Source: Paramacrobiotus metropolitanus (Eukaryota > Tardigrada > Eutardigrada > Parachela > Macrobiotidae). From it: a stretch of DNA of 64,000 nt. The stretch spans positions 496,001 to 560,000 of the forward strand of contig NW_026570270.1 of assembly GCF_019649055.1 (NCBI RefSeq), written 5' to 3'. Shown one piece after another: positions 1 through 64,000 of the stretch (position 1 is its first letter; each line of letters starts with the position of its first letter). The notes under the pieces were generated by a model. That model worked only from the letters and a program-made list of their open reading frames with translations. It did not search any database and was not told the origin of the DNA. The position numbers and the translations under genes were made by a program.

Positions 1-104
1 ATGCAGAATAAGCGTTACAGCCAAACCTATTAAGTTTGCGATAAGAGTTCGAACGGCGCAAACTGTTCTTACAGAATGTTTTAGAGGTCTGACGTTTAAA
101 TACC

Positions 105-216
105 GTAAAACCCGATATTAACGCCCTGGGCCTTTATTATTTCGTGACCTACGGGAGGGGGCGTTTAAAACCGCACGGGGCGTTAATTTCGGGGGGGCGT
201 TAATATCGGGTTTTAC
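105..216. mobile_element. Short MITE with perfect 22-bp terminal inverted repeats
   Basis: The left end GTAAAACCCGATATTAACGC (continuing CC, 105-126) is the exact reverse complement of 195-216. The trinucleotide ACC flanks both sides (102-104 and 217-219) as a possible 3-bp target duplication. The 112-bp body has no coding capacity. Perfect 22-bp inverted ends with a short spacer fit a miniature inverted-repeat element; the superfamily is undetermined. Confidence 0.7.
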
Positions 217-539
217 ACCATGCCCATGGTGTTTTGCTGAAATGAGTGAATGAGGAATAACGCATGCCAACTAAATTATGCCAGCCTTCTTAACCATTCT
301 GCCACTGCTTCTGATTTCACTGCATTCTGCAAAAAAAGGCAGGCGCCTTACTCCTACTGATAAGTCTCGTATCATAGCATGAACGCAGAGTCGCATACTA
401 AAAAGTTATAACCCCCGCAAAAACGGCGCAAAACTTTTGTCTCTTGTGTGTTAACGTGCTGCAGTGTCCGTTATTTCAGAAACCATTCATTTCGGAAACC
501 GTACATTTCGAAATATTTCCTTCGGTTTTCTTATGCTTC
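217..539. other. No gene seen
   Basis: No open frame or RNA gene recognised. It ends with short repeats of the type TTTCGGAAACC that border the following minisatellite. Confidence 0.5.
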
Positions 540-986
540 TTATGTTACTGTTCAAATGACTCTAAGGTTTCTTGATTTTCTTAAGTTCATAATTAGGTTT
601 CTTAATTAGGGTTTTAATTAGATGGTTTTCTTGGTATTATTCAAATGTTTTCTTAGGTTTTTTAAGTTCTTAAAGTTCTGAGGTTTCCTTAAGTTCTTAA
701 TTAGGTTTCTTAATTAGGGCTCGTAATTAGGTGGTTTTCTTAATGAGGTGGTATTATTCAAATGTTTTCTTAGGTTTCTTAGGATTTCTTATGTTCTTAA
801 TTACGTTTCGTTATTAAATGGTTTTCTTAGGTTTCCTTATGTTATTCTAGTTTTTCTGGGTTTCTTAGGTTTTCTTATTTTTGTTATTTGTGTCTTAAAA
901 TTTTGTTATGTTTTCTTGCGTTATTTTTTTTTATGTGATCCTATGTGATCTTATCTTTCTTTTGTTTTTTTATGGTTTCCGAAATG
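540..986. repeat. T-rich degenerate minisatellite
   Basis: Irregular repeats built on TTCTTAGGTTTCTTAATTAGG fill the interval; a block from GGTATTATTCAAATGTTTTC recurs about 115 bp apart. The interval is bordered by an inverted pair, CATTTCGGAAACC at 488-500 and GGTTTCCGAAATG at 974-986. The 66-codon Phe/Leu-rich frame inside is a by-product of the T-rich repeat, not a gene. Confidence 0.65.
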
Positions 987-1369
987 ATAGGGTGCCGAAA
1001 CGTCCAGCCGGCGTATGTACATTATAAATAAGGAATATTAATAGCAGGATGTATTAAGTAGGATATGATTTCTAAATGGGGGCTGCCTGATCGGGCATCA
1101 AAGGCGACCGCCACTGCTGTTACTTTTCATTAAGAGGCTTATTCAGGCCTCAACGATTCAGCACATCAAAGCGAATAACGTTGTGGAGTATTCGTTTTCC
1201 TGTTATTTTTTTTCAACAAAATATTCCTAGCACCAAAGCACACTAAGAGCACGTTTAGTTACTTGTCATCGTAAAATTAATATGTTTTGCTGTAACGCTT
1301 AATCTGCATTACTTGATCAAAAGGACAGTAACGCGTAAGTACTTAGTAATTCCCCAAACCTTTTAAAAA

Positions 1370-1545
1370 TTTTTTTTTGCGCATTAACTGCAAAAAAATT
1401 TTCCTTGTTTTTGGCCATCGAAACTTCTTTCCTTTTTTGACCACGAAAATTTCCTTCATTTTTTTTACCATCGAAATTTTCTTCCTTTTTGGTCAAAAAA
1501 ATATTCCTTCCTTTAATTATTCCTTCCTCTTTTTGACCTTGGCCG
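1370..1545. repeat. Degenerate polypyrimidine repeat
   Basis: Units of about 30-35 bp resembling CCATCGAAATTTTCTTCC followed by TTTTTGGTC recur four to five times. Frames on both strands (Phe-rich on plus, Lys/Glu-rich on minus) are explained by the repeat. Confidence 0.55.
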
Positions 1546-3218
1546 ACTTTCATGTGTCGAGGATTACGATATGCATTGGATTAAAGGGCAGTATTTTCTA
1601 AAGGTTACCTAGAAGTTCGGGATTCGAGTCTAATCTTAGCTTTGGGTTACCGCAGTATACTCGCGCCGCACAGGCCATCGCCTTTATCTAATCCACGTAA
1701 GAACCGAGACCGGAAGTGAGAAGTAAGGCATTCATTCGTGTTTCGCAGGGCTCCTGATAAGGATTCCTGGTTCCTGAGTTCGTACGCATACCTCCATCGA
1801 TCCTCCAAGTTATTTCGCAGTACCAGTTTGGGATTTAAGAGTGCTCTACCGACTGAGAGATAGGCAGGGAGAAGACCACAGCCAAATCCCGTGCGTCCTT
1901 GTTAATACGAAATAACGCTACCGGATGGTTGTACTAGTCTTTCACCACGACAGGGTGTAGGCATCAATCATACGTCCCGCTCTGATCCATGAAACCAATC
2001 GCACGAAGTACGAGCTGGAGATAGGCAACAACAGCCGAGAAATGACAGCATTCAAACGTAAATTGTGATCGTATTATCAAGGCATCAACCGAAAGTCAAC
2101 TTAAATAAGACCAGCTTAGTTAGCTGTAAATGTTCGCTATTAGATGTGTGCAGGACGTGCTACGTACTATCCCACCGGTACACGTCAGTGATTGTCCGCA
2201 CAGGTCATATTAAAACCAAAAATTAATGTACGTCGATCTCCTTACGTTTGTAACACACATTTAAAGATTGTTGCTGCTCCTCTCCGTACGTACACAAACG
2301 CAAAACTTCAGATATCGTATAAAAATAACCCAATCTATCAGTCAACAAATACTGTATCCACAGTCCACCGAGATCCAAAAGCAAAAGAAGATAATTTAAT
2401 GATTATCTAACATGTGAAAGGCCTCCACTAGATCTGCTCAAGTTGAAGTAGCCATCTTTTTCTATAACGGAAAATTCAGCGCATTTTGATTCGATCCTGT
2501 TCCTGCATTCATGTACCCGTACCTCGTGTATCTGTGTTTTGTAAAATTTAATGTACAAAGTGAAATAGGGTGTTACCATTTTAGAGCTATACAATCCTAT
2601 TCGCAGACGTTACGCAGTTCAAATCTTGTTCGATCTTTCCAAATTACTAGTTTCTTGTTTCATGGATCAGAGCGGAATACGTTTAATAATTCGCAACTAT
2701 GATTATCGAGGAAATTTTCAGGAAATTAACAGTAAGGGAATATACACACAATGAGGAATACAATTAAATTGACTCGGACCGCTGCATATTTACTCCTATT
2801 GTATGAATGGGGTTGACGATTTGCTAGTTACCGTTTCTAATACAAACTCTACCAGGACTTAAAAAGTCAAAAACTGCTGTAACTTTATGCCTGTTGAAGG
2901 TAATGCATGATCATGAGACAACGAATTAAATTCGTTTCTTACCGGTTCAACGAGGGGCACAGTGCAGCAGAAGTTACAGAACGGATACCAGTGCTGTATG
3001 CTTCTGCATCTGCACTTTAATTATTGCACTTTAATTATCACCGGCAATTGCGTTGCTGAAAACGTCAATTACGAAAGCCCTCAAAGCATCAGAAGAAATG
3101 CGGTACTTGAAAAAACCATGTTGTGAATTGTTTAGCTATTGCACTAATGTTTTCGAGCGCGAAACTAGCAAACAGATGGTGAAAGTTATTGAGGAATCTC
3201 CCATGAACTGCGAGTTGT
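1546..3218. other. Intergenic, no gene seen
   Basis: No convincing coding exon. Short tRNA-like promoter boxes occur near 1615-1630 and 1842-1856 but do not form a tRNA. From about 3050 to 3218 the sequence resembles 20300-20474, so the 3' flank of the protease gene was part of the duplicated segment. Confidence 0.4.
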
Positions 3219-5589
<2,371 letters not shown>

Positions 5590-5674
5590 TGTGGAAGGAG
5601 CTAGAGCAGGTTTCAGGAAACTGTCACTGAGAGAACAACCCGAATGACAATTTGGACGGGTGTCCCGTCGTGGT

Positions 5675-5683
5675 CTTATATGG
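5675..5683 (-). promoter_or_regulatory. TATA-like box of protease copy A
   Basis: CATATAAGA on the minus strand lies about 90 bp upstream of the ATG. It sits in a block conserved almost exactly at 22494-22502 upstream of copy B, with the same spacing to the start codon. Confidence 0.6.
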
Positions 5684-5689
5684 CCGACT

Positions 5690-6609
5690 GACAAGTGCCG
5701 CGGTCCCGCTGACGGTTGGTTGTGTCAGCGGTTTTTGTTGGCGGCCGGCCACTTGAGTGTTTACCCGTCGAAATTATACTACTGCATCATTGTGGGGAGT
5801 TGTTTCGCGTGCCTTGCTGCATGGAGGCACTCCTCTGGCAACATGCAAATCGTGACCAAAAGAACTGACTGAAGCGCTGTTTTTGCTGTACATGATTGTT
5901 CCTTTTATAGCCGGTACATGTATGGGTACTCAACTCCATAATATTATTGCCATTCGTTAGTGTAAAACCAGATTTAGTTAGTTGTAAGTCAGCGTTTAAA
6001 CATCACACCCAAAGTTATTAAAAGAAAACAAGGAATAATCTATCGACCACCATTTACCAATTGCCACTAACAAGCATGGTAGCGAGTAAGTTCTCTGCAA
6101 TTAAGCAAACGGAATACTGTATCTGAATCTGCCCCGCTCAACGCTGTGATTTGCAGATACTTTGTATCGTTGTATCACTTGTATGTATGTAGAATTGAGA
6201 ATGTCCAAATGTCGAGTTATGGTTAAAAAATCCCAAATTAAAAACTGCTCAATCACAGGTATTTTGTGCCGAAATTATGTAATACGTGATTTTATGTTTA
6301 GCCAAAGCTCATCGTAATACTGATTCAACGTACAACCGCTATTGCCCTTGCATGCTCTTCCCGGTTAAGAATTCAGCTGCTTCTCCTATAATTTGGCGCA
6401 ATGCAAGATGAGCCAAGTGATCTATTTTCCGGCAAGCTGAAGCAGATTTTTATGAACGAAGGTGATTACATAAAGCTAATATAATGGTGTCGTGACGTGG
6501 TAAGTACAGAGTGTATAGCATGAGGTTTTTCCTCGCATTACACAAAATGCCAGGAAAATACGCTAAACTAACAGAACAATTTCGTTCAGCTTATCCCGCC
6601 GTCGACCTT
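5690..6609. other. Intergenic, no gene seen
   Basis: About 5690-5800 resembles the upstream region of protease copy B (a shared block GGCCACTTGAGTGTTTACCC), so the promoter was duplicated with the gene. The remainder shows nothing recognisable. Confidence 0.4.
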
Positions 6610-6807
6610 CTATCGTGCCCAGCACTGACGCTGCATTCCATCGTCCCATGCGAGGCACACTCCGCCTTTCCAGACCAATGTCGTGCAGCCGTCCGGGCGA
6701 CGTTCAGATGTGTAAGAGGTGCCGCGTGTAGCCGGCAGGAAGGTTGACGGGTTGATGGTTGACGCTCAATGAAGGTCATCAACCTTTCTGCCAGAGCTCA
6801 TATATTA

Positions 6808-6978
6808 GTGGATTTGCGGTGACAACTTGCGGTGACACGGAATCTATACATACAAACAAGTGACGTAGAGACCGCATAGAAATGGGTTTTGCATATACGG
6901 TTCACAACGTCACCGTGTCGTCACTTGTTTGTATGTATCGATTTCGTGTATAGATGCAGTTTGTCACCGCAAACCCAC
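6808..6978. mobile_element. Nested palindromic MITE with TA flanks
   Basis: The left arm begins GTGGATTTGCGGTGACAA and the right arm ends TTGTCACCGCAAACCCAC. The arms stay complementary for about 60 bp, including CATACAAACAAGTGAC. TA occurs on both sides (6806-6807, 6979-6980). A TA target and a 171-bp body fit a Tc1/mariner-type MITE inserted into the larger element. Confidence 0.7.
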
Positions 6979-7439
6979 TATTATGTCGACTCTGTTCGTA
7001 GTTCGTACGTTGCGTCTGCATGTTTGATCGTAGATAAGCGGTTTAACTGATGAGGCAATAACGATGGTGAAAACTGTGACAGACAACAGTTGGAGCAGCT
7101 GCAGTTGCAGCAGTTTGTAGTTGCGCAAAAGCCAGATGTGATGAATGGGCGCCGACACCGGTTCGGCAGAAAGGTGGATGCGTCAATGATTATGCACTTG
7201 TCACATTATTTTTTTCGTGCCACTTGTGCTCATTGTAAGTCACTGTTGTCGTCAGTTCAAGGCGGCTTCAGTGAATCGCTTCGCTTGCTATTTAACATCC
7301 AAGCCAAGTGTTTAAAAAAACCATTAATTAAATTGCTTTTCAACGAGCTAGAGGAACGATAAGCAAAAGGAGCTACAATGGGTGCATCGGCGTCGTTGTT
7401 AGGAGTAATGGATACCGTCGGGAGATTCATGGATAACCT

Positions 7440-7700
7440 CTGGTAGAAAGATGGATGTCCCTTCCAGTAAGATGGATGCCCTTGGGCCGAAACTGGATGT
7501 GCTCTCTGGTAAGCTAGATGGCCTCTGGCGGAAAGTAAATAGCCTTTCCAAAAATGTGAATAATCCTCGGCAGAAATGTGGATCACCACTGGTGGAAAGG
7601 TGGATCACTTCGGCAGAAAGGTTGACAACCTAAAGAGAAAGGTTGATGCACTCTGGCAGAAAGGTTGATGACCTTTAGAGAAAGGTTGATGCGCTCTGGC
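7440..7700. repeat. Internal tandem repeats of the 6727-7763 element
   Basis: Short units related to GGCAGAAAGGTTGATGACC and TTCCAGTAAGATGGATG recur every 30-42 bp and grade into the right terminal repeat. A 60-codon plus frame with repeats of the type KMDALGPKLDVL follows from this periodicity; I do not regard it as a gene. Confidence 0.6.
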
Positions 7701-8210
7701 AGAAAGGTTGATGACCTTCATTGAAGGTCAACCATCAACCCGTCAACCTTCCTGCCGGCTACAGCCGCGCGGCTCCAGTTTCACAGGCGCACCACCGGAT
7801 ACAAATCCCCTGCAAAAGATCCTGTTTAACCCTCGGTAACTCGGATGCCGTCCGGCGGAAAAGGCACATGATAGCCCGTGGTGCCCGTAACCACACACGG
7901 GTTTGAATTATCTGACGCAGTCAGGAGGTTCACAGATCGTGGCGCCGAGGCGGAGACCGATGCTGGTCTTCAGTTCGTCCTCGCTCAGCAGCTTACCGAT
8001 GTGAGTGCACGGCAGGGCATTCAACCAGATGTGGGCTTCTGGCCTAGACGGAGCAAGCAAGCAAGCAAGCTGCGCTGATTGATCCTGTCTCCTTGAAACA
8101 CCTCCAGCAGGGCCGCAAGAGAAACGTTGCATAATGGCAAGTCCTAATCCTTGTGTGCGAGTACTGTGTTTTTCTGATGATAATCAATTTGTTCATTACG
8201 CACATATTTC

Positions 8211-8860
8211 TATTTATAACCGGGTGGAGTCAACAAAAACATTTATATCCACCACTTTCATTTTTTTTCCACATTCGTCTACTACAACACCAAGCTAAAC
8301 ATGTTGAAGGTGCTAGGCTGGCCGTTATTGACGCGATAACTCGCAAAAATCTACCTAAGGACCATCGCATGATTGACCTTTCAATGTTTTTTGAAGGACG
8401 CACGCAATTAGGGCAACGATATCGTGACGGGAAGTCGCTCGCTTCCTTCTGCAGTGGCCAGCATATATCGGCCACGTCTTGACTGGTCAGTTTTAGCGCC
8501 TGCATGCATTCGCCGCGTATTCAGACGCTTTTTCAATTTCGTATACCCTTTTATGTACGTACGCAGTACATAATTTATTTCTACGAGCGTGAAGCGTGCA
8601 CGAGTACTCGAAGTATAGTGTGAAGTGCACGCTTACGGGCAGCAGAAAATTTTATACACTTACTCTGTACATATATTAAAGTGCAAATACGGTTTTTTGT
8701 TATATTTATATTCCACTAAAGAATAATGAGCTTCTGTGATTGTCAGGTGGGCATCAGCGTGCCCGAATCCGGTTCCAGTAAACCCTTCACCACGAGAGAC
8801 CAGGTGTTCGAGGTGACCAATGGACCTCGAGAGGAGCCCATCATTGGAGAGAATCCATAG
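8211..8860 (+). pseudogene. Damaged small secreted-protein gene (copy 1)
   Basis: Paralogue of the minus-strand gene at 17771-18503. Shared features are a TATA-like box (TATTTATA, 8211-8218) about 90 bp before an ATG at 8301, similar leader DNA, an exon-2 segment with DGKSLASFCSGQH (near 8430-8465) and a final exon 8747-8860. That last exon is clean: it follows TTGTCAG and reads VGISVPESGS through VFEVTNGP to a TAG. The ATG frame stops after 12 codons, the signal-peptide stretch is lost, and the exon-2 frame hits a stop at about 8480. The family is not recognised; the exon-2/exon-3 junction faintly resembles cystatins (low confidence). Confidence 0.55.
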
Positions 8861-11579
8861 CGCAGTGATTTATCACTAGTATAAACGTCGTAACCGCCCT
8901 TAGTGCAAGCGAGCAAGCGTGTAAATTTTTCTTGTTGTAAAAAACTCGGTTGGGTAAGACTGCGTCTCTGGAACAGGAGTAGTTGAGTTTACTCGTTTTT
9001 TGTAGCTGTTGCTATTGCTGTGGAAGGCTTATCACCAGAGCTGCTCAGATATCAGTTTTTGCCACCGCTACGATGCCGATATGATATCATTATTTTTATG
9101 CCGTTTGCGGAATTATGCCAATACAATATGTTATTTTTGAATGTTTTTCATTTTTGATTCCGTTAAAAAAAGTATAATATTCTTTGAGCTTCGTACGGAT
9201 GCATGCGTTCCAAGAAACTAAATTCCGAATTTCGTAAGATGAAATGGTTTCTGGTTGGCTGAAAATTGCGTGTAAAAAGATAAAAGATGTATTTTTATAA
9301 CGCGTAAATTTCTTCTAATTAACTTTTCACGTAAAACTTAATTCTAAAAATTAAAAATTAAAATTTTTTGGGCACTACGCAGGAGGGGGGGGGGAGGTTG
9401 AGACGCTTGAGCTAACCAAGCCAAAGGCATTTCAGATTTGTTTGTTGGCCGAAATATTTTTTGCGGTTACGCTCGCCATTGTAGAGCCGATTGTGAGTCG
9501 ACAGTCGGCGTGATCGACTGGTATGAGTTTACCGCTATCCACCAGTCTGTCTAGGTTTCTCCGTGCTCCCGCACGCGACATCTTATTCCGTAATATGAAT
9601 GACAATGCTGATCTAAATGATAATAACGACCCAGCGGGTCACACAGAAGCACTGCAACACGATCAGATGTGCCCACGCAAGCCAACGCGACGCGGGCACT
9701 ACTAATATAAATACCCTATCGCCCATAGCCGTCCATTTCGCACCAGATTCTTTATTTTAGGATACTGGTCGTTGTTTTAAATTTGTAAAACCTTTATGCA
9801 AATCGCCAACAGAGCCAATTTAATGGGTACGTTCAACTTTTACGCTTATATTGGACCGAAGGACTTAGAGCCTGTTCAACAAGCGCAACCCAGGCCGTTA
9901 CCCATCAAGTACAATCGTTTGCACAGGCTGAATTTCCAAAACTACCGCTTGCAGAGAAAAAAACAAAACATAACCTGCTAATTGAAGAGATTTTTCAACG
10001 CAACCGCAATTAAGAGCGAACTATGCAAAATGGTTTGGCAGCAAAATTCACTAAACAGACGGCTGTACTAAACATGGTCCACGTTCACTACACTTCTGGC
10101 GGCCTTGATTCGCCATTCACGCTGCACCGCAGTCGATGACTAACCGTAAATCAGTGATTCTCTGCAAAATACTTTGACAGTTCGTGACGGTCTATCAAAC
10201 CAATTTTTGGTAATGAATTTTGGTGGTAAACTTAGAAATATTACTTTTCGTGCTGGTGGTCCATGGAAAAGCAGAAAATATGTTCCGCTTCAGATTTTTA
10301 AATTTTCGTTAGATTGGCAGTTGGCCAGAACTCGATTGCATTGCTTACCTGGAAAGCTGCCGCATCGTTTTGTTTATTGGCAGAAAAGCCCGTTTTAGCG
10401 CAAATATCTGACTATGAAGTCACTATTCCGCAACTTCTCGCCTTCTATTGAACTAAATTAACGATTCTCCGCCGGTAGTCAACAACCCAAAAAAGCTCTT
10501 TGTTTTAATTTTTTCAGTTGGTTGCTAGAAGCATAGAAATTTTAGCCATTTAAATCCTAGTATTTTCAAATTCACGGAAAGATTGTTTTGCTGCAGATGA
10601 ATTAACACACTGACTTATACAAATCGCGTATGCCGATTTAATCACACAGGATCCGAGAAGCGCTGGCACACATTTCTGTTTAAGAGTTCAACGTTTTCGC
10701 AAAACGTGGTTTGGCTTAATTTATTGCGCAAACGATTTATCGGTTCAACACTTTATTCGATGTCTGTTGGCAGCGGCAACGTAATAATAACGCAGTAGCG
10801 ATTACTAAATGGATAACTTTCTTGGGTAAAGGATACCATGTTTTTCCATGGTTTTTAGCAATATTCGGTTGAATTTATTTTAAAGCAAAACAGCAGTCGA
10901 GTAACTCATACTTACCATGGTTTTGAACACCAAGTGCCCGTTTCCCGCATATGACTATGGCTGGTAATCCAAGGTCGTTTTTGGTCTCATCGTACTAACT
11001 CAACTTGACCTGGCGCGAAAAAGTTTTAGTGTTTAGGTATTGATTTGACTAAGAATCTTCGGTTTACAATAAAGTTCATGGATCGCGTGATTATCTTCAA
11101 CAAATTTCTACAACATTTTCCTCGAAAGTCTTTAAAAATTTAAGAATTTTGTTAAAAGTTGTTTCAGAATCAGGAAAGTTCACCATTTTACTTACTACGT
11201 TGAACCTTGTCCAATATACGCAATGCTCGTGAGGGCAAGGCCACGTGATTAAATTTCTGTGAACAGTGGTGTATGTAACTGTAAAGACCTTTGAGGTAGA
11301 TCTCCTTTCTTTTTCTCCGCAAAAAAACATGAACGTTAAACGCTAAGGTTCATTGTTTTTGTTCTTTTGTTTTCAGATTTATATAAACCTTCAGAAATGA
11401 GCCTGTTTTTAAGTTTGAAATAGGGAGTTGCAGCCCAGGGCGAGAAACTTTGTTCCAGCAGTCAAATAATTTCTTTTTCATTTGCAAAACTGATATCTGA
11501 AATTTCGTGCAGAATTTATTAAGATTTTGTAATATTTATTGAAAAAGGTTTGAAGTGAAAAAAGTAAATGTTTCGTTCT
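8861..11579. other. Long AT-rich interval, no supported gene
   Basis: No exon could be supported. A poly-G run lies near 9383-9395. Two frames of about 60 codons (9523-9705, 9796-9981) lie either side of a TATA-like AATATAAATACC near 9706, but nothing in their sequence supports a protein. A 74-codon frame at 10174-10398 is also unassigned. Confidence 0.35.
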
Positions 11580-12310
11580 ACTTGATGGCACGCTGCCGTA
11601 TCATCACAATAACGAAAAGTTCAAGCGAATCTGTAAGAAGAAAATTTTAGAATTTTAAAAAAATTTAAGAATTTTGTTAAAAGTCGTTTCAAAATCAAGT
11701 TCAAGCAGAACTGTAAGAAAAATCTTTTGAGAATTATAGGACAATAGAATCCTCTCGTTTTGCCTGCTACTCCGCTCGCTGCGCTGCGCTTGCTCGCACC
11801 GCAGCTCGGCGTCGCCTTTGGCTCCGCCTTCGGTTTCCGCTGCCGTATCAACACGGTAACGAAAAGTTTAAGCGGAACTGTAAGAATTTCTTTAGAATAA
11901 AAGAGCAATAGAAGACCCTTGTTTTACTTGCTGCGCTGCGCTCGCTTGCTCCGCAGCTTGGCGTCGCCTTTGGCTCCGCCTTCGGTTTCCGCTACCGTAT
12001 CAACACGGTAACGAAAAGTTCAAACGGAACTGTAAGAATTTCTTTAGAATAAAAGAGCAATAGAATCCTCTTGTTTTACTTGCTACTCCGCTCGCTGCGC
12101 TGCGCTTGCTCGCGCCGCCGCTCGGCGTCGCCTTTGGCTCCGCCTTCGGTTTCCGCTGCCGTATCAACACGGTAACGAAAAGTTCAAGCGGAACTGTAAG
12201 AATTTTTACAGAACAAAACTGCAATAGAAATCAACTCGTTTTGTTCGCTGCTCGCATGCTGCACTGCGCTTGCTTAATGCTGACGTTATTAAAGAAATGT
12301 TTTGCTATGG
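11580..12310. repeat. Tandem array, period about 152-164 bp
   Basis: Three full units and partial ones at each end share GGCGTCGCCTTTGGCTCCGC (starting at 11808, 11960 and 12124), then CCGTATCAACACGGTAACG and AACTGTAAGAATTTC. Units alternate a GC-rich, hairpin-like block (CTCGCTGCGCTGCGCTTGCT) with an AT-rich block. Open frames here are repeat by-products. Confidence 0.8.
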
Positions 12311-13019
12311 CAACGTTTTAAAACATATTTCCAACAACTGCACAAAAGCCTCAAAATCCTTTGGATTTTGTTTAAAAATTTACAAAATCTTGAGTGTGCG
12401 CTTTTTAAGCGTACTCCTTCAAATAAAGTTATAACTCACAACCCTCGTGATCGCGAATTTCCGTAGTTAATCCTTGATTAATAGGATAACCGGTGTTAGT
12501 AAATCTAATTCTAGTTCAGGTAAGCTTTTTTTAAGATTTTTACATCCTTTTTTTGAAGCAATAATCATTTGGTTGTTCGCGGTGCAGCCTGGCGTCGCCC
12601 TCATCTTTCTTATCAAAACAATCAAGTATTAAAGTAACAGCAACCCATTGGGACAACTGGCGATGCTAAAAAGTAACCAGTGAACGAATACGGTTAGTTA
12701 ATCCGATTAATAAAAATAACCGGTAATCTATTCCGGTAACGGAAGCAATAGCAGTATCTTGTATCAGGTATACAGTAATCCCCGTTAAAGGTAACGGTAG
12801 TTGCGGTTAAAGAACAGTTTGTGGTAACGGTAACCCGTTACGCTAAGGTTTAATTATTACAGAAATTCAGTAATAATCATCCGTTGCTTAAAAAGTAATT
12901 TGTTATGGTAACAGTAATCCCCTGCTAAAGTAACGTATTGCGGGTACGGTAATTTTATTGACAGTATTTAGAAATGGTTGCAGGAACTTTCACGATAAAA
13001 GTAACCTGTTACGGGACTT
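12311..13019. other. Intergenic with degenerate GGTAACGGTAA motifs
   Basis: From about 12650 to 13010 the words GGTAACGG, CCGTTACG and AGTAACC recur irregularly on both strands, suggesting an eroded repeat. No gene seen. Confidence 0.4.
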
Positions 13020-14110
13020 GCAAACATAAAAATTCCACCACCAACACCGGGTAAAATAATCGGACAAGGTTCATAAATCGAGCTACTTATACAATTGCAC
13101 GGCGGAATCCTGAAAAGTGAAAAAATATTTCCTGAAACGTCGGTTCCCAAAACGCCAACCAAACAATGTCGCAAAAAAATCATTCCCGGGTACAAATTTT
13201 ACCACCCCTACATCACTGGGTTCGTCAATACTGACCCAGTTACATTTAACGCTGCGGTTCCCGAAAACTGTTCCTAGCCTAAAAGAATTCGGACCGGGTC
13301 CAAATTTCCGGACCGCCCGTATATTACTACGGCGGGTTCGTCAATAATGACCCGGTTATGATTTACGTTACGGTTCCCCAAAACTGCACCACCCGGGGCC
13401 GCTGAAAAAATCCGGACAAAGTCTAAATTTCCGGACCCCCCGTATATTACTACGGCGGGTTCGTCAGTAATGACCCGGTTATAATTTACGTTACGGTTCC
13501 CCAAAACTGCTCCACCCGGGGCCGCTGGAAAAATCCGGACCGGGTCCAAATTTCCGGACCCCCCGTATATTACTACAGCGGGTTCGTCAATATTGACCCG
13601 GTTATAATTTACGTTACGGTTCCCCAAAACTGCACCACCCGGGGCCGCTAGGAAAATCCGGACCGGGTCCAAATTTCCGGACCCCCCGTATATTACTACG
13701 GCGGGTTCGTCAATAATGACCCGGTTATAATTTACGTTACGGTTCCCCAAAACAGCTCCACCCGGGGGCGCAAAAAAAATCCGGACCGGGTCCAAATTTC
13801 CGGAACGCCCGTATATTACTACGGCGGGTTCGTCAAAATTGACCCGGTTATAATTTACGTTAAGGTTCCCCAAAACTGCTCCACCCGGGGCCGCTAAAGA
13901 AATCCGGACCGGGTCCAAATTTCCGGACCCCCGTATATTACTACGGCGGGTTCGTCAATAATGACCCGGTTATAGTTTACGTTACGGTTCCCCAAAATGC
14001 CACCACCCGACCCGGTCTACGCGTTTGCACTGGGTCCAAATTTACGGTCGAACACACATTTCCCCATTGGGTCCGTCAAGTATAACCCGGTTAGGTTCAC
14101 GATTTTAAAC
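13020..14110. repeat. 123-bp tandem satellite array
   Basis: GTATATTACTACGGCGGGTT-type sequence starts at 13319, 13442, 13565, 13688, 13811 and 13933, a spacing of 122-123 bp. Central units are nearly identical; units become divergent toward 13020 and 14110, the usual pattern of a satellite. The period is 41 codons, and the minus strand stays open for 214 codons (13918-13274) as a 41-residue repeat containing APGGAVLGNRNVNYNRV and EPAVVIYG. No start context, splice signal or flanking gene supports translation. Confidence 0.85.
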
Positions 14111-14119
14111 TACCTTCTT

Positions 14120-14290
14120 AATTGCTTCAGCGGGGGGCTGCGCCCCCCGCACCCCCTGCTTATTGGGGCTCCGCTCCAAACCCCGGCCAGGGGCTTCGCC
14201 CCTGGACCCCGGGAACCCGGTTCTCCGGTTCGCCCCGTTACACACTTTAAATTAAAAACGCTTCGCTCGCTTCGCTCGCTCGCTTGACTA
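14120..14290. repeat. Cluster of GC-rich hairpins
   Basis: Successive perfect palindromes: CGGGGGGCTGCGCCCCCCG, GGGGCTCCGCTCC, CAGGGGCTTCGCCCCTG, GGTTCTCCGGTTC, then CTTCGCTCGCTTCGCTCGCT. They resemble the GC blocks in the 11.6-12.3 kb array. Function unknown. Confidence 0.6.
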
Positions 14291-14575
14291 ATTTGCCGGC
14301 TTGATCAGACAATTCTTCTTAGTCGCATAGCACTTCGTTTTAGTTACGTTCAATCTGTTGCAATTTTGTCATGCCGCTCCTTGCCGCACGAACCGGGTTA
14401 TTCAGTGCGAATACCTCTGGCAACAGTATTAATGACAAATACGGTGCCAAAAACCTTGAATTTGTCTGTGGCAAGATGCATATGAAGACGTAAATAACAC
14501 ATAAAAGAGGTAGAAATAATCAAAAGCAAAAAGCGTGGAAGATTTGCTTAAAGGTTATTGTTCCTCCACGTCATT

Positions 14576-14631
14576 TGTACAAAAACGCAAAACCGCCCTA
14601 GACATGTCTAGGGTGGTTTTGCGTTTGTACA
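14576..14631. other. 56-bp near-perfect hairpin
   Basis: The left arm TGTACAAAAACGCAAAACCG continues to CCCTAGACA (ending 14604) and pairs with 14605-14631 with no loop, one mismatch and a 2-bp indel. It may be a collapsed fold-back element; no flanking duplication was recognised. Confidence 0.65.
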
Positions 14632-14989
14632 TGTACATGTGTAAAAGGACAGGATCTATTGAAAGAAAATTATGTATTTAGATTTCAGACAGGTACAAAA
14701 GCAGCAGAACATAAAACAACGTATTATACGTATAAAGAAAGCACAACTCCAATAATATAAATTGTGAACAGTCTCCACTCTCCATCGTTCCGCTTATGTA
14801 CAGCTACAGAGTACTGTACCTCTGGTTCTGATGTCAAGAAATTCAGCAAATTTTATATTGGTTCGACCATCTCTTGGATTCCGTTCCCATGTTCACTTTA
14901 AGTAATTCAAATTTTGCTTTATCTTTGGCAATTAGTACTTTTCATCTTCCATGGGTCTCAGCTCAATTTTTGAATTATTATGTCCCTTC

Positions 14990-15600
14990 AACAGACATAC
15001 AATGTTTGGCGCGACAATGCGACTTTAGACAACGCGACTCGCGACAGGTATTCTGGCAGCAGTCCTTTTCGCAGCTTGGAAATGAGTGTCATCCTCCATA
15101 GCGCGGTCATATCTATAACGCCATGTCACAACATCATTACAGTAATCTTCATTCTTCAAGCGCTTCATCCCGCTTCTGCTTTCGTTGGCGATTTGTATCT
15201 TGAGTTGGTTCTTATAGTCCTCCGCCTGGAAGCTCTGGGTAATCGCCGTTTCAAATCCCCTCCATGTGGTGTATGGCTGCCGGGTGCCGTCATCCGTGAC
15301 GCGATCCCACCATATGGCGGACGCTTGCGCTGTGCGGCGCTCGTTATCCAAGCGCTGCGCCAGTGACACCGTCTCAAACCGGCGCAGCCATGCCACAACG
15401 TCGTTTTTGCGGGTCCTTGGAACAGCTCCAACTTCCGTGCTGGTCTGGCCAGGCGTAAAGTGCCCAGTTCCGCCGCCAGCTCCCGCGCACTAAGCAGTTG
15501 CACGGTTCCCGTGCTTGATGTTTTATGTGTAGTCGTGGTAATTGGCTGGGAAGTGTAGGTGGATGTATTGGTTGGCTGAGTGGTTCCACTGGTGGACATT
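14990..15600 (-). pseudogene. Retrotransposon gag relic
   Basis: From 15599 the frame has a Thr/Ser-rich start, then SARELAAELGTLRL and KLELFQG. About 15400 the reading shifts into a second frame with AWLRRFETVSLAQRL, ASAIWWDRV and WRGFETAITQSFQ. The spacing of Trp-rich helices (WL..F, IWWD, W..F..AI..F) fits the capsid part of Ty3/gypsy-type gag. The frame break shows decay. No protease, reverse transcriptase or long terminal repeat was found next to it. Confidence 0.6.
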
Positions 15601-15759
15601 GTTGCGGCAACCTAACACGTAATTGTCGGGAAAATTGCAACGTATGCATTCACGTATCGTTCCGGACTGTGGACAACGTTGGGAAACAAAGAGCAAATAG
15701 CCACAAAAGCAGCCTGATGATAATCCACAGCGTGTCACAAGTTCACAACACACAGGAAT

Positions 15760-17770
15760 ACCGTAAATGATGGCAGGTGTTACCGTAAAAGATTAGACTG
15801 AAAATTTTCACTGCTGCGTATCGCATACCCAGCGAAAACAGACGTGCAGTGTATCAGGAATTAATGAAAATTATAAAAATCCCAAGCTCCGTACGTTTAC
15901 TGAACTGGTTTTGGCACCAGTTTGTTAGCCGTATCTCTACACAGCCACGTCTGTGACCTTTACGATATCCCGCAACAACGATGTTTAGTCGTTTTGATAC
16001 CGTAAAGTTTTATTCCGCACTGATCGTAATGTGAGAATGCAATATCTTCCGTAAAGTGAGGATGCAATAATATTATATGATTGTATATCTTCCGCCAGAG
16101 CCCAGAAGCACACTGCCACAAAATCAGACTGTCTAGCCACATGCCGGTGCATACAGTTCACAACATTTCCAACGACATTCCTCTCCGTTGTCACACTTTC
16201 CAGTATACCACCCAAGACTATCGATACACTTCCCTTGGCAGATAAAACTTAATTATGCAATAGCATGATCCACATGTGCACACACCGGCCATGCGCATAC
16301 ACGCGTCCGCACGCGACTGTCGGCGCGTTGTTAGTGTTATGCGGCTACCATAACTATTGCATTTTTACGCACTACAACAGATAATTAGATTTTTGTCCAT
16401 TGAAAATGTTGCATGCACAGTCGCAGTTTACCTTGGAGATGCTGACCGTAATTCAAAGTCCATTACTTATTTCCGCTGTTGGTTATATTTTTTTACAAAA
16501 CAGCGCTCAAGTTAGCTGATGGAAAAAAAGTGTTTTTGGAAATATCAAACACGAGACGAAATGTAACTGATTGACAATATAACGGCAATCAAAAAGATCG
16601 TCTTTTAAAATCAAAATATTTTGATATTTCGATTACAGTTACACTGTAGTCATTAAGAAATGTTATTAGTATATGACATTCTGCTTTCTCTGTTAGAAAG
16701 CTGCATTATATATTATGACGAATATTTAATTTACACCAGCCGAACAATGATTGGTGCCTTGGATGTTCACTGTGATCCCTAGCAATTTCAAATTATCGTA
16801 CAGAGTGCATTCTTGCTTCTTACTTCGAAAATATTACTTGTTAAATTTTCCCAGCTCAAAGTCAAGTCGCATAATTATGTAATTCTGGAAAGTCGCAAAT
16901 TTAACAAATTTCCGGTTTGAAGTTGAACTTTAGCATCACGGTCAGCGGAATTCAGTACCGGCCATTCTACAAAGAAAAAGCGACTGCCAACCAGTGGTCC
17001 GCATCACCCTAGTGAACGGAATGGTGAAGTCACTAGCCACAGCTCATAGCGCGAGCGTTCTCTCATGCACAGACATGACCTTTAATTTATTACTTTAACA
17101 TGTTTTCTTAGAATCGCGTTGCATACGCATCATTCTTGCCACACTCAAATATTTTCGGCAGTGTATAGTTCCTTACTTTTGCCAGCGGTATTCTCTAATA
17201 ATGCGGTTAATGTTACCGCTTCCGGAGTCCACTGTGGGCACTGGAACCCCGGTTGCTGGAAAGCTGGTACTCTCGGCAATCGGCTGTGTGCGGTGACCGT
17301 GGGTCAGCGAAAAGCCGGCCGACCGGAGGTCGGCAGAGGAGAGCGACCAGTGCCCTGCACAACCGAAGGCCCCTTTGTCGAGCGAATGCGAAATAACAGA
17401 AAAGAAATTGAAGGGTGTGGCGGGTGGTAAATGAACAAGATCACGCGCGCGCACACGATACAGAAATGCAAAGACAAGTGCATGTCGAACGGAAACGCAA
17501 AAACCCAATGCGGCACAAGAGCAGTGCCGGGCGCAAACAGCACGCGCAAGCGCGCCGGCGGCCACTTTGATTTAAGGGCCACGACAGCGCGCAGCGCCCT
17601 CTCTAGAGGTCTACGTAACGCGCTAAGGCGGGAGAAAAGAAAAGAGCGAGAGGCATATCCTCCAGCTAACATTAACAACAATTAACTTCTTAATTGTGAC
17701 TTCGTGTGACAAGAAACTGTCGGACAGCATCGCGACAGATTTAGCTTAATTACAACGAAGCGATTTACGA
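15760..17770. other. Intergenic; GC-rich island at about 17210-17680
   Basis: 15760-17200 shows nothing I can assign. About 17210-17680 is GC- and CpG-rich with overlapping open frames on both strands and a hairpin GCCGACCGGAGGTCGGC (17318-17334). It could be a promoter island or an unrecognised first exon; no splice-supported gene follows. Confidence 0.35.
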
Positions 17771-18503
17771 TTACGTAGGTCTGCTCAAGCCGGATAAAAC
17801 ATTGTAGCATGGATTCTTTCCAGTGGTGAGTTTGTTTCCGGGTCCTTTGGCCACTTCAAACGCTTGGTTTTTTTTTACGTAGGCCGGGAACATGGAACCG
17901 GATTCAGGCATCATAATATCCACCTGACAATCACAAAATTAAAACCACAAATTGGTTGGTGGAATACAGTTATACATACAGATATCATAAAAAACCACAT
18001 TTCTTCTCAAAACCGTATACTAAATATTTGCTGTCCGTACGCATATGCACATCACACTTTGTAAAATTATAATGTACGCACAGCGGTATCAATCAAAATT
18101 ATTAACGATATGAAGTACGTTATTTGTATAACTTCTGTTAGACTTCTCGATACTGCGCGACAATGTAGAGTAGTTACTGCAACAGCAAAACACTGTGCAG
18201 AGTAGTTTACCTTCATGATGTATCTGGTGATGCCGGGTGAATTTTGAAAAGTCTGCTTTTGGTAGCTCTGGACTTTCAAAATGGCTCCCATATGCCGTAC
18301 ACTGCAGCAGGAAGCAGTCGGCTTTCCGCCCGCGGTGTTTGCCTTCCATGCTTCCTTTAAAAACCAATACAAAGGTCAGTCATGCGCTTGCTGTGGAAAG
18401 CATTAGGTTAAGCATACGTTGGCAATTATGGTGGATTCCTTGTCGCTCGGCATTGCGGCAACACCAGCGACGGCCAACAGTAGTACCAGCGACCCTTCAG
18501 CAT
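17771..18503 (-). pseudogene. Small secreted-protein gene with frameshift in the signal peptide (copy 2)
   Basis: Three exons: 18503-18418, 18354-18211 and 17923-17771. The ATG at 18503 opens MLK, but the signal-peptide core (LVLLLAVAGVAA) lies in another frame; one extra base after codon 3 would join them. Exon 1 would then be 87 bp and in phase with exon 2 (144 bp, containing GGKPTASCCSVRHMG) and exon 3 (153 bp, containing VDIMMPESGS and AFEVAKGPG). Compared with copy 1 the stop is replaced by TGC, adding 14 residues. This is a recent pseudogene or a sequencing error. The match around VQSYQKQ and ITRYIMK/VDI with an intron after the Lys loosely recalls cystatins; low confidence. Confidence 0.55.
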
Positions 18504-18592
18504 GTTGAGTGTGGTGATGTAGCACAGATAGGTTGAACTCGAAGAAATATGGAAAATAGTGGATACGAATGTTTTTATTGGCTGTACCCGGC

Positions 18593-18601
18593 TTTAAATA
18601 A
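18593..18601 (-). promoter_or_regulatory. TATA-like box of small secreted-protein copy 2
   Basis: TTATTTAAA on the minus strand lies about 95 bp before the ATG. It corresponds in position and context (followed by GCCGGGTACAGCCAATAAAA) to the TATTTATAACCGGGTGGAGT block of copy 1. Confidence 0.5.
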
Positions 18602-18603
18602 GG

Positions 18604-20474
18604 GATCGACGAGGAAACGGATGCGGTATAAACACATTGCTTGTCAGAAATCTACGCTGAAAGCCAACATTTCCAGACTTGTGTTTTATTTTAATGGCAG
18701 CTGCCAAATCATAAGGCCAATCATATACAGTACTAGGTATAAAAATTTTTTATAGTATAATTTCGTAGTACGTATTTTGTAGCACCTATAATTATCTTCT
18801 CCTAACCTTTGATTCACTTGAATAACTGAAAAGACGAGCACTGCCTCCAGAAAGTTTTGACAAGCTATTCGTCGAGAAAACCGGTAAAAATTTCAACAAT
18901 AAATTATGTTGGCTAGGGTCACTAGCCTATAGAGCGACGGGATGCATAGAGCAAAATCCACTTTCGTTGACTACAGTGTATTATCAAACGACGATTTAGA
19001 TTAGTCGTTTGAATTGAAAAAAACTCCAAAAGATAATTAATGGACCAACCATCTGGTATACAATCAAAGTAAAGAGACTTGCAGAATTTACCAATAATAA
19101 ATATCGTAATTATCGAATGTGTGGCATTGGGCGGCAACTAGGTGCGCTTATTTCTAGGAGGTGCCGTTATTTTAATGGGTGCAAATATTTTTCAAACAAT
19201 AAATTTCGAAAGGTGCCAAGATTTTTCGAAACAAGAGCGCATCCTGCTTTACCGAAACGGAAAGCGGTAGATTAGTTTTGTTACCGGTTAGTGTAGTTAG
19301 TGTACTCTAGCTGTAGTTACCGGTCTTTGACAACATGGAATTACACAGCTTGCGCGCAGCATCTCGGAAATGTACGAGGGTCGCTCAATAAGTTTTAGAA
19401 ATCGCAACTCGTAATTAGACCCTCGTATACAACTGCTTGCAGCAAGCATTCACCACGTAGTGAATGCTTGCACCAAATGGACATACAATCAAATGTACAT
19501 ACAAATCAAATCAAATGCATTGTTCATACAAATCCAATCAAATCTACATACAAATGCGGTGAACCGCATTAGTATGTAGTGTACATGATTGTTACTGATA
19601 GTCTGTTGCGCTTGGCATTTATTAACGGCTCCCTGTGCGGCAATTTCTGAGAGTGTTGCCCTAATTTTTCAAACTTGAAGGGAGAGGTGTGCTTATTACG
19701 GGGGGGTGCCCTTATTGTGTGGGGGTGGCACAAATTCAATAATAACGGTATCTCTGTGCCTCACAATTCTCTTACCAAAGCCTGAGTTCGACTAGCCGGG
19801 AGTAAAATTAACAAAATGAAAGGGTAAGACGAAAGGTCAGGTGTCTGCTTCGATACTACGTTCAGTTTGTGTGGATACGCAATAACGTAATATTATTGTA
19901 CGTAAAAGAAATCTTCGGGCAATTGTGCAGTTATTACATGAAAGCATGGTGTACATAAAGGTGTAAAGCCTTTACACCGTGACGAAAGTATTCACAATGC
20001 AATCAAATATTCGTGAACCATTTTATATAAGTTCCCATATTTGCCTTAAGGCGTTGACCTTTAGCGTGTTCTGTCTTCCGTCGATCTGTTTCAGTATCGT
20101 GACAATAAATGTAAACTAATTATAACTGTATGCCTGTTGAGGGTAACACATCAGACATACGAATGGATTTTTGTTTATTATATACCGATTCAATGTTCTA
20201 TACACAAAAAATTAGATTATAGAACGGAAAGCAATTTTGTTTTTATTTGCAATTCCTGTATTTGCTCTTTAATTATATTAGACCAATCACCAGCAATTGC
20301 GTTGCTGCAGACATCAGTTACAAGCATCAGGAAAAATGCGGTACTTGTAAAAGCCTTGTCGTGGAATCGTTTATACTTGTACAGCTAATGCAAAGATGTT
20401 TGCGAGTGCGAAATTAGCAAACAGACGTCAAACTCAGACATAATCAGGAGGAATCTTGGATGTACTGAGGTGTT
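18604..20474. other. Intergenic with small hairpins
   Basis: A perfect hairpin GCAAGCATTCAC..GTGAATGCTTGC occupies 19442-19471. A short inverted pair TACGAGGGTC/GACCCTCGTA borders about 19373-19431. Tandem words ACATACAAATCAAATC fill 19480-19560. From about 20280 the sequence resembles the 3' flank of protease copy A. No gene seen. Confidence 0.4.
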
Positions 20475-22409
20475 TTAGTACATGTTCTGTTGGATCCAGT
20501 TGACGTAGTTGCGGACATTGGCGTACACTCCGTAGGCACCGCCGCCCTGAGCGCAGCCGGCACCGAAGGACACCACACCGACCAAGTTCCACTGTTGGTC
20601 CTTGGTCTTCATGACCAGGGGGCCACCGCTGTCACCTTGGCACGAGTCCTTCCTGCCCTCCGGGAATCCAGCGCAGAGCTGTATTATACGGGAGAAACGG
20701 TCTTTACAACACCGCATACACATATTGTACTGGGAGTGCATCGTTTACCATCGTCTTGGGATCGAAGTACATGCCGTTGCGGTTCAGACCGGCCTTGCAT
20801 TCAGCGGGGGTCTGGAAGTCGAGGAAGACATGCATCAGTTGGTCAGAGCCAGAGCCAACGCTACCCTTGATACCTGTAAAAAAGCAACAAGCATAATTAC
20901 TAAACAGTAATTAAACAATAATGTCGAATCGCTACGTATGACTTTATCTAAAGGCTAAAATATAAGTAACGGTACATGTCCGATGTTTATAATAGCAGTT
21001 AGAATCGGCTTACTGCTATCGGTTTGTGTCACCAGTTTTGCTTTCCGCCTCTTCGTATGGGTTAGCTTTCCTGCGTTCTGCTTATAGGTTAACCGTCATA
21101 CTGCAACTTACCGCCACCGCCTTCCGTCAAATGTCCGAAACCAGCCACGACGACGACGGGTTTGCCGGTCTGCGAATCAATGTTGGCAGCACGGCCCTTC
21201 TCGGTGGGATCGAAGCTGGGCAAGCAGACAGCCTGGACGTTACCAGTGAGGGGGATAGAGGTTCTCAGGATCAGCAGGGCGACGTCGTTGTTGGTGGTGC
21301 CGGGTGGGTTGTCGTATTGCGAATGACGGCGGACTGCGCGGATTTCAAACAAGTTGCGCTCGTCATGCGAGGCGGCCGCCAGGTTGCTGTTGCCGCCGGG
21401 GACGACCCGGACACTGCGGATCATGTCCTCATCGGAAAAGTCGGCCACGCAATGGCCGGCGGTGAGGATGACATTGGGTGCGATCTGCTCCGAACGGACA
21501 CAAAAAATATCAAACATGCATAAGGCAGCATAACAACAGGATTTGTAGCTCTCTTTCACCCGCCTACGGTAATGCTAATAACTTAGTTTATTATTACGGA
21601 ATCTGTTAAGATGCATGCATGTAGTTAATAGCTTGTACAACTACCGAAATATTAAAATAAATGATAAACAGAAAGTTAACATATAAAATATCAAATCTTT
21701 TGTGCAAAAATCAGTTGCTAATTTAAATTAATTCTAGCCGAATGGAGTCTTACGATGCTGCCGCCGCAGAATTGTTGCGCTTCATAACCCCGTCCGTAGT
21801 ACATGACCAAGCCAACAATCCAGGGATGCGAGCCAGGTTCCGCCGGCTGACCGCCCACAATGCGGGATCCGCCGGACCAGTTGCGGTCGGCGGGATTCGC
21901 TGGACGACCGCATACGCTGACGCCTTTGACGCTTCCGGAGCCGGATTTGCTCGCGGTTTCTACAACAAAACAAATTCATTAGCTTATAACCCATCGCAGT
22001 GATTCCCACAATTATTTATAACAAAGAAATTCTTTTCCTCCACATCAATCATTTTGTATGATGTATGCTTCCTTCGGGTGCACCAATCGTTACATACATT
22101 TTAACCAAAACCCTCCACTGAAACGCTGACTAACGTTGACCTTTAGTATATTATAGTTTTACCAAACCTTATATGCAGCCTTTTGGTCAAAATATTATTG
22201 TCACCAACACAAACTGGTTTAAAAAAAAACTACAACATTTGTTGTCTGCTACATTTGTTTGCTAAATATGTCTGTTTACTATGGCACAATATGTAAAAAT
22301 TTGGTTGCCTGCTCAACAGTAAAAAAACCACAGAATAGGTGACGGTCAAGGTCAACTTACGAGCAAACGCTGCGACGCAGCAGCTGATGAGAATGACGGC
22401 GCGGATCAT
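20475..22409 (-). CDS. Trypsin-like serine protease, five exons (copy B)
   Basis: Paralogue of 3219-5589 with the same five exons and phases: 22409-22361, 21959-21754, 21484-21112, 20873-20749 and 20678-20475, coding for 318 residues. Signal peptide ([11 protein letters not shown] start), pro-segment with one Cys, activation site R/IVGG, His in TAGHC, Asp in NNDVALL, Ser in GDSGGP and the trypsin-type Asp in RKDSC are all present. Exon 3 is one codon shorter than in copy A. Substitutions are scattered and the frame is clean, so it should be active and secreted. Exon sizes match copy A almost exactly while intron sequences differ. Confidence 0.92.
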
Positions 22410-22493
22410 TGTGGAAGGGAGAGCAAGTTTCAGGAAACTGCCACTGAGAGAACACAACCCGAATGACAATTTGGACGGGTGTCCCGTCGTGGT

Positions 22494-22502
22494 CTTATAT
22501 GG
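22494..22502 (-). promoter_or_regulatory. TATA-like box of protease copy B
   Basis: CATATAAGA on the minus strand in the block conserved with copy A. The shared leader GTCATTCGGGTTG lies between it and the ATG. Confidence 0.6.
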
Positions 22503-22575
22503 CCGACTGATAAGTGCCGCGGTCCCGCTGACGGCTGGATGTGTCAGCGGTGTTTGTTGGCGGTCGGCCACTTGA

Positions 22576-24894
22576 GTGTTTACCCGTCGAAATGATACTA
22601 CCTACCTGTATCATATGGTGTATCAAACCTGTGGGGAAGTTTTTTGCGTACCTTGCTACATGGAGCACACTCCTCTGGCAGCAGGCAAATCGTGACCAAA
22701 AGGACTGACTGGAGTGGTGTTTTTCTGCCGGTGCAGCGTTTTCCCATCAAGTGGACCGCGGGCCTGCTTCAGCTTTCTGGAAGGTTGGAACCATCAAGTG
22801 GTCGCCGCTGTATACGGGTGCATTTCGCTGAAATACACGCGCGCGACTATAAATTCTTCTTTCCCGTTAAATACTGTACATGATCCGTCATACGAGGAGA
22901 CTATTTACGCCGAAATTTTTGGCGGTAGTTATTTTGTCAATAGTTTCTCCTTTCCCGAGCCGATAAAGTGTTAAGACAACTGGCGAATTCGTGACCTTGT
23001 GCAGAGTCTGAAAAGTGCGATTTTCGATCAATGGAAGGATGCTGGTCTGATGAATCTATGCTTTCCTTGAAGTATTTATCATGTACAGTAGTTTACAGAA
23101 GTTTATACAGTTGTTGCTTTCGCCGGTTCGATGTCCAGCCAAATGTAGTTCAATCACATTAACTTTCCATTTTAGTTTTAGCTTACAAATCACATTGTAA
23201 ACCAAAACGTTGTTGACAACCTGCCCTACTGCGCACACATACTGAACAAACAGATACATACGATATATAAATTTTATTTTAGTTATTTAATAACTCGTTG
23301 TAATTTAATAATATGCCGTGCAGTTGATCGGTTATCAGTCTTTACGAAGTTGTAATATCCTCAGCTTGCAGCTGCAAATTAATTTAATTTGTTATGAGCA
23401 TCCGCTTGAGCACGAAATTAATCTTGGTATCGCCCAGTGCGCACCATAACCGCAATGTACAGTGCTTATAAAATAAACAATTACAGCTCAAAATGTAAAG
23501 TAATTAGTTGTCCGCGCTGTTGTTGCGGCATGTTGATAGTGGTTCCCAAATCTGCATCTTCGAAAAGAAATTCAACCTTCTCCTTCCTCCAAAACGGTGC
23601 CAGTCTTTTAAAAGCGCGTCTGAAACAAATAATGTAAATATAGATATTGATATCCAGTGTTTACATACTCGTGTATATAGATATACGTATATTTTTTAAT
23701 CATCTGCCTCGTTGCGCTGCTTCCTGTACTCGGTGCGCTGGAAATATCAGAGACGAAATAAGTAACTACAGTAGAAATGCACATAACTACTGGGTAGTTA
23801 AGACAGCTACTTTCATTACTTTATATCTATAACTGGTACCGCTGTTACAGTTGATACTTCAAGAATCTTTTTATAAACACTCTTCCTTCTCGCAAACTCG
23901 TGACTTCACTCATCCATTTACTAGACATACGATAGTCGCTTACTTATTTATTACTTTGTATTTTCGTCGAAAAATAATTTTAGTTAAACGTTAAAAAATG
24001 AATCAAACCATGCATATCGTATAAACATACCGGTATATTTATCTGTACAATTGCACTTGATTTAAAAGCTGCAAATCATATTCAGTAACTCTCGTCAAAC
24101 ATGACAGTAAAAATAATTTTATTACGTTGTTCTGTTAATTCGCAGTTCTTGGTTATGTCGGCACAATAATTTGTTCGATAAGTATCTTGGTACATCCACG
24201 TAAACCATTCTGATATCACTGTACTGTATTTTTTAATACTGTTATTATTTACAATAATATTACGTATAATGAATACGATACCATATACTATAATAATTAT
24301 TATATGGATATTGTATTAATGGATACGATATTATGCGAGTGGATCATACGATACGTACTCGAAACAAAAATAAATACTTAATCACTACTTCTCGCAAACA
24401 TCGTACTTACACGTAACGACCTATCACATTAACGAATACTAACTCATTAATGAAATTACAGTGATTAATCTGTGCTTTGATAGCGCAAAATTAATAGAAA
24501 CCTCGTACGGTCGCACCATTTACTGTTAGTTCCGAACTTCCGGTATAAAAGTTAGTGTAATTTAAATGGAATAATAACAGAAGGATGGTATTTTATGTAC
24601 GTAGGCATGCGGTTGAATTCACCGAGAACTGAAAACACGTAAGTGGTAACGTGATAGTTTTAAGATAGTAATTAGTACGTATTAATCATGTAAGTCAGCA
24701 TCGATCAAGAGTCAGCATGCAGAAGGATTAGACAGGATGATTTTCATGACACACAGTCAGGAAGAAACCGTTCCGCACAATAGTGCGAATAAGACAACCA
24801 TGCAGTCCATGCACGTCAAAACAGAACACACCGTTAGCCAAAAAGTGGGAAAAGCCAAGACCATGAGCAAAACACCTAAATAACTATGCAAAAA
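22576..24894. other. Intergenic, AT-rich, no gene seen
   Basis: About 22560-22600 still resembles the upstream region of protease copy A. The remainder is AT-rich with only short frames lacking splice support. Confidence 0.4.
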
Positions 24895-25566
24895 TCAGAA
24901 TACTTTTTTATATTCCTCTGTGCAGTCCGGCTGGGCGGACGGGTGGGCCTTCTTAAACGGCTCCAACTCGCTCAGCGCCTCAAACACCCGCCGAATCGTC
25001 GGATACGGATCCAGATCCACATGCCGCAGCTTGGCGTTGTACACCTGCGGCACCAGACAGCAGTCGGCCAGCGTCACGGCGTCCCCCACACAGTACTTCC
25101 CGCTGGTCTGCGCTAGCATAGTCTCCAGCCCCGCGAACCCCTTCTCAATCCAGTGCCCCGCCCAGTCCAGGGAGCGGGCAAAGTTCCACTCCACCGGGAC
25201 GTGATCCGGCAGGTACAGCCCCGTCAGGACCTGGTGCGGCTGGATCCCCGCGGTGATGGTCTGCACGAGACGGCGCACCTCCGCCCGCTGGTAGGGGTCT
25301 TTCGGTAAAAGGGGGTGCTGGGGTCGGGTCTCCTCCAGATACTCCAGAATGGCCACGGACTGGGTCAACACCTCCCCGTCAATCTGCAGCACCGGGACCT
25401 GGCCTTTAGGGTTCAAGCGCAGGAACGCGGGATCGATCTGGCCGCCTTTCTCCAGGTCGATGGGGATCAGTTTGTAGGGGATCTGCTTTAGATTTAGGGC
25501 GAGACGCACGCGCCACGAACTGGAGCTGCGGTACCAGGCGTACAGGGTGATTTCGTCTCCCGTCAT
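24895..25566 (-). CDS. Zeta-class glutathione S-transferase / maleylacetoacetate isomerase-like (copy 1)
   Basis: Single-exon protein of 223 residues, the usual length for GSTZ. The family isomerises maleylacetoacetate to fumarylacetoacetate with glutathione in tyrosine breakdown, in the cytosol. Seen: thioredoxin-fold N-domain (about 1-85) with the glutathione-site motif as SSSSWRVRLAL at about 14-24, LNPKGQVPVLQIDG, TQSVAILEYLEE, and a helical C-domain with GKYCVGDAVTLADCCLVPQVYNA. The motif is normally SSCSWR, so the Cys is Ser here. The gene is divergent from a second GSTZ at 26310, 743 bp away. Lack of introns is unusual here and could mean a retrocopy origin, but the frame is fully intact. 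Confidence 0.9.
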   Translation of the reverse strand: MTGDEITLYAWYRSSSSWRVRLALNLKQIPYKLIPIDLEKGGQIDPAFLRLNPKGQVPVLQIDGEVLTQSVAILEYLEETRPQHPLLPKDPYQRAEVRRLVQTITAGIQPHQVLTGLYLPDHVPVEWNFARSLDWAGHWIEKGFAGLETMLAQTSGKYCVGDAVTLADCCLVPQVYNAKLRHVDLDPYPTIRRVFEALSELEPFKKAHPSAQPDCTEEYKKVF

Positions 25567-26309
25567 TTTTGCAAAGAATTTATTAGGATTATATCAATAT
25601 TGAATTTTTAATGGAATGGAAAATGAGCACGGATTGAGAAACGTGATATGCGTATGAGACCGGTTGTTACATAGCAGCGCATACACAGCTGGCGTGATAT
25701 GCGGGTTTTATCGATTCTTGACAGGGCGCTCAAACGAGACGAGAAAGTGTTATCTCACTGGTGAATCGTTTAAGTTAACGGTTCAACCTTCAAATCTGCA
25801 CGCGGCATGTGGAAGTTAAAACCGGTTTACAAGCCGCAGTACAGCGCAGCCGGCATCCGCTGCTGCATAGTCAAACGGCGCATCTGCATATGGCACGTGT
25901 TCGCGGCGCACCGGAAGTAGCAACCATAAAAACTTGTAGTAATTCATTGGTTTTATCTCCATCCATCCAGGTACCGCTGATTAGAATAATTTTGGCACCA
26001 AATCAGAAAATTCCCGGCAAAGCGGGTGATTTACGGTTGGGCGATAGATTAAACTTCAGCCGATTACAAAGAATTCACCGAGTGTGCAGTTATTAGCGTG
26101 AAAACCGGTTTGATACGCGTACGACCAGCTGTTTGTACTAAAGACTGCGGACAGCCGACAGAGAGAGATGCGTCTGAACACGAATTAAACGTGCACAGCT
26201 CGTGATCACAGTCGTTTAATACGCCTGTGTAAAGTTGCAGTTTGGCTTTAAACCAGCTCACTCGCTAGCGGTGCACCACATCTCCCATCCTGATTTTCCT
26301 CCCAAAAAA
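25567..26309. promoter_or_regulatory. Shared spacer between divergent GST genes
   Basis: The 743-bp gap lies between the two start codons, so it must contain both promoters. No clear TATA box was identified. Co-regulation is possible but inferred only from arrangement. Confidence 0.4.
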
Positions 26310-26980
26310 ATGTCGGACCAGACCGTTCTTTACTCGTGGTTCCGTTCCTCCTGCGTGTGGCGCATCCGGCTGGCGCTGGCCTGGAAGAACATCCCCTACA
26401 CCAACATCCCCATCGACCTCAAATCCAACCAGCCCCAGGACGCCGAGTTCCTCAAGCTAAACCCCCTGGGCCAGCTCCCGGTCCTGGTCATTGACGGCCA
26501 CACTTTAACCCAGTCAGTGGCTATCTTGGAGTATCTGGAGGAGACGCGCCCCACCCGTCCCCTCCTGCCCAAGGACCCGAAGAAGCGGGTGCAGGTCCGC
26601 CGCATCGTGGAGAGCATCGTCTCGGGGATCCAGCCCCATCAGAATCTGGCGGGACTGTCGGCACCCCAGGGACTGCCGGAGGAGTGGACGTTCGCGTACT
26701 CGCCCGACTGGGGCCGCTACTGGGTGGAGAAGGGCTTCAAGGCGCTGGAGAGTATCCTGGAGAAAACCAGCGGGAAGTACTGTGTCGGGGATGAGGTGAC
26801 GCTGGCCGATGTGTGTCTGGTGCCGCAGGTGTACAATGCCAAGTTGCTCAAGGTGAATCTGGATGTGCTGTTCCCTAATATCAAGCGGATCAACGATAAT
26901 CTGGTGCAGTTGGAGGAGTTTAAGGGGCGCATCCGGCCAATCAGCCGGACTGCACGGAGCCATTCCGCAAGATGCTGTAA
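26310..26980 (+). CDS. Zeta-class GST / maleylacetoacetate isomerase-like (copy 2), C-terminal frameshift
   Basis: Start at 26310 (AAAAATGTC) opens MSDQTVLYSW, aligned with copy 1; an in-frame upstream start at 26235 would add sequence no relative has. The glutathione-site motif is SSCVWRIRLAL (family SSCSWR), followed by LNPLGQLPVLVIDG, QSVAILEYLEE and GKYCVGDEVTLADVCLVPQVYNA. At GGGG 26924-26927, after EEFKG, the frame leaves the family sequence. One base over, it reads the expected AHPANQPDCTEPF ending at TAA 26978-26980, which gives 223 residues like copy 1. As printed, translation runs to 27020 with an unrelated Cys/Phe-rich tail. Either a real one-base deletion or a homopolymer error. 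Confidence 0.85.
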
Positions 26981-27020
26981 TCCGTTTTTTTGTCACGGCT
27001 GTTGCTTCGGCTTTTATTAA

Positions 27021-30000
27021 TTTTGACAATGGGCTTTGTTGTAATGTTCTAATATTAATTAAACGGCACGTTTACGTATTGTTCGTGTCAGGTTTCATCA
27101 TTTCGGTGTCACTGGAGTGATTGGAGTTCACAGGAGAATTTAACTGACTGTTTTATTCTTTTATACTGTTCTGTGGACTGCTCATGCGCGAAATCAGAAA
27201 AATTAATTTGCCTGTCTTCCCTGGCTTTTATTTGCGTTTTGCAAATGCTGTTAATACCGAATGCTGCAATAAACCGAACAGGAAAGCGAAAAATGTGCCG
27301 AAATGCGATCGGAAGTGATCAAACTCCAGAGATACGACAATTACGAGTACATTTATTAGCCAAAACTAAATGTAGGTGGTATTGGGCTTTTTAATCACGA
27401 TAAAAACGCACTTCTTGTATCCATTATCCATATACATATGCATTATTATTTTAATAATTAATACCTCGTTACCGCTTTATTCTCCTGGAGAAAATAAGCG
27501 GAAGATATTCTAATCTATTGAATAACCAGCGTAAAATTTACGGTTGTTTAATTTGATTAAAAGTATGTACTTTGTACATGCATAGGCAGTCGCAGACTCG
27601 CACATCAGGTTGTCTCTAAGGCAGCCGCATCCGGGGTCATCATATGAAAGAATGCGACGATGTTGTGGTGTGCTGTGTGAAGATACTTGTACAATGAGTT
27701 AACGTTGAAAAAAAATTATTACGTACTAATGTTCTATATAGAAAGATATCTGCAGAATCATTCTTCCGCATTTAATGGACACCCAGACGCTTTTATACGC
27801 CTTGCTGGCGTGGTGCGTGTCGATCACCGGCGGTCGTTTTTGCGGTTTCACGCGACGCCGGCGTGGTAAAGCGGTAACAAAAAAAAACACAACAGCCACT
27901 ATCTGTTTGTCTAGCACGATCCGTAGAATCTTGATTAATTACCCAACAAAGCCCTCCGACCCTTTTACGCGATCGCACCGAGCTGGCATCGTGCGAAAAA
28001 AATAATCTGTTTACGTTCTAGTTTACTAAACCACAATTGCGAAACGCACGCAATTTCCCAGAATTGCGCTCTTGTAAAATCCAGTACATGCTCAAAACAA
28101 CTAATAAACAGCGAATATAACAATCAAGGCACCTACTGTACTGCCATAATTTACTTGTGTAAACGCGATAGCCAGGGAAATTAGAAGCTGCTGCTTGCAC
28201 TTTGCCAAAATTAACAAGCACGCATTCCGAAAAAAATGAATACTTAATTTTTTATCATTGTGCAGTGGTGCGAACCATGTGCACCAGTAAGTGCAGTTTA
28301 TACGAAAACAGCAAAACGGTGTAAAAATCATGAAAATGTTGTAAAAACCAAAAATCGGTGAAGATATCTGCTGATCGAATATGATTCCAAAACGAAAGCC
28401 AAACCATTTTAACCAATTTACAGATTCTGTAGTCGAAATCGGACCAATTTTGCTATAGTTTTACAATTTTATTGATTCATGCATCTGTACTACTTACAGT
28501 ACGTACTTTGTAGTTTTTATAAAACCTTGCATTATACAGATTGTTTTACCGTATAAATCGTAAATACATAACTGTAAGCATGTTTTTGATCAAGTAATAA
28601 GCTGGTAATTCAATTTTTGCACTTCATTTGCTACAAAATAAACGGGAGAACAGGTCAATTCCTTCGAAAGTCTGACGCGTCTAAAATTAGCAACGGTACC
28701 ATCAGGCGTGCCGAGGGTATAAGAGGCGTAGCGTGCCTAGCGCTTGTCATTTGGAATGAGAGAATATCGTGTGACATACACCGCCATATGCAGAACTCCA
28801 TTCGGAAACGGATCCGTTTTTTCGTCGTTAATGTCGTTTTGCTTTTAATGTCGCTTACTATAACACACTTAAATAAAGTTATACACTTTTATTACTGAAA
28901 TGCCATATATATGGAAGTAATCTAACCATGCTTTTGCACTGACATGGTGCAAATATGTTTGAGAGTTCATGATCAATGTTGAAATTATATGCTGCGCAAA
29001 ATGTGAAAATGAAAATATTTTTGAATTGGTGTTTGTGTTTACTGTAAGTAGTTCCAGAAAATTTTGTAAACAGCCTGTGGATTGGCGAAAATTGCTTGAC
29101 CTATGGAATGGTTGTAGTAGCCAATTTAGTTATAAAAGCGATTCTCTAAAAACGCGCGCTAAAGACTTATTGTAAAAGTTTATTTAGGATGTTATAGGGC
29201 GCGCCTTTCTGGAATATCTTCAGGATATGTAAATAATTCAGATAATGTTTACAAAATAGTAGTAGTTAGTCCTAGAGTAGGTACCACTATACACTTTTTA
29301 TGATATAAAGGAAAACGTCTTTCCGCGAAATTGTTGATATTGGATCACGGTGCAAACGTCTCAGTATATTTTCAAATAGTAATAAGAGCTGAAGTTTTTA
29401 CAAAATTGACATCGTTATTTTTTTGGCTTGCAAATTGCAATGCTCAAAAGATCCGTTTAAACTTTTCAAAACTAGTTCAGTTCTATGCAAAATTTTAAAG
29501 ATTAGTGATAAATTGCAGAAAAGTGCAAATACATATGTAAGTTGTAAATGTATGATTATAAAGTAAACGCAGTAGAAGTGCAACATAATTTGTAAGTCGT
29601 TGCTGAAAACTTGCCATAAATCGTTTTTCTCAGTCGTTGTAACGACAAGTTAATGACGCTCACACTTCACAGGTTCTGTACAAGAGTAAACGAAAGCTAT
29701 GCAAGTACAGCGAATTCGCCGCCCTGGCTACGTTTATATGGCAAGAGCTATAACGTGGGACATCATTTGCTTTTGCAGAAAATGGTGTGCGACATTTTGT
29801 TGATACAGCTGAAATTGTTAAGATTAGTTTATTTTTGTAGTACTTTTTGTTCTGAACAAGTCCTCTTTTATTGTTCTTGGAAAAAACAAGTAAAAGAGCA
29901 TACACACTTGGAAATGTGGACTGCACTGGTGTTTTTCCCATAGACGCATATACTTAACCTTGCGGAGCGTCTCATTCCAAATGACACAATAGAGCCGAAA

Positions 30001-31470
30001 TCACACCTCATTAGCGATGGTACCGTTGTCAATTATTGCCACAGTTACGATGTTGTGCGAGCTGACAAAGGTATCCGGCCTTAAAATCAGATGTTTGTTA
30101 CAATTACGTATACGCATAATATTAAGTACTAAAGCTAAAGCTTTAGTAATATTATGGTATACGGAATTGGTAGATTGCACTCGCAGAAGTCATATATGGT
30201 TTTAGCGCATGAGCACTCGAATGAGTGAAAATGGAGATTCTGCCGCATGGAAACACCACGTTTCTAAAAACGGCTAATTTAAAAAGAAAATGCGAAATTT
30301 TTTATGGTGATTAGGCCACTTGTGATCACTTTATGCAAACGATGTAGAGTTTATTGGAGAGAAAAGGTACATGGAAAAGGAACGAAAAAAAAACGTTGCT
30401 CTTTTGTTTGAGCATTTTTTTAACCAAATCTTGAAAATATTCGCAGAGTGTTTGTCAGTGAGATTTTGCCTCTGTGAAGCTTTGATGGAAGTATGTCTCG
30501 TATACTATATATTGTACAATCAGTGCATGCAAATGCAGCCGAATGTGTAAATCCCACTTTTTTCTATTTGCTCTATGTAAAACTTATTTTTTTTGTGTTA
30601 TCTTCACTAATACTATGCTGTATAGTCTATGCGAGTTTTGATTGCTTCTTCTTAAATCATACGTCGCAGCGCATAGTGTGACCCTTCCAGAAGGAATCTG
30701 GGGAATATTGCCTTGTACATACGTATCTTGCACTGTACCTGTACCTAGAATGCTTTCTGATAAGAGACGCAAATATTTTCCAGTACGTAAGATGTGCATT
30801 GTTTCATGCAGTGAGGCATTTCGGATGAAAAATACATAAAAATTTGAATACAGTAATTAAAAATATACTGCTCGTACTATAGTAGCAAAAGAATTTCTTT
30901 TTACGCCCCTGGATGGCTAAAAACCCCAAAAGGGGACATACAGAGTACTTTGCAAAGTTAAAGTCAAGCAAAAAACTTCAGTATTTTTTTGTTAATAATT
31001 TTTTTTAAGAAACGTTTTTAGGGCTGCTAAAAAATGATTTGCGCATCCGGTCATTCATTCTTAGGAGATGAACGATGTCTCTGTAATATCAGTACGAGTA
31101 CCGGCAATGACGGAGCAGTTTGCAAGATCCGCGCCGCGTACAGAATATTCGAAGATACCCGGCGTGACCCGCGGCATAACGATTGTAACGGTTCACGATC
31201 GCGATTCCGCGAAGATTATGACACCGAACAGCGTACACAAATCTCCGTGTACCGGTATCTACACCCGCCGTATTGCGCCGTCCCCCTCCGAGATGTTTTT
31301 CGCCGGGTTATGCACCTCCCCAACCGCAGACACGCGCTGCCGTCATGACAGCGGCGCGGCGCCTTCGATCGCACAGAACGGGTGGTTACGTTGCCATGTT
31401 TTTATTTCTTTAAAAACAATTCATTAGTCATTTGTTTTTTTGGTCCAGGTCGAGATGCGGATTTAAGTAC
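27021..31470. other. Long intergenic interval, no supported gene
   Basis: Mostly AT-rich. A 76-codon frame at 27775-28005 starts with a hydrophobic stretch but has no further support. A 17-bp inverted pair (28745-28761 and 29970-29986, TGTCATTTGGAATGAGA) could be transposon ends. 31034-31430 is GC- and CpG-rich with overlapping frames of 104 and 119 codons and ends just upstream of the TATA box at 31471. Confidence 0.4.
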
Positions 31471-31478
31471 TATATAAA
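31471..31478 (+). promoter_or_regulatory. TATA box of the NxSHA-repeat gene
   Basis: TATATAAA lies 138 bp before the start codon, so initiation is expected near 31500-31510. A canonical box suggests a strongly or conditionally expressed gene (inference). Confidence 0.7.
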
Positions 31479-31608
31479 TGGCGGAAAAACTCTGTATTTC
31501 TTCACCTGCTGATATTCAACAGCTGATTTGCTCTGAATACAGTGTTGTTACTTGTAATTATACCGGGGTTTTCAAGTGCACTGGCAGAACTGACCACGGT
31601 GTATTACA

Positions 31609-33154
31609 ATGGCTTTTCGGGTTATTTGCATTTCCGTGATAGTCGCTTGTTTTGCACAGGTAAGGAACAATTTTTACGACATTAATTTTTGCACTGTTTT
31701 AGAATAACATAAAGCAGTTCTGCGAAATATCTTATTTCACAATCCGCCTTGAGAATTTTTATGTATGTAGTCATATTAGTTACAAATTGCGGCCTGCGCT
31801 GAACGTATCTGTAGCGTACTTATAATGTGAAGGTAAGGCACCCGTAAAAAATATTTCTTGACTAGAAGACATAAAAAATTCTTGGCATATCAGCTTGATA
31901 AACATCTACAAGGTAATGAATCATTTTTTTAAAAAAACTACTTATTTATAAACACGCCAACATCATTTTAAATTCCCCATACAAGAAGCCCAGACCGCAG
32001 TCAATGCTCTGTACGAATTATTTTGCTGTTTATTTTGGCAGGCGGCATTTTGTGTGCCGGTTGCGGAAGCGGAGCATGCGGACCACGCTGAACAAGGCAA
32101 AGAATTCCACTTCGACGTTCCTGCTCACGCTCTGCAAGCCGATGACCATTTGAATAACGAATCCCATGCTGAAAACGCTAGCCATGCTGAGCCCAAGCTG
32201 GATGTCCACCTTAGCAATGAATCGCATGCCGACAATACCAGCCATGCTGAACCCCATTTGCTGGATGCCCATCACAGCAACGTCTCCCATGCTGAAAACG
32301 CTAGTCATGCTGAGCCCAAGCTGGATGTTCACCTTACCAACGAATCGCATGTTGACAATGCCAGTCATGCTGATGCCAAGCCAAAACTGGACATTCAGTC
32401 GGCCAACGAATCACATGCCGACAACGCCAGCCATGCGGTTATTAAACGCGAAGCTGACCTCCACCTAAGCAACGACTCCCATGCGGAAAACGCCAGCCAT
32501 GTGGAGCCCAAGCTGGATGTCCACCTCAGCAACGAGTCGCATGCCGAAAACGCCAGCCATGCTGATGCCAAGCCCAAACTGGACGTTCATGATCAGTTGG
32601 CCAACGAATCCCATGCCGACAACGCAAGCCACGCTATCATAAAGCGCGACGCTGCAGGTGAGCTATCCCATGCTGCCGACAACGCCAGCCATGCTGAGGT
32701 CATTCCCAAAGCGGATGTCCGCCTGAGCAACGAATCCCACGCTATGAATGCCTCCCACGCTGAGCACGTTATGGCGATGAATCCTTTCGATGTCATTCCA
32801 GCCGTACATGCCGATGACAGTGCTGCCAACGTTTCGCACATTCCCCGCGGCTTTGTTCCTAGTGCCGTTGGCGACAGACCTGACCTTTCGATCCACTTGG
32901 ACAACAACACCGCTGCATCCCATGCCAATGCTTCTGATGCATCGACCGTCTCCGACAAACCAGTCGCCGCGGTAGAACAGCCATCGGAGCAGAAAGTGGT
33001 CGCACTCCAAGCTGCCGCTAACAGCACCCAGCCAGTTCTCCCCGCTCAAGAGCACCATGAAATTGCCTTCAAGAATTCCGATGGTGCAGCGATCTCACAG
33101 CAGGATGCACAAAAAGTGCAACCTGATGGATTAGGAATCGAACATCCAAACTGA
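31609..33154 (+). CDS. Secreted, sequon- and histidine-rich NxSHA-repeat protein
   Basis: Two exons, 31609-31659 and 32042-33154, joined in phase 0 (CAG/GTAAGG, TTGGCAG/GCGGC), coding for 387 residues. Residues 1 to about 22 (MAFRVICISVIVACFAQ start) form a signal peptide; no other membrane segment is seen. Residues 56-258 contain ten copies of a 20-24-residue unit, NESHAENASHAE plus a spacer such as PKLDVHLS. Nearly every unit has two N-x-S sequons six residues apart; with those in the tail I count 23 N-x-S/T sequons. The rest is Ala/Asp/Glu/His/Lys-rich, lacks Cys after residue 21 and has few aromatics, so it should be disordered. I recognise no family. It could be a heavily N-glycosylated extracellular or eggshell/cuticle glycoprotein, a His-based metal binder, or a desiccation-type disordered protein; none is shown. 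Confidence 0.85.
32156..32764 (+). repeat. In-frame coding repeat of the NxSHA protein
   Basis: Ten units of 60-72 bp, recognisable by AACGAATCCCATGC and AACGCCAGCCATGCTGA. Spacers alternate between EPKLDVHLS-type and DAKPKLD- or IIKR-type. Unit 8 is doubled and its second half lacks the first sequon. Synonymous differences between units show the array is not freshly copied. Confidence 0.85.
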
Positions 33155-33305
33155 AAATGATCATACCGGAAGTGTCGTTTCGAATTAGTACTTCTTAGTA
33201 TTCTTTCGCGATAATTGGGAATTTATATCTAGAACCGTAGATTCCTCAGGTTTTTTTTTTATTTTTTTTTTGAAGCATATTGTTTCATATATTATGTTCG
33301 ATCCA

Positions 33306-33311
33306 AATAAA
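33306..33311 (+). terminator. Polyadenylation signal AATAAA
   Basis: AATAAA lies 152 bp after the stop codon of the NxSHA-repeat gene, downstream of a T-rich tract. Confidence 0.6.
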
Positions 33312-34709
33312 TAGAATCTGTCGAACGTGCTATTTCCGTTAATATGTACTCGTATAGCAGGAATACATGGCAGATAAACTATCTTTTAGAAAATGGTCCG
33401 AGCTTTTTCGACCCGTAAAATAATATGCCCATCTATCTATAGATTCGTTTTTAGTGAAAGAACTAATTTAATCCGTAATGGTACCCGTGTGCGAAGGTAC
33501 GTAAAGAGTAGTACAGTACGTAGTACGTACATATTGCAGAGCCGATGAAATGGTGGATATCGTTTTATGGTCTAGCCAGTCAGCTACAATACACCGGCAG
33601 AATACAAATGCTCTGTTCAGTCTATTGCAAAAAGGGTTTGAAAGTTTTATTGTAACGTTGCAAATGCTCTATTCAAATGTCATATAGTGCGTCCATTCAG
33701 CTGTGAGTTTTCTTTGCTAGACAGAGTTTGTTTCATAGTTTAATCTGATAACGTGATACAAAAGACGTCATATCGACGGTTTTGCACTGGAGACAGCGAA
33801 AGCAAATATTTTTGCAGCGAGAAAATCCAGCTGACACGGCGATGTTCACTTGCTGCGTTGTGCTTGCCGTGAAAAGTAACTTTCAATGGTTTATTAGTGT
33901 TAGATTATTCGTGAATGTTGACACAAAACGAAAAAGTGACTACACTTTGTCCTCCAGTGTATTGGAATATCAAAGAGTATTTTCCAAATATTTTTCCAGC
34001 CACATTTCCCAGTTAGACGGCACTGTTAAAAAAGGGAAACCTGCATCTGTTCGTCAAAAATGTGGCGAAGTGACCACTTCCGGGTAGCCTAATTAAGCGC
34101 ATCCAGTTGAAAAGCACTGTAAAAAAACCAGCTGCGCCAAATAAAATGTCAAAAATTAACTGTATTTTAATGTATAACAAGTGTACCTTTCTGTAAATAA
34201 AAATCGTAAAATTATTGTACGATTTATCGTTTGAAAACGTTTTCCGTGTTAGAAATTTATTAAAATGGTGGACCATGTAACAGAGAAAGCCGAGGTTGCG
34301 CTATGTTTAACCAGTGGGTTTTTTTTGAACACTCGGACTTGTGGTTTCTTCTAGTGAATTCCCAGTACAGCTGCGCTATCAAATTTCCCCAGGCTTCTTC
34401 AGCACACACACACGCTGTCGTACACACTGCAGTTTGCGACTTTGCACCGCGAGAGAGGAAGTGCAGCCAAGTGCGGCCAAGTGCAAACGATAACATTATG
34501 GAAACGATATTATTCAAACGCGATACCAGCTGTGCTTGGCGCAACAAGTGCTTGAGCCGTAAAATTCCCTTTTGACAGGCCCAGTCCCATAAACCTTGTT
34601 TTATTGGAATCTCGTACAACCTACAGCACACCATGAATCTGGCTGCCAACACGCCATGTCGTGTCCCCGGCCGACGTATTCCCAGCTCGGACGCCATTCT
34701 CTCCTGACC
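33312..34709. other. Intergenic / 5' region of the GPCR gene
   Basis: No recognisable exon before 34710. Frames of about 100 and 90 codons (33782-34087, 34303-34575) have no supporting features. Confidence 0.35.
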
Positions 34710-37700
34710 ATGGATGTGAGCAACAGGTCAGCGTACTGCTATTATCGCCTGCTGGCCGATGATCAGCTGGAGGATCTGTGCGGGCGTCCGCTGCACAACG
34801 CCAGCAGCCGCGAGGCGTTCGTCGTGGAGGGATGGACACGGTTTGTCTATCTGATCACCTATCCCCTGCTGCTCTTCCTGGGCACCGCCGGGAATGCCTT
34901 CTGTCTCAAGCTCTTCCTGCAGAATCGCAAGAAGACACTGCAGACGGTGCTGCTGATGGTGCTGTGCCTGGCCAATATGGTGGTTATGTGAGTATATATG
35001 TAAATGCAGTAGAGTGGGTGTTACGTCTGTGTAAACCGATCATCCTCGCCGTGTTCATGGAGTGGGCACTTTGATTGTAAATTTAGAACGTTGGCATTTT
35101 TGTGGTTAATGTGCTGATGGCATCGCGTTTTGCTGCACGCGTACGCGGCGAAATTTCTGCAGTCAGCTTGGGAGAGATAAGATCACCCGAACGACGGAAA
35201 AGTAAATATTTTGATAAATAATTTTGTCGATTAGATAGAGCGCGAAATATAATTTTTTTAAGCGCGACAGCGGCGTCTTGTTATTAAACAATTATTTTTA
35301 AAAATAAATTCTCATATTCAGTTGTACGGTATGCCTATGTCTTTGCATTTGACGTTTATTGTAAAAATTAAAACTGTTTAAGTAATTCATGAAGAAAACC
35401 GTACTTATGAAATCCAGGTACACTATCTGTACAGACTGTACTTAATAAACAGAGAAAAATCGAAAATCGTTCTAGTTTTTGAATAGCCATTTTTTTGTTT
35501 CAGTACTGAAGACATGCGATAGCGTCAAATTACAAAAAGTCTTGATGTGCTCAAGTATTTCAAAAATGCCATTATAATGTACGGGACGGTATTACAGTAT
35601 CCGTTATCTGCCGGAAACGAAATTGGTTGAAAAGGGCGGAGTGGTTGTAAACTTTTCATTAACATTTCGTGGTGTATTTTGTTCTGCCGATGTCACATCC
35701 GGCTAAACGTCGGTATTTATATCGCAGATTGACGACTTAATCGCCAGAGTTTTTTGTTATGCATTTCGCGGTGAAAACAGTGCACTTGTACTTGATGTGT
35801 GTATAAAAAACGTGACATACCGGTGTTGCAGGTTTCTCGATTTGCCGGAATATTTCGGCTGCTACTGTAATGGCATTCGTGATGACTCGAGTATTGTGGA
35901 AGCATTGCGACGCACAGCGGGAACATTAATGTGGACACAGCATACCTTTATTCTCATCTCCAACTGGTACGGGTTTTATCGCTTTGACGATTTCTTTTTA
36001 ACCAGCCGTTAAAAACGAGATGTGTTTAAGTAAGCAGCATTTTCTCCGGTAACGTATTTGAACCAGAAAGTAAGTAATGAAATGAATTACATAAATGCGC
36101 AAAATATGAGAAAAATAAAATATGAGAAAATATAAGATCCGGAAGATGCGGTTTAACATTACAACGGTATACAACCAGAAGTTGTTAATGACAGAGCTTG
36201 ATATCTCGTATTCACTGACAGCAGTAGAGTTGGAATAATAAACAATTCTTTACATATTTTTTATGGCTTGTGCATAAATTTTTTAAGCCAGGAAATTAAT
36301 GAAATACATATTTTGCGCAAAGTAAATAAAAAAATATGCAGTTCAACACTGAAGCGGTATACAGCCGGAATGTTAATTGTGAAACAGAACATTTCGTGAT
36401 TGCTGAAACGAAATTTACGTATTCCCGAATAAAAAAAAGCCGCGAAAATTCCTAAATAATTTTTTATGTGTTTTTTATTCCGCTATATTAAAGTGTGTAA
36501 TCGCCATCGGATCGTGCAGAGCATTAAATTCGTTCCGTTTATTCGTAGGATTTTAATTTTACATGGAATCTCCAAACTGCTGACGATCACCCGGCCCCGG
36601 CTGACGATGGAGCCGTTTCACGGCTACGTTTCCGGTTTCGTCCTGACCATCATCTGTCTGCTCTTCTCCATTCCGCACATTATTTTCTATCATGAATGGC
36701 GCTCCGACACGGAGGCCGTGTGTCCCATGAGCGTGTGCCACTATCTGAATAAATTCTCCCGAATCTATCGCAGTCTGGATATTTCATCCTTTGAGATCGG
36801 CATTCCCATCATCACCTATGGACTGGTGCTGATTGTCAGCGTGGCGGTTTTTGTGGTCATATGGAAGCATCCCAAATCGCGGCCGGTAATAAGTAACGGA
36901 ACGGTGGATACTGAGAAACCCGTGGAGACGAAGGAAGTCGGTACTATGGCCGAAAGCATGGCGCTAACGACGCTGCATGGTGAGAAAATAGTGGTATACT
37001 AAAAGAAAACTTTTACGGTAATGTTATTATCAATATGAAAAACAGAAAATAAATGTAAGGGATAAATCGAGAATATAAAAAGCATTTTATCACAATTTTT
37101 AGAATAGTTATTTCATTTGCTTTGTATCGCCTGTTGCAGCTTGCTATAATGGTGTTGTCCTTACTGGCAGTGGCAGTTATCAGTTGTAAGTTTAAAGCCC
37201 GACCGAAATTTTTGTATTCGAAATTTCAGAAACTTTAACGGTTTTTTATGAAAAGTAATGGCTCTGCTCCTGATAGAAGCGTCATAAACGAACTGGTTTG
37301 TAGTGCAAGAGATACATTAGTTTGTGTTTGATAGTTTGTTGCATCGCTTTCATGAATACTCGTACGAAGGCTCTATGACGTTCCGCGATTCGATTCGACC
37401 TAATTTAGCTCGAATTCTTCAGTACTGAATATACTGTGATAAGTGTGATTGTGTTCCTTTTTTACGAGCTTGAGTATGGCATACCGAAGTCGGAAGTACA
37501 TACATGCCAAATACAACTTTTTCTCTGTGGTTTCCAATTTTTCGCTCTTTTGTTCTACTCGGCATTACCAGTAAAAGTGAAAAGTTCCACATTTGCTGTT
37601 CTAGTTTATGATAAAGAAGAGGGAGTCCTTAAGCACTCAGTAGTGAAAAAAGCGATCTATCTTATGTGGATTTTGTGCTGTCCGGGCGTTTTGTCTGTTT

Positions 37701-38422
37701 GTCTTGTGTTGGACCTCTCGGTATACATGCATTTAGTTTTATGGATGCAAGTTGTTGCAGAAGCGGACGAAGAGAAAGCCAGCTCCTCCCACTCCGTGCC
37801 GCCGGCCATTCCCCTCAAAGCGCGCTGGTGGGGCCTGTCCTCCCCCGGGCGCATGCTGAGCCGCTGCATCCTGCTGTACCTCATCACCCACCTCCCGGAC
37901 ATGATCTTCATCCTCCTACTGACCCTCTCCAGCTATCCCAGCTGCGCCCTGACCATTCCCGAGGCGACCTTCATGGACTACTACCCCGTCATCCACATCA
38001 TCGCCCTGGTGAATTATTCCCTGAATTTCCTGTTATATGTCGGTTTACTGGAGAAATGGCGACCGAAACGCCGGGTCCTGACCCCGACGGCCAATGTCCG
38101 CGGCACGGTCCGCCCGGTGCAGTTTGAGCTGGCCCCCTTGGTCCGGGCTGTGGACACGTTGGCCGTGCCGCCGGGCAGTGCGTCGGGATCGCGGAAGGTC
38201 TCCTCCGAATCCGGATTGCGGAAGATATCGCGGAGGTTGTCGTTCTGGACGCGCCCGAAGAAGTCGGATGTCGCGGAGCCGGAAAAGCCGATTGTGTCGG
38301 CGCTGGTGAAAGCCGTGGGCAGTATTCTCAGTGACCAAGAGGTAAAATTGAAGCGACCAACAGAGGCGGACAAAATTTTTCTGGAAATGAAAATAAAAAC
38401 GTATGAAAATATTTATAATTAA
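34710..38422 (+). CDS. Rhodopsin-class GPCR, peptide-receptor-like, four exons
   Basis: Exons 34710-34987, 35832-35966, 36549-36979 and 37761-38422 join in consistent phases to 501 residues. The start is chosen at CACCATGG-like context (GACCATGG); upstream in-frame ATGs exist. The N-terminus has two sequons (NRS, NAS). TM1 carries TAGNAFCL; TM2 is around LLMVLCLANMVVMFL; TM3 is FILISNWILIL followed by SKLLTITRPR; TM4/TM5 flank an extracellular loop with two Cys; TM6 has LLYLITHLPDMIF; TM7 has ALVNYSLNFLLYVGL. The shape (TITRP after TM3, N-x-S-x-N in TM7) resembles invertebrate FMRFamide/neuropeptide receptors. The DRY position reads SKL and TM6 lacks CWxP, so it is divergent. A Ser/Lys-rich tail of about 120 residues follows. 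Ligand unknown. Confidence 0.8.
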
Positions 38423-38476
38423 ACGAAACGAAAATAATCAAAACAGTCTGTTTCTCTCTCAGCTGCGCTTACGTAT

Positions 38477-38482
38477 AATAAA
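38477..38482 (+). terminator. Polyadenylation signal AATAAA of the GPCR gene
   Basis: AATAAA 55 bp after the GPCR stop codon. Confidence 0.55.
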
Positions 38483-39846
38483 AATTCTTCCATTTCACGT
38501 AAAAATCCGGTAGGCGATTTCCGAATTTCATCAAGACGCTCAGATAATCTTTTGAGGTTATGGGAAGATTTGGGAGCAGTATCGTGTTAGACTGAAGTTG
38601 CTTTCTGTCTTACTTGGGTAAAGTTGTTGTTGCTTACTGGCTGACTGTTACGTTAATGTTGATTTAATTCAGAGAGCACGTCAAAACCAAGCAAGAAGTT
38701 CTTGCACGGTGTGGATTTGTTCTCTGAATAGGCGCGTTTCGTCATCGGTGTCTGTTTGGGACAAAATGAATGGCACATGCACGGTCGCGTCAACTGAAGT
38801 TCTGTCGATGCCCCCGTTTTGGTGGCATTCATTTTACAGAACTTCGGTAACAGCCCGAATCGAATTCATTGTCCGGTAAATAACGCTATCGCGCAATAAG
38901 GTCCGAATTAGAATAGCGGAGGTCGCGGTATGTGTTCATAAAGTACGGCGTACGCGCTTCGTATTTGGTATACATAATTACTTTATTTACTTACACTATA
39001 AATCTACAATCATCAAATCGGACGCCGAAGATCCCACCTCTTACCGACGCTACTCTGTTTATACCGTGCGTATTATCTACGGCTTAATGCTGCCAACATA
39101 AAGTACCTAATCATGTTATACGGGATGCCATCCCGGGATAACCTTGTGTATGATCGACCATGACACTATCAGTATCTGGGATTCGGGATCGATAAAGTGT
39201 TACGTGTTTTGAGAGAAAAGAGCGAGGCGGCAGTGGGAAATTGTCTCATGTTGTTGCAAAACGATTGTCATGCCGACCTGGGCATCCGCTACGGTTTCTC
39301 GACATCGTACATATACATATGTAGACGAAATTAAAATGTCTCCAGTGCTCACGTACGGTAGCCTGTTCCCGGCATTTATGCCGCCGTGTTAGTTCCGGTC
39401 CTTCAGCAAATAGAGAGTTATAGATAAAAGTTGCCTGCAGAGCTGTGTAGAATGTGTAGTACTGATGCGGAAGTTGATATGCTTCAAAGTGTATGTTTAA
39501 GTAAATTAGCACAAGAATATTATATTATGCAACTACCCAGTACCCGTGTCCTTAAATTCAGTAAGCTGTAAGTAGATTCGTAATATCGTACATAAGTTAC
39601 GGTAGCAAATTACGGTGCTTAACTGCTGTTATGTCCATATTAAATATTGCAATTAACAACTGTAAAAACATGAAGCTGGAAAGTTGCCAAACCAGTAGAA
39701 ATAGCCGATGGATTAAGGTGTATATCAGAATTGATGGAACGATTTGTTTACCAGTTAGTTAAAGGAAACTGGTTGGCTTTTGCATTTTGGTTTTTGTTTT
39801 AACAATTCCCGAATTCAGGTCGCCATGATCTATTTTGATTTTGCAG
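38483..39846. other. Interval that should hold the 5' exons of the TLDc gene
   Basis: The TLDc coding region at 39847 needs an upstream exon in phase 0. One candidate starts at ATG 38766 (MNGTCTVASTEV) and could splice at TTCG/GTAACA near 38867, but it is unsupported. No TBC or other domain was found here. Confidence 0.3.
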
Positions 39847-41066
39847 TTTCAAGATTTGTGGCGTTTTCTTCCGTTCCGCTTCCGCATCTACGCGCCGGAA
39901 CTAATTTTCTCCACCAGTGAAGATGGAATTAGTCTCTTCAATTTTTTCGTCTCGGCGCGTGGTCACAAATCTACCATTATCGCGGTGAAGACGCTGAAAG
40001 GGGAAATTTTCGGGGCATTCTGCGCCGACAGTTGGGATGAGCGCGTTCATGGTGTAAGTACTTTTTCAGTGCTGAAATCTGGCTATTTTTCACCATGGGT
40101 GGTGTTTTTGGCTGCAGAAAAAGGAATACTTATTTTTCGGGACGGGTGAAACATTCTTGTTCTCCTTTGATCCCGTTTTGCGCTTGTATCCCTGGGTGGG
40201 ACTATGTGGGAGAAAGACGACGCCGGATTCGTGTTTGTTTATGGCGGCCGACAGTAACTCGTTGATAATCGGCGGCGGGTAAGTTGATAACCGAGTCGCC
40301 ATTAAATTGTTAATTAAAACGCTAAATTAAAACACATGATTATTGTAATTTTGATCGTTGATACTTTTAAATAATTAAAAGTCAACATACCAGGCGGATG
40401 CCCCATAGACAAACGCTTTTTCATGAATCGATTAGAATTACCTTCCCTTCAGACCTACCTCAAACCTATCTGTTTGATCTTAGCATTTTTTAGACTTTTC
40501 TTCACCTCTTATGCCACTTGCTAGCTTCTGACAAACGTTGTCGTAATCGAGCGTGGGCAAAATTTTGTCGCTTTTCCGCCGGTTTTCTTTGAGTGCGCAT
40601 AACTCAGCCACCGCAGCAGCAAAAAATTATCCGAGAATTTGTTTTGTATTAAAGTGTGGACTACAAAAGAATGTTATGAATAGAACAGTTAGTTTAACGA
40701 TCCAGAAATCAATGGGAGTGATTTTCCTACTCCTTGTTATTAAATGCGGTTGTTAAATCACTTTACTTGATTTTATTTATTTTTCATTTTTTTTATTTAC
40801 GTTTTGGTGTGTAAGTGGCGGTAAAAAGCTGCACAACGATGAACTGGTCTTCCATTGACGGTTTTGTGTGTTCGCATCGTTTCAGGGGTGGCCAGGGAAT
40901 ATGTTTCAGTAATTCGCTGGCGCGAGGATTCTCTAGCCCGTGTGCAACCTTCGACAATCCGGCATTCTGTGAGAATGGCGAATTTGAATCGGCGGTGGTG
41001 GAAGTGTATGGTTTTGAGGAAATGATTCTCGACTCGGATGATCCTCTGCCGTCCACGAAAGTGTGA
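39847..41066 (+). CDS. TLDc-domain protein, 3' exons (5' end not found)
   Basis: Three exons, 39847-40053, 40118-40278 and 40886-41066, join in phase to 182 residues ending at TGA. They form a nearly complete TLDc domain: LWRFLPFRFRIYAPELIFST, GHKSTIIAVKT, GEIFGAFCADSW, FFGTGETFLFSF, LFMAAD, IIGGGGGQG, then CATFDNPAFC and VVEVYGF. TLDc domains occur in OXR1/NCOA7/TLDC2 and TBC1D24 proteins, which bind the V-ATPase or act in oxidative-stress resistance and vesicle traffic. Glycine-rich spacing and TFDNP suggest a TBC1D24-like or stand-alone TLDc protein. A real start codon is missing, so an upstream exon must exist. Confidence 0.8.
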
Positions 41067-41343
41067 TGTGATGCGTTGTGTGTGAAGAAATTTGTTAGGT
41101 TTGTCAGTTCCGTCATATTTCTGTGGTATGTGTTACGTTGGTGTACAATATTTGCGCTTAGCCATGACAATGTTTTGTTCTCTCTCTTAGACATACTCTG
41201 TTTGCAAGTTGTTTGGTGGTTAGATTTTTCGTTTCCCATTAGGAAATGTTGTTGAACTAATGTTTTCTGCGCAGTTTTAAAACGTTACGTTCTGTGTATG
41301 GTACGTTGTTGTACTTGTACATTGTGATTACGTTATCATTTTT

Positions 41344-41868
41344 ACATTTTTATGGAATTGATTAAGTACAGTTTTGAACCTGACAGGCTGGAGAATAGCA
41401 TGAGCCACTTTGTCGCTTTTCATTAGAATAATCTATAACACCAAAAGTCTTAATGTAGGCGTAGAATAAATATAAGGCAAAAAAAAGCATTGGAACCGGC
41501 ACTACCAGCCCATAGACCAAATTAATTTCCATTACTGGATAATTACAAGTTTCTTATTTTATAATAAATTATTATAAAGTTCCTTCTAAATTTATTTTTT
41601 TGCGGTTACCCAAGATGTTAAGGTTGTAAATCAAAGAGAATTTTGAACCATTCCGGAAGCGAGAGCGATGGATTTCGTAGCGCAGTTCGAATCGTTCGTT
41701 GCCCTTGTATCTCGTATCGATTCATCGACCAATGCCGATTTTTAAAAGGTGCGGTTGATCGAGACTTCGTCGGGATAGTCCGGCTACGGACGTCTCATGC
41801 TATCTGCCGAAGCCTCGTACGGGCAGATTTTTCGTACGTTGTATTAAATCTTACCAGATTCTGGTGAT
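41344..41868. repeat. Tandem segmental duplication, unit 1 (525 bp)
   Basis: Begins ACATTTTTATGGAATTGATT and ends in CCAGATTCTGGTGAT; repeated directly afterwards at 41869-42428 with roughly 90% identity by eye. Includes AGCATTGGAACCGGCACTAC and CGATGGATTTCGTAGCGCAG. The unit has no long frame: the one open in unit 2 stops early here at TTTTGA. Confidence 0.85.
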
Positions 41869-42428
41869 ACATTTTTATGGAATTAAGTACAGTTTAGAAC
41901 CTGACAGGGTGGAAATACATAGAATGAACTATGAGCTATGAACCACTTTGTTGCTTTTCATTAGAATAATCTATAACATCAAAAGTCATATAGAATCAAT
42001 ATACGGCAAAAAAAAGCATTGGAACCGGCACTACCAGCCCATAGACCGAAATAATTTCCAGTACTAGATAATTATACGTTTCATATTTTTAATAAATTAT
42101 TATAAAGTTCCTTCTAAATTTATTTTTTTTTGCGGTTACCCAGGATGTCAAGGTTGTAAATCAAGAGAATTTTGAACCATTCCGGAAGCGAGAGCGATGG
42201 ATTTCGTGGCGCAGTTCGAATCGTTCGTTGCCCTTGTACAGATATCTCGTATCGATTCATCGACCAATGCCGATTTTTTATGCCGCCGCATTTTTCTTCA
42301 TTTTAAGGTGCGGTTGATCGAGACTTCGTCGGGATAGTCCGGCTACGGACGTCTCATGCTATCTGCCGAAGCCTCGTACGGGCAGATTTTTCGTACGTTG
42401 TATTAAATCTTATCAGATTCTGGTGATA
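41869..42428. repeat. Tandem segmental duplication, unit 2 (560 bp)
   Basis: Second copy, longer by small insertions at about 42239 and 42281-42305. After TTTGCGGTTACCCAG it is open for about 58 codons (DVKVVNQENFEPFRKRERW start), where unit 1 is frame-shifted. This might be a former exon or chance. Confidence 0.85.
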
Positions 42429-42908
42429 ATCAAGTGAGTGCTTACAGATATTTATAACCCTCTTTCCTATGGTATATGTAGAATTCCACACATCGATTCC
42501 ATTTCCAGTGGTACGCACGATTTTCACATTTTACTGGAAATGCATAACACGCGCTCGGTGCAATGATGTGATTATAGAGGTTAATTTTTCACTAGCTCTA
42601 AGTTTTACTGCTGTTATTTGTGGCTCCTCCCCAAATTCGTGACGTTTAGGGCAAGACCGCTTCAGCCACGACGATAACTTGCGAAGTTACCGTAAAGCCT
42701 GTGCGCTTAGCAAAGCACTGCATATCCGGGTTGAGTTGAGGTGCACGTACGTACGTGCTCTTTATCCGGTAAGCGCGATGCGACGGATGCACACTTAACT
42801 ACCATCGCATTTGCTTTTAATTTTGCGCAACTGTAATTTTAACAGCGTTCAGCGATCAGCCAAAAGAAAAAATTAGCCTGTTTATTATCAACCACCACTT
42901 AAACCTTT
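42429..42908. other. Intergenic, no gene seen
   Basis: Nothing recognised on either strand. Confidence 0.4.
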
Positions 42909-42916
42909 ATTAACCT

Positions 42917-43327
42917 CAGGCCCGTAGCGAGGTCCGACGGATGGGGAAGTGCGCAAATTGGCTGCGCCAGCTGCGCCCGTTTTGAAGTTCGGCCAGCGCC
43001 CACTGCGCCCTTGGACTTAAAAGTCTGTGCCCGTTGCGCATCCCTTATTTCTCGGACTTTACTTCAACCCTGCTCCCTTTGGACATCAGATCAAAGTTTA
43101 CTGTGTGCCTAATTCCCGAATTCACAAAATTTTATTCAAGTTTAACATGGCCTCGCGCATGCGCCACGGGCGCACCGGTACCGGCGCCCGTTGCGCCCTT
43201 AAAAAATCCTTTGAATTTTGCGCCGGCGCGCCCGTGCGCCTGTTTCGGGCGCAAAATAAATGCACAAGTTAGCCGAGGAGGGGGGTGCGTGCGCCCGTGC
43301 GCCCCTCCCCCCTCGCCACGGCCCTGA
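42917..43327. mobile_element. Non-autonomous hAT element with perfect 8-bp duplication
   Basis: ATTAACCT flanks both sides (42909-42916 and 43328-43335). Ends are CAGGCCCGTAGCGAGG and, inverted, CAGGGCCGTGGCGAGG, which is the CAGGGCC-type end known in hAT transposons. The 411-bp interior is GC-rich, with many GCGCCCGTGCGCC-type words, and encodes no transposase. Confidence 0.85.
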
Positions 43328-43569
43328 ATTAACCTTGAGTATAGTGGACACCGTCACGAAAACAACATTCACTAATAAAATGAAGAAATGATCCCAGTTG
43401 GAGCGTGAGGTCGCCAAAACCAACTGAGCATTACCACGCCAAATCTCTAAACTTAGCCACTGAAACAAAAAAGAGGTAGATCGGGACTCGCCAGTTCGAA
43501 CAAACAACCTTTTCTCGATTTCTATAAAAACAACAATGGCGCCTTCACACCATGTGCCAAAAGACTCGC

Positions 43570-46034
43570 ATGCCAAAGGTGCAAAATTGCATCTTTCCAA
43601 AATGCTGCGGTACTTGTTCATCTTTTTCACGAAGGCCTGTTCAGCGGCGACTCCTGCTAATCAGAACGTAGCTTCTACATACGTGTCACACATCGTATCG
43701 CGGCAGATAACGTCCCACACAAGTGGTAGTCCTCGGAACCATTTCCAACGTGTTGCACCGTCTGGACGCTTACCGTTTTCACGTACAAAACCAGCAGTCT
43801 CCGCATACGACTCGATCCCCGCATTACCCCAAGAGAGCAGCACAATATCGTTAATGCCATTGTGTCTCTCGCGCCATAAACCGCCAGCTTTCTTACACGA
43901 TAACCTATGGAGACCAGTTTCTCGACATTCTTACCACAATTGTGACAACGATGCTGCTCGACTACTTTGGCACCCAACCATAAGCCGACGCTTATGCGGA
44001 ATGATTGATCGTCCAACCAGTTTCCAAAGACTTTTGATGGCAGAGCATTTAGCCATGCGTCGGCATACTTGCTGCTAATGGCGTTTAGCCGCGCTTATTT
44101 CGGTCGTCGGTACCTGTTGCTGCACACATCTCCTTCGTGTCATTTTCCAAGACTGTGTGGTCCCAAACGCTGATGCACACGAGCGGGTTCTGGTGGTGTA
44201 TCGGTACAGTCAGCCTGACGCTTCCACAAGTCGACCGCCGCCTCAATGGTCTCATCACTGCAGCGTTCAAAAATCCCAGTCGTCAGCGTACGGGTGGAAA
44301 CACGGAGGCCAAAAAGGCCGAAGTAGCCAGTGCTTTCGTCCAACAGACACCGAGACCTCCTCTCGCCACAGGGAGAGACGCTTGCAGGAATACGGGTCCA
44401 TGTAAACGAGTGTTTGTGATTGTCTCCAAGGCGACCCGTGCCAACTCGTCAAACTCATCCAGGCAGACGGGCGCTTTCCAACACGGACTGCATCGCAATG
44501 TGTAGAGCAGTTTCGGTATGGCCAGGCATTTCCGCAGGATGTAGAAGGCATGGTGGGCGCTTATTAACATTAAGCGACCTAGAAGCAATTTCAGGGTCGC
44601 AATTTTTTCTTGTAAGCAGACCATCAGAGCTTCCAAAGTTAGTGGTGCACCAAATTTAACATTTCAGGCTTTAGTACAACCGCCCCGGGGGCGCTTGCAT
44701 GAAACTTGTTCACAATGTCTTGCGTTCAATGTCGGAGCCTCCCAGTACGAACAACTCGCTCTTTCCGGGATTTAACTCCAGTCCAACGTGCTGACCCTCC
44801 GCAATGATTTTGACCAAATCATTTCCACCTGCTACACCTTTCCTCCCAGAGCCCCATCATCGAGAAAGAACTCACCGAGCTCCGACGTTAAATTGGAGGA
44901 TATGGGCTGAGCGGCAAGGCAATACAACAGGGCTCCACCTGGATCACCCTGCTGTATGCCAGTGGCGGAGGTAATCGTGTGGCCATCGGTGCCGCATGCC
45001 AGTATGGAAGGTGCGGAGTATGCGCTCCAGAAGTGCGCATAATACTTCGGGAAGGTTGGCCTTCTTGGCGCACCTCCGTGTCACGATCTTAGAAACCGCC
45101 CTACGATAAAACAGGCCAGGTGCAATAGGGCGAATGCCGCCGTCTTTTTCACGCAGTGCGATGAGGTTTGCTCCAAAGGGGACAGGGCAGAACTCCTTAG
45201 GCATCTTCCCGATAAGTATGAAATTGGCCCACTTTATCAGGACTGAACAAAGCAGTAAGTCCACGGCCTTCTTGCAGTTTAGCATGTGGTGTGTTGTGGC
45301 TTGAGACCGTCGTAATGAGTCGTCTGGTTGCGAGGGGTGCTTTGTTTTCAGTCCTTCCAGGACCGCCTCATCGATTTTCATAACGGCATCCTCTGATGAT
45401 AAGCGCGTAACAGTCGCTCGCACGTTACATTCATCAATAAAATTTGCGTGTGTGCGGCGAAGTTGCTCTTGTGTGTCTGACTTACGATGGGGAGCCGAGG
45501 TAACTTTTCTTCACGGATGCAACTTTGAAATTCCGCAGCTGTCACCGGGAGGTAACTTTTCTTCACGGATGCAACTTTGAAATTCCGCAGCTGTCACCGT
45601 ATTCGTGCTGTGAGGGACTCCTGCTTTTCCGGATCCTTGCCACCGTCAACACTAAAAACCAATGCACAAAACAAAAGTAAAGGCAACAATTTAGCAGCAG
45701 TGGGTTCCTTTACAAAATGCTCGATAGTGCAGGCTAGTCTCTGCAGCTTGCGGGCGAACAGCACGAGGGATTCGTTCCATGATGCAAGCAAATCGTCTTG
45801 CGGCCAACAAGTTCTTGAGATTTCAGAATTTTGAACAACTGGTGCGTCTGGAATTTCGGGGTCTGCTACGGGAACCGGCAAGACGGGGAGCAGACGGAGA
45901 TCAGTGGAGCGACCTTTCGAGCAGACATTTCTGTGTTTTCCCCAGCCGACGAGCAATTTTCCACATCCCGAGCAAGCGAGTAAATAACTTATCCGCAACA
46001 CAAAAATTATTTCCGTAGGGCGGAGTAGAAACAT
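43570..46034 (-). pseudogene. Reverse-transcriptase relic B, near full length
   Basis: Reading downward from 46034: an N-terminal zinc finger CSGCGK..W.KH...C (about 45975-45920); a reverse-transcriptase N-part with PVPFGANLIAL, KDGGIRPIAPG and RRAVSKIV (about 45230-45080); a thumb-like region with LRKCLAIPKLLYTLR and LDEFDELARVALETI (44560-44400); a C-terminal part with SFRISVGLWLGA, CHNCGKNVE, GKRPDG and LVWDVICRDT (44010-43680). These lie in at least four frames, so it is dead. The catalytic YxDD part was not recovered. It is the most complete of four relics of this retrotransposon family in the window. Confidence 0.75.
45497..45599. repeat. 51-bp tandem duplication inside relic B
   Basis: GAGGTAACTTTTCTTCACGG through GCAGCTGTCACCG occurs at 45497-45547 and again at 45549-45599, exactly repeated. 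It arose after insertion of the retrotransposon and further disrupts it. Confidence 0.85.
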
Positions 46035-46079
46035 ATTTGCGTAACAGATCCTTTAAACTTAATGCTTCGAACGTACCAC

Positions 46080-46310
46080 TTTTTCTACCACGTACCACCA
46101 CCACGTACCACCACGTACTACCACCACTAGTATAGTTATGTGGTTGTAGACTTGCAGTCATATAAAGGCAAAACAGTCTGTATGTGACTACAAGAGGCAC
46201 TACAGACCCTGTCTAGCACGAGAGGTATAGAGGCAGTATAGACACTGTCTATACGAGTACCTCATCTGCTGAATCACTACTGTCTATTATGCAGTGATTC
46301 GGTAGATGAG
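46080..46310. repeat. CCACCACGTA simple repeat and adjacent hairpins
   Basis: 46080-46135 consists of CGTACCACCAC-type words. A hairpin TATAGACA/TGTCTATA sits at about 46235-46250, and a larger one at 46261-46310 (CTCATCT..GAATCACT pairing with AGTGATTC..AGATGAG). Confidence 0.6.
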
Positions 46311-46326
46311 TACAGCAACGTTCCTA

Positions 46327-46515
46327 GGGAGCGTTTCAAAACTACGTCACCGGGTCTGATGGAAGGGGTCTCAAACATTTGTGACACTTGCAAAAACCAA
46401 AGGGGGAGCATGAGAAAAAGGGGACTGAAGGCCTGAAGCGCGTTTCTCGTGACAATAGGGGATAGAGGGGTGAAAAATGGCCATTTTTTAGGTGACGTCA
46501 TTTGGAAACGCTCCC
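46327..46515. mobile_element. 189-bp MITE, PIF/Harbinger-like
   Basis: Inverted ends GGGAGCGTTTCAAAACTACG and GGGAGCGTTTCCAAATGACG, both running into GTCACC, about 25 bp. Flanks are CTA (46324-46326) and TTA (46516-46518), one mismatch from the TWA duplication of PIF/Harbinger. No coding capacity. Possible eroded relatives lie near 56930-57060. Confidence 0.7.
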
Positions 46516-46518
46516 TTA

Positions 46519-49500
46519 CCGAGTGCACTCGTACAGTTCAGTGATCAGACCTGCGTCAATTGTCATAGGGGTACTAATATACCGTGGGAATGGGACTTAG
46601 GAGTTGGTATTGGAAATTGCTAATGGTATTAGTACTTACTTAACTGTATACGGTTCGAGGGCAAAAACAAAAAATATTAGTTACAGTCTTTGTTGATGTA
46701 ACTTTAACAAACACCAACAAAATAGAAACAGTTTTAACAAGCTATAACAAAAAAAGTTTCCACTTCCTCCACCGAAGTGTGGACCTTTTAGTAATTCTTG
46801 CATGAAAGTTCTAAGCCTATTGCATCTTTGATAATTATATTTCTATGCAAAAATCTGAGGACAGCGATATTTCTCGCAAAAATTGTGCTTTTTTAGTGGG
46901 AAACTTTGCTTCAACAAAACAGTATTCTGGGGTTTCAGGAGGTTGAGGACTACAAAATAACAGGGCAGTAAACTAAAGGGCTTCTCATAGCTGCACGTTG
47001 GCATGCACTGGCAGACCGGAGCGAAAATTAAAATTTTCGCTACTGGCGGTAAAAATAGGCAAGATACAGGTGTAATCCACAGTCGGATCACAAAGAGGTG
47101 GTTTTTAGCTTAATAATGCCCTGTCGTAGCCATGGTGGCCTTTCATTACGGGTCAGCAACCGATATGAAAACTGTGTTTTTTGGCAAAGATGGCAGTCAT
47201 TGATAGCGGTGCACAAAGGGCACCGTTATGACCAGAGGGCTAGTATTCTGGCAATGGTGGCAAAAGCGGTGAAAAAAGTATCCAGAGAGAAGGTGAGCCG
47301 GAAGATCTTTATTGCTGGTCACTCGTGCCACATTACTACAGATGCATTACTATCACAGATGCATGTATTTGAATCGAAAGTCACATGTTTTTTACAGGAG
47401 AAAAATGGGGGAAAAATGCAGTACTTCTCTGTAGTCCCGCAAGAAAACATCGAACAGCGTCACAGTAGATCAACTGTGATAACGTTATAGTGTTACCTCA
47501 GTAATGGGCGATTGAGGAGCTACAGTACCGCTTAATAGACCTGCTGCGTCAAGACGCACAATGATGATGATGATGATTACACATACAGTGAGGCACTGGC
47601 TGTGGTGACTTTACAGCGATTAGCCGAGTGACGTCAAACTGTTAAATCCGCAAAAATACTTCTTATTGCGCTTCCGTAATGAATTTTCGCAACAAGCTTC
47701 CGCAACAAGATTTCGTAACGGACAGAAATCAACCAATGCACCGGTCTGGAATATACATACAGGGACTTTTCGCACGTTCGGAACAATTAAATGCCGGAAA
47801 CTCCTGCAGCTGCGTTTTATTTAACAAATAGTCGACTACTTTAAATTGCGCGAATAGCAACGAATTGCACGGAGAGCCGAAAATAGAGTACTATTTAGAC
47901 TGCTTAGACGAAGAGTTCTACTTAGACTGAGAGGAACCAATGGCGTTGAAGTTTTAGTGCAGATAAATAGTTCAGCATTATAAAAAGAAATAATTCACGA
48001 AAGCGCAAAATACATAAAACAGGTGGCCCTTAGAAACCAGCATCAGGGTGTGGTTACGTATTTAATTGATCGAAGAAAAGAATGCGTCAAATCAACGGGG
48101 CGTAAAAGGATGGCTAAATAAAACCTTGGTTGAATGGGGTTGGCCATAGTGATTTCCTTATAGTAAATGAAAACTACCCTTAAAATCGTACTTCCGAAAT
48201 AACAGGTAAAGATAATGATAACGAAGATACTGTACCGGGTAGCCGAAGAAAAGTCACCCTCCGCTTGTGAATGGCAAAGCGAAATTTACTTAACGTATAA
48301 TTAGATTCGTTCTGATAGATTCGTTCGATAGACAATTTCATTAGCTACGAAAAACAATAAAACATTTTCTCAGCGAACTGTGCTTTATTATTAACAATGG
48401 CGCCAAGTGGAATCGTGTCGAAATTGTTTTTTTTTTATTTTGTCTCACGTTTTGTTCGTGCGCAATACTTCAAGTTTTTACGTTGTTCTGCCTGAATAAT
48501 CGCTCTTTCATTCAGTCTGGAAAAAATTGTTGGGATGGTGCATAAGCTGATTGAGCTTTGCACTAAGCAACCGTTTTGAGTTAGGAGTTTGTTCGGAGAG
48601 ATATGTTACTGTTATTTTTGTCAGTATTTTGTCAGTATTTAAATTACAGTTTTTTGGTTCTTGATATTTGGGAAACAGAGAGCGCCACTTCAACTAACAA
48701 CTCCAGGGGGGTGATTAACCTTTCAAACACGGATGTGAACCACGACTGCTTTCGCAGCGATTGTCTAAAAAATGTTCTGAAAAATCCTGCTACCCTGTTT
48801 ATGAGGAAGAAACGAGCGGAGTACCAAATTGTTTCCTTCTTCATCAGGTAGAGTCAGAATATCTTTGTTCTTTAGAGTAAAAAAAACAGAAATGATCTTT
48901 TTTTCAAGTATTAGGTAACGCACGTTTTGTGATTTTCGAGCACCTTCCACCCCTTGTAACACTGCATAACAAAATTTTTACCCCGCCAGCTGGATATATA
49001 CGCAACGGAAAGTCCGACCACTACCCTCAGAAATTCAATTAAAATCTAATAATTTTTTTCGTTTTTTATGGGGTGTTGGCCCAGCATAACGAACACCCAT
49101 GACCATAGTTGTATTGAACTGAAAAATAGTTGTATTGAACGTTTTGCTTTTACGTTATTTCTGCAAACTACACCCCGTTCACGCTAAGTCCGACTTGCTG
49201 TGTTTAAATTTTGTTTCTAAGTATGTGCGCTTTTAATCCTGAATCTTTTTCTTGTTTCTGGTAGAACGTTTTTTTGCGCATCTCATGAGTTTAAAGATTT
49301 TGTTTTTCTACAACGCTGCTCTCAGAAAAACGACGGTCGAAGCAAAAGCATCAATCGAACTGAGCGTGACATTTATGCTATACATTATGATTCACCCAGA
49401 AATTCTGGAACTACTTCAGGCGCTTGAAACAGAAGTCAGTTTGGCCAATGCAAAGGGTGTTTCAAGACAAAATCGTGATAGGCAAGAGCTGGGCAACCCC

Positions 49501-49797
49501 GCGAAACGCATTGGCGAATGAAATCTGTGATCGCTCCGAACTAAGCCTTACTCGAAAAACATAATGGCGGCCACTGGGATTGCTTTTCTGGGAAATGTCG
49601 TGCACTTGTATGACAGCCCAGTGACATATCTCTGCGAATCTCCATATGTGCCATTGCAAGCCTGAAGATGAGCGCCGGTGTAGTCAAGCTGAACACAGAC
49701 GGAGCGAAAGAGCACAGAGAGAGTAGTGCTGTCTGTTCAGCGCCGGCAATCTTAATGAGTGAGCAAACGAAGTGCCCCGATTATGCAACAGCGATTT
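46519..49797. other. Intergenic, no supported gene
   Basis: The longest frame is 130 codons at 47098-47490 (plus); its composition is unremarkable and nothing is recognisable. A short ATG microsatellite is at 47561-47576. An 89-codon frame at 49252-49521 is likewise unassigned. Confidence 0.35.
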
Positions 49798-49949
49798 GTG
49801 CACATATGAACAAACTGCGCGCAGCGTTGAGCATCAACACAGTGGCACTGGGCAAAGCCCAGCCGCGGCTGAACGTGTTTTAAGGAGGAGCTGTGCTCTG
49901 CCGCCAGTGGGCAGCCGTCTGACGCTGCGCAGTTTGTCCATATGTGCAC
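49798..49949. mobile_element. 152-bp MITE with 28-bp inverted ends
   Basis: The left end GTGCACATATGAACAAACTG and the right end, inverted, GTGCACATATGGACAAACTG both continue into GCGC(GC)AGCGT. The interior is a near palindrome. Words CACATATG with nearby GTGCGG also occur next to the reverse-transcriptase relic at 52617 and 54354. No clear target duplication found. Confidence 0.65.
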
Positions 49950-50471
49950 TAGCGGCTGTTGTAAAATCGGTGCACTTAATTTGCTTACTTATTTAGGTTG
50001 CCGGCCATCATTTCAGCCTCCTCGTTAAGCACACACGCTGCTACGTAGTAGTATTATTGGGTATGCCTTCATAATAATAGTATGCCTGCATAGTAGACAC
50101 TGGTATGAAGGTTGAAGCCCAGAGCTTTGGGGATCGCATTTTGTTGGACATGGTCAACGGTAACTTCTTAAAGTTGTACGGTGACCTTCCGAAGAATGTC
50201 GCTCAGGATTTTGACCACGCCCAAAGTCACACCGCTCCCCTGATCCGGGAGCGGCTTCCAGTCACCGGTGCGAAGTGCATCACGAAAGGCCACTGTATGG
50301 CTAATGAAGCGGATTTATTGCCGTTGGCTTAAAGCCTTAAAACTCTTGAGATTACCATTATGGGAATTTTAAAAGAATTTTAAGGCTAAGACAACCACAG
50401 CACCAGGACTGCAGCGCATTGTTAAAGAGGTCTGTTCTGGTTTCGATGCTTGTGTAATTCGAAATACGCTT
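49950..50471. other. Intergenic with an unassigned 75-codon frame
   Basis: A plus frame at 50105-50332 (MKVEAQSFGDRILLD start) is open for 75 codons but matches no family I recognise. Confidence 0.3.
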
Positions 50472-50479
50472 GCATCCAG

Positions 50480-51065
50480 TAGAGATGGCAACGGCTGGCT
50501 TAATGGCTTATCGGCTGGCTGCGGCTGGCTAAAATAGTGAGCCGGCTCGAAAGTATCGGCTCACCTACCTGAGCCGGCTCTAACGGCTCGGCTATGAACG
50601 CGAGCCGGCTAAGCCGGCCTGGAGCCGGCTTAGCCGATAGTTTTTTAGCGCGGGAAAACTCAAGCACATTTTCACTGAAAAGAACTTTGATCAAAAACAG
50701 TTTTTGCTTAAAAGAGAACAGAAAAAAGTTCTTTTCAAAAAGAAAAAAGTTTTTATTGGGAAAAAAAGGTCTCCGAAACAAAAATTCAGCACTTTTTTAT
50801 AAGATCATCGATTTTTCAAGTCTCTAAATCGGCTTTGAACGGGCCAAAAGAGCTAAAATTGAACTTTCCAACACATTTTCGCGCACAATGCGCAAGCCGT
50901 TAGCCGACATCGGCTTACGGCTGGCTCGCGGCTGGCTGAGACTCCGAGCCGGCTCAATCGGCTCGGCTAGCATCGGCTACGGCTTCAATTTTGGGTCGAG
51001 CCGGCTCAGCCGAAGCCGGCTTAGCCGCGGCTCAAACGGCTTCGGCTGAGCCGTTGCCATCTCTA
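50480..51065. mobile_element. Non-autonomous hAT element, 586 bp, perfect 8-bp duplication
   Basis: GCATCCAG flanks both sides (50472-50479 and 51066-51073). Ends are perfect 17-bp inverted repeats TAGAGATGGCAACGGCT. Both subterminal regions are packed with AGCCGGCT and CGGCTCGGCTA words on both strands, likely transposase-binding or fold-back repeats. The AT-rich centre encodes no transposase; two frames of 93 and 77 codons are Lys/Phe-rich by-products. Confidence 0.9.
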
Positions 51066-51073
51066 GCATCCAG

Positions 51074-52616
51074 GATACCATGAGTGCAAAAGGTATTAGA
51101 TAGAATGGGTGATCAAGTAAAAATCAATTAACGTGAAATTTATGGTCGAGTGACTGTTTAGAACGACACCGATATCGATGACATCAAAACTTATGGCCGG
51201 ATGATATACGACAGCGTGATTGGCGATTTTAGCTTCCTATGCGCAAATACGGGGGCACATTCCCCGGATTAACCGGTCCAGGAGACATATCGCTCTGCAA
51301 CCCGGACGCAACGGAAGTACTTCTCATTCGGAACAACATGGGCGGTGGGATGGACTGGGTACAGGCTCTCTACGGGTTCAACCACTTTGTGCTTTTACTT
51401 ATTCTTGCTTTGGAACGCTTTGTGCGAGTCTGAACAGCGACCTTTCGCCACACTTCCTTTTCCAGTTATCCATGTTGTATGAAAGGAAAGTTGATGAAAT
51501 AACTGTTCCAGTAGTTCAGTAGCAGTTAGCTAGATCCAACTAGTGCGGCCAACCGTTGTGTTCATTCATGGCCGAAGTAATTGCGGCATATCCTTGGATG
51601 AGACCGTATTTACAAGAGCTGAAGCAAATGGCTTGCGGAAGCGCTTGAAAAGAAAAAGCTTGCGTTACGCTACTAAGACCAGAAAAAAGCTAATCAACGA
51701 ACTGGCTAAGAAAGAAGTCGACGTAAACGTAACGGCCTAGCAAGCGGTTATCATACGGTCAATGTTGTCTGATTAGTCGAACAGACCCATTGTTGGATGG
51801 TAGGTTTAAAACGATCTGACGTCATCAGTTAAATTAATGATTTGGCGTAATATCAGATAAATTGTGAAAATAAATAAAAAAGACAGTTTATAAAAATCAA
51901 TAACGGGGTGCTCTTATTTAATTAATGGTGAAAAATTTGGTTATAAAAAAGAGGGCGCAAAAAGGGGTGGCTATAAAAAACAGTAGTGAAAAGAAGTAAT
52001 TATGGTGATTTCCAAAAATGGAACTCACCAGTCACTCCTTGAAAATCATGGCCTCCCGGTAATACCGTAATTATTAATGACGAAGTTTCTGACATTTTTT
52101 TTCTTTTTTTCCAAACAGGCTTTTTCGAAGGAGGCCGTTATTTTCAAGCACTTGTGTACATGTTAATGTTTTCTCTTTCAAATTCTCATTACGAAATCTT
52201 ATTACCAACAATTATATTGATTCTCATTACCCGTACCATATATATTATTTCACAAATCCCCTTCCCAGGTTATTAGTACCGTTGTCGTAATATGCCATTT
52301 GATGAACTTTTGTTAGATTTGTTTAATTTGCTATTAAATTTGGGATTTGCGTGTCGTTATCGCTTCCGTTTCCGATAGAGCTATAATCAGAGAGAGCGAA
52401 AAGCATAACGTACTTGCCTTATTGTTAGATTGGTAATGACAGGTGAGCATCGGGAGCACGATATATGGAAGTACAATAGACTGCAAAATTGACCGCCTTA
52501 TTGATACGGCACTTACTTATTTAATTTAATGTAATTTTAAATTTATTTGAGTCAGTGCCCGTGCTCCTGGTTTATCCTTTTAAGGTCTTCTATGTTCAGT
52601 GATGTTGAAAAATGTG
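51074..52616. other. Intergenic, no supported gene
   Basis: Unassigned frames at 51239-51433 and 51543-51740. 52531-52582 is a copy of the repeat at 56529-56577. Confidence 0.35.
52531..52582. repeat. Dispersed repeat, copy 1
   Basis: GTAATTTTAAATTTATTTGA then GTCAGTGCCCGTGC and TGGTTTATCCTT; repeated in the same orientation at 56529-56577. Confidence 0.6.
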
Positions 52617-54373
52617 GTGTCTGTGCGTCGGTCACCGCCCCCAAATAAACATATGTGCGGTGGTATTTGTTGCCTTATTTACATATGCACGCTGACTGTA
52701 AATAATTACTCAAGCCTACTTATATGCACATTTCGAAAACATTGAAATCTGTGTTAAAAGTTTTCTTTCTTGATTATGTGACATTCGGAGACACAGTCGA
52801 TGTGGTGTGTGAAGACATCGATACGGTTCGAGCGATGTCAGCAGAATTGGGACTGCAACTTAACGTCAAGAAATGCGAGTATTACATTTTCGGAGGAAGT
52901 CCAGAACAGCGCGCACAAATTGAAGCACGTTTCATCCAGCGCTGCCCTGGTATGAAGCGCCTCACTGAAAAGGACGTGGTTTTGCTCGGTGCGGTAATCA
53001 CAAGTGAATTGGTCGACCCATTGTTGGAAGAGAAGATCGGCATGGTGAACATAATTATTTCTCGTCTGTCTCCCTTACCGTCCCATCCAGCACTTTTATT
53101 GCTGAAAAATTGTCTCTCCGTCTCCAAACTGTTGTACTTTTTAAGAACGAGCGAAACGTTCCATTTTCCGGAGATCCTTAATGAATTCGACTCTTCTGTA
53201 CGCAGAACCCTTGAGGAAATTACCAACGTGACCATTACTGATGAAATCTGGGAACAGGTAACCTTACCTGTACAGGAAGCGGCTTAGGCATCTGACGTAC
53301 CGAACGACTAGCACCTTCGACATTCCTTGCCTCGGTCAACTCGGTACGCTTGCTTGTGCCAAATATGACTAACCTGTACAGCGAAGCATATGTGACACGC
53401 GCGGAACAAGCATGGAAGTCAATGGGGCCCGCGGAACTTCCTACCAAAAATTTGCGTGCTTCACAGCGCGCATGGGACATACCTGTCGTTCTCATTCAGA
53501 AAGAGACTGTGTTACGCCGAACCAAGTCCGTTAACCAAAAGCCCGGCTGCTAGCCGTGTCTCAGCCCGAATCCGGACTGTGGCTTAATACTGTACCAGCG
53601 GCAAGTCTCGGCACTTTGCTGTCAAATACCGAAGTAAGAATATCCGTTGCGCAACGCATCGGCGTCCCAGTATGTATCGAACATCAGTGCAAATGCGGCA
53701 GCACCGTTGACGTGTGGGGATATCACGGGTTGGGATGCAAGCGTCTTAAAGCGAAGATTACCCGGCACAACTAAGTTAGAGATGTTATCCATCGTGCGTG
53801 TGGTACGGCCAGCATCTCTTCAGTTCTGGCACCTCCGGGCCTCTACCGCGACATTCTGAAACGACCGGGCGGCATGAAATCAGTTACTTTCAGTCATGGA
53901 AAACTCTGGGTTTGGGATGTCGCCTGCCCGGACACCATTGCCACCTCCTATATCGCCAAGACGTCCGAGGAGGCCGGCGCGGCCGCCTCCATGGCAGAAA
54001 CAAAGAAAAACCAGAAGCCCGAATATTTACGGGATAGGTCAATTTCTTTGCTTTGGTTTTTGAAACAATGGGTGTGTGGAGCAAGGAATCGAAAAGTACA
54101 ATGTCTACACTCGGTAAGAGGCTTTTTGAGCGGACCATGGAGAAGCGGTTCACTCAGTTCCCGAAGCAGAGAATCAGTAATGCTTTAATGCGAGGTAATG
54201 CCGCTTGCGTTCAGAAAACCTTTTGCATCGGGAGGAGGCTGGATGAAGTGTATTATGTGCTGAAATAATGTACTGCTTGGTTTAGCGTTTAACCAATGTT
54301 CAATTGTGTAACTCAATAAAAACCGTCTATGCAGGGAGCCAAATGTATTAATAGTGTCTGTGCGTCGGTCACC
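52617..54373 (+). pseudogene. Reverse-transcriptase relic C, 5'-truncated, with flanking direct repeats
   Basis: From 52724 the frame reads FFLDYVTFGD (degenerate YLDD active site), LGLQLNVKKCEYYIFGG, KNCLSVSKLLYFLR and LNEFDSSVRRTLEEI, stopping at 53287. Later pieces in other frames give SEAYVTRAEQAWKSM, CGSTVDVWGYHGLGC, KLWVWDVACPDTIATSY, AAASMAETKK and GKRLFERTMEKRF up to 54268. The palm before the active site is missing. A 20-bp direct repeat GTGTCTGTGCGTCGGTCACC lies before and after (52617-52636, 54354-54373), extending as weaker similarity for about 60 bp. The family matches relics A, B and D. Confidence 0.75.
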
Positions 54374-57300
54374 ACCACGAAAGGCAAAAATATGCATGGT
54401 GATGTTTGCAGCCCGGATGCGCACATATGGACGTCAACCGTATGCAGCATTGCCCGTGGTTATCTCTCCGGTATCATCAAAATATTACTTATTGCATTTT
54501 TTAGGTAAAAATGGCAAAAGAGCGCTACGAAAGCGTTTGCGGGCGTTTTGCCAGTCACAAGCAATGGGTTTCGTTTTCAGTAATGGAATCAATAATCGAT
54601 AATGTCAGGAACAATGTACTGGTGTCTGCTAAGATTTTTGGATCAATATCCTAACTGGGTGTTGCAAACACCGTGCAGTACCAGAATACGGCTATCTGAC
54701 ACTTCTGTCATGACTCCCACTTTGGCCTCCTGACATTTGTGCAACCTAATAAAAATCAAGAAACCGAAAATACTAAAAAGATCGGCACTCATGCATTTTT
54801 ATTTCCCCAAAGGCATTTTTGTTGTGCATCAAGATAGCAAACACAGCAAACCCATGCACAAAAAAAAACCAAAACTAATTTACTCGGCAATGCCCGGGGT
54901 AACAAGGAATTTGTTGTCGAAGTCGGAATTTATACCATAGAATAACAATAATATATTGAATTAAAACTAATGTTTTCAAAATTTTGCTGCAGTAGTTTAC
55001 AATTTGAAGGCTATGTGCAAATTGCCCCACTTGGGTATGACAGCAGCGCTTTTCCACGGTCCAGGTAGTTGCCTGTGCGACATGGAACAAATTACTTCGT
55101 ACACAACTTTGCAACAGTTCGATTTACTCGAATTTGTTTGCATTTGATAGGCCCTGGTTATAGTTAGCTTGTGCGCATTAATTAATCGGCCACCGGCTCA
55201 CTACAAATTTAAAAATCAACATTTGCAACTTCCGATCGGTATGGAACAGTGTCGGAATGGGCTGCGCCAGTTTATTTATGCACGAAACTGTATACCGTCA
55301 GCCATATTGGTGACTGGCTGTTCGACCACACCGTCTTTTTATTATTAGTATCTATATCACTCAAGGAAAATATTTTAATACAACCAGGAAAACGATTTTG
55401 TACTGTTGGTTAAATTATAAAATCAACCCAGTTGTCCTCAGTTTCTTTGTTATTGGATCAGCTAATTGCCAGAGCGGCTATTGATAAGTGAGTATATGAG
55501 TTTGCATCATATGAGTTTGCGGCTCGGATCACTTCGCCCGATCAGGCAGCATGTGACTCCTATCAGGCAATGCCCAAGTGTCGCAATTTGCACCAGCTGT
55601 TTTCAAAAGTTAATTATTTTTTAAATCAGAGCTGTAAAAGTTTTTGAATTACTGGAGGGTCGAGATGTTATTATGAAGTTGGTACTAATTTAGTTTCAGT
55701 CTTCTGGCATAATCGGTGATTTATTTACACTTCGTAGGACTTTTCTTCAATTTTGCAGTGTTTTCTAAGCAGTGTGGCTGTTCTAGTGCGTTTCAACAAA
55801 CAACAAAAATACTGTGTGCAAAGAACAATTTTTTGCTCTATCGAACGCATGCATAGTTGCAATAATATCAACTGCTATGGTTTTGAAAAAATTTTGTGAA
55901 TTTTATTGGTGTTTTTTACACATAGCGACCGCTGCCAGGTTAATATTCCGGTCATTAAAGAGTTCGTTCCAGAAAATTGTCTAACAAGAATCGTAATCGG
56001 CCAGCACTCCTAGTTGCAATGTCGTGAAAATGGCAATCCCCCGGCTAGGTTGGTGTCACCAGACTTTTGACTTGATGGACCTATCCTGGAATTCTGCTTT
56101 TTTGTTTTGGCCTATTAAAACCGTCACTAGCGTTACCAAATCCAATACTTTACACCGTATTTAAGAAAAAATTCTACAATTGACTGTGCATATGTGCAAA
56201 TTGTGGCGGTGACCTCCCATAGTTCCGCTTGAACCGGCATAAATTATTCCATAAGAGATAAGGAAAGTGAGATTTTTTGTTGTTTCAAAACATGTATTCG
56301 AAACATTCTCTTATCTGCAAAAATTTACGTAAATGCGTACCGGGGCCAGAGGCCGAGATTTCACGTGTCACTGTACTAAAAATTCCACCAACCTGGAAGA
56401 AAGCAATAAATAATCGAGGTGGATTGCTTACAGAAAAAGGGGTGCTAATCGCTCTGTACATAGCCCTGCTACGCTTCGGACATGCAGTGCCAGCAAAAAG
56501 CGAGTGCACTTTCCTAGTTTGAATAATTGTAATTTTAAATTTAATTTGAGTCAGTGCACGTGCCCTCGTTTATCCTTGCGGCACTGCAGTAAGTACAATG
56601 TAGGACTAAATGGTCGCATAGCCCCGTACCCAGCATTCTGTACGCAAGCGGTGCAGTGCACTTGTACGAAACGGATATTTTGAACTCAGTCGTACAGATA
56701 CAGTGCACTGCGCTGCATGCGTGCTGAATGTGGAGATGTTGGGTATGCGGCCATTTCGTCCTAAGCTGTATTTACCGGTTTGTACGATGAAAGCCGGTAT
56801 ACTACAAGTTTGATGACCGAGTAATATTGTTACTTTTAGGTACCCATAATCAATTTGCCAGCAGTCAATAATTTTAGTCAACAACGCGGCCTCCATAAAT
56901 TACGCCGTTCGTTACAAAGGGGAGGTGAGTTTTAAAAATTTGTGACGATTATGACGTCACAATTGTATATCTATGGAGGGGTTCTAATTTTGCTACGGAA
57001 CGCTCAGGGAGGGATCTCGTTTTGTTAACACAGGTGACACAAGGGGAGGCGGGTTTTCACAACGCTCATATTCTGCGTTAAGTATTTTTGGATGCCGCCT
57101 AATGAAATAATTATACCAAAGCAAATTCTTCCGTTCCGACAAAACATGATTCCGTTACGAATAATTTAGTGTATATTGTTCCGTTTAAAATTTAATGTTC
57201 CGATTCCTATTCCGGAAAATTAATTCCTAATAATAGTGTTCCGTTCCAACGGCAGCTTTTCGATTTCATAGTATTCCCTTCCGACCAATCATCGCCGTCA

Positions 57301-58794
57301 CCAATTCAAATGTGTAAGCCGCGTCACTGCCGATTGCAGACTGATACGGCCCTTTCAAGCCGTATGCGCAATGGAGTAATTTGTGTAAGCCCTCGCCCTT
57401 TATCCCACCAGATACAGGCTACGCACTACGGACTTAACTAGTGCTAACAAGTACCACTTTGGTACAGTGCGCATTGTCAAGATATTGGGTTTGTTCGCTT
57501 CGCGAATGCATCGAAATGGGGTAGGAACAAAACATTAGATTAGAAATTGGGAATTGGTACTGGGAATTGGTCCTTCTTTGTGTTTACCGATTGCCCGTCT
57601 GTATTTAGCACATGTGTTTCACATGTTGTAAGCAAAGTTTATTTACATGCATGTACAGTACCAAGTCGTTCTATTCGCCAGCCCACCCTCTTTTGCAATT
57701 ACAAAAGCAGTCGAATTCCGAGGTTGGAGCATATGTAAGCTGTCCTGCTTTTTTGCGCATTAGAACCTTTATGGCTGTAAAGGGTTGAAACTGAAGTACT
57801 ATATCAGGATTGACCCAATAAAGTTAGCAACTTTTCAATTGCAGTAAACAGTTTGAGTGTATGTACAATGCGTACATGAAAATTTTGCTACGAACCATTA
57901 GGAATACAATGGCCTTCCTTTTTGTAATGTTACCATTTTGACCCTGTAACATCTTTTTTGTGTAGGCGCTCAAAATTTGTTCAACCGTCCTCTAATCCTG
58001 ACTACGGTTATATCTATAAATGTATGAAGTATTTTCTTGTGGCGCACAACCGCAAACAAAACAGCGAAGCAGCGGCGGTTTGTAACCGAAAGTAAGGGTA
58101 TCATAACTGTAAAGAATGTACAGCAAAATGTTTGAGGGTGGAATTTACGGCAGTTGTTTTTCCATTCCCATTCCCACAGTGAAATACCATTCCCAGAAAT
58201 ACTCGTAAAGCGCATTACCATTACCAATCCCAGTCCCATTACCAATTCCCAATACCGATTCTCAAGTCCCACTCCCAGATTTTATTCCTACCCATCTAAA
58301 TGTACTTCAAATACATTTCTTTCATACGAGTATTCCAGTGATAGCGTACTAGGTGTTTAATACAAACGTTTCGTAAAATGTTCGCCATAACTTTGCCACT
58401 TTGACTTTGCTCCTACTTGACTACAACGCCTCAGATTGTCTGCAACTCTGCTATTGCTTTGGCTCAGGCCGTGTTATTCAGTTTTCATTGGTTTAGTTTG
58501 CCCCTAGAGTTATAAACATCACATTCGGTAACATTATAAAAGAAAATAAACAGCATTAAGGCCGTAAACGTGGAACGGTCGAAGTTACAGACAGCGCATT
58601 TCCCCGTTGTGTTTCAATGCTAAGACGCTGCATCAACAATCTGTAAGAGCGTCGTTCTCCACTAGCATCTATTACCCGCATGCCCAGTTCCCGTAAAAAG
58701 TTCAAACATGCTGGGCCCATCAGCAGCAGTACAAAGGCGGGAGGAGCAGCCAGAAAAACGGAAGAAGAAAGCGCAGGAAGTATGATTATTTAGG
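54374..58794. other. Long intergenic interval, no supported gene
   Basis: Mostly AT-rich. 56930-57060 resembles pieces of the 46327 MITE. 57110-57260 has degenerate ATTCCGTTCCG words, and 58140-58290 has degenerate CCATTCCCATTCC words. Short frames lack support. Confidence 0.4.
56529..56577. repeat. Dispersed repeat, copy 2
   Basis: Direct copy of 52531-52582: GTAATTTTAAATTTAATTTG then AGTCAGTGCACGTGCC and GTTTATCCTT. Confidence 0.6.
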
Positions 58795-59200
58795 CTATGA
58801 TTGCGATCTCGTTCCGTTAGCTTTTGAGACTTTTGGTGTCACTACATTAGACAAAGCCAATGCGTCCACGCATGTCACATCCCAAGCCAATCGTTTGCCG
58901 TTTTTCCATGGCAACTGTGACATACCATCCAGCCGCCAATTATCTTCGTCGTGGACCCCACGCGGCTCCAGTACAGCCGCAACATTAGTAGCAACCCGGC
59001 TTCTCCGAATCACTTCATTTATTGACGAATGACGGGGAAAACGTCCGGGACTCTTTTTACAGGAAAGTCCGTGGTGGCCGTATTCATCCACAGGCAGGCG
59101 GCAGTCGGTACAGAGATGAGGATTGCAGATTGGCGCGCCTTGTTTACCCCGTAGCGCGATGGCAAAGTTGCTGTAAATTGCCGCACTTTAGCCACGCCCG
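58795..59200 (-). pseudogene. Reverse-transcriptase C-terminal relic D
   Basis: Minus strand from about 59190: GAPICNPHLC, DEYGHHGLSCKKSPGRFPRH, INEVIRRSRVATNVAAVLEP, WRLDGM and KRLAWDVTCVDALALSN. It matches the C-terminal domain of relics A-C; the RPDG motif is RLDG here. The upstream part runs into another frame with nothing recognisable. Confidence 0.7.
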
Positions 59201-59747
59201 AGCCTTTAGTCCCGCCCCATCGCGTTAGACCAATTACTCCATTGGTCTTGGACAACTGGTCAATTTTGCAGGCCATTCCGCCATTACGAAGAGTCTGACA
59301 TCTTTCTCTGTTGGCTGGTGTACGGCCAGTGCAGCGCACCATGGTGCATAAGTTATGATTCATAGAGACAAGAACGGGTATGTTGAAAAACGGAGCTGTG
59401 CAGCGCGGTATCTTGAATACGTACGGTATAGTTCTTTTGACCATTCGGAGCGAAAATAAGCTCCGGATCGTGATAACACACGTTACCAGTCGTTTCTACT
59501 GCGCATAACGCACAAAAAACCTACATAGGCGTTGGAAGAAACCCGAATGTCTGAATCTCAGCATTGTACTTTTTATGAGTTACGTCAGTGAACTGGGCGT
59601 GCGCGAAACACACTCTATGTATGCATCTATTCCCCTTACAATTTAACAAGGGCATCCCTCCGCAGCATTATGTACCAACCAACCAGTAACGTCGGAATTA
59701 ACAAACTGAACGCCCCACTACGAAATACAGACATAAAAGCACTTCAG

Positions 59748-59952
59748 TGACTTCACCGATCAGTTTCCGCTTCCGAAGCTACATTTTTGGTAGGCGCGGA
59801 GGTTGCGGACTTGCCGTCACTTGCGGCCGATTTCTGTGGTACCTTTAATTGATTTGTACGTTTTTCGATACGGAATACAGTCAGATTTTCTCCCTTTTTG
59901 AGTACGTAGGCATTATGCTTTTGGACGTATAGGGTAGGTGATGTGCCGTAAT
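59748..59952 (-). other. Coding-like open stretch without ATG
   Basis: Minus frame of about 66 codons ending at TGA near 59748, containing TLYVQKHNAYVLKKGENL, TVFRIEKRTNQLKVPQ and a Lys/Ser/Ala-rich end. It has no start codon, so it could be a last exon or a retroelement fragment downstream of the integrase relic at 60322. Not recognised. Confidence 0.3.
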
Positions 59953-60321
59953 TTTTTTATATTCCGTCAACCAGAATAAAACACATGATTAATAAGAAAA
60001 TTTATAATTCACTCAGTTATTATCATAGTTCTCTGATTAATAATTTGATTGTGTTATATTTGTGTATCATAATGAATGCTGAATGGCACCAGCTTCCTGT
60101 GAGTAAGTGATTGTCGGTTAAATAAAATTAATTAGTTAATTATTGATTTATGCTGAACGGCTAAGCTATATTTCCATAAATTCGTGCGTTTTTTTTCGTG
60201 CTGCCATTGGATAATGTCTTTCACTTCCCGGTAATTTTCTTAGATTATTGCGTATTTATGGACCCGGATGTAGCCAATTTTTCTGCCAGTTTCCTGATGC
60301 ATTTGCACTGTTTCGCACAAT

Positions 60322-60510
60322 TTATTTTTCGATACGGGTGCTTGCCATGTTTGTCCAGTAATATTTAAGGTAAAGAGCTTCGAAGCATCGTGCAATTCCT
60401 GGATGCCCAAGGTCGTCGTGATTAGCCCATAAAAGAGTTTTTTCTCTTCTTCGCATTATAGCCTTAGCCATTGTACTTTGGTAAAGTTTTCTTCCTCTTC
60501 GCATGGCCAT
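60322..60510 (-). pseudogene. Integrase zinc-binding (H2C2) relic
   Basis: Minus-strand frame with LLWANHDDLGHPGIARCFEA then LYLKYYWTNM. This matches the H-x-GH-G..T...Y.W..M signature of the H2C2 domain in retroelement and Polinton-type integrases. It ends at a stop where the second Cys pair would follow, and no catalytic core was found. Confidence 0.6.
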
Positions 60511-60677
60511 TACAGGATGCGCGCGTTATGTGCTCTGTAAAATTTTTCAGTCGAAAATCTGATCCATTGTGGTTGCGTTGGCTTTATTAAATTCGTTACT
60601 CAATTAATTTTAAATGTAGACGGAGTATTAATTTTATCAGTTTTACAAGCATTGATAATTTTATTTGGTTTTTGCAG

Positions 60678-60782
60678 ATTGTTGAAGTCCAAGAAGACGA
60701 GCAAATTCTTCACTACGACATCGTTTCCTTGTACCCATTCGTCAACAAGAAAGCTAAATACATAAGTGCCAACTTATACTGA
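60678..60782 (+). pseudogene. Family-B DNA polymerase fragment (Polinton/Maverick type)
   Basis: Thirty-five codons to a TGA include YDIVSLYPFVNKKAKY. This is the motif A region (D-x-x-SLYP..NK) of protein-primed family-B polymerases such as those of Polinton/Maverick elements. Only this fragment remains. It is 168 bp from the integrase fragment on the other strand; Polintons encode both, but common origin is inference. Confidence 0.6.
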
Positions 60783-60859
60783 GCCACAATTCAGTGGGGT
60801 TCGTCATCGTGCATTTTTATACGAATTCCTTTGAAAATTAATTGTGGAAGCTTAGCAAA

Positions 60860-63800
60860 ATGGAATCTGCAGGAGGTATGTAATTTTTAAATGATAAATT
60901 AAACCGCGGAAATATACACGAAATTGACACCAGAATAAAAAATCGCAGCTGTAAGAATTTATTTTCGGTGGACGGTAACTATACGTCTATACCTGTTTAG
61001 ATACGACAGCCATTACATAAGCTGATTTTATACCCAAATGGACGCGGGTCTTTGATCTTGTTTATCTCGCCGCCGCGTTCGTTTAAGGCCTCCTTATCCT
61101 GGCGATCCGATAATCGCTGTTTTGTTGCAGGTAACAGCGCGGCGCTCTCTGATCCGCTGATGGAACCGTGCCAACCAGACAGCGAAATCCTGCTGGCTCT
61201 TGTTTACCAGCACGCCTTAACGTAGGTTTCCATTTTTGCAGCTGATCTGTGCTATTTTTCCCTGGCTTTTAATCGCTTGACTGATTATATTCTAGAAATT
61301 TGGCGGGACAGGGTAAATTCAGTCCGGAGATGATGGAGAAACTGCAGACGGTACGCCAGAGGTTTTTGACTTTCTTGTGCGTGGTAATTAGTGCGCATGT
61401 CGCTGGCGCTCAGCTGACGAGGCACGCGCGTAATGACGGCTATACGGAGAACGGCAGAAGTGCGCATGTGAAATTGTACCAGCAGATAGAGTATCCCCGT
61501 ACTTTGTTATGCAGTCGCGTACTGTACTGTACTGCCAAATGCCAATGCACGCAGCGTTGTGAATTGCAGAGAGCTGTTTCCATTTCCAGGTGCAGACGCG
61601 TAAAAACTTGATGCTGGCAGTGGATCCGCACGATATTAACATCGCCGATGTCAAAGGATTTGTTCTGAATGAGTTTAAAATGACGAACCACTTGGTCGAG
61701 GTTCGTGCAGTGAGGAAAACTTTTTTCGAAAGATTGTGCTTTTTCTGAAGATCAGAGATCATTTCGCTGAGTTATTTCGATTAAAGATGGTTTCGCAAAG
61801 TGTGCTGTGCAAGTAGTTTCCTTCGTGTGGCATTTCTGTTCGGATTTCGCCATTTTTTTATCCCATGGAGCCATTGGAATGCTTTGCAGATGGTGGTGAT
61901 TTTGGGGAAAAACGTCGTTCCGGACTCTGACTTCATATCCGAGCTGATCGCTCGTGGCGATTTAGAAAAGGTACGGATTTCCTGGCTGCACATTGATAAC
62001 AAATCATCCTTCTTTGCAGTTTTTGTTAAAATCTTTCAAAATCGGTACGATAAGCGGGGTTTTCCCAAATTTTTGTTTTTTGAAATTATATTTCTACCCG
62101 AAAATATTACCGCGAGTTACCGTGGGTAGTTTTCTCAGCAAATAGGAAACACCGTAGAGGCACATTCGCACAGCAAGTCGAGCAGGAACCCATTTATCCC
62201 AAAAGTTTGCTCCTTTTCGGATTTGCCTTCTTTATGCGCTTCGTTCACGACTCTGACTTGCAAAGAATAATGGAAAATTTAATTTAATAAAAACTGGATC
62301 ATAAATTGATTTAACACGATTGTTTATCAAATTAATATTAGGGCTTGGTAGTAATTCTGTTGCTGTTTTAATTTTCTATGCGTTATGGATAAAATATGAT
62401 AAATAAAAATAAATATGGAAAATGAAAATTGATGTTTTTAATAAAAACTGAATTTTTCCGTACCTGTATCTTTATTTTCTGGTATCATTGTCAGTATTTT
62501 TTTGCATTATGTTTTAATTCCGTTGGTTGCAGGTAGGCACCACGTACAACCTCGAGTACATCTTTCTGCCAGCCCAAGTGGCCTCGCCCACCGTCGTCGA
62601 CCAGCAGAACTTTCTCGACGGCCTGCTCAAGCAATCAGATCCCGAGGGCGGCCACCCGCTGCACCCCATCAGTCCGGCGCCGTCCTCGGCCAATTCCACC
62701 CTGTCGGCCAGTCCCAGCACGTCCCGCCGGGACCGCACCCCGGACCCGGAGATGCTCCTGCCGCTCGCCCGCACCGTCACCGTGGATCTGCAGAGTCCGG
62801 AGCGCAGTGGCAGTGCGGCCAGCACCTCGGACGGGAGTCTGGTGGGCAGTGAGGCGGCGGCCCCGCGGGCGGCCTCACGTAAACGACAGCGTGCAGTGAA
62901 AAGTGCCGCCAGTGCGGAGACTCCGCTGGTCTCCATTATCAAGCCACCGGCGGGGGTGCCGGCGGAACCACCGGAGCCCAAGCGGATGCAGGTGTGGATG
63001 CCCAATAATAATGTGGCGGCCGCGGCGCGCAGTGTCTCCGGAGGCAGTGTCACGGAGCTTCGCGGGACGGTGGCTCCGGCGCAGGTGTTCGATAGCGGAT
63101 TCGGACCGGTGGTTAACGGTAAGAACGACATCTCCAGATGAATTTTGGATTGTTTTGGGCTTACTTGTGGGCGCTTCCTTACTGATTTATTTGATGAATA
63201 GGTGTTCCGGGAATTTTTAAATATTTTTTCGCATTATTATTTATTGCTCGGGTTTCTTGACTTTTGAGGCTGCTTTTTATTGTTTTTCTCTTTGGGATTG
63301 TGTGTAATGAATTTTTGTTTACATTCCGATGTAACACGATGTTTTAACTTTTTTATATTTTTTGGTTTCATTTTTGGTGGCGAATTTGTAAACGCCTCGT
63401 TGCTCAAACTTATTAGTCAAAAGTTTTTATTTATAAGAATTTATGCTTGATTATTTTAATGCGGGCATTGCTTGTTGAAGTTATCTTTTCTTCTTCCTTT
63501 TTTGGTTTAAATTTTGGTGGCTGATTTCAGAAACACCTCATTTCTTACTCCTTAAGCTACAAATGTATAAGAAGAATTTATGGCAGTTATTTGTTCATCA
63601 GAATGACTGAATTCATTTTTCTGTTTCGAGTACAGTATTAGTGGCTGCCGAGTGCAGTGGTTAGTTTTTGCATTGCTTTTAGTGTATAATTTGTATTTAT
63701 CTCTTTATGGCAGTGCTATTTTTCAAATCTTTTTTCATTTGAAGTCTGAGGTTGTTTCTCTAATTTTCCCCCCTTTTTCTCCAATTAGCTTCCATTATGA

Positions 63801-64000
63801 ACATCCCGGTGCCCACCGGTCTGCCGGCCTTGAAGCCGAAACGCGTCAGTCCGCGGCGTGTACAGTCCGTCCCGGCGCAGCAGATGGCCACGGCCCCGGA
63901 TCCCGGTCGGCGTTGGACCATCACATCGCGCCAGCTGGCCCTCATGTCGCAGCTGGTGCAGGGCCACCGCAAAGTCACCATCACCTTCGAGGACGAGCAC
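60860..64000 (+). CDS. Ubiquitin-like-domain protein, first seven exons (3' end off window)
   Basis: Exons 60860-60875, 61131-61221, 61296-61350, 61590-61700, 61890-61970, 62533-63118 and 63789 to beyond 64000, all GT-AG with matching phases. After an acidic start (MESAGG, SEILLALVYQHAL), exons 4-6 read RKNLMLAVDPHDINIADVKG, VVILGKNVVPDSDFISELI and YNLEYIFLPA. This follows the ubiquitin pattern (L.V.P.DTI..VK, LIF.GK.L.D...L, L..VF). The region after it is Ser/Pro/Ala-rich with a basic SRKRQR stretch (likely nuclear signal); exon 7 has LKPKRVSPRRV and RQLALMSQLVQG. It may be a midnolin/stuxnet-like Ubl protein, but this is weak; the family is not firmly recognised. Confidence 0.75.

Follow-up and report, generated by a model that had tools for sequence, protein, structure and literature searches.

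A gene of the tardigrade Paramacrobiotus metropolitanus encodes a protein of 387 amino acids in which paired N-glycosylation sequons and histidines recur in a ten-unit array, and this array is under strong purifying selection. The gene lies within the window analysed here, a stretch of 64,000 nucleotides from contig NW_026570270.1 (assembly GCF_019649055.1, positions 496,001 to 560,000 of the forward strand). Cloning primers published for a TPS-TPP gene of Paramacrobiotus sp. TYO (PMC8277472) have gene-specific ends that each occur exactly once in this genome, on C84, oriented towards each other at a distance of 3.7 kb, while reversed-pattern controls matched nowhere; this assigns the genome to that strain, which is equated with P. 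metropolitanus (PMC11191345). The unit under selection looks like NxSHA rather than the bare sequon. Our preferred, still tentative reading (probability of roughly 0.4) is that the product would be a secreted, disordered, histidine-rich glycoprotein with part of its sites glycosylated, and that in extracellular material its histidines would serve as metal ligands or as a pH switch. The disordered protectant families that PMC11127935 names are described as acting in the cytosol and mitochondria, and SAHS, the secreted family, as folded. Tardigrade extracellular material is poorly characterised, and a disordered repeat protein that is apparently secreted and under clear selection offers a concrete candidate for it.

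The gene model consists of two exons (Table 1). The exon-intron structure and the product length of 387 residues proposed in the initial annotation were confirmed by the GT donor at 31660, the 3' end of the intron (TTTTGGCAG) and the course of exon 2, whose frame stays open until the stop at 33154 and whose core codons differ chiefly at synonymous sites. Exon 1 was placed on the sole ATG of 31480-31612, a hydrophobic run and a boundary at GTAAGG, and GC content is 33% in the intron vs. 54% in exon 2. The claimed TATA promoter is present at 31471, as a sequence element only; a further ATG at 31478 overlaps this element and therefore probably lies before the transcript. Directly upstream of the TATA box, the window is GC-rich (55-65%) and CpG-rich between 31100 and 31400, with AT-rich flanks. 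A genome search with this stretch returned a single match, itself, and it is possibly a regulatory region.

Table 1 Features of the gene (window positions)
Feature	Position	Strand	Description
TATA-like element TATATAAAT	31471..31479	+	138 bases 5' of the ATG; seen in the sequence
Exon 1	31609..31659	+	51 bases, 17 codons; carries the start codon and the larger part of the apparent signal peptide
Intron	31660..32041	+	382 bases, GT-AG, phase 0
Exon 2	32042..33154	+	1113 bases; completes the apparent signal peptide, then encodes the array and the C-terminal region up to the stop
Ten-unit array	32141..32770	+	aa 51-260; in 9/10 units two NxSH sequons stand six residues from each other
Two three-unit blocks	32276..32653	+	aa 96-155 and 160-221; period 64 aa / 192 bases
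C-terminal region, no regular repeat	32771..33151	+	aa 261-387; four scattered sequons
AATAAA polyadenylation-type signal	33306..33311	+	seen in the sequence

The 387 residues include 18.3% Ala, 10.6% His, 10.1% Ser, 7.2% Asn and 1.8% Gly. Cysteine is confined to residues 7, 14 and 21, and tyrosine and tryptophan are absent, so the near absence of cysteine and aromatics noted earlier holds for these three but not for phenylalanine, which occurs eight times. The N-terminus is hydrophobic, with candidate cleavage positions after residues 14, 16, 18, 21, and 27. An apparent signal peptide, also part of the initial annotation, is suggested by the hydropathy profile and the residues at -3 and -1, and the gene product is probably secreted.

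Sequon density is extreme, as had been claimed: the 387 residues hold 23 sequons (21 N-x-S and two N-x-T), whereas 2000 residue shuffles averaged 3.0 and never exceeded 9. Of these sequons, 20 belong to the longer motif NxSH, for which the shuffles averaged 0.29 and peaked at 4. Nineteen sequons are located inside the His repeat and four in the C-terminal region, and the three that lack a following His are all C-terminal (three of the four outside the array). Ten paired units had been counted, of which nine do pair their sequons six residues apart, while in the tenth (aa 225) the first Asn is gone and Ser-His-Ala persists. The unit form NxSHAxNxSHA is strict in seven units, or in nine if Val counts as Ala, rather than in all ten, and a fixed unit of 21 residues had to be given up, as start-to-start distances vary between 20 and 24 residues (e.g., the unit at aa 175-194 reads LDVHLSNESHAENASHADAK).

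The array also carries an HxxxxxH spacing. Pairs of histidines six residues apart number 17 where 4.4 are expected (z 6.3), and in six of the ten units a third His six residues before the NxSH pair extends the pattern to HxxxxxHxxxxxH. Asp or Glu follows three residues after the Ser in 16 of the 20 NxSH motifs, a pattern that acid-directed kinases phosphorylate, and such a kinase could be what conserves the Ser in NxSH. The two three-unit blocks are apparently related by duplication, and Tandem Repeats Finder reported the 192-base period across 32276-32631.

Any repeat built on the motif would show such an excess of sequons or of NxSH, and selection was therefore tested. The duplicated blocks, compared over 60 aligned codons, differ by 18.0 synonymous and 9.0 replacement changes, i.e., pS 0.476 and pN 0.063 (Fisher p = 2e-8, rounded counts). 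Values were pS 0.655 and pN 0.042 in the block core (30 codons), and pS 0.308 and pN 0.085 in the block spacers (30 codons). When all pairs of the ten units were pooled, the core gave pS 0.640 and pN 0.158, a figure that takes in the degenerate unit at aa 225, whose first half is one residue out of register. Gene conversion does not explain this pattern, since it should have erased the synonymous differences as well.

The nine intact units have lost none of their 18 NxSH sites (19 of 20 remain when the degenerate tenth is counted), and the simulations with which this was compared omit the tenth unit, which favours the 18/18 count, and assume units that arose independently from a consensus (a star), an independence that the block duplication reduces. 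In the neutral star simulation (nine units, 300 runs, mu 0.5, with a fourfold divergence of 0.535 vs. 0.55 observed), NxSH was retained at a mean of 0.7 and a maximum of 4 of the 18 sites. When only the sequon was constrained, at matched divergence and over 1000 runs, His was kept at a mean of 5.8 and a maximum of 13 of 18 sites (observed: 18), and Ala at a mean of 7.3 and a maximum of 14 (observed: 16). At the lowest rate (mu 0.3, fourfold divergence 0.41 vs. 0.55 observed) the maxima were 16/18 for both residues, hence the result for Ala depends on divergence and that for His does not. It is the His count, 18 of 18 against a simulated maximum of 13, that makes the selected module look like NxSHA and not like the sequon alone. 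The sequon-only simulation further predicted 1.9 replacements of Ser by Thr at the 18 repeat sites, and seeing none has P = 0.14; the all-Ser repeat sequons are therefore uninformative, and the preference for Ser over Thr was dropped as an argument against glycosylation. The conservation of His is compatible with a metal, pH or structural role and does not discriminate among them.

The computed charge from residue 22 onwards is -40 at pH 7.4, -20 at pH 6, and +6 at pH 5. The charge-hydropathy boundary puts both the mature chain and the repeat region on its disordered side, with the C-terminal region just across it on the ordered side. Single-sequence AlphaFold2 runs yielded a mean pLDDT of 43.7 for the exon 2 product (13 residues near the C-terminus reached 70-90) and 46.7 for units 3-8 alone, low confidence in such runs being weak evidence of disorder. 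Sequence features and predictions together support the initial description of a secreted, disordered protein with paired sequons and histidines. Left-handed beta-helices formed by hexapeptide repeats have 18-residue coils of three hexads. Here three His-centred hexads occur in six of the ten units, but the units measure 20-24 residues, and AlphaFold2, at low confidence, showed no coil that would support a beta-helix with three hexads per unit.

No relative was found in the libraries searched. Within the organism's own genome (169.8 Mb in 533 contigs), where such searches have limited sensitivity for divergent repeats, the exon 2 product returned one candidate, the gene itself, a DNA search with 31300-33300 matched only itself, and a 64-residue piece of the array gave five matches, all within this gene. 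A degenerate DNA pattern for SHAENASHA with up to three mismatches occurred at 16 places in the genome vs. five for a reversed-pattern control; eight of the 16 are in this gene (eight of the ten units) and eight elsewhere. Among the latter, three places with two mismatches (L004-L006) were rejected, as the frame read contained no second unit, and the other five had three mismatches. At one of the rejected places (L005, C5:719300-719900) the open frame is hydrophilic and lacks an obvious signal peptide; a single stretch of it (GNASFHADNAGHAVH) bears a loose resemblance that is probably due to chance. The C-terminal region had eight weak matches elsewhere in the genome (E 2.5-7.8), three of which were read: two (L001, L002) belong to one repeated element, of which they are near-identical copies, and stops interrupt the frame around them; the third (L003) is of low complexity and looks unrelated.

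For the exon 2 product, Pfam contained no family at E <= 0.1, the PDB sequences none at E <= 1, and NCBIfam no model near its cut-off; two NCBIfam adhesin models (E 0.019 and 0.028) lay far below their cut-offs and were taken as compositional. Viral contigs gave no match, and a bacterial match in a Salinisphaera MAG (L008, 23% identity in the best segment) was dismissed, as only a short peptide was seen to be shared, in a frame that we take to be a SorC-like regulator. The sole Lipocalin_7 match was not accepted as an SAHS gene, its closest PDB sequences being ordinary FABP-like proteins. The repeat was not described in the titles and abstract openings of open-licence PMC papers. Novelty is therefore provisional and relative to the libraries searched (Pfam, PDB, NCBIfam, own genome, prokaryotic, and viral). 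Secreted repeat proteins confined to single lineages are common among invertebrates.

Elsewhere in the window, a 123-base unit is tandemly repeated 6.0 times at 13279-14009 (92% matches); the array's minus-strand frame is open for 226 amino acids, and a P22 tail-spike Pfam model matched it only below the cut-off. Two adjacent, divergently oriented genes at 24895-25593 (-) and 26220-27020 (+) encode glutathione S-transferases, with the Pfam domains GST_N and GST_C. Downstream of the gene, exon-like ORFs with hydrophobic stretches at 34593-38422 (+) look like a seven-helix receptor gene, and Pfam had no match over the cut-off for three of these ORFs. The ORFs at 44944-45510 (-) and 52706-53287 (+) look like reverse-transcriptase fragments, with a Pfam match in neither.

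In the preferred reading, that of a partly glycosylated, histidine-rich secreted protein, some of the Asn residues would carry N-glycans, with the NAS sites probably the most frequent carriers, and these glycans would keep the chain soluble and extended. The regularly spaced histidines would act as ligands for divalent metal, with titration near pH 6, and the protein may condense in acidic secretory compartments, then spread, or become cross-linked by metal, in the extracellular material. Secretion, glycan occupancy, metal binding and pH switching, as well as the place and time of expression, are suppositions of the model, whereas the gene structure, the repeat, the purifying selection on the module, the low predicted order and the lack of a relative in the libraries searched are observed. 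Mammalian SHBG has its N-x-S sites skipped more often than N-x-T, and the cotranslational enzyme of mammalian cells is reported to skip closely spaced N-x-S sites (PMC4750078), so that partial occupancy would be expected here. A His ladder flanked by glycans at partial occupancy would be apt for an extracellular polymer that responds to metal or pH.

The histidines are what separates this reading from that of a dense, mucin-like N-glycan carrier, in which the sequon pairs would be selected for glycan display and His would be secondary. The 23 sequons in 387 residues speak for such a carrier, and disordered, desiccation-inducible N-glycoproteins do exist in Hypsibius exemplaris (PMC12167791), but we consider it unlikely, if worth keeping in view: His was kept at 18/18 sites in the intact units vs. 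at most 13 in 1000 sequon-only simulations at matched divergence, N-x-T accounts for only two of the 23 sites, and closely spaced N-x-S is what the mammalian cotranslational enzyme skips (PMC4750078). The 'glycan array' of the initial annotation is weakened on the same grounds, as His is conserved beyond the need of a sequon and 21 of the 23 sites are N-x-S, many of them closely spaced. A secreted structural protein that metal-His cross-links would harden, or that would guide a mineral, in cuticle, eggshell, stylet or salivary secretion also strikes us as doubtful, despite an apparent signal peptide and an acidic, His-rich repeat composition that would fit it. Some other animals have His-rich mouthparts hardened with metal, which counts in its favour, yet the repeat protein, with its 1.8% Gly and neither Tyr nor Trp, differs from known Gly- and Tyr-rich proteins of hard tissues.

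We rate it as rather improbable that the protein is a secreted anhydrobiosis protectant analogous to SAHS, located in the extracellular layer round the cells of dried animals; Pfam showed no relation to the FABP/lipocalin fold of SAHS. In favour of it, Paramacrobiotus sp. TYO is a desiccation-tolerant tardigrade (PMC8277472) and H. exemplaris is described as having a tun-specific extracellular layer of ~100 nm together with active secretory cells (PMC7062702). A desiccation role as such would be plausible, with the tolerance of the source animal as its context. A long shot would be a dual use of NxSHA, with each His next to a potential glycan, in which N-glycans space and solubilise a metal- and pH-responsive His ladder that forms a reversible extracellular gel round tardigrade cells during drying. 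A prohormone cut into repeated peptides would share the apparent signal peptide and the repeats, but its dibasic Lys-Arg is present in only two of the nine spacers and amidation-type Gly-Lys-Arg nowhere in the sequence, and we give this very little credence. That the array, a tandem DNA array after all, is a non-coding repeat or a dead gene left open by chance is hardly credible given the complete gene signals and the large excess of synonymous over replacement change between the blocks (p = 2e-8).

Compared with known systems, the protein shows no LEA motif (no Pfam family at E <= 0.1), its apparent signal peptide argues against the cytosolic CAHS, and dibasic sites do not surround each repeat as in neuropeptide precursors (Lys-Arg in 2/9 spacers). 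The tardigrade Mn-dependent peroxidase AMNP (g12777) is Golgi-localised and binds Zn and Mn (PMC11313143) and has an active-site disulfide, whereas here no Cys follows residue 21. SAHS proteins are secreted, some with sequons (PMC11127935), and in our protein the hydropathy and the -3/-1 residues would be compatible with a signal peptide; the solved SAHS are folded FABP-like barrels, and here neither Pfam nor PDB gave a lipocalin/FABP match and the AlphaFold2 model, at low confidence, had no barrel. Three N-glycoproteins of H. exemplaris that are disordered and induced by desiccation (BV898_03883, BV898_01100, and BV898_11928; PMC12167791), one of them annotated as a WAP-domain protein, resemble it in tardigrade origin and high predicted disorder, a likeness drawn from descriptions and not from sequence. 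HRG/HPRG of vertebrate and bivalve plasma is secreted and N-glycosylated and is reported to bind divalent metal, with an unstructured His-rich region (PMC5608300); the present protein is likewise apparently secreted, His-rich, disordered by prediction and sequon-bearing. In the same source HPRG is credited with six theoretical sequons, and its architecture comprises cystatin-like domains and Pro-rich regions, with disulfides presumed, whereas the exon 2 product matched no Pfam family at E <= 0.1, cystatin-like N-terminal domains included, Cys at only 7, 14 and 21 leaves none after residue 21 for disulfide-stabilised domains, and 19 of the 23 sequons lie in the His repeat itself. By the features compared, the protein is not an HRG, SAHS, LEA or AMNP, and in function it would stand close to the secreted His-rich glycoproteins.
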